A stretch of DNA of 40,834 bases, taken from contig JABWAU010000001.1 of assembly GCA_013360875.1 (NCBI GenBank), positions 1-40,834 of the forward strand, written 5' to 3'. Position numbers and translations under genes: made by a program. The notes under the pieces were generated by a model. It made no database searches and was not told the DNA's origin. It saw only the letters and a list, made by a program, of their open reading frames with translations. The stretch is from Anaerolineales bacterium (GTDB taxonomy: Bacteria > Chloroflexota > Anaerolineae > Anaerolineales > Villigracilaceae). Below are positions 1 through 40,834 of the stretch, one piece after another; within the stretch, counting starts at the first letter, position 1, and each line of letters opens with the position of its first letter.

Positions 1-567
1 TAATGCTTTTTGGCGTGGGCGTGGCTTTGTTTGTTTAGGCATAAACTCAAAGTTACATGCTCACGCCGCTTTTGTCAAACCTTTCATGCACCAAAGCCAT
101 GAGATAGCCATATTTTGGTGATTACCCACAATGTGTAGGAAGCGTTCTCTAACGCTGGCAGGACGCATTGGAGAATACACCCTACGCGTGAGACGTGAGT
201 AATCGCCAGCGCGCGTTTTGGTGATTACCTACAAGTCTGGAAAATGAAAAATTCTGCTCATACGTGGCACAGCAGATTTGCGATCGCCGCAATCTCGAAG
301 GAACGGAACAACCGACTATGCGATGGGAAACGCTCTTGTCAAGTTATCCACGATGAAAATCGAGCAAACCATCCAAAGCGACACCGAACCGCTGATGGAA
401 ATATTGCCGGATCGGCGGACCGGGATAGCGTATGCGCCGGGATGACGGACCGCGGTGATAACGAGGAACGGCGCGCCGGGCGCGGAAACAAGCGGGAGAA
501 ACCTGAGCGATCGTCAAAAGCGCTATCGCTTCCCGGGGAATGAACTCTTCCTTTTTGGCTTGAGTTT
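1..567. other. 5' region without a supportable gene
   Basis: I see no credible coding sequence here. Open frames exist on both strands, but none has a recognisable domain, a ribosome binding site, or the codon habit of the flanking genes. The stretch contains a 19-bp direct repeat (113-131 and 216-234), a small hairpin near 150-165 (GCGTT/AACGC around CTCT), and a G+C-rich second half. It may hold decayed coding sequence or an unrecognised regulatory RNA. Confidence 0.5.
113..234. repeat. Pair of 19-bp direct repeats
   Basis: TTTTGGTGATTACCCACAA at 113-131 recurs as TTTTGGTGATTACCTACAA at 216-234, with 18 of 19 positions identical and about 84 bp between copies. No gene or transposase is associated. 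The function is unknown. Confidence 0.6.
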
Positions 568-1827
568 CTAATCAGCCGCAATTCTTGTAAGTGATTCCCT
601 CAATCTCTCCACTTCCTCGAACGTGTTGTAATGAACAGCCCCCACGCGCACCATCCCGCCGCTATCCTCCAATCCAAGCCGTTCGGTGACGTTGATGGCG
701 TAGTAGTTTCCGTCCCAAACGTATATTCCCTCTTGAGCCAGTCTTTCGGCAACGAGACGCGGATGCAGATCCTTCAAACGGAAGGAGAAAGTCGCCACGC
801 GCTCTTCCAGGCGGCGGAAATCGGTCAAGCCGTAAAGTCGTATCCCAGGAACAGACTCGAGGGCGACAAGAAGCGTGCGGCTCAGTTCGTATTCGTACGC
901 ATGGATGGCGCGCATCGCCTTTTTGAGTTCCAACCGCCGACCCTGATATTCCTCCGCGAATTCCTCCGAGAATTCCCCGCCGAATCTCCTCCCGATCCAT
1001 TCGAAGTATTCGATTGCTCCCAGCACGCCCGCGATACCCTCGTGGTTTTGCGTACCGGTTTCGAACTTGCCCGGGAGTTTATTCGTCGCCGGGCGCACCT
1101 TGTAGGCGAATAATTCATCCAACCGTTCGCGTTTGCCGAACAGAACGCCCGCGTGAGGTCCGAAGAATTTATAAGCGGAGGAAACCAGAAAATCACAATC
1201 CAATTTTTGCACGTCAATCGGTCCGTGCGGCGCGTATTGAACCGCGTCCACGAAGACCGGCGTGCCAGCCTCGTGCGCCATTTTGACGATCTCCGCCAGC
1301 GGGTTGATCGTCCCAAGCGCATTCGATGCGTATCCCACCGCCAGCAGGCGCGGTTTTCTTTCCAATGCCCTTTGCAGGTCATCCAGTTTGAGGGTGCCGT
1401 CTTCCACGTCGAAATCCACCCAGTTGACCTTCACGCCGCGATCCTGCGCCGCCAGCACCCAGGGGGTCACATTCGCATCGTGGTCGAGACGGGTGACCAC
1501 GATCTCATCCCCTTCATTCCACTCCCGTGAGATCGAGCGGCTGATGTGCAGGGTCAGGGTGGTCATGTTGTTCCCGAAGACGATCTCATCGGGAGAGGAG
1601 GCGTTGTAGAAATCTGCCATGGCACGATGCACCTCGTCGAGGATCGCATCCGAGTCGACGCTCGTGGCGAACGCGCCTTCGTGATTGGCGTTACACTCGA
1701 TCAAATAGCGATTGATGCGGTCGAGGGATGGTTTAGCGATCTGAGTCCCGCCAGGGTTATCGAAGAAAATGGCAGGACGTTCGAGAGAGGGGAATTGATT
1801 GCGGACGGCATGAACGTCGAGGGGCAT
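568..1827 (-). CDS. Class-V aminotransferase, cysteine desulfurase-like
   Basis: PLP-dependent fold-type I enzyme of 419 aa, most like the cysteine-desulfurase-like subfamily related to SufS. The N-terminus shows the family pattern FFDNPGGTQIA. The PLP lysine is expected in SAYKFFGPHAG, in the middle of the protein. The C-terminal region GIYVWDGNYYAINV lies where SufS/NifS enzymes carry their catalytic cysteine (R-x-G-x-x-C), and here a tyrosine replaces it. Desulfurase activity is therefore doubtful, and another PLP reaction is possible. I chose the ATG at 1827 because TAGGAGT lies just upstream with good spacing; the longer reading to 1860 has no such signal. It is divergent from the universal stress gene across 74 bp. 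Confidence 0.85.
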   Translation of the reverse strand: MPLDVHAVRNQFPSLERPAIFFDNPGGTQIAKPSLDRINRYLIECNANHEGAFATSVDSDAILDEVHRAMADFYNASSPDEIVFGNNMTTLTLHISRSISREWNEGDEIVVTRLDHDANVTPWVLAAQDRGVKVNWVDFDVEDGTLKLDDLQRALERKPRLLAVGYASNALGTINPLAEIVKMAHEAGTPVFVDAVQYAPHGPIDVQKLDCDFLVSSAYKFFGPHAGVLFGKRERLDELFAYKVRPATNKLPGKFETGTQNHEGIAGVLGAIEYFEWIGRRFGGEFSEEFAEEYQGRRLELKKAMRAIHAYEYELSRTLLVALESVPGIRLYGLTDFRRLEERVATFSFRLKDLHPRLVAERLAQEGIYVWDGNYYAINVTERLGLEDSGGMVRVGAVHYNTFEEVERLRESLTRIAAD

Positions 1828-1844
1828 GGAACGACTCCTATGGT

Positions 1845-1873
1845 TTGAATCTGCCTGCAAAAGTCTGTATACT
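1845..1873 (+). promoter_or_regulatory. Sigma-70-type promoter for the universal stress gene
   Basis: TTGAAT at 1845-1850, a 17-nt spacer, and TATACT at 1868-1873. It sits in the divergent spacer and would give a leader of roughly 20-25 nt carrying the AAGGAG ribosome binding site at 1891-1896. Confidence 0.65.
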
Positions 1874-1901
1874 TTGATTGTACCCCACGAAAGGAGTCAC
1901 C

Positions 1902-2321
1902 ATGTTCAAACGTATCCTGCTTGCCGTGGACGGTTCCGAGCACGCATTGCGCGCCGCGAACATCGCCGCTGAGTTGGCGCGATCCATGAAGGCGGAACTG
2001 CGGATCGTCGTGGTCTACGATCCGATCCCGCCATATCTGGGCGAACCAAACCTGCAACATGCCATTGACGCCCGCTTGAAAGAGGCGCAGGCGATCCTCG
2101 ATAAGGCTGTCGAAGCGGCCGGCGAGTTGCCGGGAGAAATTCATACCGGGATGATCGAGGGAAATCCAGCCGAAGCCATCATCGAGGTGGCGCAGACGCG
2201 CGAATGCGATTTGATCGTGATGGGGTCGCGCGGATTGGGAAGGCTTGCCGGGCTGCTCCTGGGAAGCACCACGCAGAAGATCGTCAGTCATGCCCCCTGC
2301 CCGGTGTTGATAGTCAAATAG
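1902..2321 (+). CDS. Universal stress protein, UspA family
   Basis: Single-domain UspA-like cytoplasmic protein of 139 aa, the normal length. The N-terminus MFKRILLAVDGSEHA is the family's first beta strand and nucleotide-contacting Asp. The C-terminus has the ATP-binding pattern G-x2-G-x9-G-S/T (GSRGLGRLAGLLLGS), followed by PCPVLIVK. It therefore belongs to the ATP-binding type. I chose the ATG at 1902 because AAGGAG precedes it by 5 nt; an in-frame TTG at 1878 is not needed. The stop codon lies inside an 8-bp tandem repeat shared with the end of the convergent mobA. The stress it responds to cannot be read from context. Confidence 0.93.
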   Translation: MFKRILLAVDGSEHALRAANIAAELARSMKAELRIVVVYDPIPPYLGEPNLQHAIDARLKEAQAILDKAVEAAGELPGEIHTGMIEGNPAEAIIEVAQTRECDLIVMGSRGLGRLAGLLLGSTTQKIVSHAPCPVLIVK

Positions 2322-2342
2322 TCGGATGGTCGGTTAGTCGGT
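2311..2342. repeat. 8-bp tandem repeat, 4 units, spanning two stop codons
   Basis: Units TAGTCAAA, TAGTCGGA, TGGTCGGT, TAGTCGGT. The array supplies the last two codons and stop of the universal stress gene (stop 2319-2321) and the stop plus last codons of convergent mobA (stop 2334-2336). Similar arrays with other units occur at 9921, 13258, 19960, 20374 and 33905. Confidence 0.8.
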
Positions 2343-2939
2343 TTGGCGGGCGAGTTCTTCGGCTCGAGCAAATTCTTCCGGCGTGTTCACGTTCCAGAAT
2401 GCCAGTCCGTCCGGGTCCAGCGATTGTATTTCCTCCGAAGTCAGCACGCGCACGTTGACCTGAGGGAACCAGGCGATGACCTTCCATTGATCGGACTCGA
2501 TTGCGGATTCGATTGCAGGAAGGCAGGTCGCGCGGCGGTAGACGGCGTGGAGCGGCTCGTAGCCTTCGTCGCTTTTCGCGATGACCACATCCGCTTCCTC
2601 CTCGACCATGAGCCTGCTTGCCGCTTCGATGAGCCTCGCGCTGGCGAAGGGCATGTCGCACGCGACGACCGCGACGAGCGGGTGAGTGGCAGATACGATC
2701 GCAGTGTAGAGTCCGCCCAGGGCACCGCGCCCCGGCTTGAGATCCGCGCGAAGCGTGAGGCGGAGATCAAGGAATGCATAATCTTCGGGGCGGTTCGTCG
2801 TCACGAGGAGTTCGTCCGCAATGGGGGCGAGTCGTTCGATCACGCGCTGGATGAGGGGGCGTCCGAGAAAGGGTTTGAGGGCTTTATCTTCGCCCATGCG
2901 GGAGGATCGTCCACCGGCCTGTATGGAAACCGTGAGCAT
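2334..2939 (-). CDS. mobA: Molybdenum cofactor guanylyltransferase
   Basis: 201 aa, the usual MobA length. It attaches GMP from GTP to molybdopterin to give the bis-MGD-type cofactor used by oxidoreductases of the DMSO-reductase family. The N-terminal signature IQAGGRSSRMGEDKAL is the nucleotide-binding L/I-x-A-G-G-x-S-x-R-M-G-x-D-K motif, and ACDMPF in the middle is the metal-binding Asp motif. No molybdoenzyme or other moa/mod gene lies in this window. The start at 2939 is preceded by a -10 hexamer 8 nt away and has no obvious Shine-Dalgarno, so the transcript may be leaderless. Confidence 0.9.
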   Translation of the reverse strand: MLTVSIQAGGRSSRMGEDKALKPFLGRPLIQRVIERLAPIADELLVTTNRPEDYAFLDLRLTLRADLKPGRGALGGLYTAIVSATHPLVAVVACDMPFASARLIEAASRLMVEEEADVVIAKSDEGYEPLHAVYRRATCLPAIESAIESDQWKVIAWFPQVNVRVLTSEEIQSLDPDGLAFWNVNTPEEFARAEELARQTD

Positions 2940-2947
2940 TTGGAGGT

Positions 2948-2953
2948 ATTATA
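2948..2953 (-). promoter_or_regulatory. -10 hexamer of mobA, probable leaderless start
   Basis: On the minus strand TATAAT is followed by ACCTCCAA and then the mobA ATG. Only 8 nt separate the hexamer from the start, so transcription should begin at or next to the start codon. No good -35 is visible. Confidence 0.55.
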
Positions 2954-2974
2954 AGGGGGAAAGTAGAGGTTCGT

Positions 2975-4090
2975 ATGACTACTTCGATTGGTGAATTACT
3001 CGATCAATTGACGGTCGTCGGGGAGTTATACGAGAAACTTGAGAATAACGCCGTGCGCTGTTTCGCGTGCGGACACCGGTGCGTGATCCGCGAGGGCAGG
3101 CGCGGCATCTGCCAGGTGCGGTTCAATGAAGGGGGCGAGTTGCGCGTGCCGCACGGCTACGTCGCCGCGCTGCAATGCGACCCCATCGAGAAAAAACCGT
3201 TCTTCCATGTGATGCCCGGAACGAATGCGTTGACGTTCGGCATGCTGGGATGCGATTTCCATTGCGGGTATTGTCAAAACTGGCTGACCTCACAAGCCAT
3301 GCGCGACCCGGCATCGGATGTTTCGGTGGATTACATCCGCAAGATGACGCCGCAGGAGATGGTGCGGCTGGCGCATCGGACGAACGCATCCACTATCGTT
3401 TCCTCCTATAACGAGCCGTTGATCACGAGCGAGTGGGCGGTGGAGATCTTCAAGGAGGCGAAAAAGGCGGGGTTGATGTGCGCGTACGTCTCGAACGGCA
3501 ACAACACGCCCGAGGTGATGGAATACATCCGCCCGTATATCTCTGCATACAAGGTGGATCTGAAATGTATGCAGGACAAAAACTATCGCAAATTGGGCGG
3601 TGTGTTGCAGAACACGCTGGATGGGATCAAGCGCGCTCACGAGATGGGGTTGTGGGTGGAGATCGTTACTTTGACCATCCCCGGCTTCAACGACTCGAAC
3701 GAGGAATTGTGGGATGCGGCGCGGTTCATCGCGGGCGTCTCAAGGGATATTCCCTGGCACGTCACCGCGTTCCACAAGGATTACAAGATGACCGATCCCG
3801 ACAACACGGATGCAAAAACCCTTTTACGCGCGGCGGAGATCGGAAAAGAGGCGGGGCTGCGATACGTCTACGCGGGGAATTTGCCGGGGCAGGTCGGGGA
3901 GTATGAGGATACGTTTTGTCACGGGTGCAACCATCGGCTGATTCGCAGACGCGGGTACGTCATCCTCGCCTACCATATCACCGGCGAGGGAACGTGTCCG
4001 CAATGTAATACCCCGGTAGCCGGTATTTGGCCCAAAGACCCCTCGCAAGTGGTGTTAAACGGTTTGGGAATGCCATTGCCGGTTCACTAG
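2975..4090 (+). CDS. amrS: AmmeMemoRadiSam-system radical SAM enzyme
   Basis: 371 aa, radical SAM enzyme resembling pyruvate formate-lyase activases. The [4Fe-4S]/SAM motif CxxxCxxC appears as CDFHCGYC near residue 92. An N-terminal zinc-type pair (CFACGHRC, then CQVRF) and a C-terminal one (CHGCNH, then CPQC) match the AmmeMemoRadiSam subfamily, whose members usually occur with AMMECR1 and Memo-like proteins. Those partners are absent here, so the gene is an orphan locally. The family's substrate is not established to my knowledge. The ATG at 2975 has an AGAGG-like site upstream. It is divergent from mobA. Confidence 0.87.
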   Translation: MTTSIGELLDQLTVVGELYEKLENNAVRCFACGHRCVIREGRRGICQVRFNEGGELRVPHGYVAALQCDPIEKKPFFHVMPGTNALTFGMLGCDFHCGYCQNWLTSQAMRDPASDVSVDYIRKMTPQEMVRLAHRTNASTIVSSYNEPLITSEWAVEIFKEAKKAGLMCAYVSNGNNTPEVMEYIRPYISAYKVDLKCMQDKNYRKLGGVLQNTLDGIKRAHEMGLWVEIVTLTIPGFNDSNEELWDAARFIAGVSRDIPWHVTAFHKDYKMTDPDNTDAKTLLRAAEIGKEAGLRYVYAGNLPGQVGEYEDTFCHGCNHRLIRRRGYVILAYHITGEGTCPQCNTPVAGIWPKDPSQVVLNGLGMPLPVH

Positions 4091-4104
4091 AATATTTTTT
4101 GCTG

Positions 4105-4110
4105 TATAAT
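4105..4110 (+). promoter_or_regulatory. -10 hexamer upstream of the ABC importer operon
   Basis: A perfect TATAAT in GCTGTATAATC, about 95 nt before the GTG start at 4205. The -35 is weak (TTCACT at 4083-4088). A second TATAAT lies at 4146-4151, so two start sites are possible. Confidence 0.45.
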
Positions 4111-4204
4111 CTGCTCACTTATCCGAGAGGAGGTGCCTCGCCCCTTATAATCTTCCTATTGTCTTCCATGTCGTATCCAAACTATATTCTCTTGGAGGAG
4201 AAAC

Positions 4205-5434
4205 GTGAAACGAAACCTTTTTGCTTTACTCTCGCTGCTTGTGCTGGCAAGCATGGCATTGGCGGCATGTGGAGGCGGCGCGACGACAACAGAAGCGCCT
4301 GCGCCTCAGGAACCGGCGGCTCCAGCGACCGAGGAGCCGGCTGCCCCGCCGACCGAAGAACCAGCCGAACCTACCCCTGTCCCCCCTCAGCCGATCGCGA
4401 CCTTTGACGGAACCACGTTATCTGTTCCGGACTGCGATTACGGCGGTCTCTTCAAGTCCATTGAAGCCACAGATCAGTACACCGTTACGTTCACGATGTG
4501 CCAACCGGACCCAGCCTTCCTTTCGAAAATTGCCTTCAGCCCATTCGCTATTTATTCGAAAGAATGGATTGAGTCGACAGCTGGCGATACCAGCCGCACC
4601 AGCGAGGGACTCGAGAGACCCATCGGCACCGGTCCCTACATGGTCAGCGAATGGAATCGCGGCGAAAGCCTGACCTTCACCGCCTTCCCGGACTATTGGG
4701 GTGAGCCGCCCGCAGCTGAGACCTTGGTCTTCCGCTGGTCGAGCGAATCAGCCGCCCGCCTGACCGAACTTCAGGCTGGCACGGTTGACGGCATTGACAA
4801 CGTCGGTCCCGAGGATTTTGCAACTGTCGAGGGTGATCCCAACCTGCATCTGCAGATCCGTGAGGCGCTGAACACTTTCTATGTTGGCATGACCAATACT
4901 TTCCCGCCCTTTGACAAACTGGAGGTGCGCAAGGCTATTGCCATGGGTATTGACCGCCAGCGTATTGTGGACAACTTCTATCCGCCCGGCTCCGAGGTTG
5001 CCTCACACTTTACCCCCTGCGCCATTACCAATGGCTGCGAAGGCGAACCATGGTATGAATTCGACGTGGATGCAGCAAAAGCCTTGCTGGCTGAGGCCGG
5101 CTTCCCGGATGGCTTTTCCACCAAGTTATATTATCGTGATGTGGTGCGCGGTTACCTTCCACAGGTTTCCAATGTCGCTCAGGATATTCAGGCTCAATTG
5201 AAGGAAAACCTGAACATTGACGCCGAGATCGTGGTAATGGAATCCGGCGCCTTCATCGAGGAATCCGGCGCTGGTCGCCTCGATGGCTTGTATCTGCTGG
5301 GTTGGGGCGCCGATTACCCGCACGTGACAAACTTCCTGGATTATCACTTCGGCTCTGCCCAAAAGCAGTTTGCCACAGGGCGCTCGAATTGCCGATCCCT
5401 TAGAGGCTGCGCCCATTTACGAGCAGATCAATAA
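4205..5434 (+). CDS. Family-5 solute-binding lipoprotein, permuted, first part (frameshifted)
   Basis: Extracellular substrate-binding subunit of an oligopeptide/dipeptide-type ABC importer. It starts with GTG at 4205 behind GGAGGAG (4194-4200). A lipoprotein signal ends in LAACGGG, followed by an Ala/Pro/Glu/Thr linker. Domain order is odd: right after the linker comes the family's middle region (SIEATDQYTVTFTMCQPDP, PIGTGPYMVSEW, YWGEPP), continuing to the usual C-terminal lobe. The normal N-terminal lobe is missing here and is found at the C-terminus of the continuing frame (5370-5924). The frame ends in a non-homologous tail (after KQFATG) because of a frameshift near 5365-5385. Relative to the family about 12-15 residues also seem to be missing there, so a small deletion is likely. 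Confidence 0.85.
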   Translation: MKRNLFALLSLLVLASMALAACGGGATTTEAPAPQEPAAPATEEPAAPPTEEPAEPTPVPPQPIATFDGTTLSVPDCDYGGLFKSIEATDQYTVTFTMCQPDPAFLSKIAFSPFAIYSKEWIESTAGDTSRTSEGLERPIGTGPYMVSEWNRGESLTFTAFPDYWGEPPAAETLVFRWSSESAARLTELQAGTVDGIDNVGPEDFATVEGDPNLHLQIREALNTFYVGMTNTFPPFDKLEVRKAIAMGIDRQRIVDNFYPPGSEVASHFTPCAITNGCEGEPWYEFDVDAAKALLAEAGFPDGFSTKLYYRDVVRGYLPQVSNVAQDIQAQLKENLNIDAEIVVMESGAFIEESGAGRLDGLYLLGWGADYPHVTNFLDYHFGSAQKQFATGRSNCRSLRGCAHLRADQ

Positions 5435-5924
5435 TGCCATTCGCGAGTATGTACCTATGGTGCCGATCGCTCATGGAGGTAATGCTGCTGCCTACCGCGC
5501 TGATGTCACCAATCCGCAGGCCAGCCCGCTCACAACCGAGTTGTTCGCATTTTCTGACCCGGGCGGACGCGATATCTTCGTTTGGATGCAGAACGCTGAA
5601 CCGATTAGCCTGTTCTGCGCAGACGAGACCGATGGCGAATCGTTGCGCGCCTGTGAGCAGGTCACACAAGCGCTGTACGGCTTCGCAATCAACGATTCAG
5701 CTGTCGAACCTCATCTGGCTGAAGTTTGTGAGCCGAATGAAGACCTGACGGTGTGGGTGTGCAAACTGCGCCAGGGAGTCAAATTCCATGACGGCAGTGA
5801 TTTCGACTCCGCGGATGTCCTGGCGACCTTTGACATGGGCTTGAACATTGGATCGCCATACCACAAGGGCAATACCAACTTGTGGGAGTACTATGCCACA
5901 CTGTGGGGGTTGATGCAGAAGTAG
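5370..5924 (+). pseudogene. Family-5 solute-binding protein, second part after frameshift
   Basis: Continuation of the binding protein in the next frame. The first third (ARIADPLEAAPIYEQ, REYVPMVPIAHGG) is the end of the normal family fold. After DPGGRDIFVW the sequence becomes what is normally the N-terminal lobe: AEPISL, DGESLRACEQVTQALYGF, VEPHLAE, then LRQGVKFHDGSDFDSADV. This order means a circular permutation, not just a broken gene. There is no ribosome binding site for separate translation; the nearest start would be a TTG at 5370. The segment is therefore probably either not translated, or the frameshift is a sequencing or assembly error in an intact gene of about 580 aa. Confidence 0.75.
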
Positions 5925-5960
5925 CCGAGCCATTACTATGGTTTGGTAAAAAGTACGATA

Positions 5961-5995
5961 AAATATGGTGGCGCTATAAAAGCGCCACCATATTT
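5961..5995 (+). terminator. Perfect 15-bp hairpin between binding protein and permease genes
   Basis: AAATATGGTGGCGCT at 5961-5975 pairs perfectly with AGCGCCACCATATTT at 5981-5995 around a 5-nt ATAAA loop. The A/T-rich base gives U-rich 3' ends on both strands. It follows the binding-protein stop by 36 nt. It probably terminates or stabilises most transcripts so that the binding protein is made in excess over the permeases. Confidence 0.7.
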
Positions 5996-6016
5996 GTAAC
6001 AAGCGAAGACTTCATT

Positions 6017-7096
6017 ATGCTTCAATACGTAATCCGCCGCATCTTTCTATCCATCCCGGTCTTGCTCGGCATTTTGCTGGTCACATTCGCAATTGCACGG
6101 CTGATTCCTGGCGATCCATGTCGCGCCATTTTGGGTGAAAAAGCTACTCAGGCAGTCTGCGATCGTTTTATCCAGGAGAAGGGCTTGGATAGACCCATCC
6201 ACGAACAGTTCCTTATTTACATGGGCGAGGTCCTGCGCGGGGATTTTGGCAACTCGATCCGCTTCAGCCTGCCGGTGACGCGCTTGTTGATCGAGCGGCT
6301 TCCCACAACGGTCGAACTCAGTCTCTCAGCGCTTATGGTAAGCCTTGTGTTTGGCATTCCCCTTGGGGTTATTTCCGCCGTAAAGCACAATTCCGCCATT
6401 GACGTGTTGACGATGATCTGGGCAAACATCGGCGTTTCCGTTCCGGTGTTCCTGCTGGGATTGCTGCTGGCGTACGTCTTTTCCCTTTTGTTGAAGGATA
6501 CGCCGTTCTGGCTGCCTCCTTCCGGCCGTATCAGTCCCGGCATCCCGAACGACCCGTTCTACAAGGTCTGGGGACTCGCGACGCCGGAGTCCGGCTTGTT
6601 GCTGGCAGCTTATCAATTCATCGGCAGGCTTAACATCCTGAACGCCCTGCTGACAGCCAATTGGACGCTCCTCAGGGACGCGATCAAGCATCTCATTCTG
6701 CCCTCCCTGGCGCTGGGAACCATCCCCATGGCATTGATCGCGCGCATGACGCGTTCCGCCATGCTCGACGTGCTTGGACAGGATTACGTTCGCACGGCGC
6801 GCGCCAAGGGATTGCGCCAGAGGGCGGTTGTGATGAAGCACGCCTTCCGCAACGCCCTGCTCCCGCTCACCACCGTCATCGGTCTTTCGCTGGGAAGCCT
6901 ACTCGGAGGCGCGGTCCTTACCGAAACGATCTTCGGGCTTTCCGGTGTGGGGCGCACCCTCTTCGAGGCAATCACCGCCCGCGATTACGGCGTCGTGCAG
7001 GCGTTCACCGTGGTCATCGCCATCTTTTTCGTCATAATCAACCTCCTTGTGGATATCTCCTACAGTTACCTCGATCCCCGCATTCGCCTGAATTAG
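6017..7096 (+). CDS. Peptide-type ABC transporter permease, DppB/OppB family
   Basis: 359-aa inner-membrane permease. The N-terminal MLQYVIRRIFLSIPVLLGILLV is the standard first helix of DppB-like proteins, followed by LIPGDPCRAILGE. The EAA loop that contacts the ATPase is near DYVRTARAKGLRQRAVVMKHAFRNAL. It ends with the usual YSYLDPRIR. I chose the ATG at 6017 because it begins the conserved first helix; the ribosome binding site is weak. It lies in an operon with the binding protein upstream and DppC 7 nt downstream. No DppD/DppF ATPase genes follow. Confidence 0.92.
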   Translation: MLQYVIRRIFLSIPVLLGILLVTFAIARLIPGDPCRAILGEKATQAVCDRFIQEKGLDRPIHEQFLIYMGEVLRGDFGNSIRFSLPVTRLLIERLPTTVELSLSALMVSLVFGIPLGVISAVKHNSAIDVLTMIWANIGVSVPVFLLGLLLAYVFSLLLKDTPFWLPPSGRISPGIPNDPFYKVWGLATPESGLLLAAYQFIGRLNILNALLTANWTLLRDAIKHLILPSLALGTIPMALIARMTRSAMLDVLGQDYVRTARAKGLRQRAVVMKHAFRNALLPLTTVIGLSLGSLLGGAVLTETIFGLSGVGRTLFEAITARDYGVVQAFTVVIAIFFVIINLLVDISYSYLDPRIRLN

Positions 7097-7103
7097 GATC
7101 ACA

Positions 7104-8051
7104 ATGACAAACGTTGAAGACAAGGTCGTTTCCCTTGATGTCGAGGGTTTGTCCCTCAAATCGGTCAGTCTGTGGCAGATCACATGGAGACGTTTGTTCC
7201 GCCGTCGCTCAGCCATTGTTGGAATGATCATTCTGGGGATTTTGATCCTGATCGCGCTTACTGCGGATCTCATTGCGCCCTACGCGTATGACGAAGTATT
7301 AATCGGCAAAGAGCCGGTCAAGGCGCGTCAGGCGCCCTGCATTCATCTGTTTGGCTGCTCCGAAGAACAGCCCCAGCACATCGCGGGCATTGACGGCAAC
7401 GTACGCGACCAGTTCAGCCGCCTGCTTTACGGCGCGCGCCTCAGCCTGATGATCGGCTTTTCCACGGTGACCTTTGCCATCATCATCGGGACCGTGCTCG
7501 GCGCGGTCGCCGGTTACACCGGCGGATGGGCGGATAACGTCATTATGCGCATCATGGACGTCCTGCTCGCCTTCCCCTCCCTCCTGCTGGCGATTGCCAT
7601 CGTCACGGTTCTGGGTCCGGGACTGATAAATGCCCTGCTTGCGATCGGCATCGTTTCCATCCCGGCTTACGCACGCGTGGTGCGCGCCAGCGTGTTGTCC
7701 GTCCGGGAGATGGAATACGTCTCCGCGACGCGCGCTTTGGGCGGCTCGAACCTTCAGATCTTATTCCTCCGCATCCTCCCGAACGCGTTGACCCCTCTCA
7801 TCGTTCAAGGCACGCTCGGCATCGCCACCGCCATTCTCGATGCCGCCGCCCTCTCGTTTCTCGGTCTTGGCGCGCAACCTCCACTGCCTGAGTGGGGTTC
7901 GATGCTCGGAGCGGAACGCAACCAGGTCTTCACTGCGCCGCATCTGGTTTTCCTGCCCGGCTTCGCCATCGCGTTGACCGTGCTTTCGTTCAACCTGTTG
8001 GGCGACGGCTTACGCGACGCGCTCGACCCGCGGCTGGCGCACATAAGTTAG
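7104..8051 (+). CDS. Peptide-type ABC transporter permease, DppC/OppC family
   Basis: 315 aa. The N-terminal cytosolic segment and first helix (RRRSAIVGMIILGILILIAL) match the OppC-N domain. The permease core has the EAA-type loop near YVSATRALGGSNLQILFLRILPNAL, and the end GDGLRDALDPRL is the family's signature tail. AGGA overlaps the previous stop codon (7095-7098), so it is translationally linked to DppB. It pairs with DppB to form the channel. The ATPases must be encoded elsewhere. Confidence 0.93.
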   Translation: MTNVEDKVVSLDVEGLSLKSVSLWQITWRRLFRRRSAIVGMIILGILILIALTADLIAPYAYDEVLIGKEPVKARQAPCIHLFGCSEEQPQHIAGIDGNVRDQFSRLLYGARLSLMIGFSTVTFAIIIGTVLGAVAGYTGGWADNVIMRIMDVLLAFPSLLLAIAIVTVLGPGLINALLAIGIVSIPAYARVVRASVLSVREMEYVSATRALGGSNLQILFLRILPNALTPLIVQGTLGIATAILDAAALSFLGLGAQPPLPEWGSMLGAERNQVFTAPHLVFLPGFAIALTVLSFNLLGDGLRDALDPRLAHIS

Positions 8052-8068
8052 CCCGGAATGCCAGACAG

Positions 8069-8100
8069 CAAAACGGACGGCGCTTTGCCGTCCGTTTTTT
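8069..8100. terminator. Bidirectional rho-independent terminator
   Basis: AAACGGACGGC (8071-8081), loop GCTTT, GCCGTCCGTTT (8087-8097), then more T. An A-run before and a T-run after make it usable by both strands. It closes the importer operon (plus) and the exporter operon (minus), whose stop codon is at 8102-8104. Confidence 0.9.
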
Positions 8101-8101
8101 G

Positions 8102-9919
8102 CTAATCATCGCCGACCAATTCCTTAACCTGCTCTACATACGCCAGGCTCTGGTGCCTGAAATACGTGTTGTACAGCATCGCGTAATGCCCGCTTTGCGC
8201 GAGCAAACCATCGTGATTACCCTCCTCGATGATCCTCCCCTTCTCCATAACAACAATCCGGTCTGCGGCTTTCACAGTGGACAAACGATGCGCGATCAGG
8301 ATGCTCGTCGAATGTTTCAGGATCAGGTTCAACGCCTGCTGGATCTGCCATTCGGTGAACGGGTCAATGCTGGCGGTGGCTTCGTCGAGGATGAAGATGG
8401 CGGGATTCTGCATGAGGACGCGCATCAACGCCACGAGTTGACGCTGCCCCATCGAGAGACGCCCGCCTCTTTCCCCGACCTGGGTCTGGATCCCGTTCGG
8501 GAGTGTTTCCAGCCATTCGCCTTCTCCTATTTCCCGCGCCATCCTGAGTATCTCCTCATCCGACACATTCGGCGCCGCGTAGCGGATGTTGTCCGCCACC
8601 GTTCCCGAAAACAAAAACGGGACCTGCGACACGATGCCGAGTTGCCTGCGATACTGCGCCAGGTCGAACGTGCGGATGTCGTGACCGTCTATGAGGATGC
8701 GTCCGTGCTGGAATTCGTAGAAGCGCGCGATTAACTTGGCGATGGACGACTTCCCGGCGCCGGTGTGTCCGACCAGGGCGAGAGTCTCTCCGGGCTGGAT
8801 GAGCAGGTTGAAGTGAGTCAGAACCGCTTCGTTGTCGGTGTAGCGAAAGTGAACGTCGTCGAATTGGATGAGTCCCTTGAGCGGAGGTACGTCGCGTTCT
8901 TCCGTTTGCACCACGTTGGGGTCGGCGTCAATCAGGGCAAAGACGCGTTCGGCGGCGGAAAGCCCCGCTTGAATTTGCGCCCAGAAGGCGGAAAGGTTGA
9001 GGACGGGGAAGAAGAACTGGTCGAGGCTCATGATGAAGAGATACCATGCGCCGACCGAGATGGCGCCCTGCGCCGCGCTGAAGCCGCCAACATATACGAG
9101 GATGGCGGTGAAGATGCCTCCCAGCGCGTTGAGGGTTGGAAAGACCAGCGACAGCACAAACCCACGCTGAACGTTGACGCGGTAGGACTGCTGGTTCGAT
9201 TCGTCGAACGCCTCGAAGATGCTCGCCTCCTGGCGGAAGTTTTTGGCAATGGAAATGCCGCTGATAGTCTCCTTGATGGCGGCGTTGACATCTGCCATGG
9301 CTTTCATGCCGCGTTTGGTGACGCGCCGCGCCATGGCGCGAAAGAGCGATGCAACGCCGAAGATGACCGGCAGAAACGCTACAAGCATTAGCGAGAGTTT
9401 CAGGTCGGTGCGGAAGAGGACAACGCCGAGGATGACCGCCTGCACGATTTGCGCTCCCACATCGGTGACGATGACGATGAGTTGTCCAAAGTCGTTGGTG
9501 TCGGAGGTGATGCGCGAGACGATGCGCCCGGAGGAGAACTGGTCGTAGAAGGAGAGGTCGTGTTCGGCGGCGGCGCGGAAGGCGCGCGTGCGCAGGTCGA
9601 GAACGGCGTTGCCCACTGCACGGACGACAAGGCTGCGCCGCGCCCAGTTCAACCCCCACAACCCAATGCCAATGAGCAGAACCACCAAACTGACAAGGCT
9701 GATGGCGGTGAAGGTCGGTTCGCCCTTCAGCAGGTTGACCATGTTGCTGACGACCACCGGCAGCGCCGCGCCGATTCCCGCAATGACAATCACCAGAATG
9801 AAGACCGCCGCAAGGCGTTTGCTCTGTGGTTTGAAATAGCCAATGATGCGCCGCACCAGTTCGCGGTCGGTATATTGGCGGTCGTATTTTTCGTCGTTGA
9901 GTCCGGCAAAGAAGCCCAT
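8102..9919 (-). CDS. ABC exporter half-transporter, catalytic subunit of a heterodimer
   Basis: 605 aa, six-helix exporter domain then ATPase domain. Walker A is GHTGAGKSS (about residue 390), Walker B is IFILDEAT with the catalytic Glu, and the H-loop is in IAHRLS. The signature motif is LSMGQRQ instead of LSGGQ. In heterodimeric exporters such as TM287/288 a degenerate signature pairs with the degenerate Walker B of the partner, and the neighbouring gene has exactly that (LDDSTSA). This subunit therefore supplies the working Walker B. The substrate is unknown; multidrug or lipid export is typical. The region upstream of the ATG is an 8-bp-type tandem repeat without a clear ribosome binding site. 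Confidence 0.92.
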   Translation of the reverse strand: MGFFAGLNDEKYDRQYTDRELVRRIIGYFKPQSKRLAAVFILVIVIAGIGAALPVVVSNMVNLLKGEPTFTAISLVSLVVLLIGIGLWGLNWARRSLVVRAVGNAVLDLRTRAFRAAAEHDLSFYDQFSSGRIVSRITSDTNDFGQLIVIVTDVGAQIVQAVILGVVLFRTDLKLSLMLVAFLPVIFGVASLFRAMARRVTKRGMKAMADVNAAIKETISGISIAKNFRQEASIFEAFDESNQQSYRVNVQRGFVLSLVFPTLNALGGIFTAILVYVGGFSAAQGAISVGAWYLFIMSLDQFFFPVLNLSAFWAQIQAGLSAAERVFALIDADPNVVQTEERDVPPLKGLIQFDDVHFRYTDNEAVLTHFNLLIQPGETLALVGHTGAGKSSIAKLIARFYEFQHGRILIDGHDIRTFDLAQYRRQLGIVSQVPFLFSGTVADNIRYAAPNVSDEEILRMAREIGEGEWLETLPNGIQTQVGERGGRLSMGQRQLVALMRVLMQNPAIFILDEATASIDPFTEWQIQQALNLILKHSTSILIAHRLSTVKAADRIVVMEKGRIIEEGNHDGLLAQSGHYAMLYNTYFRHQSLAYVEQVKELVGDD

Positions 9920-9920
9920 A

Positions 9921-9974
9921 ATTCAGTGTTCCAGTAATCCAGTGTTCAGTGATCCAGTGTTCAGCGTTCAGTGA
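9921..9974. repeat. 7-8 bp tandem repeat between the two exporter genes
   Basis: Imperfect units such as TCCAGTAA, TCCAGTGT, TCAGTGA, TCCAGTGT, TCAGCGT, TCAGTGA fill almost the whole spacer. The array lies immediately upstream of the ATG of the 8102-9919 gene and replaces a normal Shine-Dalgarno region. Confidence 0.75.
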
Positions 9975-9983
9975 GGCAGAGGG

Positions 9984-11777
9984 TTATTCTCGAAAGATTC
10001 TCGCGTACGCCTGTGAGGTTTTCATCAATTCTTCATGCGTGCCGATGGCGGCGATGCGTCCCTTGCGCAGGACGATGATCAGGTCTGCCCAGCGGATTTG
10101 GGAGAGGCGGTGGGTGATGATGAAGGTGGTGCGTCCACGAGCGGCGTTGGCGATGGCGCGCTGGATTTTGTCTTCGGTGGCGGAGTCGATGGCGGAGGTG
10201 GAGTCGTCGAGGATGAGGATGTGCGGGTCGGTGAGGAAGGCGCGGGCGAGGGCGATGCGCTGGCGCTGTCCTCCCGAAAGCGTGACGCCGCGCTCGCCGA
10301 CAACGGTCTCGTATCCCTTATCGAACGAGCGGATGAAGTCATCCGCCTGCGCGGACTTCGCCGCCGCTTCGATCTCACTTTGGGCTGCTCCCGGTTTCCC
10401 GAAAGCGATGTTCTCGCCGACGGTGCGCGAGAAGAGGAAGATGTCCTGCTCGATCATGGAGATTTGCGAACGGAGCGAGGCAAGGTTCCAGTCGCGCACG
10501 TCCACGCCGTCCACCAGCACCTCTCCGCGTGTGGCATCGTAGGTGCGGTTGATGAGTTTGACAAGCGAGGTCTTGCCGGCGCCGGTTTGCCCGACGATGG
10601 CGACGGTTTGACCGGGCTTGACCTTGAAGGAAATGCTGCTCAGCACATTTTCGCTTTCGCCGGTCTTTTCTCTTTCGTTTTTCAGCGCCGGGTAGGCAAA
10701 GTCCACGTTGCGGAATTCGACTTCGCCCCGCATCGGCTGGGCGTATCCCTGCGCGTTCTGGTCAAGTTTAGTCTCGCGGTTCATGAGTTCCAGGATGCGC
10801 CGCGCACCGGAGAGACCGAGGGAGATTTGGGAATAGGCAAAGGTGGAGGTGAAGGTAGGAAACTCCAACAGGCGCAGCAGACCAAAGTACGCCACCACGT
10901 CGCCGAGGTTCAATTGTCCGCTGCGGAAGAGCAGAAGAGCATGAAACAGCCCGAAGGCGTAGGCAGAGCCGAGCAGGAGCATGGCGACGTATCGTCCCTC
11001 GAGGTCGCCCTGTTTGACGAAAGCGTCGCGCACGCGGCTGGCGTTCATCACGAAGCGGTCCACTTCGGCGTCTTCCTGCGATGCGCCTTTGACCACCTCC
11101 ACGCCGTCGAGCGATTCCGAAAGGTGCGTGTTCATCCTGCCGAAGGAGGCGCGCACTTCATCGGTGATGGGGGCGAGGGTTTTGAGGTAGCGGGAAAGGA
11201 AGTAGAAATAGAGGACGATGAAGACCAGCGGCGTGAGGACAAGCGCGGGATGATACCGCCCGGCGACAAAGATGGGCATGAGGATGAAAATGAACGACCC
11301 CACCACGAGGTTGATGCCGGGGCTGAACATGAAGTTGATTTCGCGCACGTCGTTGGTGGCGCGCGCCATCGTGTCGCCCACAGGCTGAAGGCTGTGGAAG
11401 GTCATGCTCTTGCCGAGCAATGAAAGATATAACTCGTCGCGCACCTGCCGTTCGAGCCGCTGTGCCAGCAATTCCGCGCCGAAGTTGCGTCCCAGTTGCA
11501 GCACGCCGCGGATAACCTGCGAGATGCCGATGGTCAGCGCCAGCGGGAGCAGGACGCTGGTATCGGGAAGCGGCTTGAGCATGGCGTTGAAGGCGTCGCC
11601 GGTCAACACAGGGACGACCGCCGCCAGCCCGGCATTGCCCACTGCTCCGAGAATCATCATGACAATGATCCAGCCGTGGCGGCGGGCGTGCGACCAGATC
11701 CAGCGCACGGGGCTGGTGCGGTCATACGTAACAGGACGTTGAAGGGAAAATTCAGCGGGGGCGGAGAGAGTGGTCAC
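9984..11777 (-). CDS. ABC exporter half-transporter, degenerate-site subunit
   Basis: 597 aa, exporter membrane domain plus ATPase. Walker A is GQTGAGKTS and the signature is a full LSGGQRQR. Walker B reads ILILDDSTSAID, so Asp replaces the catalytic Glu. This is the pattern of the degenerate nucleotide site in heterodimeric type IV exporters. It is the first gene of a two-gene minus-strand operon with 8102-9919. The start is a GTG at 11777. TAGAAT (11786-11791) lies 8 nt before it and no Shine-Dalgarno is visible, which fits a leaderless message. Confidence 0.92.
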   Translation of the reverse strand: MTTLSAPAEFSLQRPVTYDRTSPVRWIWSHARRHGWIIVMMILGAVGNAGLAAVVPVLTGDAFNAMLKPLPDTSVLLPLALTIGISQVIRGVLQLGRNFGAELLAQRLERQVRDELYLSLLGKSMTFHSLQPVGDTMARATNDVREINFMFSPGINLVVGSFIFILMPIFVAGRYHPALVLTPLVFIVLYFYFLSRYLKTLAPITDEVRASFGRMNTHLSESLDGVEVVKGASQEDAEVDRFVMNASRVRDAFVKQGDLEGRYVAMLLLGSAYAFGLFHALLLFRSGQLNLGDVVAYFGLLRLLEFPTFTSTFAYSQISLGLSGARRILELMNRETKLDQNAQGYAQPMRGEVEFRNVDFAYPALKNEREKTGESENVLSSISFKVKPGQTVAIVGQTGAGKTSLVKLINRTYDATRGEVLVDGVDVRDWNLASLRSQISMIEQDIFLFSRTVGENIAFGKPGAAQSEIEAAAKSAQADDFIRSFDKGYETVVGERGVTLSGGQRQRIALARAFLTDPHILILDDSTSAIDSATEDKIQRAIANAARGRTTFIITHRLSQIRWADLIIVLRKGRIAAIGTHEELMKTSQAYARIFRE

Positions 11778-11931
11778 AATCGTTCATTCTACCATTTGGG
11801 GATGCAATGTTTAGAACCCCCCGGCAACGGTTTCTTACTCCCAACATCAGCATTTAGCGGCGTTGTTCTGCGGCGAATCTCTGCCAGCCGATTATTTGCC
11901 TGACGCGAAGGCTTTGAGTGCGCCTGCCCGC

Positions 11932-13257
11932 TCACACCGGGAACAACTTGTCGAACACCTCGGGGCAATACTTTTGCACCATCTCGGAGGTAAGACCGTT
12001 CTCCTTGCAGATTTCGGCGTAGAGGTCAGCGCTGGGGCGTTTCGTCCGTTTCTGGGTTTCCACGTCCAGCGCCCAGAGACCGAAGCGCTGAGTCCAGCCG
12101 CGCTCCCATTCGAAGTTATCCACCAGCGACCAGTGGAAGTATCCCTTTACGGGGAAGTTGAAATTGACCGCCCGCCAAACCTGATGGATGTGCTGGGCGA
12201 TGTAACGCGGGCGCATTCTATCCTCGGCGTCTTCCACGCCGTTCTCGGTGATGAGGATGGGCAGGTTGGGATACGTCCGCACCGCCCATTTGATGGAGTC
12301 GAAAATGCCTTCGGGGATGTTGGCGATGAACCTGGTCGCGCTGAAATCGGAATCATCGGGATAATACCGCCTGCCGAACATCTCTTTGGGATTCGTCAAA
12401 TCAAACTTGACCGTGTCCACCGAATAGTAATTCAGACCGAGGTAATCCTGCGTCCCTTTCGCTTCGGGGATGCGCACGCTGCCCAGCGGCGACTTCATCA
12501 CCCCCGTGCTGATGGCGCTGGGGAACGCCATGTTGATGCCGTTGTACTGGATGTTCCGCATCCACACATCGGGCGGGAACCAGGAACGCTTTGCCACCAT
12601 CGGGCGGTAATGCAGGGCATATCCCACGCGCGATTCGGGCTGTATCTCGTGAATGGCGCGGTATGCCGCCGCATGAGCGCGCAGCATGTTTGCCTGTACG
12701 CGCATGGCGGCGCCCAGTCCCTTGCTGCAGGCGGGAAATGTCCCTGCCACATAACCGCTCAAGGCATAGACGTTCGGCTCGTTGATGGTGCACCAGTAAG
12801 TGCAATACTCCTTGAGCGCGCCCACCGTCTTGCGGACGAACTTTTCGAACAGCGCAACGACCTGTTCCGTTTCCCAGCCGCATTGCTCGTACAGCCACAG
12901 CGGGTCGGAAAAGTGATGCAGGGTGACGAGCGGCGTCATGCCGCGTTCGCGCAATCCGCGCAGCATGACGCGGTAACGTTCGAGGGCATCCTCGTCCCAG
13001 GTGTCGGGCGCCGGCTGGATGCGGCTCCACTCCACCGACATGCGGTGAGCGTTCTGCCCGCCTTCCGCAGCGCGGTCGAAGTCCTCACGCCAGCGTCCGC
13101 CCCACCAATCGCACGCCAGACCAGACGTCCCGTTCGTGTGACCGTCCTGTTCCCACTTCCACCATTGATTGTTGGTGTTGTTGCCTTCCACTTGATGTGC
13201 GGCGGTTGCCGTCCCCCATAAAAATCCGCGCGGGAAATGATAAGCTGCTTGAACCAT
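11932..13257 (-). CDS. Family 1 glycoside hydrolase (beta-glucosidase type)
   Basis: 441 aa, typical GH1 length, cytoplasmic (no signal peptide). It hydrolyses beta-linked sugars with retention. The N-terminus FPRGFLWGTATAAHQVEG is the family start. The acid/base Glu is in CTINEPN (about residue 167) and the nucleophile Glu is in ILITENG (about residue 338). HWSLVDNFEW near the end is the conserved aglycone/glycone pocket. The exact sugar cannot be told. An AGGAG lies about 13 nt before the ATG, inside or beside an 8-bp tandem repeat. No sugar transporter is adjacent, although a GPH symporter lies 17 kb away. Confidence 0.92.
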   Translation of the reverse strand: MVQAAYHFPRGFLWGTATAAHQVEGNNTNNQWWKWEQDGHTNGTSGLACDWWGGRWREDFDRAAEGGQNAHRMSVEWSRIQPAPDTWDEDALERYRVMLRGLRERGMTPLVTLHHFSDPLWLYEQCGWETEQVVALFEKFVRKTVGALKEYCTYWCTINEPNVYALSGYVAGTFPACSKGLGAAMRVQANMLRAHAAAYRAIHEIQPESRVGYALHYRPMVAKRSWFPPDVWMRNIQYNGINMAFPSAISTGVMKSPLGSVRIPEAKGTQDYLGLNYYSVDTVKFDLTNPKEMFGRRYYPDDSDFSATRFIANIPEGIFDSIKWAVRTYPNLPILITENGVEDAEDRMRPRYIAQHIHQVWRAVNFNFPVKGYFHWSLVDNFEWERGWTQRFGLWALDVETQKRTKRPSADLYAEICKENGLTSEMVQKYCPEVFDKLFPV

Positions 13258-13305
13258 GATAGTCTGATAGTCTCCTGGTCTTTTAGTCTTCTAGTCGTCT
13301 AGTCT
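13258..13305. repeat. 8-bp tandem repeat, 6 units
   Basis: GATAGTCT, GATAGTCT, CCTGGTCT, TTTAGTCT, TCTAGTCG, TCTAGTCT. The array fills the gap between the GH1 start and the methyltransferase. It encodes that enzyme's last residues (TRRLED) and its stop codon (13283-13285). Confidence 0.88.
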
Positions 13306-14038
13306 CTTGCCTGGAAAGAAACGCCAGATACAACGCCACCGACCCCGCCGCCGCCGCATTGAGCGATTCGATTTGACCACGCATCGGAAGTGTGAGGACG
13401 ATGTCGCATTTGGCGCGCGTTAGTGGACGGATGCCTTCGCCCTCGCTTCCGACCACGACGGCAACTGCTCCCGTCAAATGACGCTTTGTCTTCGCCCCCA
13501 CCGTTTCCCCATCCTGAGCCAACCCCACAACCCAGACATTCTCTTCCTTGAGCGCGTCGATCGCCTGCGCCAGGTTCGACCGCGCAATCAACAGATGCTC
13601 GCTCGCCCCCGATGAGGCGTTGACCACGGCCGGCGTGACCTCCACCGTATGTGCCAGCGGGATGACCGCTCCATGCACGCCCACCGCCTCCGCCGTGCGC
13701 AGCAGCGCGCCGAAGTTCTGCGGGTCATACAGGGAATCGAGCAAAAGGACAAAAGGCGGTTCGTTCCTGGCACGGGCGTTCTCCAGAATATCGAGCAAAT
13801 CGGCATACGGATAGCCGCCTGCCTCCGCCGCAACGCCCTGATGGTTTGCATGAACCTTATCGAGCCGTGCGCGCGGCACACGCTCCACCCGAATCCCGCG
13901 CTCCTTTGCCAGGGTTACGATGTCTGCCAAGCGTCCCTTCTCCTGCACCCCCTCCGCGATTTGAACGCGGAACACCTCCCTGCGCCTGGCGCGCAGCGTT
14001 TCATACACGGCATTGCGGGAATAGATGAATTCTTTCAT
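13283..14038 (-). CDS. rlmB: 23S rRNA 2'-O-ribose methyltransferase, TrmH/RlmB family
   Basis: 251 aa SPOUT methyltransferase using SAM. An N-terminal substrate-binding domain (VYETLRARRREVFRVQIAEG) precedes the SpoU core. Motif 1 is DSLYDPQNFGALLRTAEA, motif 2 VVGSEGEGI and motif 3 LPMRGQIESLNAAAAGSVALYL, the last two forming the SAM knot. The RlmB assignment (Gm in 23S rRNA domain V) is by family resemblance; a tRNA TrmH-like target is possible. Its C-terminal tail is written by an 8-bp tandem repeat. A -10 hexamer 8 nt before the ATG suggests a leaderless transcript. Confidence 0.88.
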   Translation of the reverse strand: MKEFIYSRNAVYETLRARRREVFRVQIAEGVQEKGRLADIVTLAKERGIRVERVPRARLDKVHANHQGVAAEAGGYPYADLLDILENARARNEPPFVLLLDSLYDPQNFGALLRTAEAVGVHGAVIPLAHTVEVTPAVVNASSGASEHLLIARSNLAQAIDALKEENVWVVGLAQDGETVGAKTKRHLTGAVAVVVGSEGEGIRPLTRAKCDIVLTLPMRGQIESLNAAAAGSVALYLAFLSRQETRRLED

Positions 14039-14046
14039 ATTCCCCC

Positions 14047-14052
14047 ATTATA
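14047..14052 (-). promoter_or_regulatory. -10 hexamer of the rRNA methyltransferase gene
   Basis: TATAAT followed by GGGGGAAT and the ATG. Eight nt separate hexamer and start, so the message should begin at or next to the start codon. Confidence 0.55.
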
Positions 14053-14093
14053 AGAGACTTCCAAAGTCTCGTTGACTTTGGAAGTCTGAAACG

Positions 14094-14440
14094 CTATTCT
14101 TGTCTTTTGAGGATTTTTTCCATTTGTGCCCAAAGTTCGGGAGATTCCATAATCTCGGCAAAAGATTTAACCCAGGTTTCAATATGTTTCGTGTCCAATG
14201 TCTCATAATCAGTACCTCACGAAAACAGGGCGTAATTTGCGCCCTCTGGCGCAAATACGGCGGTAGAGACCGCCTAATACGCGCTTTCGTGATCTACTGA
14301 TAATTATCAACAATGGTCCGAATATCTTCGAGGTCTTTTGGACGATGAGCAACTGCTTTGAGAATAATCAAGTCTTCCGGAGTAGGTAATCGAATTGCCA
14401 TTACGCCCGCATCGTACCTTATGCTTCTTTGCCCCCTTTT
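14094..14440 (-). pseudogene. Nucleotidyltransferase-like remnant split by a MITE
   Basis: Joining the sequence on both sides of the insertion at 14210-14299 (and dropping one ATAAT copy) gives a continuous minus-strand frame: IRLPTPEDLIILKAVAHRP, KDLEDIRTIVDNYETLD, then TKHIETWVKSFAEIMES and PELWAQMEKILKRQE, ending at 14094. This resembles the C-terminal part of DUF6036/AbiEii-like nucleotidyltransferases, where (V/L)P-x-x-EDLI-x-x-KAVA-x-RP-x-D-x-x-D(I/V) is characteristic. The N-terminal catalytic half is missing because the exonuclease gene occupies the upstream DNA. It is therefore 5'-truncated as well as interrupted, and clearly non-functional. Confidence 0.75.
14210..14299. mobile_element. 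90-bp MITE with imperfect terminal inverted repeats and 5-bp target duplication
   Basis: Flanked on both sides by ATAAT (14205-14209 and 14300-14304). Left end CAGTACCTCACGAAAA and right end (reverse complement) CAGTAGATCACGAAA differ at two positions. Removing the element and one ATAAT restores a nucleotidyltransferase reading frame, which proves insertion. Two hairpins lie inside: ATTTGCGCC/GGCGCAAAT with loop CTCT (14235-14256) and GGCGGT/ACCGCC with loop AGAG (14259-14274). It contains no transposase, so it must be mobilised in trans. I could not assign a transposase family. Confidence 0.85.
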
Positions 14441-15243
14441 CAGATCTCCACCTTCACCTCCACGATTCGATCCAGCCGAAAATTCCGTTCCGCCTCCCGC
14501 AGGTGACAATACGCCTGCAAATAGACGTAATCTGCCAAGCCAATGATCTGCCTGGGTGTGATCCAGCGTTCGGTCTCGTTGCCGTCGCCGTCCACATAAC
14601 GGATGAGGATGCGCTTGTTACTATAAATTGCCTCCCCCAGTTCGGTCGGGAGTTGGATGCCATCGTTGGGCCAGGCGGGCGAGTTGTAAATGCCGATGTA
14701 GGCGTCGAGCGGACGGTTGAACTGTTTCAAGCCATCCATCATGGCGAAGAAGATTCCGCGTAAGGTGCGGGCGTCGTCGAGGGCGCGATGGGCGGTCGTC
14801 ATCGGCACATGGAACGCCTCCGCAATCGAAAGCAGGCTGTAGGAAGGCAGGTCATAGAACTCGCGCGCCAGTTTCAAGGTGTCAATCAGGTTGGGGATTT
14901 GAATCTCATGCCCCAGGCGCTTGAATTCGCTGTCCAGAAACTGGATGTCAAACTGGGCGTTGTGACAGACCACGACCGTATCGCTTAACAAACCCAACAC
15001 TTTTGGCGCGACCTGCTCGAAGGGCGGCGCAGACTTCAAATCGTGGTCCGACAAACCGTTTGTGGAGGCGGCGCCCGGCGAAAGCGGACGTTCGGGATTC
15101 ACGAGAGCCCGATACTGCTCTTTGATGCGTTTTCCCTCACTGATGACGATGCCCACCTCACAGATGCGGTCGCCGAACCAGGGGGAGAGACCGGTGGTCT
15201 CCAAATCCAAAAAGGCAAAGCGTGCGCTGGAAATATCGAACAT
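14440..15243 (-). CDS. DEDDh 3'-5' exonuclease fused to a WYL domain
   Basis: 267 aa. Residues 1-175 are a DnaQ/epsilon-like exonuclease: ExoI FLDLETTGL, ExoII HNAQFDIQFL, ExoIII HRALDDA with the His of the DEDDh class. Residues about 200-267 (AIYSNKRILIRYVDGDGNE, then TPRQIIGLADYVYLQAYCH and RNFRLDRIVEV) have the features of a WYL domain, the ligand-sensing module of many defence and repair regulators. The fusion may be a nuclease with a nucleic-acid or nucleotide sensor. TATAAT lies 7 nt before the ATG, so leaderless expression is likely. The stop abuts the nucleotidyltransferase remnant. Confidence 0.87.
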   Translation of the reverse strand: MFDISSARFAFLDLETTGLSPWFGDRICEVGIVISEGKRIKEQYRALVNPERPLSPGAASTNGLSDHDLKSAPPFEQVAPKVLGLLSDTVVVCHNAQFDIQFLDSEFKRLGHEIQIPNLIDTLKLAREFYDLPSYSLLSIAEAFHVPMTTAHRALDDARTLRGIFFAMMDGLKQFNRPLDAYIGIYNSPAWPNDGIQLPTELGEAIYSNKRILIRYVDGDGNETERWITPRQIIGLADYVYLQAYCHLREAERNFRLDRIVEVKVEI

Positions 15244-15250
15244 GTGCGCT

Positions 15251-15256
15251 ATTATA
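15251..15256 (-). promoter_or_regulatory. -10 hexamer of the exonuclease-WYL gene
   Basis: TATAAT, then AGCGCAC, then ATG. The 7-nt gap puts the expected transcription start on the start codon. A fragment of the GTCATTC-type dispersed repeat (from 15258) lies right behind it. Confidence 0.55.
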
Positions 15257-15314
15257 TGTCATTCTGAGGAGCCGCGCCTCGCGCCAGGATGAGTACAGTT
15301 GTTCTCTCAGCGGT

Positions 15315-16010
15315 TCAATATGCCGTGATGGAAAATGTTTCACCCGCTTTGTACCTTTCCACTTTTCCATCCCTGTACACCGTTATCCCTCCGCCGCCGT
15401 ACACCGTCCACGAGCGATTCTTGCCGTCGTCCAGCACGCCGGTTTGCTCGTCAATGCCGAGCAACGTGACGTGAGGCAATTCCTTCGTCAGGCGTGGCGC
15501 CCAGGTCTTCCCGAACGTGTCGTGGTGCGGCAGGACAAGCGCACGGGGAACGAGATTCAACCCTTCGTAGATTTTCCCTTCCTGCGGGTTGTAATAAAAC
15601 TGACACATGACCATCGCTCCCGCGCTGCTACCTGCAATGACCGCGCCGTTCTGATACGCGTCCAATGCGGCTTTCCACGCCAGGCTGTCTTTCAACGTCT
15701 GACCGAGGTAATGCGTAAAGCCGCCAAGCAGATAGATCAACTTTGCCCCACGTAATGCGTTTGCGATGTCCTCGTTGTTCGCGCTGGCTTCATCAATTAA
15801 TGGAAGCGAGAGTACATCTTTCGCGCCCAAATTTTGAAACCAGCGGACTCCGTTGTTTCCAGCGTTGACGTGGTTATGGTCCGGCGCGGCAGCCGTCGGG
15901 AGGATGCGAAGCGGGGCGTCGAATCCGCCTGCCAGTGCGAGGGCGCGCAGGTCGGGGTCGCGCATCCGCCCGCCGAATTCCGCGCCGCCTTCCAAAAGCA
16001 AATAGCCCAT
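15315..16010 (-). CDS. Peptidase S51 / cyanophycinase-like protein
   Basis: 231 aa, class-I glutamine-amidotransferase-like fold of serine peptidase family S51 (dipeptidase E, cyanophycinase). The nucleophile elbow is AGSSAGAMV (about residue 128), preceded by IYLLGGFTHYL, the conserved G-G-N/F strand. HHDTFGKTW is in the position of the family's catalytic His region. The C-terminal part (GIDEQTGVLDDG, SWTVYGGGGITVYRDG) matches cyanophycinase-like members. It probably cleaves Asp-containing peptides, cytoplasmic. The ATG at 16010 is used; it overlaps the end of the Nudix gene region, so the genes form an operon. Confidence 0.85.
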   Translation of the reverse strand: MGYLLLEGGAEFGGRMRDPDLRALALAGGFDAPLRILPTAAAPDHNHVNAGNNGVRWFQNLGAKDVLSLPLIDEASANNEDIANALRGAKLIYLLGGFTHYLGQTLKDSLAWKAALDAYQNGAVIAGSSAGAMVMCQFYYNPQEGKIYEGLNLVPRALVLPHHDTFGKTWAPRLTKELPHVTLLGIDEQTGVLDDGKNRSWTVYGGGGITVYRDGKVERYKAGETFSITAY

Positions 16011-16012
16011 GG

Positions 16013-16441
16013 TCAAAACCCAAACTCGTCGAACGATGTCCCGTTCTGGTGGTTTGCGATGGCGCGGCGGATGTAAGGGATGGTGTTATTGGGCAGCGTG
16101 TCAACATCCACCCAGCGCAAGTCGTCGCATTTATCGGGTTCGGCGTTGAAAGGCTCGCCATCCCACTTGCGGACTTGCACGAAGAAGTCCACGCGCTCTT
16201 CGCCGTCGAGCCGGTGCATGACGGACGAGAGGATCATGTCGCCTTCAGCCAGTTCCAAGCCGACCTCCTCTTTTGCCTCTCGAATACCCGCCTGCATCAC
16301 GGTTTCGCCGCCATCCAAATGACCCGCCGGGACGCTGTACTCGCCGTCGCGGTAACCCGTGTTGAAGCGGCGCAGAAGGAGGATTTGGTTATTGCGAATG
16401 AAGAACAAATGGATGGTGACAGGAAATGTTGCGCGCATCAT
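16013..16441 (-). CDS. Nudix hydrolase
   Basis: 142 aa. Complete Nudix box G-x5-E-x7-REUxEE-x-GU, seen as GHLDGGETVMQAGIREAKEE followed by VG (about residues 35-57), so it should hydrolyse a nucleoside diphosphate linked to X with Mg2+. The upstream part (HLFFIRNNQILLLRRFNTGY) is typical of small MutT-like members. The first ATG (16439-16441) overlaps the adenosine deaminase stop as ATGA, which implies translational coupling. With a deaminase and a peptidase next to it, a salvage or housecleaning role fits. The substrate is unknown. Confidence 0.9.
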   Translation of the reverse strand: MMRATFPVTIHLFFIRNNQILLLRRFNTGYRDGEYSVPAGHLDGGETVMQAGIREAKEEVGLELAEGDMILSSVMHRLDGEERVDFFVQVRKWDGEPFNAEPDKCDDLRWVDVDTLPNNTIPYIRRAIANHQNGTSFDEFGF

Positions 16442-17451
16442 TGGAAATATTTCTCCCAAACCCTCTTCTTCTCTTCTTCTGGAATGAACGACGCTTCGTA
16501 CGCATAACGATTGCAGGTCGCGATCTCGTCCATGCTCATGCCCAGCACCTCGTGCGCGATGCGGTATTCGTTGTTGAGATTCGTTTCGAGCACTTCGGGG
16601 TCGTCGGAGTTGATGGTCACTTTCACGCCGAGGTCGAACAGTCGTTTGAGCGGGTGTTCCTCGATGGTGCGCACGGCGTTGGTCAGGTAATTGCTCCAGG
16701 GGTTGACCTCGAGCGTGATGCCGCGCTCCTTGAGCAGTTCGATAACCTGCATGTCTTCAATCGCATGGATGCCGTGACCGATGCGGTCGGGACTGGCAAG
16801 TTCGATCGTTTCTCTGACGAACGAGGCGGGCGTATCTTCGCCGCTGTGGATGGTGACCTTCAAGCCCGCTTCTTTCGCTTTCATGATAGACGGTACAAAT
16901 TCACGCAGGGGGAAATCCCGCTCGCTGTCCGCCAGGTCAACGCCGAGGATGTGCTGCCGCTGGCGGATCGCCCAATCCACAGTTTTGACGCAGGACGCGG
17001 GTCCCATGCTGCGGGAGGTGATGGCGATGTAGCCGATCGCCATATCAAACTCCGCTTCGGCGCGGGATTTGGCGCGGATCAGCCCCTCCAGGCATTCATC
17101 CCAATCCAGGCTGTGACCGTGAAATGCCCAGTCGGGCGAGAAGCGCACTTCGAAGAGTTTGATGTTCTGGCGTGCCGCATCCTCGAACAACTCCCAGGCG
17201 ATGCGCTCGACAACCTGCGGCGAAGCGATGCTTCTTTGAAAAATCTCAAACGCCTCCAGCACGGCGTGGAGATCGCGCATCTGCTCGTAGATCTTGACGT
17301 GCTTGTCCAGTTCATCCACCTCATACGAAGGCAGTTTCAAACCATATTCCCTCGCAGCGTCGAGGATCGTCCCTGTGCGGATCGAACCTTCGAGATGGAT
17401 GTGGATCTCGGACTTGGGGATGTCGTTGTAATTCGGGTCGAAGTTTTTCAT
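16438..17451 (-). CDS. add: Adenosine deaminase
   Basis: 337 aa, normal length. A metal-dependent amidohydrolase converting adenosine to inosine. Metal-binding HIHLEGS is near residue 17, the catalytic HSGED near 197 (most family members have HAGE), RIGHG near 221 and NSDDP near 280. All zinc ligands and the catalytic Glu and Asp are therefore present. Adenine or aminodeoxyfutalosine deaminases share this fold, so the exact purine is not certain. It is the first gene of a coupled operon with the Nudix hydrolase and the S51 peptidase. Confidence 0.9.
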   Translation of the reverse strand: MKNFDPNYNDIPKSEIHIHLEGSIRTGTILDAAREYGLKLPSYEVDELDKHVKIYEQMRDLHAVLEAFEIFQRSIASPQVVERIAWELFEDAARQNIKLFEVRFSPDWAFHGHSLDWDECLEGLIRAKSRAEAEFDMAIGYIAITSRSMGPASCVKTVDWAIRQRQHILGVDLADSERDFPLREFVPSIMKAKEAGLKVTIHSGEDTPASFVRETIELASPDRIGHGIHAIEDMQVIELLKERGITLEVNPWSNYLTNAVRTIEEHPLKRLFDLGVKVTINSDDPEVLETNLNNEYRIAHEVLGMSMDEIATCNRYAYEASFIPEEEKKRVWEKYFQ

Positions 17452-17527
17452 GGGAACCTGCCTGTTCGTCCGATTTTACACCGAGAGTAAGAAATCATGC
17501 ACGACGACAGTCTGTTTGAAAAACGAA

Positions 17528-17559
17528 GGTGACAGTCACTTTGAAAGCGACCGTCATCC
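17528..17559. promoter_or_regulatory. Imperfect hairpin in the divergent spacer
   Basis: GGTGACAGTCACTTT followed directly by GAAAGCGACCGTCATCC. The two halves are complementary except for a one-base bulge and two A/G changes, giving a long stem with almost no loop. It lies between the adenosine deaminase start and the selenoprotein candidate. It could be a regulator site or a decayed palindromic repeat. Confidence 0.45.
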
Positions 17560-17584
17560 AACCATTACTCATTAGGAAAACGAC

Positions 17585-18190
17585 GTGGACTTCAAACTGA
17601 CGATCTTCTCCGATTACATCTGACCGTGGTGTTACGTCGGCCAGGGTGTGGTCGAGAGGTTGAAGGAGGAATACAAAGTGGACGTGGAGTGGCGTCCGTT
17701 CTATCTGTATTTCGATACGCCACCCGAAGGCAGGGACCTGCCCGAATACATCAAGCAGAAACGCGCCATGGGGTCGGAGGATCGTCTGCGGCAGATCGCG
17801 GCTTTGCAGGGCATGGAGTTCAAATCCACCGAGCGCATTTACAACACGCGCCTCGCGCACGAAGCGACCGAGTTTGCGCGCGAACGCGGCAAAGCCAACG
17901 AATTCCATAAAATTGTTTTTCGCAATGTCTATGCGGAGGGGAAAGACCCAAGTCAGTGGGATATGTTGCGGTTCGCGGCGGAGGAAGTGGGCTTGAGTGC
18001 GGATGAGATGCAAGCCGATGTGGAAAGTGGAAAGTATAAAGGCAAGGTGGAGGAACAGGTGCGTTGGGCGTATCAGATCGGTGTGACGGGCGTGCCGACG
18101 TACGTCATCAACGACCGCTACGCCATCGTCGGCGCGCAACCGTACGAGGTATTCAGGAACGCGCTCGAGCAGATTCTGGGGAGGGCGTGA
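17585..18190 (+). CDS. DsbA/FrnE-family oxidoreductase, candidate selenoprotein (TGA at codon 13)
   Basis: A GTG start (17585) behind AGGA (17574-17577) opens a frame reading VDFKLTIFSDYI, then TGA (17621-17623), then PWCYVGQGVVERLKEEY and on to 18190. Family members have DYxCPWCxxG here, so TGA stands exactly for the first (nucleophilic) Cys of CxxC, giving U-P-W-C if decoded as selenocysteine. The remaining 188 codons are intact, with the cis-Pro loop in GVTGVPTYVINDRYAI and the end GAQPYEVFRNAL. An in-frame TAG at 17573 fixes the start. A SECIS-like hairpin follows (17637-17655). The protein is about 201 aa, normal for FrnE-like cytoplasmic thiol oxidoreductases. The alternative is a nonsense mutation or base error. 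An annotation ignoring TGA would start at 17648. Confidence 0.8.
17637..17655 (+). promoter_or_regulatory. Bacterial SECIS-like hairpin
   Basis: T-CGGCCA (17637-17643), loop GGGTG (17644-17648), TGGTCG-A (17649-17655): 7 bp including one G-U. The loop begins with G and starts 20 nt after the TGA. This matches the general bacterial SECIS description (short stem, small apical loop with an early G, loop about 16-37 nt past UGA). It lies within coding sequence, as bacterial SECIS elements do. Confidence 0.65.
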
Positions 18191-18202
18191 TCGCGTTTTG
18201 GG

Positions 18203-18769
18203 TCAGGGGGCGCTGATTTTGTAGACTCGCCATCCGAACTGGTCGCCGGTAATGTCGCCGTTGAAATAACTGATTACGTCAGCCCATCTCGCGACCATGG
18301 TCCCGATCGGCGTCTGATGGTTATAGCAAACCAGGTGCAGATCGGTCACGCTGCCGGGCGCCTGTTCGAGGATGTCGTCCTTGTAATCCTTCATGGCTTT
18401 TATCGCAACCACGAACATCCTCTCGGGAACGCAGCATTGCGCGTTGTAGGGACATTCGCAACGCATATCCACGCGAAAGATCATGGATGCGGACAGACTG
18501 GACGAAAACGACGCGTCCAGCGCCTGATAATGCGCGTCGAGCGTACGTTCGAGCGGGTCCGCCTCCGAAAGTTTCCTGTTCAACCATTCGACGATCTTTG
18601 CCTCATTGGGATCGTTCATCGGCGTCACCGAAGGCGTCCACATGGAGGCGGTCTGCGTCTGGGCGACGGCGGTCCCCACAGCGGGGGAGATCGGGGAAAT
18701 GAGCGTACTGCACGCGTCGAGAAGCAGGATCAGGGAAATAATGAGAACAGAGGGGAGAAGTCGTTTCAT
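18203..18769 (-). CDS. Hypothetical lipoprotein
   Basis: 188 aa, not recognised. The N-terminus MKRLLPSVLIISLILLLDAC is a signal peptide with a plausible lipobox (LLDAC; Asp at -2 is uncommon). A Ser/Thr/Pro/Ala-rich linker follows, then a compact domain with a cysteine cluster (RCECPYNAQCCVPERM, about residues 104-119), which may hold a metal or disulfides. The ending DITGDQFGWRVYKI is hydrophilic. It is probably anchored on the outer face of the membrane. An AGGGAGG-like ribosome binding site precedes the ATG. It is convergent with the selenoprotein candidate. No function can be assigned. Confidence 0.75.
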   Translation of the reverse strand: MKRLLPSVLIISLILLLDACSTLISPISPAVGTAVAQTQTASMWTPSVTPMNDPNEAKIVEWLNRKLSEADPLERTLDAHYQALDASFSSSLSASMIFRVDMRCECPYNAQCCVPERMFVVAIKAMKDYKDDILEQAPGSVTDLHLVCYNHQTPIGTMVARWADVISYFNGDITGDQFGWRVYKISAP

Positions 18770-19070
18770 CGCGCCTCCCTTTAACAGGTGCGCCCATCAT
18801 AGCCCATTTACCTTCATCTGTCATCATGTAATTTGTCATTTGCTGCCGTACATCCGCTTGATGAAAGACCCTAAGGAAAAGTCCGTTTTTATCACTTGTC
18901 GCGCGTAATCTGCGCTCTCTTGCACAGGGGCGACGTTACACCTGCTCTGGCGGGCGGTGCCAGAGGAGAACTTCGCCTACGCATCAGTTTTCAGACAGTC
19001 TCTAAAGGTTTCCGAAACTTTTAGGTCTGGCGTTCGGGCAAAATGTACGGTGGAAAAATCGTGTATATGA
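18770..19070. other. 300-bp spacer with repeat remnants
   Basis: No supported gene. It contains a plus-strand copy of the sequence that encodes the last residues of the HEAT/DUF4177-like gene (18847-18876), and a near-perfect palindrome CTAAAGGTTTC/GAAACTTTTAG at 19002-19024. AGACCCTAAGG at 18866-18876 and CTTTTAGGTCT at 19016-19026 lie in inverted orientation, as at the ends of the 23065-23190 element, so this may be a decayed copy of the same repeat. Confidence 0.5.
18847..18876 (+). repeat. Copy of the 23179-23208 repeat end
   Basis: The sequence reading CGTACATCCGCTTGATG then AAAGACCCTAAGG matches the reverse strand around 23179-23208 (CGTACACCCGCTTGATG then AAAGACCCTAAAGG), with one substitution and one missing A. 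In both places the translated frame is VHPLDERP followed by stop. Confidence 0.75.
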
Positions 19071-19916
19071 TTATCCCCTTATAATGGCGTTACCTCCCCT
19101 CGCCTTCCTCCACCCGAACGCGAGGATGAAGAACACGGTAGCGGTCAGCACGATTGCTGCGCCGGAGGCGACGTTCAGGTAGAACGAGAGATACAAACCG
19201 ATCACGCCGGAAAGGGAGGCAATGAGCGCGGCAAGAAGCATCATCGTGAACAGGCGGTTCGTCAGCAGGTAGGCGGTCGCCGCGGGGGTGACGAGCATGG
19301 CGACCATCAACGCCACGCCGACGGTTTGAAGCGAGACCGCCACGGTCACCGCGATGAGCGCCAGCAGCAGGTTGTTCAACATTCCAACAGGGAGGCGCAA
19401 CGTGACAGCCAGGATCGGGTCGAAGGACAGGGTCATAAATTCCTTGTAGAACGCGAAGACGGTCAGGAGGACGATCCCGCCGAAGGTCAGGATCAGCCAC
19501 AGGCTCCGGGTCGAGACGCTCAACACATCCCCGAAAAGGAAGTGACTCAAATCCACGGCGTAACTGCGGACGGTGGAGATCAGCGCGATGCCGAGCGCGA
19601 ACATCCCCGCGAAGATGATCCCGATGGCGGTGTCCTCCCTGATCTCCGCGTTCTTGCTGATCGCGCCGATTCCCAACGCGGCAACGATGGCAGTGCCCAA
19701 CGCCCACCAGAACAGGATGTCGCGCGCGCCGCCGCTGATTAGATAGCCCAATGCAATACCGGGCAACATTGTATGAGCAAGCGCATCGCCGAAGAACGCC
19801 ATGCCGCGCAGGACGACGTACGTGCCGACCACCGCGCAGACGATGCCAACGAGGACTGCGGCGATCATGCCGCGCACCATAAATGCGTAAGATAGAGGTT
19901 CGAGGAGTACAGACAT
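19071..19916 (-). CDS. znuB: Zinc/manganese ABC transporter permease, ZnuB family
   Basis: 281-aa membrane protein of the ABC-3 family with about eight helices. The N-terminal block VLVGIVCAVVGTYVVLRGMAF and the motif GDALAHTMLPGIALGY are diagnostic for ZnuB/MntB/TroC. The late segment SLQTVGVALMVAMLVTPAATAY is the conserved coupling region. It belongs with the ATPase at 20393 and the binding protein at 21292, but a four-helix-bundle gene sits between it and the ATPase. Zinc is favoured because a Zur-type regulator heads the cluster; manganese cannot be excluded. Confidence 0.9.
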   Translation of the reverse strand: MSVLLEPLSYAFMVRGMIAAVLVGIVCAVVGTYVVLRGMAFFGDALAHTMLPGIALGYLISGGARDILFWWALGTAIVAALGIGAISKNAEIREDTAIGIIFAGMFALGIALISTVRSYAVDLSHFLFGDVLSVSTRSLWLILTFGGIVLLTVFAFYKEFMTLSFDPILAVTLRLPVGMLNNLLLALIAVTVAVSLQTVGVALMVAMLVTPAATAYLLTNRLFTMMLLAALIASLSGVIGLYLSFYLNVASGAAIVLTATVFFILAFGWRKARGGNAIIRG

Positions 19917-19932
19917 AGAATTTACGACACCT

Positions 19933-19958
19933 GCACTTGCGCCAGGTGCAAGTGTTTT
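19933..19958 (+). terminator. Small hairpin with T-run at the edge of the inserted gene
   Basis: CACTTGC, loop GCCAGGT, GCAAGTG, then TTTT. CACCTG/CAGGTG offers an alternative, mutually exclusive pairing. It lies between znuB and the four-helix-bundle remnant. Its orientation suits plus-strand termination, so its role in the minus-strand operon is unclear. Confidence 0.4.
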
Positions 19959-19959
19959 G

Positions 19960-19980
19960 GATTTACGATTTACGATTACG
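19960..19980. repeat. Heptad repeat at one edge of the four-helix-bundle gene
   Basis: GATTTAC, GATTTAC, GATTAC, followed by GGAGAG. It carries the stop codon of the four-helix-bundle frame (19963-19965). An inverted counterpart lies at 20374-20394. Confidence 0.8.
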
Positions 19981-20312
19981 GAGAGTTTTGAGGGAGGCGG
20001 CGGTCATGGCAAGCATTTCGTCGGTTTCTTTGTGGAGGTAGGCAATTTGCTCTTCGGAAGCAAGACCCGCTTCGACCAGGATTTCGAGCCGATATTCCGT
20101 CTCGTCCGCTTCCTCTTCGAAGATTTTCTTTTTGTTGATCATGTCCGCAGTGGATTTGGCGCGACGCGAGAATTTGCCCCGATGGATGTTCCTGAGCGTA
20201 TCACTTGCCTTGCTACCACATCCGCCGCGCCAGAATTGGGGAGTTTGTCCATCTGCTTGATGAACGCAACCGCCAGTTTCTTTGTCCTTGTTTTGAACGT
20301 TTTCTCGTCCAT
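19963..20312 (-). pseudogene. Four-helix-bundle (S23/IVP-like) protein, frameshifted
   Basis: The ATG at 20312 follows AGGAG by 6 nt. The frame reads MDEKTFKTRTKKLAVAFIKQ, then GAADVVARQVIRSGTSIGAN, then shifts. After SIGANSRVA the family sequence continues in another frame as AKSTADMINKKKIFEEEADE, TEYRLEILVEAGLASEEQ and LAMTAASLKTLRNRKS, ending at 19963. About 4 nt are missing at 20150-20160 relative to the family (expected CRAKS-type junction). These 115-120 aa proteins occur in 23S rRNA intervening sequences and as singletons, and the diversity-generating-retroelement protein Avd is related. It sits inside the znu operon, bracketed by inverted heptad repeats. The single shift could also be a sequencing error. 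Confidence 0.82.
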
Positions 20313-20373
20313 TTCAAACTCCTTTTGAAAAATCTTCGTTCGAGAAAATATTGGAAAACGAACTCTCCCCTCC

Positions 20374-20394
20374 GTCAATCGTCAATCGCAAATC
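20374..20394. repeat. Heptad repeat at the other edge of the four-helix-bundle gene
   Basis: GTCAATC, GTCAATC, GCAAATC. On the minus strand this is GATTTGC-GATTGAC-GATTGAC followed by GGAGGGGAGAG, which mirrors GATTTAC-GATTTAC-GATTAC-GGAGAG at 19960. The array overlaps the znuC stop codon (20393-20395). Confidence 0.8.
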
Positions 20395-21184
20395 ATGGCT
20401 CCGGCGGACAGCACTCATCCACCAATACCGCCCCTTCCGAATTGATCTTCATCCGCCCGCCATAAGCCTTCAATAAGTTATCCGCCTGCATGACCACATT
20501 CGGTTCGCCAAACGAAACGATCCGATGGTTAAGCAGCATGATGCGGTCGAAATGGGTCGCGGCTTGATCGAGATCGTGTGTGGCGACCATCACGGTGACA
20601 TTTTCCCTCTTGAGGCGATCCAGCAATCCCAGAATGCCCTCCTGCGACGGCGTATCCAATCCCGTGAGCGGCTCGTCCATCAGCATCAGTTCCACCTCCT
20701 GCGCGAGGGCGCGGGCGATGAACATGCGTTGTTGTTGTCCGCCCGATAACTGGCTGATCTGGCGCGTTGCAAGGTCCGAAAGATCAACCGTCTCCAGCGC
20801 GTGATGAACGAACCGCCAATCCCTTTTGCGGGGAAAGTTGAGCGGACCGAGTTTTGCGGAACGCCCCATCATCACCACGTCCGCAACCGTGACCGGGAAA
20901 TTCCAATCCACCTGCGAGCGTTGCGGGATGTAGGCGATGCACACGTGCCTGCCCGGCTTCGAACCGAAGATGTTCACCTCCCCGGAGTTCGGCTGCAACA
21001 CCCCCGCCACCACCTTGAACAACGTGCTTTTCCCCGCGCCGTTCGGTCCCACCACCGCGATGCGTTCGCCCTCGCGCAAATGAAACGTGACGTCCTCGAG
21101 CGCCGCGCGCCCGTTATAACGCACGGTGACGCGCGAAACGTCCAAAATGGGCTGGTCGGTTCGGTGATGAGAGTGTGGGTACAT
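20393..21184 (-). CDS. znuC: Zinc/manganese ABC transporter ATPase, ZnuC family
   Basis: 263 aa ATPase. Walker A is GPNGAGKST (about residue 46), the Q-loop is in AYIPQRSQVDWNFPVTV (a signature of ZnuC/MntA-like ATPases), the signature motif is LSGGQQQR, Walker B is LMLMDEPLTGLD and the switch is ATHD. The N-terminus MYPHSHHRTD is His-rich and the C-terminus ends ECCPPEP; both might bind metal, but this is only suggestive. It lies downstream of znuA and upstream of the inserted four-helix-bundle gene. Confidence 0.92.
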   Translation of the reverse strand: MYPHSHHRTDQPILDVSRVTVRYNGRAALEDVTFHLREGERIAVVGPNGAGKSTLFKVVAGVLQPNSGEVNIFGSKPGRHVCIAYIPQRSQVDWNFPVTVADVVMMGRSAKLGPLNFPRKRDWRFVHHALETVDLSDLATRQISQLSGGQQQRMFIARALAQEVELMLMDEPLTGLDTPSQEGILGLLDRLKRENVTVMVATHDLDQAATHFDRIMLLNHRIVSFGEPNVVMQADNLLKAYGGRMKINSEGAVLVDECCPPEP

Positions 21185-21195
21185 AAAATCCTTCC

Positions 21196-21224
21196 GTCAT
21201 TGCGAGTGAAGCGAAGCAATCTCC
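21196..21224. repeat. Dispersed GTCATTGCGAG-type repeat
   Basis: GTCATTGCGAGTGAAGCGAA then GCAATCTCC lies between znuA and znuC. It has the look of a widespread intergenic palindromic repeat (GTCATT-x-CGAG...GCAATCTC). Related pieces are at 15258, 28853 and 38179. Confidence 0.6.
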
Positions 21225-21291
21225 AACACGTCGATGGCTCATTGTGCCGCCGCAGCGCCGGGCTTCGCCCTCCTCGCGCTGATGCGGGCGG

Positions 21292-22242
21292 TTATTTCAA
21301 CGCCGCGACGATCAACGAAACATTGTACTTCATCATGTCAATATACGTCCCTGCGGGCGCGCCGTCTGTAAGAGACTCAAAATGCAATCCGCTCACCACC
21401 TCCACGCCCGTTTCGGCGGAGATTTGATCCGCCAGACTTACGTTCTCCACTTCGTCCAGAAAAATGGCGGGCGCGCCGGATGATTTGATCGCCTCGATCG
21501 CCGCCGCGACCTCGCGCGCCGATGCGCTCGCGTCGGAACTGAAACTCGGCAGAATCGTATCCACGATCGTAAAACCGTAACGCCCGGCAAAATATCCCAA
21601 CGTCCCGTGATTGGTCACCAGCAGGCGGCGTTCAACGGGGATGGCGCTCACCTGTTCGACGATCCACGCGTCCAGTTCCCTGAGTTTCGCAATGTAGGCG
21701 TCGGCGTTGGCTTTATAGATATCCGCGCCTTCGGGATCGGCTTGACTCAAACCATCGCGAATGTTCTCCACGTATCCGACGACGAGATTCGGGTCCAACC
21801 ATAAATGGGGATCGCCCGCCTCATGCTCACCCGAACCTGATCCTGTTTCATCGGCATTGTCCACGCCCTGACCTTCCCCTGTTTCGCGCAACTCCAACCC
21901 CTCTGTGGCGATGACAACAAGCCTTTCGCCGTCCGCGCTTTCGAGCAAGGATTCGATGAAGTGTTCGTACTCGATACCGTTCAGGATCAACACATTGCTG
22001 TCGGAGATCTTCACCACGTCGGACGGCGTTGCCTGATACGCGTGCGGATCCGCGCCGATGGGGAGCAGGAACTCCACATGCGCGCGGTCGCCCGCCACGT
22101 TTTGGGCGATGTCCGCGAGGAAGGAGGTGGAGGCGAGGACCTTCAAGCCGCGGTCACTGCCCGGGGCGGCGGACCCGCACGAAGTCAGGAAAAGAACCGA
22201 GAGGGCGATCATCCCGATCGCGTTATTGACAAGCCGTTTCAT
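21292..22242 (-). CDS. znuA: Zinc/manganese ABC transporter substrate-binding lipoprotein, ZnuA family
   Basis: 316 aa. The lipoprotein signal ends at the lipobox LTSC (Cys about 22). Cluster A-I fold: the metal-ligand His is in GADPHAYQATP (about 67), a second in DPHLWLDP, a third in TNHGTLGYFAGRYGF, and the acidic ligand is probably in the C-terminal half near FLDEVEN. Between the first two ligands is an acidic, Gly-rich loop ending in EHEAGDPH (about 120-148), in the place where zinc-specific ZnuA proteins carry a His/Asp-rich loop. It delivers metal to ZnuB/ZnuC. It follows zur by 95 bp. Confidence 0.92.
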   Translation of the reverse strand: MKRLVNNAIGMIALSVLFLTSCGSAAPGSDRGLKVLASTSFLADIAQNVAGDRAHVEFLLPIGADPHAYQATPSDVVKISDSNVLILNGIEYEHFIESLLESADGERLVVIATEGLELRETGEGQGVDNADETGSGSGEHEAGDPHLWLDPNLVVGYVENIRDGLSQADPEGADIYKANADAYIAKLRELDAWIVEQVSAIPVERRLLVTNHGTLGYFAGRYGFTIVDTILPSFSSDASASAREVAAAIEAIKSSGAPAIFLDEVENVSLADQISAETGVEVVSGLHFESLTDGAPAGTYIDMMKYNVSLIVAALK

Positions 22243-22337
22243 TGGAACTCCGAATTTTGTCCCCCGCGAAACGCGAGGGAGGAATTTTTGGACTCAGGGA
22301 CTTGCTCCCGTAGCCCAACGGTAAATTGCCGCAAAAA

Positions 22338-22754
22338 CTAACGGCAGTTCGCGCACAAGCCGAAGAGTTGCAGCCAGTGATCCTGAATCTGATAGCCTGT
22401 ATTTCTTGCGATCGCATTGGTCAGCATTTCGAGGTCGTCGCCGTCGAAGAACGCCGCCTGACCGCAGTTCTGGCATAACAACAAATGCTGGTGACCGACG
22501 CCCGCCGCAATGAATGCCTGGCATCCCTGAGGCTGGTGCACGCGCTGGATGAGGCGCAGTTCCTCCAGTTTCTCGAGCGTACGATAGACCGTGACCAACC
22601 CGAGGGCGCGATATTTTTTCCGCGCCATATCGAAGACTTCGACAGGGGTGAGCGCGCGCGTGGTCTTTTCCACCGTTTCGACGACCGCCCGCCGCGCCTT
22701 CGTGAGGCGGTATCCGTTGTCGCGCAGTTGCTCCAGCCAGGCGTCAGCAGGCAT
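22338..22754 (-). CDS. zur: Fur-family repressor, probably Zur
   Basis: 138 aa. The winged helix is residues 1-80 (RLTKARRAVVETVEKTTRAL, and LVTVYRTLEKLEELRLI as recognition helix). The C-terminal dimer/metal domain has HQHLLLCQNCG (CxxC) and the final CANC, forming the structural Zn(Cys)4 site. It represses when the sensed metal is bound. Zinc is inferred from the znuACB genes that follow in the same direction; Fur or Mur specificity cannot be excluded. A strong promoter and a 25-bp operator lie just upstream, so the gene should be autoregulated. Confidence 0.88.
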   Translation of the reverse strand: MPADAWLEQLRDNGYRLTKARRAVVETVEKTTRALTPVEVFDMARKKYRALGLVTVYRTLEKLEELRLIQRVHQPQGCQAFIAAGVGHQHLLLCQNCGQAAFFDGDDLEMLTNAIARNTGYQIQDHWLQLFGLCANCR

Positions 22755-22767
22755 AAGGGTCTTTATC

Positions 22768-22792
22768 CTTATTGAAAAACATTTTCAATAAG
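22768..22792. promoter_or_regulatory. Fur-family (Zur) operator
   Basis: A perfect 25-bp palindrome: CTTATTGAAAA (22768-22778), centre ACA, TTTTCAATAAG (22782-22792). The core TGAAAA-N3-TTTTCA follows the dyad pattern of Fur-family boxes. It overlaps the edge of the -10 and the transcription start of zur. Confidence 0.85.
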
Positions 22793-22818
22793 TATAGTCG
22801 AAAAGAAAAGGGCGTCAA
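22791..22818 (-). promoter_or_regulatory. zur-znu operon promoter
   Basis: On the minus strand: TTGACG (22813-22818), a 16-nt spacer, TATACT (22791-22796). The operator begins at the -10 and extends downstream, so a bound repressor would block RNA polymerase. Confidence 0.8.
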
Positions 22819-22846
22819 GTGGATGCGCCCCATCTTTCAGGACTCT

Positions 22847-23023
22847 CTAACTTCGCCAGATGAACGTATGGTAGATGACCGAAGATACAAGGAGCAGCGT
22901 GATTACTATTCCTGTGACCTTTGCGATCGGCTTACGTTCTGCTGCAGGTTTATCGAGTTGGCTTGCATTCAACTTTGCCCCCACCGCGGCGGTCGCGGGG
23001 ATTGCGGCGCAGATCATACACAT
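22847..23023 (-). CDS. Small membrane protein with N-terminal MCMICA motif
   Basis: 58 aa. The ATG at 23023 is preceded by AAAGGAG with ideal spacing. The N-terminus reads MCMICAAIPATAAVGAKLN, with two cysteines as CxxC. A polar stretch rich in Lys, Pro and Glu follows, then one transmembrane helix (VTGIVITLLLVSSVIYHTFI) and a short tail. The gene ends 29 bp before the zur promoter and is co-directional with zur. I recall similar unnamed small proteins in Chloroflexota but know no function. A metal- or redox-related role is only a guess from the CxxC motif and the neighbourhood. Confidence 0.72.
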   Translation of the reverse strand: MCMICAAIPATAAVGAKLNASQLDKPAAERKPIAKVTGIVITLLLVSSVIYHTFIWRS

Positions 23024-23064
23024 GTAAAACTCCTTTACTTCTCTAAGAGAGTGTTTTGAAATTC

Positions 23065-23190
23065 AGACCCTAAAGGTTTTTCTGGCAAACCCAGGCACAA
23101 AGTTTGCTCGAGGGGCTTGCCTGGAGCGTGTTCTTATCAGGGAAGGATACCCTTCGATTGCGAATCACTCAGGACAAGCCTTTAGGGTCT
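23065..23190. repeat. 126-bp palindromic repeat element ending in AGACCCTAAAGG
   Basis: Perfect 12-bp inverted ends AGACCCTAAAGG (23065-23076) and CCTTTAGGGTCT (23179-23190), with TTC on both outer sides (23062-23064 and 23191-23193) as a possible 3-bp target duplication. Internal inverted pairs: GCAAAC/GTTTGC (23085-23107) and CCAGGC/GCCTGG (23091-23124). The right end provides the stop codon of the neighbouring gene. No transposase is present. Confidence 0.65.
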
Positions 23191-23763
23191 TTCATCAAGC
23201 GGGTGTACGCTAGCAAAATCCAATTCATTACTTTCGTGCGGGAGGATTTCCTTCTTGAGCAGGAAGTACGCGCCGGTGAAGTGATCGTCCACGCTGTGGA
23301 CCAGCATCGAGCGCCTTTGCGGAATGACGGTGACGACCTCCCAGCCCTGAAACCCGTGATTATCGAGCAAAGGCACGTTATATTCGTCCTTGAGCGGGTC
23401 GTCCCCCATGAGCGCGGCAGCGGGCAGGTAAGCCATCTTGTAACGGAAGACCTTTCCTCCGCTTTGAATGCGTTTTCTCGCCGTCTCGATGTGAACGCGG
23501 CGTTCGCGTTCGCGCTCGGCTTCGATCTCGTTCCTCATCCTCGCCAGGTCCGGGGAATTGAAGATCTCCCGCGCCACTTCGAGGATCTCCTCGTCGTCGC
23601 TCATCAGGGAGGTGAGGAGGAATTCGTAGCCGCGCCGGTCGCCGAGTTTGACCAGTCCCTCCGCCGCTTCGAGTTGCACCAGCCAGTCCTCGTCCTCGGT
23701 CATCAGTTCGTGGAGCGTTTCGCGATCTCGCATTCTGACAAGTTCGTTTATCTGGGTGGACAT
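23182..23763 (-). CDS. HEAT-repeat-like protein with DUF4177-like C-terminal domain
   Basis: 193 aa. The N-terminal 75 residues form helix pairs typical of HEAT repeats (DWLVQLEAAEGLVKLGDRRG). An Arg/Glu-rich coiled segment (EIEAERERERRVHIETARKR) follows. Residues about 105-172 (FRYKMAYLPAAAL, NHGFQGWEVVTVIPQRR, GAYFLLKKEI) resemble the small DUF4177 beta-alpha domain. A GGAGGAG site lies just before the ATG. The last residues VHPLDERP and the stop are written by a repeat end that also occurs at 18847. The function is unknown; a cytoplasmic protein-interaction role is plausible. Confidence 0.78.
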   Translation of the reverse strand: MSTQINELVRMRDRETLHELMTEDEDWLVQLEAAEGLVKLGDRRGYEFLLTSLMSDDEEILEVAREIFNSPDLARMRNEIEAERERERRVHIETARKRIQSGGKVFRYKMAYLPAAALMGDDPLKDEYNVPLLDNHGFQGWEVVTVIPQRRSMLVHSVDDHFTGAYFLLKKEILPHESNELDFASVHPLDERP

Positions 23764-23891
23764 GTCTCCTCCGTGTATGGGACGCGCTTAACAGTATTGT
23801 AACATCCCGCCCGCAAACATTACCGTTTTGTGGGGGGTATCCCCGGCGGGAATGGATTATCATTCAAGGCAATAATTCATCGAGAAGCATT

Positions 23892-25019
23892 ATGTTGAAG
23901 AAATTCTTTGGCGATACGCTGACCGACCTCGGGCATCTTGAAGGCGATTATCGCGTTTCCCAGTTGAAGAGCGACATTTCGCAAAGCATCCTGTACATGA
24001 TCATCGTCAGCGTCGGCGGACTGGCAATGCTGAGGGTGGACGCTATGTTGTTCAGGGAGCGTTCCGACCTGTTCCTGCTGATCGCCGCGTCGCGGGTCGG
24101 CTACGTGCTGGTTACGGTTGTGTTTGGGATCATCCTGAGCAGGACGACTCGCGTGCGCGTCTTCGACCGCGTGTTGTTCGGCTGGATGCTCTTCACGATC
24201 GTTTGCCTGGGGCTGGAAAACTTTACGCGTCCTCCGTACTATCTCGCGACCGCCATTGACATCCTCGTGCCTTTTGCCATCTACGCGCTTTCTCCTCTCA
24301 AGTTGAAATACACGGTCGCGCTGGCGGTCGGTTTTACGGCAGGGACGATCTACGTGGGCTATTTTCATAAATCCGGTGTGGACCCCATCCTCATGAACGA
24401 CGTCACCCTCGTCCTCGTCGTCGTTCACTTGTTGGGATGGATCTCCACCTTGCAGATCCAGACCTACCGCCGCAAATCGTTCCGGGCTTTCATTGACGAG
24501 AAGGACGCCAAGGAAATGGTGGCGTATCTCGCGAACATTGACCCGCTTACGAAAAGCCTGACGCGGCGCCAGTTCATGAACATCGCCGAAAGCGAGTTCC
24601 GCCGTTTTACGCGCTATCGCAGACCCCTCTCCCTCCTGATTCTCGACGCGGATCTCTTCAAGAAGATCAACGACACCTACGGGCATCACGCCGGGGACCT
24701 TACCCTGCGGAGTCTTTCGCTCGTGGCAATGGAACAAAAACGCGCCCAGGATACGTTCGGCAGATTGGGCGGCGAGGAGTTTGCGCTCCTCATGCCGGAG
24801 ACCACGCTCACCCAGGCGCTCGTGGTGGCGGAACGCATCCGAAAAACGTGGGCGGACTCGCCGGTCAATCTGGATGGGGAACCGATCCATTCGACGATCA
24901 GCGTCGGCGTGGCGGAGGCGCTCGAAACCGACCAATCGTTCGAAGATCTCCTGCGCCGCGCAGACCGGATGTTGTACAAGGCAAAAAGTTACGGGCGCAA
25001 TCGGGTCGCGGCAAATTGA
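23892..25019 (+). CDS. Membrane diguanylate cyclase (GGDEF)
   Basis: 375 aa. Residues about 30-195 form roughly six membrane helices of an unnamed sensor type. A short linker is followed by a GGDEF domain (about 215-375): DPLTKSLTRRQF, DADLFKKINDTYGH, active site RLGGEEFALL (GGEEF) and a C-terminal RADRMLYKAKSYGRNRV. The inhibitory product site RxxD is present as RAQD five residues before GGEEF. It should make c-di-GMP from two GTP with feedback inhibition. The start ATG has only a weak ribosome binding site. Two c-di-GMP riboswitches lie 5 kb downstream. Confidence 0.93.
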   Translation: MLKKFFGDTLTDLGHLEGDYRVSQLKSDISQSILYMIIVSVGGLAMLRVDAMLFRERSDLFLLIAASRVGYVLVTVVFGIILSRTTRVRVFDRVLFGWMLFTIVCLGLENFTRPPYYLATAIDILVPFAIYALSPLKLKYTVALAVGFTAGTIYVGYFHKSGVDPILMNDVTLVLVVVHLLGWISTLQIQTYRRKSFRAFIDEKDAKEMVAYLANIDPLTKSLTRRQFMNIAESEFRRFTRYRRPLSLLILDADLFKKINDTYGHHAGDLTLRSLSLVAMEQKRAQDTFGRLGGEEFALLMPETTLTQALVVAERIRKTWADSPVNLDGEPIHSTISVGVAEALETDQSFEDLLRRADRMLYKAKSYGRNRVAAN

Positions 25020-25031
25020 CAGATGATTTGT

Positions 25032-25059
25032 GGAGCGGACGTTTTCCAACGTCCACTCC
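25032..25059. terminator. Hairpin after the diguanylate cyclase gene
   Basis: GGAGCGGACGTT, loop TTCC, AACGTCCACTCC: 12 pairs with one mismatch. No T-run follows, so it may be a repeat or a processing/termination hairpin between the convergent genes. Confidence 0.5.
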
Positions 25060-25075
25060 GCATTAGTGGCAATTC

Positions 25076-25225
25076 TTATCTTCCGGCGCTTTGGAGGAGG
25101 ATGAATACGATCAACGCCGCAACTAGGAGGATGACAATCTGCGCGCCCGGACGCATGAACACCGAGCGGCGGCGATATTCCGGGTCTCTTCGGCGGCGAC
25201 GATAGGTTGGGTATCTCCTGGGCAT
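25076..25225 (-). CDS. Small single-helix membrane protein
   Basis: 49 aa. The ATG at 25225 follows AAGGAG with 4-5 nt spacing. The first 26 residues are extremely Arg-rich (MPRRYPTYRRRRRDPEYRRR), then one hydrophobic helix (QIVILLVAALIVFILLQS) and a 3-residue end. Positive-inside topology places the basic part in the cytoplasm, where it may touch nucleic acid or acidic lipids. It is the last gene of the minus-strand STAS/flavocytochrome cluster, 17 bp after the STAS gene. Not recognised. Confidence 0.68.
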   Translation of the reverse strand: MPRRYPTYRRRRRDPEYRRRSVFMRPGAQIVILLVAALIVFILLQSAGR

Positions 25226-25242
25226 GTTTCTCCTTACAAAGT

Positions 25243-25638
25243 TCAAAATGATTGGATGGCGCTTTCCAGGTCATCAAAGACCTTGAAGAATAGTTTCAAG
25301 CCTGCCTTCTCGATGGTCTTTTCCACCTCCGGCCGGGGGTTGAGCAGTTTGACGCGTGTGCGTGCGTTGCTGCTGTGCGTGAAATCGGGGTTTTCGCCCT
25401 CCTCCACCTTGTGCGACGCGCCGCTGTAAATCAACGCGATCTTGTGGATGGCGGCTTGTCCCGCGCTGCTGATACCGGTCACCTCGCCCAGGTCAATGAT
25501 GAGGCTGCGGGCTGGGTTGTTGTAGAGTTCGCGCGCTTTATCCACGATTTCCATGAAGTTCGATGCGTTGATCTCACCCCTGAGTCTCATCACGGCAATG
25601 GGTTCTCTTCCCTGTTCGATGGAGACGTTGATTTCCAT
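25243..25638 (-). CDS. STAS-domain protein (anti-sigma factor antagonist type)
   Basis: 131 aa. The ATG at 25638 follows AAGGAG by 7 nt; longer readings overlap the flavocytochrome. STAS fold: IAVMRLRGEINASNF, then the helix-strand unit SLIIDLGEVTGISSAGQAAIH, where the Ser of the D-x-x-x-(I/Y)-S-S-A-G motif is the usual phosphorylation site. It contains an insertion (about 85-105, HKVEEGENPDFTHSSNAR) and ends KVFDDLESAIQSF. It closely resembles the STAS protein at 27023 with the flavocytochrome between them, so the pair probably arose by duplication. It is probably a partner-switching regulator, but no kinase or phosphatase is nearby. Confidence 0.88.
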   Translation of the reverse strand: MEINVSIEQGREPIAVMRLRGEINASNFMEIVDKARELYNNPARSLIIDLGEVTGISSAGQAAIHKIALIYSGASHKVEEGENPDFTHSSNARTRVKLLNPRPEVEKTIEKAGLKLFFKVFDDLESAIQSF

Positions 25639-25649
25639 GCCAGGCTCCT

Positions 25650-26930
25650 TTAGCGGAAGTTGAATTCCTCGTAGTGGATGTTCCCTGCCGGCACGCCCAG
25701 CGACAGGAACTTTCTCTCGAAGGACTGCACCATGGGCAGCGGTCCGCACAGGTAGATGTGACGATCACGGATATCGCCGCCCGCGTTTTCAACGATCTGT
25801 TCAACGGACAGAGGACCGTCCGCCGCCGAAAAGCGGACGCGCGATTTCAGGCGCGGATTCCTTTGCGCGGCGGCTTCGATCTCATCCAGGAACAATGCCT
25901 CTTCCTTATGGCGGACGGCGTAATAAAAGTCCACGTCACGGTCGAGGCTGCCGTCCATGTCGCGTATGAAGGACAGAAACGGGGTCAGACCGATGCCCCC
26001 CGCGATCCAGATCTGTTTTTGTCCGCCGGTCTTGTAATCGAACATGCCATACGCGCCTTCGACCGTCGCGTCCATGCCGGGTTCGAGGCGGGCGTACAAG
26101 GTCCGGGTGAAGTCCCCGCTTGCTTTGACGGTGACCCGCAAAACGTCCTCGCGAGGCGCACTGGAGATGGTGAAAGGATGCGATTCGTTGAGGCTCCTGT
26201 CGCCGGGGAATCGCACGAAGAGGAATTGTCCCGCGCGGTGACGTGGAATGGAATCCTTTTTGGGGCGCAGGATCACCTCGGTGGTGGATTTGTTCAGGTG
26301 GTTCACAGCCTCCACCGTGTAGGGAAGGTATTTCTTGAAAAACCGCCCGAAGAGTTCGGTGTAGAGATACGAAACCGAGCCGAGGATAAAGAAGACCTGC
26401 ACCCAGTTGATGGCAATGAACGCATCGAGCGGATTAGGAACCGTCAGCGCATGGATGAAGGCGATGATGAAAAAGACGCCGATGTATTTCTTGAGGTTCT
26501 TCCAGCCGTCGTACGTGCCGCCGGTCAATTTGTTCAGGAAGGCGATGCGCGGCGCGAGGCTGACGAGAATGATGGAGACGATGCCCGTAAACGCAATGAC
26601 CGCCAGGTAGTTGCCCAACGCCCATCCGCTGAGCGTGATGGGGACGGTCAACACGTGAACGAAGATCAATAGAAAGGCGGTGGTGGCGACGCGGCGATGC
26701 GTGACGTACATCCTGTCCAATCCGCCGAAATAGGGTTCCGCCCATTTGGGTCGCGTGGAAAGGAACAACGCGAACGACATCAACACGATGTTTACCGAAC
26801 CGATGATTTCACCGGCATAGGCGCGCTCGAAATGTTCGCGCCCGTCGTACACGGGCGGGAAGATGAGCCAGACCGCGACGGTCAACAGGACACATGCAAT
26901 GATAAAGAGATTACCGATATTACGTTTCAT
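25650..26930 (-). CDS. Membrane flavocytochrome, ferric-reductase-like
   Basis: 426 aa. The ATG at 26930 follows CGGAG. Six or so helices form a ferric-reductase-like heme domain (about 1-210), with candidate heme histidines in YVTHRRVATT, LIFVHVLTV and AFIHALTV. Then comes an FAD domain (about 215-310: AGQFLFVRF, HPFTISSAP in the R/H-P-F-T-I/S-S flavin motif) and an NAD(P)H domain (about 315-426: IWIAGGIGLTPFLSFI, YAVRHKEEALF, IYLCGPLPMVQSF). It should carry electrons from NAD(P)H through FAD and heme across the membrane. The acceptor is unknown. It is placed between two STAS proteins, 11 bp before the second. Confidence 0.9.
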   Translation of the reverse strand: MKRNIGNLFIIACVLLTVAVWLIFPPVYDGREHFERAYAGEIIGSVNIVLMSFALFLSTRPKWAEPYFGGLDRMYVTHRRVATTAFLLIFVHVLTVPITLSGWALGNYLAVIAFTGIVSIILVSLAPRIAFLNKLTGGTYDGWKNLKKYIGVFFIIAFIHALTVPNPLDAFIAINWVQVFFILGSVSYLYTELFGRFFKKYLPYTVEAVNHLNKSTTEVILRPKKDSIPRHRAGQFLFVRFPGDRSLNESHPFTISSAPREDVLRVTVKASGDFTRTLYARLEPGMDATVEGAYGMFDYKTGGQKQIWIAGGIGLTPFLSFIRDMDGSLDRDVDFYYAVRHKEEALFLDEIEAAAQRNPRLKSRVRFSAADGPLSVEQIVENAGGDIRDRHIYLCGPLPMVQSFERKFLSLGVPAGNIHYEEFNFR

Positions 26931-26984
26931 TTGTTCTCCGGGGAAAATCCAGCGGGCGCGCCGCATGCATCTAGACCTTAAATC

Positions 26985-27018
26985 AAAAAGCGACGTGAGA
27001 CAGCATCCCACATCGCTT
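26985..27018 (-). terminator. Rho-independent terminator or attenuator after the first STAS gene
   Basis: On the minus strand AAGCGATGTGGGA, loop TGCTG, TCTCACGTCGCTT, then TTT: 13 pairs, two of them G-U. It sits right after the 27023 STAS stop and before the flavocytochrome, so it may reduce expression of the downstream genes. Confidence 0.75.
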
Positions 27019-27022
27019 GACC

Positions 27023-27433
27023 CTAAAATGATTTCACGGCTTCGTCGAAATCGCTGAAGATATCGAAGGCTTTGCTGAAACCAACCATGTCCAGCACGCT
27101 TTTCACATCGTCGCGCGGGTTGAGCAATTTGACGCGCTCCTGGATGCCCGAACCGCCGGCGCGTCCCACCGAGCGTATCGCCGGCCAGCCTGCCTCCGTA
27201 TCCGGCAAAGCCTCGCCGCGCGCCAGCAGGGCAACCGTGTGCAACGCCACCAACCCGGCGCTGCTGATGTACGTCAGGTCGCTCATATCAATCAGGAAAT
27301 CACGCGCGCCGCTCTCGTACAACTCCCTGGCTTTGGCGATCAGATCCTGGTAGTTCTGTCCGTCCAATTGACCGTCCAGTTTGATGACAGTTACGGGGAC
27401 ACTTCCCTGTGCCTGCGAAACGATAATGTTCAT
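27023..27433 (-). CDS. STAS-domain protein (anti-sigma factor antagonist type)
   Basis: 136 aa. The ATG at 27433 follows GAGGAG by 6-7 nt. STAS core: VTVIKLDGQLDGQNYQDLI, then DFLIDMSDLTYISSAGLVAL with the conserved Ser. An insertion at about 84-108 (EALPDTEAGWPAIRSVG) is followed by ERVKLLNPRDDVKSVLDMVG and a final FDEAVKSF. It parallels the 25243 protein in length, insertion and ending. It is the first gene of the cluster, and a -10-like TATAAT lies at 27504-27509. The regulated target is unknown, but the flavocytochrome is an obvious candidate. Confidence 0.9.
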   Translation of the reverse strand: MNIIVSQAQGSVPVTVIKLDGQLDGQNYQDLIAKARELYESGARDFLIDMSDLTYISSAGLVALHTVALLARGEALPDTEAGWPAIRSVGRAGGSGIQERVKLLNPRDDVKSVLDMVGFSKAFDIFSDFDEAVKSF

Positions 27434-27503
27434 TTCTCTCTCCTCTGGCATTGGAATGTGACAGCCTGCTGCCGCGCAGAAGCGCGCTTTCACAGTCCGA
27501 ATA

Positions 27504-27509
27504 ATTATA
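27504..27509 (-). promoter_or_regulatory. -10-like hexamer before the STAS cluster
   Basis: TATAAT on the minus strand overlaps the stop codon of the upstream exonuclease gene and precedes the STAS start by about 70 nt. The leader contains a small CGCGC/GCGCG hairpin. No clear -35 is visible. Confidence 0.4.
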
Positions 27510-28761
27510 TCCCCGCTTTGCGTTTTAGTCGCTCCATTCGATGCCCGATCTCCTCCACCCAGTATTTACGCGCGTAGGCGGGCATGTCGGTCTTCTCCAC
27601 AAGTTTCAACGCGGATTTCGTCCACTTCAACGCCGACTTTACGTCGCGGCGTTTATGTTCGTAATACTTTGCCAGTTCGATGAACGCGTACAGATGCCCT
27701 CTCTGCGCGGATTCCTCCCACAAACGGACGGCTTCCTCCAGGTCCCCGCGCCTTTTATGCAGGATGGACAAACGCTTCACCGCGACGCCGAAATCTGATT
27801 CGTCCAACCCCTGCCTTGAACCCGTCGAATGGGCAAACTCGAGTCCGCGCTCGAACAGGCGCGCGGCTTCGTCCCAGCGACCGAGGTCTTCGAACAGTTT
27901 ACCGAGCGCAACAAAATCGAGTCCGTGCTGCACGCGTCCGTTGTATGGGTCCTCCATCATGTCGTTGATTAACGCAAGCAGAGCCGCCATCGCCACCACG
28001 TCCATGGCGTTGTGGTAGAACACGCCGCTCAACGGGCGCGCGTCGCCTGTGCGCAGGTAATCGAAATACAGCCAGGGGATCTCGTAGCCCGGCACCTCCT
28101 CGCTCGAGCGCGTCAAGCCCAGCACGTGTTCTTCGAGGAATTTCAGCGCGCGCGATTCGAGCCGGTCGCGCCACAGACGGCGGGCGAGGGGAAGCAGGTC
28201 GAGGTGGGAGCAATCGGAAAATGGATGAGGAATACCGTGCAACGTGTAGCGTGTTCTTAGCAGGGGCGCGTCGAAGGCCTTGCCGTTGAAGGTGACCAGC
28301 GCGTCGCACGGCGCGAGGAAATCTAACAATCCCTCCAGCAGCGCAGGCTCCTCGGCGGGGTCGCGCATGAAGAACTGCCTCAGGACGAAACGGTCGTCAA
28401 TTAAACGCGCCGCGCCGACGAGAAAGGCATACGTCCCCGTGCCGCCGGAGAGACCCGAGGTTTCCGTATCGAGGAAGGCGAATTTGGAAAGCGGGAGCGC
28501 GGAAAGTCGGGCGTCGTTTGCCCACTCGGAGATGAGGGAAAGCGGGAAGGAGGAAAGGAGGGAGACGGAGCCGTATTGATGATCGAGGGGAAATGTCTGT
28601 TCCGCGACGAACACCTCCCCGCGCGGGGTGGGGAGGAAGGTCCCGGCGACGATGGAATCTATCGAAACGGAATCAGGCTTGGGCGGGGGTCGAAGCGCAT
28701 TTCCCGTTTTCACGCCAAGCGCTTTGAGTTTGTCCGCAAGGGACGACGCGTTCGTTTTCAT
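27505..28761 (-). CDS. YprB-like RNase H-fold exonuclease with TPR tail
   Basis: 418 aa. The ATG at 28761 follows CAGGAG. Residues about 95-265 form a 3'-5' exonuclease-like RNase H fold (YprB/RNase_H_2 family): FAFLDTETSGLSGGTGTYAF as motif I, LVTFNGKAFDAPLL as motif II and YHNAMDVVAMAALL as motif III, which keep acidic residues. Residues about 285-400 are tetratricopeptide-like helices (RWDEAARLFERGLEFA, GDLEEAVRLWEESAQRG). It probably acts on DNA or RNA; the substrate is not known. The N-terminal 90 residues include a conserved GEVFVAEQTFPLDHQYG block seen in this family. Confidence 0.86.
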   Translation of the reverse strand: MKTNASSLADKLKALGVKTGNALRPPPKPDSVSIDSIVAGTFLPTPRGEVFVAEQTFPLDHQYGSVSLLSSFPLSLISEWANDARLSALPLSKFAFLDTETSGLSGGTGTYAFLVGAARLIDDRFVLRQFFMRDPAEEPALLEGLLDFLAPCDALVTFNGKAFDAPLLRTRYTLHGIPHPFSDCSHLDLLPLARRLWRDRLESRALKFLEEHVLGLTRSSEEVPGYEIPWLYFDYLRTGDARPLSGVFYHNAMDVVAMAALLALINDMMEDPYNGRVQHGLDFVALGKLFEDLGRWDEAARLFERGLEFAHSTGSRQGLDESDFGVAVKRLSILHKRRGDLEEAVRLWEESAQRGHLYAFIELAKYYEHKRRDVKSALKWTKSALKLVEKTDMPAYARKYWVEEIGHRMERLKRKAGI

Positions 28762-28807
28762 TCGACTCCTGTATTGGATGATTATAATCAAATGACTCGC
28801 AAAACAA

Positions 28808-28839
28808 GTTCAGCCCGTCACGTGCGCGACGGGCTGAAC
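28808..28839. terminator. Bidirectional terminator
   Basis: GTTCAGCCCGTC (28808-28819), 8-nt loop, GACGGGCTGAAC (28828-28839), perfect 12-bp stem. CTTTTC follows on plus and TTGTTTTG on minus. It terminates the minus-strand sortase-like gene. Confidence 0.85.
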
Positions 28840-28852
28840 CTTTTCGGAGATT

Positions 28853-28938
28853 GTCATTTCGAGCGAAGCGAGAAATCTTTGACCCGGTGGTGGAAGATTT
28901 CTCCTCGCTGCGCTCGGGACAAGGCTCGTCGAAATGAC
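28853..28938. repeat. 86-bp palindromic GTCATTTCGA repeat
   Basis: The ends GTCATTTCGA and TCGAAATGAC are perfect inverted repeats. A second inverted pair (GAGAAATCT/AGATTTCTC) and a third (CGAGCG/CGCTCG) lie inside. It looks like a non-coding dispersed palindromic element; partial relatives are at 15258, 21196 and 38179. Confidence 0.75.
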
Positions 28939-28972
28939 GAAGCGCTTTTCGAGATGATAAAAGCGGAACGTT

Positions 28973-29632
28973 CTATTGATTGACCCGGTTCAGGCGGTCG
29001 AATCCCGTGTGTTCGCTTTTGGGGATGGCGATCACGAAAAGACGTCCCCAACTCAGGTTGCCTTCAGCCTCGATGCAGGTCTGAAAGGCGATGTGTCGGT
29101 CGCCGACATAGACGCGCTTGAACATTTGCTCGGCGGTGAGGGTCTCGTCCTTGTCGAGACTGCGGAAGGAACTGTAAAGGCTGGTGGGTTGCAGAGCCTG
29201 GTAGCGCAGGATCTCTGTTACCACGAACGTTTCGACCCTCCCGTCTCCGTAGACCAGGCGGACCTCCTGCCCGACCTCGAGTTGCGAGAAATGCCTGCCG
29301 GAAAGGTAATTGTGGGCAAGCAGTCCCACGGTCCCATATTGCGCCGCCATGCGGAACTGGGTCGCTTCGCCGTCGTAAGGCGAAACGTAGGCGGCATTGC
29401 CCTGGGGTTGTTGCGCGATGGGCAAAGCCAGCACGTTCGGGACGTATACGCCGCGCAGCACGTTTGCTTCGCCGTTTTGCACCGATTTGGCGAAGTCCGC
29501 GAAGGCGGGCAGGGGCAATTCATCTTCCCCCCTCGCGAGAGCGGGGATCGGATCGAGAAGCAGGGATGCAAGGACGAGCAGTAACAGGCTTGCGTTCAGA
29601 GTGTTTTTGGTTTTAAAAGTTTCGAGCGCCAT
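28973..29632 (-). CDS. Sortase-like membrane-anchored protein
   Basis: 219 aa. The ATG at 29632 follows GAGGAG (10-nt spacing). An N-terminal hydrophobic signal or anchor (LNASLLLLVLASLLLDPIPALA) is followed by a beta-barrel-like domain. The sortase triad is plausible: His in GLLAHNYLSG (about 105), Cys in HIAFQTCIEAEG (about 190) and Arg in WGRLFVIAIP (about 203). Sortases join cell-surface proteins through an LPxTG-like motif; this one may act on local substrates or be a diverged form. Expression is preceded by two c-di-GMP-I riboswitches and a terminator, so surface attachment controlled by c-di-GMP is the likely theme. Confidence 0.8.
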   Translation of the reverse strand: MALETFKTKNTLNASLLLLVLASLLLDPIPALARGEDELPLPAFADFAKSVQNGEANVLRGVYVPNVLALPIAQQPQGNAAYVSPYDGEATQFRMAAQYGTVGLLAHNYLSGRHFSQLEVGQEVRLVYGDGRVETFVVTEILRYQALQPTSLYSSFRSLDKDETLTAEQMFKRVYVGDRHIAFQTCIEAEGNLSWGRLFVIAIPKSEHTGFDRLNRVNQ

Positions 29633-29696
29633 TTCGAAATCTCCTCTCCGATAAAGGCGCCCGATATGAGCCGCACGCGCGGGTTTGTGTTCCGTT

Positions 29697-29782
29697 GGCA
29701 GCCTGGCTGTCGTGATCACGCGGGGCGTGACGGTAGATCCATGGCTTTGCGTCCCCGCCTTTCGACGGGTTTGCCTTTATCG
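29697..29782 (-). ncRNA. c-di-GMP-I (GEMM-I) riboswitch, promoter-distal copy
   Basis: On the minus strand GATAAAGGCAAACC, then a GAAA tetraloop hairpin (CGTCGAAAGGCG), GGGACGCAAAGCC, GGATCTACCG, a variable hairpin (TCACG...CGTGA), and the closing GACAGCCAGGCTGCC. These are the conserved parts of the GEMM-I aptamer. It is identical over 86 bp to the copy at 29867-29952. It lies about 65 nt before the sortase-like ATG, so this copy may control translation. Confidence 0.93.
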
Positions 29783-29807
29783 AACGAGCGTATGATAAGG
29801 TTCCGAT

Positions 29808-29835
29808 AAAAAGAGCCTGGTCGTCCGCCAGGCTC
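29808..29835 (-). terminator. Intrinsic terminator between the two riboswitches
   Basis: On the minus strand GAGCCTGG, loop CGGACGA, CCAGGCTC, then TTTTT. It follows the first aptamer by about 30 nt, the standard position of a riboswitch expression platform. Confidence 0.88.
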
Positions 29836-29866
29836 GCCAAAAGGTTCGATGATCGTTTTCATCTTC

Positions 29867-29952
29867 GGCAGCCTGGCTGTCGTGATCACGCGGGGCGTGA
29901 CGGTAGATCCATGGCTTTGCGTCCCCGCCTTTCGACGGGTTTGCCTTTATCG
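29867..29952 (-). ncRNA. c-di-GMP-I (GEMM-I) riboswitch, promoter-proximal copy
   Basis: Same 86-bp sequence as 29697-29782, with a period of 170 bp. It begins about 10 nt downstream of the -10 hexamer at 29963-29968, so the transcript starts just ahead of the aptamer. The intrinsic terminator at 29808-29835 is probably its output. Confidence 0.94.
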
Positions 29953-29962
29953 GTATGAATTC

Positions 29963-29968
29963 ATTATA
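29963..29968 (-). promoter_or_regulatory. Extended -10 promoter of the riboswitch-controlled gene
   Basis: Minus strand TGC-TATAAT-G is a perfect hexamer with the TGn extension. The -35 is weak, which is usual for extended -10 promoters. Confidence 0.7.
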
Positions 29969-30077
29969 GCAGGAGGTTACAGGTCGTCTCCTTTCATTTC
30001 GGTAATATGGGTTTACAGTATTGAAACGAGGGATGGGTACACTGGTGTATCTGTCTATCTGTGTACGTCAACTGTGC

Positions 30078-30083
30078 TACACT
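30078..30083 (+). promoter_or_regulatory. Extended -10 of the GPH transporter gene
   Basis: TGC-TACACT, 13 nt before the ATG at 30097. No Shine-Dalgarno fits in the remaining leader, so the mRNA would be leaderless or nearly so. Confidence 0.45.
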
Positions 30084-30096
30084 TGCGCATCTCTCC

Positions 30097-31527
30097 ATGA
30101 ACACGACTTTCCGATCGCGGCTTCCTCTCTGGCTCAAACTCCTCTACGGTTCCGGCGATTGGGGCATCTCCAGCGTCGGGATGATGCGTTCGATCTTTTA
30201 CGCCATCTACCTCACCGACGTGGTGGGACTCGAACCGCGCCTTGCCTCGTTCGGCGCGCTGGTCGGCATCGTCTGGGATGCGGTCAACGACCCGATCATC
30301 GGCGTCCTGAGCGACCGCCTGCACACGCGCTGGGGACGGAGGCGTCCGTTTCTGTTGTGGTTTGCGATTCCCTTTGGGATGAGTTTCATCCTGCTGTGGT
30401 CCGCGCCGGATTGGGACAGCCAGGCGGCGTTGTTGACCTACGTGACCCTCTCCTTCATGCTCGCGGACACGCTGCAGACCCTCGTCTCCGTCCCGTTTCT
30501 TTCGCTGACCCCGGAACTGACTCCCGATTACGATGAGCGCACCACGCTGACGAGTTTCCGCTCCTTCTTTCAATTGACCGGTGCGTTGTCCGTTGTGATC
30601 GCCGCGCCTATGATCGTGGACATGGTGATCGAATCGGGCGGCACACAGCAACAGGGATTCATGCTGGTCGGCGCGATCTTCGGTTCCATCGGCGCGCTCC
30701 CGTTGTTGATGATCGGTCTCTTCGTCCGCGAACGATCCACGCCGGAACAGCGACAAAGCCTGCCCTTCCGTGAAACGCTGCGCGCGGCATGGCAGAACGT
30801 CCCATTTCGTTTTTCGGTGGGAATCCACATGCTCAACTGGTCGGCGGTGGATATGGTCGCCGTCACTTTCCCGTATTTCCTGCTCTATTGGGTCGCGCAG
30901 GGGGATCTGCTTGCAAAGATCAACGTTCTGGGAATTGACCTTGCCTACGAATCCGCCTTCTTCGGCATCCTCATGTCCGTTTGCATCCTGTTCATTCCGT
31001 TCTGGCTGTGGCTGGCGAAGCGGCGCAACAAACGCGAAGCGTACATGATCGGCATGATCTTTTGGGTTGCGGTGGCGTTGATGATCTACACCATCCAGCC
31101 GGGCGAAACGACCTATTTGCTGTTCCTCGCCGCGCTGGCAGGGATCGGCGTCTCCGCGGCGTACGTCCTGCCCGATTCGATCTTCGCGGACGTGATCGAA
31201 TGGGATGAACTCCGCACGCGCCGCAGGCAGGAGGGCATCTTCTACGGCATCCGCACGCTCATCCGCAAATTGACCGGCGCTCTGGTGATTTTCGTTACGC
31301 TGCAATTATTGGGCTGGTCGGGATACCAGAACCCTCCCGACGGGGTGGCTCAATTCATGCAGCCCGCCTCCGCCGTGGCGATGATCCGCCTGCTGGTTTC
31401 CCCGATCGGCGCGGCGATCGTGTGCGGCACCATCGTCTTCGCGTGGTTGTTCCCGCTTTCGCGCGAACAACACCGGCGCATTCAGCAATTGCTCGAACAG
31501 AGACGGGGACGCACAGGCGTCATGTAG
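30097..31527 (+). CDS. GPH-family (MelB-like) sugar:cation symporter
   Basis: 476 aa, about 12 helices, major facilitator superfamily. The start MNTTFRSRLPLWLKLLYGSGDWG resembles glycoside-pentoside-hexuronide symporters. WDAVNDPIIGVLSDRLHTRWGRRRPFLLW holds the conserved N-terminal Asp residues and the loop RWGRRRP. SVPFLSLTPELTPDYDERT is the second family motif. It should import a sugar or glycoside with Na+ or H+; the sugar is not predictable. I chose the ATG at 30097 for its match to the family start; a GTG at 30061 would extend into the promoter. It is divergent from the riboswitch gene. Confidence 0.88.
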   Translation: MNTTFRSRLPLWLKLLYGSGDWGISSVGMMRSIFYAIYLTDVVGLEPRLASFGALVGIVWDAVNDPIIGVLSDRLHTRWGRRRPFLLWFAIPFGMSFILLWSAPDWDSQAALLTYVTLSFMLADTLQTLVSVPFLSLTPELTPDYDERTTLTSFRSFFQLTGALSVVIAAPMIVDMVIESGGTQQQGFMLVGAIFGSIGALPLLMIGLFVRERSTPEQRQSLPFRETLRAAWQNVPFRFSVGIHMLNWSAVDMVAVTFPYFLLYWVAQGDLLAKINVLGIDLAYESAFFGILMSVCILFIPFWLWLAKRRNKREAYMIGMIFWVAVALMIYTIQPGETTYLLFLAALAGIGVSAAYVLPDSIFADVIEWDELRTRRRQEGIFYGIRTLIRKLTGALVIFVTLQLLGWSGYQNPPDGVAQFMQPASAVAMIRLLVSPIGAAIVCGTIVFAWLFPLSREQHRRIQQLLEQRRGRTGVM

Positions 31528-31532
31528 GTATC

Positions 31533-33416
31533 TTATGGGGAGCCGGTCATGCGGATCTTGTTCCAGCCTGCGATGCAGCCTGTTTGAAAGATCGCGTCCC
31601 TGTTGAGGGGTTCGCCGTTCTCGTACAGTTTCCCGGGGGGATATTCCTGCCGGAGCGAATAGGCGATTCGGGGACCGTTCCTGCCCGCTCCGTCCGCGCG
31701 GATGGTCAGCAGGTATAACTTTCCGTTCGAGGACCAATCCGGTTCGAAGTCGAGGGGAAACCATGCGCCGGAGGGCAGATCGGAATTCGAAACGCTGAAC
31801 CGTATCGCTTCACGATCCTGCTGGACATCTTTAAGAATAAACTGGGTGAATGCGTTCGGGTCCGCCTCCCTTGCGTTGACCCAGACACGCAGTTCGGTCA
31901 TGCCGTTGCATTCGGGGACGATCTCCTGTTGAATCGTCAGTTGATCGGATACGGGAGGGGAATACAGGTCGTCCGGCGCCCAGTTCTTATAGATCGGCTG
32001 GTAACAGAGGTCGGCGCGGTAGTATTGCGATCCGCACGGTACGCGGTAGGAGAGGTACATGCCGGCCAGGTACAGGAGCAAAGCCGTCCCGCCGAAGAGG
32101 GTGGGGAGGAAGGCTGAGGCATGGATTCGCTTGAAGAGGGGGAGGCAGGCGAGGGCAAGGAAGAGAAGCGGCATGACCGTCACGAAGTACCTCCCCTGAA
32201 TGCCCGCGATCGTTTCCGCTCCCGGAGGGTTGAACGTCACGTACAACGAAACGATGGTGGCGAGGTAGGCGGCGGCAAAGGCGATGAGCAATCCCCGGCG
32301 CGTTCTGCCGTCCATCGCGCTGTCCTCTTTGACGAAAAGCGAAGCGATGAGGGCGAGCGCGTAGAGCGGGTAAACGAGGGTCGGGACGGGCCAGTAGTTG
32401 AACCCGTAGATGGCGAGCCAATCGCGCAGGTAGCCGGGGCTTCCAGTCCAGAGGTTGCGGGCGAGGATGGAAAGAAATTCGAGCGGCTGTGAAAGTATGA
32501 AAGCGACCTGGCCCGCCGGGTGCGAACCTTCGGGGGAGGTGCGTAATCTCGAATAAGCGATTACGTTCCAACCGAGGACTTCCACGAGGAAAAGGGCGGC
32601 GGCTGTCGCGAGCAGGGCGGCATACGCGGAGCGGGATGTGAATTGGGATGGGCGGATGAGCAGGAACGGAAGGATGGCAAGCGGGGCGAGGTTGAGTTTT
32701 CCCAAAAACAAGATGAAGAAAAGCAGGGCGAGCGCGATCCATTCCCTGCGCCCCATCTGTTTGCGATTCGCGACGGCAAGCGAACCGGCGATGAACAGGA
32801 AGGCGATGCCGTTCGAGATGGCGTCCGCGCTGACAGTGGATGCCTGAAGGATCGCGACCGGCGACGCGGCGAGGAGCGCGACGATCCATTTGCCGAAGGG
32901 GATGAGGCGAACGGCAAGCCACGCAAGGAGGAGGTAACTCAACAACCCGGCAATGCGGACGGCGTAGAAGACGGTCAGCGCGGGGAGTTGGAGACTCCTG
33001 CCCAGGTAACGCATGACGATCGCCTGCGGGAGCAATAGCGGAGGAGAATAGACCGAGCGTGTTTCGACGCCCTGATAGACGTAATCGAGCGAGTCGAGTG
33101 AAAGTCCGCCGTACTTTTCCCAAAAGTCGGGTTCGACCGGGCGGACGAGCGTCTGCCTGCGATAGGACATCTCCCAATAGACGGCGGGGAAGGGCATCTC
33201 TCGGCTGAGCGCGTCGTTGGGGATGAATTCCAGCGCGGACATTTCCCAGACGCGCATCAGGTGCGTCTCTTCGTCGTATCCGCCGCCGACGGGGAGCAGG
33301 AAGCAGGCGGACAACCCAAACACGAGCAGGGCGGCGACGAGGTAGATCTCAGCCTTGTGAAACTTTCCTTTGAAGAGGGAGGAAACGCGGGTGCGGGTTT
33401 TCAAGCCATGCTCCAT
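31533..33416 (-). CDS. DUF2142-type polytopic membrane protein
   Basis: 627 aa. About 11-13 helices in residues 15-500, then an extracytoplasmic beta-rich domain (about 520-627). The N-terminal GYDEETHLMRVWEMS corresponds to the P/G-x-DE-x-x-H pattern of DUF2142 and GT-C glycosyltransferase-like proteins, with the acidic pair and His after the first helix. LQASTVSADAISNGIAFLF and FLGKLNLAPLAI are further family blocks. It may transfer sugars from a polyprenyl carrier, though this is not proven for the family. Longer in-frame readings (to 33863) run through the DUF3592 gene and are rejected. The ATG at 33416 is 18 bp after that gene's stop. Confidence 0.82.
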   Translation of the reverse strand: MEHGLKTRTRVSSLFKGKFHKAEIYLVAALLVFGLSACFLLPVGGGYDEETHLMRVWEMSALEFIPNDALSREMPFPAVYWEMSYRRQTLVRPVEPDFWEKYGGLSLDSLDYVYQGVETRSVYSPPLLLPQAIVMRYLGRSLQLPALTVFYAVRIAGLLSYLLLAWLAVRLIPFGKWIVALLAASPVAILQASTVSADAISNGIAFLFIAGSLAVANRKQMGRREWIALALLFFILFLGKLNLAPLAILPFLLIRPSQFTSRSAYAALLATAAALFLVEVLGWNVIAYSRLRTSPEGSHPAGQVAFILSQPLEFLSILARNLWTGSPGYLRDWLAIYGFNYWPVPTLVYPLYALALIASLFVKEDSAMDGRTRRGLLIAFAAAYLATIVSLYVTFNPPGAETIAGIQGRYFVTVMPLLFLALACLPLFKRIHASAFLPTLFGGTALLLYLAGMYLSYRVPCGSQYYRADLCYQPIYKNWAPDDLYSPPVSDQLTIQQEIVPECNGMTELRVWVNAREADPNAFTQFILKDVQQDREAIRFSVSNSDLPSGAWFPLDFEPDWSSNGKLYLLTIRADGAGRNGPRIAYSLRQEYPPGKLYENGEPLNRDAIFQTGCIAGWNKIRMTGSP

Positions 33417-33433
33417 GGTCAACGTGATTCTCC

Positions 33434-33901
33434 CTATCGCGCCGCCGTGAACCAGATGATCGGTACAGCCGCGCACAACGCCAGGTCGAAGACGACCAGC
33501 AGGAACACCATCACCCCCAGTGCAGGCGCCTTTCTCTCCAACACCGCGTCGGACGGGTTCTGCGGATCGTAGAACACCATCACCTGCGCGCCGACCGGGT
33601 AACGCGCCACCACCCTCCCCGCGCCTGTTCCGCCCACTTCGGGTCCCGGCGCGAGTTTTGCGCTTTGATACGTCTGCCCGCCGACCTGGTAGGAATACTG
33701 CACGACGGGGTAATTGGTCGAACCGTCGTCTGACGACCTGCGTTCGAGATGGGAATTGAGCACTGTGCCAATCGTGGAGTGCCACTGACTCACCGCCGCC
33801 ATCCTTGTACGCATGAAGGAGATGATGCCGAGGAATATGGCGTTGAGAACGAGAAACACGCAACCGATGGTGGCGAATGTAAGCAACAACTCCGTGTTCA
33901 T
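33434..33901 (-). CDS. DUF3592 membrane protein
   Basis: 155 aa. Two membrane helices (LLLTFATIGCVFLVLNAIF; VMVFLLVVFDLALCAAVPII) flank an extracytoplasmic or cytosolic domain with the DUF3592 features: WHSTIGTVLNSHLERR, YPVVQYSYQVGGQTYQS, YPVGAQVMVFYDPQNPSDAVLE. The ATG at 33901 has GGAG 6 nt upstream, and that site is itself part of an 8-bp tandem repeat. It probably forms an operon with the DUF2142 gene. Function unknown. Confidence 0.86.
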   Translation of the reverse strand: MNTELLLTFATIGCVFLVLNAIFLGIISFMRTRMAAVSQWHSTIGTVLNSHLERRSSDDGSTNYPVVQYSYQVGGQTYQSAKLAPGPEVGGTGAGRVVARYPVGAQVMVFYDPQNPSDAVLERKAPALGVMVFLLVVFDLALCAAVPIIWFTAAR

Positions 33902-33904
33902 ATT

Positions 33905-33936
33905 ATTCTCCAATTCTCCAGTTCTCTAATTCTTCA
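33905..33936. repeat. 8-bp tandem repeat, 4 units, supplying a ribosome binding site
   Basis: ATTCTCCA, ATTCTCCA, GTTCTCTA, ATTCTTCA. Read on the minus strand the units give repeated TGGAGAAT, and the last one acts as the Shine-Dalgarno of the DUF3592 gene. Confidence 0.82.
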
Positions 33937-33989
33937 AAAGCCCCTCGTTCGCGCCAACCGATCCAAAACGACGCTTCGCGAAGTTATCA

Positions 33990-36503
33990 TTATGGCTCCT
34001 TCACCGTTACCTGTATGATCGCCGTATCCACGCGCTGATCGGAGCGGATCACCTGCAACTGCACGGCATACAACCCGCTCAAACCTTCCGCGTTCCATTC
34101 GGCGAGCAGACCGTCCGTGACCGGTTCGCTTCCCTCTGCGACCTGAACCCATTCGCGCGGATTCAATCCCCGACCGACCAGAACGCGATATGAAAGGAAA
34201 TCCCCGCCTGCGGCAGCGCCGGTGATGCGGACAATGCCGCTCACCTCTGAAAACAATTCGGGCGACGCGATGTTCACATCGGGATTGATCGGTGGCGCCT
34301 GAATGACATCATACGAAGTAGGCGGGATCGCCAGCCCCGCGCTCTCCGCCCAGGCACGCGCCTCCGCCGGGACGACGAAATACACGCGTTCCTCGATCAA
34401 TTGCGGAAGGGTGAACACCGTTGCGAGCAGACCCGTCTCACGATTGACTGCCACTCTGCGATACATGGTATCAGGATGGAGCGGTTCGTTGCCGTTCAGG
34501 AAAACCTCGTTGACGACGTTCGGGCAATCGGGCGTGGGCAGCATGCCCGACGGGTCGCACACGTTGACCACGGAAACGCCCGGCGGGAGCGACCAATCCT
34601 CCACAGGAAGGTTTTGCGATGCGATCTGCATCAACGCGTTCCACAACACCGCAGTTACGCGCGGCGACAGGTCGCCCGGCGCCCGCGAACCCGCCCACAC
34701 AACAACCACGCGCGACGGCGTGTACCCAATCGTCCACGCGTCGAGCGTGTCAGCGGTCTGACCGAGCTTCACGGCGGCAGGTCTGTTCACGTTCAATACG
34801 TTCGAATCACGCAACGCTCCCTCCCGCGCCGATTCGTCGCTCAGCGCGCGATTCATCAGATATGCCAGCGCGGGCGTGACGACAGGTTTTGCCTGCGGAG
34901 TCGTCCAATCGAGCCAGATACTGCCGTCGCTTCCCTCCACTTTCAGGATCGTCACGGGCGTGAATGCATCGTCCGCCTCGCGCCCGAAATACACGCCCTC
35001 ACGGGCAAACACGCCGAACGCGCCCGCGGCGCCCATCAGCGAAAGATCCTCATCCCGCGCAATGCCGAACGACGACGTGATCTTCTCCACGTTTTCGGGT
35101 CCCATCTGCGAAAGCACCTGCGCGGCAGGCGCGGGATAATCGTTCGCCAGCGCGACGCGCAAACGCATCGGTCCGTGATATTCGCCGTCGAAGTTTGGGA
35201 TGGAGGTCCTGCCGGGGATATCCCAGATCAACGATGCGGGACTCAAGCCTCTCGTGAATCCCGTGAGATGGATAAACGCATCCAGCGCGGACCCGGGCCT
35301 GTGCGCGCCGACGAGGGGCGTTTCCTGCGCCTGAAACGTCTCCCCGACGACCGCGAGAACCTGTCCATTTTTCGGGTTGGTGACGATCGCGCTCGCGGAA
35401 GAATCGGGGATCGTGACCGAGGGTGGCAAGGCGGGCAGGAAGCGCAGCGAGTCACATTCGATCAACGGATCGGGCAAGCCCGCCAGCCGCGCGGCATAGA
35501 ACGCGGCAACGCAGGAGGATTGCCTTTGCAGGTCGTAATCGAGCGTGGAGACGACGTTCAACCCACCGCGCTCGATGCGGGCGCGCGGGAATTGCGAATC
35601 CAATTGGGCGAGGAGAAGGTTGACGAAGGCGGGAGCAGGCTGGGGCTGCGCGGGAGGCGGAGTCTGGAAGAGGGGCGATTCTCCGAGGGCGTTGTTGGTC
35701 GCTTGATCGGAGAGAAGCCCGAGCGCAGACATCCTCTGAATCGTTTCCCTTCCGCGTTCGAGAGCGATCTGCGGCGCGTCGTGCGGGTTGAGGCTGGGTG
35801 AGTCGCTGACCGCCGCGAGGATGGCGGATTCGGCGTCGGTCAACTGCGCGGCGGATTTGCCGAAATAGAGTTGCGCCGCGCTTTCCACGCCGAAGGCATG
35901 ACGACCGAAGTTCGCCGAGTTGAGATGCCACTCGAGGATCTGCGTGCGCCCAAACTCTGCGGTGATCTGCGCGGCAAGGATGCGCTCGCGCAGCGCGCGG
36001 CGCAGGGAGGGCGGCTCGTCGAAGAGAAGCAGGTCAGAAACGAGGCGCTGCGCGAGGGTCGGGTGCGACTCGTAACTCGTGACCCCGCTGAAGGTAAAGC
36101 CCGCGTGGTCATAGAAGTTCGGGTCGGAGATGGCGATGACGGCGTCGGCTAACGATTTGGGTAAATGTTGCGGGTTGGTCTCGCTGAGGGGAATGTAGCG
36201 GCGCGGCGAATCGGTCGGCGCAAAGGTGAATAACACCCTCTCTCCCGTGCGATCGTAGATGCGCGTGGGCTGGAGGAGGAGCCCGTCGGGGGGGGTGAGG
36301 AGGACCGGGAGAATTTGTATCGAAGGCAGGTCGCGCGTGAGATTGACATACGCGAAAGCGGTCGCAATGATGAGCGCGGCGACGAAAAGCGAGAGGATCA
36401 TCCCCGCGCTGAGAAGGACGTTGCGCGTGCGGGCTTCGTTTTTCCGTCTCTTCTCGATGCGCCGTTCACGCCTCGCGCGCAGGATGGGGATGGTGGAGGG
36501 CAT
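33990..36503 (-). CDS. Class A penicillin-binding protein with degenerate catalytic motifs
   Basis: 837 aa, membrane-anchored (helix about 30-52), glycosyltransferase 51 domain (about 75-270), transpeptidase domain (about 340-640) and a C-terminal beta-sandwich (about 745-837). The architecture is a normal bifunctional PBP1A, but every key motif is altered. GT51 AIEDxxFYxHxG reads AISDPNFYDHAG (catalytic Glu to Ser). SxxK reads RPGSALDAF (Lys to Asp). SxN in ALAxSxNxPA reads ALANDYPAPA. KTG reads VKLGQT. The flanking structure (DAWTIGYTP, LEWHLNSANFG) is conserved. It is therefore probably a non-enzymatic scaffold or regulator of wall synthesis. TATACT lies 7 nt before the ATG, suggesting a leaderless message. 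Confidence 0.88.
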   Translation of the reverse strand: MPSTIPILRARRERRIEKRRKNEARTRNVLLSAGMILSLFVAALIIATAFAYVNLTRDLPSIQILPVLLTPPDGLLLQPTRIYDRTGERVLFTFAPTDSPRRYIPLSETNPQHLPKSLADAVIAISDPNFYDHAGFTFSGVTSYESHPTLAQRLVSDLLLFDEPPSLRRALRERILAAQITAEFGRTQILEWHLNSANFGRHAFGVESAAQLYFGKSAAQLTDAESAILAAVSDSPSLNPHDAPQIALERGRETIQRMSALGLLSDQATNNALGESPLFQTPPPAQPQPAPAFVNLLLAQLDSQFPRARIERGGLNVVSTLDYDLQRQSSCVAAFYAARLAGLPDPLIECDSLRFLPALPPSVTIPDSSASAIVTNPKNGQVLAVVGETFQAQETPLVGAHRPGSALDAFIHLTGFTRGLSPASLIWDIPGRTSIPNFDGEYHGPMRLRVALANDYPAPAAQVLSQMGPENVEKITSSFGIARDEDLSLMGAAGAFGVFAREGVYFGREADDAFTPVTILKVEGSDGSIWLDWTTPQAKPVVTPALAYLMNRALSDESAREGALRDSNVLNVNRPAAVKLGQTADTLDAWTIGYTPSRVVVVWAGSRAPGDLSPRVTAVLWNALMQIASQNLPVEDWSLPPGVSVVNVCDPSGMLPTPDCPNVVNEVFLNGNEPLHPDTMYRRVAVNRETGLLATVFTLPQLIEERVYFVVPAEARAWAESAGLAIPPTSYDVIQAPPINPDVNIASPELFSEVSGIVRITGAAAGGDFLSYRVLVGRGLNPREWVQVAEGSEPVTDGLLAEWNAEGLSGLYAVQLQVIRSDQRVDTAIIQVTVKEP

Positions 36504-36510
36504 GAGATTA

Positions 36511-36516
36511 AGTATA
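36511..36516 (-). promoter_or_regulatory. -10 hexamer of the penicillin-binding protein gene
   Basis: Minus strand TATACT, then TAATCTC, then ATG: a 7-nt gap, consistent with leaderless transcription. Confidence 0.55.
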
Positions 36517-36551
36517 CACGCGTGAGTGACTGGGGGAAACGCGTAATCGGA

Positions 36552-38042
36552 TCATCCTCCTCCGCTCGCGCCTCCCACGATCCCGCCCTCCGTCAACTTT
36601 CGCAGGTTGCTCAACGCGGACTCGATCTCTTCCGGCTTCACGGGACGGTCTTCGTCGCGGTGTTTCAACGCGCCCGCCTTTGCCTTCCCGATTGCCAGTT
36701 CCTTGATCGAAGCGTTTTTCGACAGCGCCTCTTTCACCAACGCCGCGCCTTGCGAATATCCGATGACCGGATTCAACGCGGTGACGATGATGGCGTTCTT
36801 CGCCAGCCAGCCTTCCGCTTTTTCGCGGTTGGCGGTCACACCTTTCACGGCGCGCTCGGTAAACGCGTCCACCGACCCAATCACCACCTGCATCATCTCG
36901 AACAAATTGTACGCGAGGATCGGCATCATCACATTCAATTCGAGTTGTCCCGCCTGCGCGGCGAGCGCGACGGTCGTATCACAGCCAATGACGTGGAACA
37001 TGGCTTGATCGAGCATCTCCGCCAGAACGGGGTTCACCTTCCCCGGCATGATCGAAGAACCCGGTTGAACGACAGGCAATCGAATTTCGTCGAGACCGGT
37101 CGAAGGTCCGGACGAAAGGAGGCGGAAATCGTTCGCGATGCGGATGAGGGTCAATGCCAAAGTCCGAAGCGAAGCGGAGAAGTCCGCCGCGTCCGCCAAC
37201 GACTGCATGGATTCGAATAAGTTGTCGGATGTCTGCAACTCGAGCCCGGTCAACTCGGACAGTTTCCTCACCATCCGCGCGTGATATTCGGGATGGGCGT
37301 TCAAACCGGACCCGACGGCTGTCCCGCCGATCCCAAGCCTTCTCAACCCCTCGGCCGATCTGCGGATCCGTTCCGCGTCGCGCTCGACCGCTTTGGCGTA
37401 CGCGCCGAACTCCTGACCCAAACGGACAGGCACCGCATCCTGCAAATGCGTGCGCCCCGATTTGAGGATGTCGTCGAATTCCCTGGCTTTTTCTTCGAGC
37501 GCGAGTTGTAGATTTCTCAACGAAGTCAACAACTCATCCAGTCGCCACAGCACTCCGAGGCGGATCGAAGTTGGAATCACATCATTCGTGGATTGCGCCA
37601 TGTTGACGTGGTCGTTCGGGTGGACGTAATACACCCCGAGTTCGCCGCCCAGAATTTGCGTGGCGCGGTTGGCGATGACCTCGTTCGCGTTCATGTTGTG
37701 ACTCGTCCCCGCGCCCGCCTGGAACGGGTCCACGACGAACTGGTCGTCCCATTTGCCGTCCATCACTTCCGCGGCGGCTTGGGCAATGGCATCGGAGAGT
37801 TGTTTTGCGGTGAAATATTTACCGTCCGTTTCGCGGTCGTTGAACAGACCCAGTTCAAAGTTGACGAGCGCCGCGGCGCGCTTGACCGTCGCAATGGACC
37901 AGATGAACGCGCGCCAGGGACGCAATCCGCTGATGGAAAAGTTTTCCACTGCCCGCTGGGTCTGCGCTCCGTAGAGCGCGTCCGCCGGGACGTTCAGTTC
38001 GCCGAGCGAATCTTTTTCTATGCGGAAATCTTGTGGGGACAT
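36552..38042 (-). CDS. Aspartase/fumarase superfamily lyase, probably aspartate ammonia-lyase
   Basis: 496 aa. The ATG at 38042 follows CGGAG. Superfamily blocks: VPADALYGAQTQRAVENF, GAGTSHNMNANEVIANRA, MAQSTNDVIPTS, SGRTHLQDAVPV and the signature GSSIMPGKVNPV with the catalytic Ser loop. SQSTND rather than SQSSND, GTSxNMN rather than GTQSNMN, and QLELNVMMPILAYN favour aspartase (aspartate to fumarate plus ammonia). GAQTQR is more fumarase-like, so a class II fumarase is still possible. It ends in a Gly-rich tail (GGIVGGASGGG). It stands alone and is not in an operon. Confidence 0.85.
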   Translation of the reverse strand: MSPQDFRIEKDSLGELNVPADALYGAQTQRAVENFSISGLRPWRAFIWSIATVKRAAALVNFELGLFNDRETDGKYFTAKQLSDAIAQAAAEVMDGKWDDQFVVDPFQAGAGTSHNMNANEVIANRATQILGGELGVYYVHPNDHVNMAQSTNDVIPTSIRLGVLWRLDELLTSLRNLQLALEEKAREFDDILKSGRTHLQDAVPVRLGQEFGAYAKAVERDAERIRRSAEGLRRLGIGGTAVGSGLNAHPEYHARMVRKLSELTGLELQTSDNLFESMQSLADAADFSASLRTLALTLIRIANDFRLLSSGPSTGLDEIRLPVVQPGSSIMPGKVNPVLAEMLDQAMFHVIGCDTTVALAAQAGQLELNVMMPILAYNLFEMMQVVIGSVDAFTERAVKGVTANREKAEGWLAKNAIIVTALNPVIGYSQGAALVKEALSKNASIKELAIGKAKAGALKHRDEDRPVKPEEIESALSNLRKLTEGGIVGGASGGG

Positions 38043-38151
38043 AATCGCTCCGATAAAGGTGAAAGGATTTGCCGATATCTTAATGGTAACGCAAAAAGGG
38101 GACGCCGCGAATTCGATTTGAAAAAATTCCTTCATCCACAGGAACTTACTC

Positions 38152-38295
38152 TCAGAACAAAATCAGTGTACCCGGCATTGTCATTTCGAGCGCCAGCCGG
38201 TACACATCCCGTCCGTAGGTTTGCACGAGGCGTTCGATTGCCAGCGAATCTCCCTCTCGGCATTGCTCGGGCCATTGGCTGTCCACGACGGTCAT
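38152..38295 (-). pseudogene. N-terminal remnant of an ECF-type sigma factor
   Basis: A minus-strand frame beginning MTVVDSQWPEQCREGDSLA and continuing IERLVQTYGRDVYRLALE looks like region 2.1 of sigma-70 ECF factors. It then stops matching and ends after MTMPGTLILF. The break point coincides with GTCATTTCGAGCG, a dispersed-repeat end (38179-38191). About 36 residues of a roughly 180-aa protein remain, so it is a truncated relic. The fragment is short and the assignment is tentative. Confidence 0.5.
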
Positions 38296-38369
38296 TCTAC
38301 TGGATTGGACTGGGTTCGGGTCGAAAACCTTCACTCAACCCAATAACGGAAGTATTGGAAAACCCATCC

Positions 38370-38398
38370 TTGACACGTTTCTACATACTCCATAAAAT
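38370..38398 (+). promoter_or_regulatory. Promoter and likely operator of the AbiE pair
   Basis: TTGACA (38370-38375), 17-nt spacer, TAAAAT (38393-38398), then 9 nt to the ATG at 38408. Inverted repeats ACGTTTC (38374-38380) and GAAACGT (38411-38417), plus CCATA/TATGG inside, flank the -10. This is the kind of site AbiEi antitoxins bind for autoregulation. Confidence 0.75.
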
Positions 38399-38407
38399 CA
38401 AGAATAT

Positions 38408-38986
38408 ATGGAAACGTCTAATTTCCCCACGCTGGTCAGCCAAATCTATCAGTCGAATCTGGATCTGTTCACCACCAAGACCCTGCGTGACATGATGGGG
38501 GAAAATGTGCCGCAGGCGACCTTCTTTTCCATGCTCGGTCGCCTGGTGAAAGGAAAAATTTTGCAGAGGTTGGAACGCGATAAATACATGCTGATGGGCG
38601 CGCGAATTCATGATTTCCGTATTGCCAATTTTCTTTATGAGCCGTCTTACGTCTCATTGGAAGCGGCGCTTAATTTTCACGGCGTCCTGTCCCAGTTTCC
38701 GTATGAAACCGCCAGCATGACAACCAGAAAACCGGTCACAAAAATAATCAACGGCAGGACGTACCGTTATGTGCGGATCAAAACGACACTCTTCTGGGGT
38801 TATGAAACCATTCAAAGATTCCTCATTGCCCAGCCTGAGAAGGCGCTCCTCGACCTTCTTTACCTTAAATCGAAAGGACTCGCCCGTATCCATATTGATG
38901 AATTGGATCTCTCGAAACTCGATAAGGTGCGTTTCGCGTCGTACTCGAAAAAATTTCCGCCCATTAAAGGAACGGACATTTTATGA
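38408..38986 (+). CDS. AbiEi-family antitoxin / transcriptional repressor
   Basis: 192 aa. An N-terminal winged helix (LFTTKTLRDMMGENVPQATF, then FSMLGRLVKGKILQRLERDK) is followed by the AbiEi C-terminal domain (YVSLEAALNFHGVL, FWGYETIQRFLIAQPEKALL with the PEKALLDLLYL motif). In type IV AbiE systems the antitoxin represses its own operon and counteracts the AbiEii nucleotidyltransferase toxin without binding it. The stop overlaps the toxin start as ATGA. The DNA is visibly more A+T-rich than its neighbours, which suggests acquisition. The gene is intact, unlike its partner. Confidence 0.88.
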   Translation: METSNFPTLVSQIYQSNLDLFTTKTLRDMMGENVPQATFFSMLGRLVKGKILQRLERDKYMLMGARIHDFRIANFLYEPSYVSLEAALNFHGVLSQFPYETASMTTRKPVTKIINGRTYRYVRIKTTLFWGYETIQRFLIAQPEKALLDLLYLKSKGLARIHIDELDLSKLDKVRFASYSKKFPPIKGTDIL

Positions 38987-39755
38987 TCACACAGGAACAA
39001 GTTGGCGCGCTGGCGAAGCAATACAAGATCAACGAGACCGTGATTTTCCGCGAGTATTTGCAACTCGCCTTTTTACAGAAACTCTACCAAAAGACGCCCA
39101 GCCGGAACATTCTTTTTAAAGGCGGCACTGCGATCCACTTGACTATCAGGCGCCGCGCTTTTCGGAAAACCTTGATTTCTCCGTGACAATGTCCATGCCC
39201 GACTTTAATACGTACATTACCGGCGTCCTAAAACGAATGGAGGATGAGGAAGGTATCACGTGGAAGGAAAGGAAGAGCGTTTCGGGAAGGCAGTTCCTTT
39301 TGACGGCTGAGGATATCCTTCCCTACAAGATCTACATTGCGTTGGATTTTTCCATTCGTGAGAATACCCTTTCAAACGACCGTTCTATTATTCGAACCGC
39401 CTACCCCGTGATCTTCACATCCTACGTCCACCATCTGTCACAGGAGGAGTTGCTTGTGGAAAAGATCCGGGCGGTGATGACGCGCAGAAAAGGGCGCGAC
39501 CTGTACGACCTGTGGTATTTGCTATCCAGGGGAGTGGAAATTCGACAGGACATGCTTCGCAAAAAACTGGCATTTTACAAAATTTCAAAAGTGACCAACG
39601 CCGATATCGTGAAAAGGGTCGCATCATTTCCAAAAAAGGATTTCCTGCTGGATCTGCGCCCATTTGTCCCGCTCAACGAACGGGACCACCTGCCTGAATT
39701 CTTTGAGATATTGCAATCCCAGATCGAACATGCGTTTGCAAACGATAAAGGATGA
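38983..39755 (+). pseudogene. AbiEii-family nucleotidyltransferase toxin, frameshifted
   Basis: Starts at the ATGA overlap. Frame 1 reads to NILFKGGTAIHLT (the GG[S/T] nucleotidyltransferase motif), then shifts into a stop at 39186. In the next frame the family continues YQAPRFSENLDFSVTMSMPD, then VEKIRAVMTRRKGRDLYDLW and onward to 39755. One missing base near 39144-39146 explains it (expected ACN-TAT-CAG). The break falls just before the metal-binding acidic motif, which here reads ENLD where D-x-D is common. The toxin should be inactive unless the base is a sequencing error or programmed frameshifting occurs. About 257 aa when joined. Confidence 0.83.
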
Positions 39756-39770
39756 AGATGAAAAATAAGT

Positions 39771-39776
39771 TATACT
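39771..39776 (+). promoter_or_regulatory. -10 hexamer of lepA
   Basis: TATACT, 13 nt before the ATG at 39790. There is no Shine-Dalgarno in the gap, so the leader would be about 5-6 nt or absent. Confidence 0.45.
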
Positions 39777-39789
39777 CCCACCGCTTATT

Positions 39790-40834
39790 ATGACCTCCCA
39801 CATCCGCAACTTCTGCATCATTGCCCACGTGGATCACGGCAAATCCACGCTTGCCGACCGCCTGCTTCAACTGACCGGTGCCATCTCCGAACGCGAGATG
39901 ACCGAGCAGGTGTTGGACAGTATGGACCTCGAACGCGAAAAGGGCGTCACCATCAAAGCCTCCGCGGTGCGGATGTATTACACCGCCAAAGATAATCAAA
40001 AGTACGAGATCAACCTGATTGACACGCCAGGTCACGTGGACTTCGGTTACGAGGTGAGCCGCGCGCTCAAAGCCTGTGAAGGCGCGGTGCTGGTGGTGGA
40101 CGCCACGCAGGGCATCGAAGCGCAGACGCTCGCCAACCTCTACCAAGCGCTCGACGCCGATCTCACCATCATCCCGGTCATCAACAAAATTGACCTGCCC
40201 TCCGCGCGTCCCGAAGAAGTGGCTGAGGATGTCGGGAGCCTGCTCGGGGTCCCGCCTGAATCGGTCATCCGCATTTCGGCGAAGGAAGGCGTCAACGTGG
40301 ATCAGATCCTCGAGGCGATCGTCACGCGCGTCCCGCCTCCCAAGGATGCGGATGACGTTCCCCTGCGCGCGCTCGTCTTCGATTCGCATTACGACCCGTA
40401 CAAGGGCGTCATCGCCTACGTGCGCATCGTCGAGGGCATGATCAAACAGAACGATATCCTGCGGATGTTCGCCACGAAAGCCGACCTGCGTCCCGTCGAG
40501 ATCGGCATCTTCGCGCCCGGCATGAAGCCCGTTGACAGATTGGGATCGGGGGAAGTCGGATACATCGCCACCGGATTCAAGACCGTGCACGAGTGCCGCG
40601 TGGGAGATACGATCACGAACGCGGCGCATCCTGCCTCGGACCCTTTGCCTGGGTACCGCCACCCCAAACCGATGGTCTTCGCCGGGATCTATCCCGTCGA
40701 GGCAGACGACTATTCCGACCTGCGCGACGCTCTCGAAAAACTGCAACTCAACGACGCCTCATTGACCTACCAGCCTGAAACCTCGCAGGCGCTGGGGTTC
40801 GGATTCCGCGCCGGCTTCCTCGGTCTCTTTCACA
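39790..40834 (+). CDS. lepA: Elongation factor 4 (LepA), 3'-truncated by the window
   Basis: 348 codons visible of about 600. Ribosome-dependent GTPase that promotes back-translocation or helps initiation. G1 is [10 protein letters not shown]2 is in [11 protein letters not shown]3 DTPGHVDF and G4 NKIDLP, with SAKEG as G5. The phrases [40 protein letters not shown] and [17 protein letters not shown] distinguish LepA from TypA/BipA and EF-G. The last visible residues [12 protein letters not shown] begin the LepA domain III/IV region. No ribosome binding site is visible. The reading frame stays open to the end of the window. Confidence 0.95.

Follow-up and report, generated by a model that had tools for sequence, protein, structure and literature searches.

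The window, that is, the whole 40,834-nucleotide stretch of DNA analysed here (positions 1 to 40,834 of contig JABWAU010000001.1 of an Anaerolineales bacterium of the Villigracilaceae), carries on its forward strand, at positions 17585–18190, a gene for a FrnE-type DsbA selenoprotein of 201 residues. The gene begins with a GTG at 17585, seven bases 3′ of an AGGA (17574–17577) that is the likely ribosome-binding site and that recurs at similar spacing 5′ of the ATG in several relatives, and ends with a TGA at 18188–18190. Its only internal stop is another in-frame TGA at 17621–17623, which stands as codon 13 in place of the first cysteine of the active site (UPWC), the 188 codons from 14 to 201 being open up to the terminal TGA. 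The second active-site residue, Cys16, is encoded by TGT at 17630–17632, the only Cys codon of the protein and likely that of the resolving cysteine, and is followed by a SECIS-like hairpin at 17637–17655. The GTG start, the AGGA, the TGA of the active site and the hairpin had been described in a sequence-only reading of the same DNA, which considered the gene intact but for this one TGA and anticipated that automatic annotation would drop its first 21 codons; both points were borne out, since a mechanical ORF caller indeed started at GTG 17648 and lost precisely those codons. Since a plain ORF caller thus yields a shortened enzyme devoid of its active site, mis-annotation of such genes is an easy mistake in this lineage.

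The simplest objection to a selenocysteine reading is that the TGA is a random nonsense codon, either of a dead gene or of a gene that in reality encodes cysteine; TGA is in fact a single base away from TGC and TGT, and the assembly is broken into 208 contigs. Relatives of the gene were compared at two depths. Among 396 genomes of the class, sampled evenly from a larger set, 59 had matches (E ≤ 1e-20), at 61 places, 60 of which were read (the second place in one genome, G027, being left out); codon 13 was aligned with TGA in 48 of the 60 and with TGC or TGT in 12, and an additional in-frame TAG was present in one of the 48 TGA loci (L055). Within the same family, 72 of 152 genomes searched had matches (E ≤ 1e-40), at 75 places, with one TGA in 70 of these and none in five. 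Together with six close places belonging to other families in the class, and with three named contigs, the 75 family places make 84 sequences, and removal of six identical ones leaves 78 distinct close homologues, 73 with TGA and five with TGC at codon 13. Thus, the exchange between TGA and the cysteine codons occurs at exactly this column in both sets, as the sequence-only reading had proposed to ascertain, and its contention that a random stop at this position is improbable is sustained by the recurrence of the same TGA in 73 of the 78 close homologues.

The five distinct TGC homologues are 63–74% identical to the window protein, and the cysteine versions are open from codon 1 onward without a stop. 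Two further cysteine sequences, L062 and L063, about 50% identical, are absent from the set of 78 although the tree described below places them within the Sec-bearing clade. A contig search with six seeds, one of which was DYICPWCY, supplied the cysteine outgroups of that tree; on account of this seed the Cys-only yield of the search is biased, and it was not used as a frequency. In the aligned stretch of the 73 TGA homologues no stop other than this TGA was found, except for six terminal TGAs, so that stops elsewhere in the gene, by which decay would betray itself in close relatives, are absent. Furthermore, among the 48 TGA members that share at least 70% identity with the window, the ratio pN/pS is 0.041 for codons 2–12 and 0.25 for codons 14–197, values that imply protein-coding selection in one and the same frame on either side of the TGA. 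The presence of the same TGA in many genomes without any other internal stop and the purifying selection on both its flanks make a pseudogene or a sequencing error exceedingly improbable, and this explanation was rejected. An observation apart concerns L059, a 97% identical copy in a metagenome-assembled genome labelled Planctomycetota, whose first base is the final one of the TGA, immediately ahead of codon 14, so that codon 13 is not shown; that label may have arisen through faulty binning or naming.

The same substitution data bear on the possibility that the true protein begins 3′ of the TGA, at the GTG 17648 picked by the mechanical ORF caller, and is devoid of the active site. The 11 codons between the start and the TGA are, judging from their pN/pS, under strong protein-level constraint, stricter in fact than that of the body of the gene; codon 1 is ATG in 54 of the 73 TGA homologues and GTG in two, the remaining 17 not being aligned there; and the cysteine versions can be read through from codon 1. 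A downstream start was rejected on these grounds, its likelihood being as negligible as that of an error, and the gene is taken to begin at GTG 17585 and to read through the TGA.

The predicted hairpin consists of two 7-nt arms, TCGGCCA (17637–17643) and TGGTCGA (17649–17655), closing the loop GGGTG (17644–17648); it begins 13 nt and its loop 20 nt past the TGA, and was re-found at the coordinates and with the geometry previously assigned to it. It conforms to the rule for bacterial SECIS elements as given in PMC1088965, namely a hairpin directly downstream of the codon with a small apical loop containing G. All seven pairs of the stem can form in 59 of the 73 TGA homologues and six of seven in the other 14, whereas the five TGC homologues retain 3, 4, 4, 4 and 6 pairs, so that in the cysteine versions the predicted hairpin is either weaker or gone. 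Codons 18–23 (V-G-Q-G-V-V), which lie over the hairpin, occupy ranks 1–6 for lowest codon variety among the 79 columns whose amino acid is conserved across the TGA members; their mean relative entropy is 0.12 vs 0.73 overall, and none of 100000 random column sets was as low. Also low is pS, which in the above subset of 48 TGA members is 0.093 for codons 17–24 as against 0.67 for codons 14–197, while the TGC members use different codons over the hairpin (e.g., GTG-GGT instead of GTC-GGC). By these patterns of codon usage, the putative SECIS is better conserved than the encoded residues alone would require. The fold of the isolated 50 nt from the TGA on is of unexceptional stability (z −0.58, with 50 of 200 shuffled sequences folding as well), and the stem varies too little for covariation to be demonstrated; it is by its conservation, not by its energy, that the hairpin is supported.

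A scan for hairpins according to rules taken from general knowledge (loop of 3–14 nt with a G in its first two positions, located 16–37 nt past the codon) gave, within the close group, a best hairpin of −6 kcal/mol or lower in 19 of 19 Sec genes and in one of four Cys genes, 16 of the 19 Sec genes exceeding 90% of the control positions within their own gene. Among the distant members, the signal was weak: −6 kcal/mol or lower was reached in 7 of 29 TGA and 4 of 36 Cys genes, and six of the 29 TGA genes surpassed 90% of their own control positions. Many of the distant TGA members, which are about 30% identical, carry another recurrent hairpin, CTCCA-GTT/GTC-TGGAG or near to it, with its loop 25 nt past the TGA (L049–L055, L057, L058 and others among L089–L118); this is perhaps the SECIS of a sister subfamily.

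The genome from which the window derives (3.99 Mb, 208 contigs, 96.5% complete) encodes the machinery for selenocysteine insertion. SelB was found with 345 bits (cut-off 242), SelD with 347 bits (cut-off 125) and tRNA-Sec with 70.4 bits (gathering score 47) and, by ARAGORN, the anticodon TCA; SelA is present as two contig-end pieces of 335 and 107 bits, the latter under the cut-off of 268. The search for selA, selB, selC and selD that the sequence-only reading had recommended therefore turned up all four, the split of SelA, whose pieces (L017 and L018) lie at the ends of contigs C50 and C112, being most likely an assembly break. By comparison, in 14 named control genomes the cut-off was exceeded by SelB in two, SelA in one, SelD in two and tRNA-Sec in five. 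The SelD gene itself (L019:1471-2529, contig C18) has an in-frame TGA at residue 21, within SACAGUASK, so that the genome holds at least one other selenoprotein candidate.

These data must be weighed against a third explanation, that the UGA is read as an amino acid other than selenocysteine, such as Cys or Trp. Unusual UGA-reading tRNAs exist in principle, and the decoding at this codon is predicted from sequence; both considerations count for this explanation. Against it stand the presence in the genome of the selenocysteine machinery, tRNA-Sec included, the retention of the hairpin in TGA members and its weakening or loss in Cys members, and the use by the window gene of UGA as its own ordinary terminator. 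Decoding as another amino acid was consequently rejected; it is highly improbable, if a shade less so than an error or a downstream start. On the strength of the machinery genes, of the TGA/Cys exchange at one and the same column and of the conservation of the hairpin, the gene, a member of the FrnE branch within the DsbA family, almost certainly encodes a true selenoprotein, and its UGA codon 13 would be decoded as Sec.

The distribution of SelB is of lesser weight. SelB exceeded the cut-off in 67 of 80 genomes tested, among which were all 18 of the close Sec genomes taken into the test (further family-level close Sec genomes lying outside it), and this co-occurrence constitutes weak evidence because all 11 same-family genomes without a match to the gene at 1e-20 also have SelB over the cut-off. 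SelB was under the cut-off in the remaining 13 genomes, six of which carry distant TGA relatives, about 30% identical (G057, G109, G135, G200, G207 and G278), and seven a Cys member (G083, G270, G288, G326, G399, G400 and G401). Five of these six TGA genomes are fragmented into 370–1250 contigs; the exception is G278, which is in 7 contigs and has its distant TGA member at locus L100 and no SelB match over the cut-off.

The protein matches PF01323 with 133.8 bits (cut-off 25.6) over profile positions 2–190 of 191, which places it in the DsbA family; none of the three other PF01323 matches over the cut-off in the same genome has an internal stop. An alignment of 26 rows, some of them obtained with the seed DYICPWCY, shows no variation at Cys16, nor at Pro171 of the G-V-P loop (18089–18097), the putative cis-proline loop. 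The AlphaFold2 model (pLDDT 94.9, pTM 0.90) has residue 13 just ahead of a helix spanning residues 14–29, and its best match in the PDB is FrnE of Deinococcus radiodurans (5cnw, 5cp1; TM 0.88, sequence E 1.2e-27), followed by Streptomyces coelicolor SCO1869 (TM 0.87, sequence E 1.7e-20). With FrnE closest in both sequence and fold, UPWC in the place of CP(W/F)C and no signal peptide recognizable by eye, the protein belongs to the FrnE subfamily. Another candidate family, NF041057 (Rcas_1661 family thioredoxin-like (seleno)lipoprotein), gave a weak and partial match to residues 90–196 and was rejected, the score being 40.4 bits against a cut-off of 190 and the family being described as a lipoprotein.

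The D. radiodurans enzyme has CPWC where the window protein has UPWC and is described in PMC8945050 as a disulfide reductase of the cytoplasm that also acts as an isomerase in vitro and whose mutant is sensitive to cadmium and diamide. The same source describes a C-terminal CxxxxC, found in many but not all FrnE members, that helps to regenerate the active site in D. radiodurans; this pair is absent from the window protein, in which Cys16 is the only cysteine besides Sec13. In the mechanism proposed here, the hairpin beginning 13 nt past the UGA would recruit SelB with its Sec-tRNA(Sec), and codon 13 would be decoded as selenocysteine. The modelled product has a thioredoxin-type fold with Sec13 just ahead of the first helix, followed by Pro-Trp-Cys16; by analogy with family and fold, Sec13 would attack the substrate disulfide as a selenolate and Cys16 would resolve the mixed selenenylsulfide. 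In the absence of a C-terminal CxxxxC the enzyme would have to be recycled by an outside reductant, and since no signal peptide is apparent by eye it is probably cytosolic. On this basis, the window protein is probably a cytosolic disulfide reductase or isomerase.

The history of the Sec/Cys exchange was traced on a tree of 85 rows in which residue 13 was masked and from which the distant TGA members were left out. The tree requires at least six changes between Sec and Cys (six throughout the 5%–95% bootstrap range), the simplest reading of which, with the Cys outgroups used, would be that Sec was gained once and gave way to Cys five times, the latter changes being located at L040+L169, L060, L061, L086 and L062+L063 (two Leptolinea rows). 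SelB is over the cut-off in the genomes of L040, L060, L061 and L086 but not in those of L062 and L063, the genome of L169 lying outside the SelB test. The ancestral state and the single gain are tentative, because the outgroups were Cys-seeded and the distant TGA members left out; firmer is the finding that the Cys rows are nested within the Sec rows. On balance we lean towards the view that there exists an Anaerolineales-centred clade of cytosolic FrnE selenoenzymes in which Sec has been replaced by Cys at least five times independently, four of these where a checked genome keeps SelB, with the hairpin weakened or gone each time. If so, the clade would offer a ready-made set of matched Sec/Cys enzymes from which to learn what a disulfide reductase gains from selenium; such paired versions permit a direct test of why a cytosolic disulfide reductase keeps or drops selenium.

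DsbA-like selenoproteins as such are not new. Those with a UxxC motif have been in print since 2005, when nine Sargasso Sea sequences were given as COG2761 (PMC1088965); four are found in PMC1794560, others in the GOS set (PMC2398784), a table row of PMC5029168 is devoted to the family (41 and 45), and two reviews mention them (PMC9312934, PMC13188914). As described there, the family (PF01323/COG2761) shares with the window protein a DSBA domain, Sec as the first residue of CxxC and a SECIS-like hairpin just downstream, a likeness that is one of description and not of sequence comparison with published members. Likened by description as well is the Sec-containing but eukaryotic FrnE of Mamiellophyceae green algae (PMC6627142). 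No Anaerolineales DsbA-like selenoprotein is named in the accessible parts of PMC1088965, PMC1794560, PMC2398784 and PMC5029168, although an overlap is possible with the three selenoproteins of three families that PMC1794560 reports, without naming them in the same portion of its text, in Chloroflexi. Nor was the clade found in the titles and abstract openings of papers on FrnE/DsbA-like selenoproteins or on Sec in Anaerolineales/Chloroflexota, whose supplements, outside this scope, may list it; Sec formate dehydrogenases have been reported in Anaerolineales (PMC4959059). The earlier view that a selenoprotein of this subfamily would be notable in this lineage was thus overstated, such UxxC proteins (COG2761) being long known, and the gene is a new and well-supported addition to a selenoprotein family that was known before.

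The gene neighbourhood is uninformative: in a comparison of 51 loci, at least seven from the genus of the window, which is itself counted among them, have in common an upstream gene on the other strand, which in the window encodes an adenosine deaminase, and the remaining loci have other neighbours. Elsewhere in the window, at 4205–5924 and ahead of two permease genes, two overlapping frames belong to solute-binding protein family 5, the first corresponding to profile positions 64–366 and the downstream one, near its end, to positions 2–56; the arrangement resembles a pair of substrate-binding genes that has been rearranged or has suffered a frameshift.
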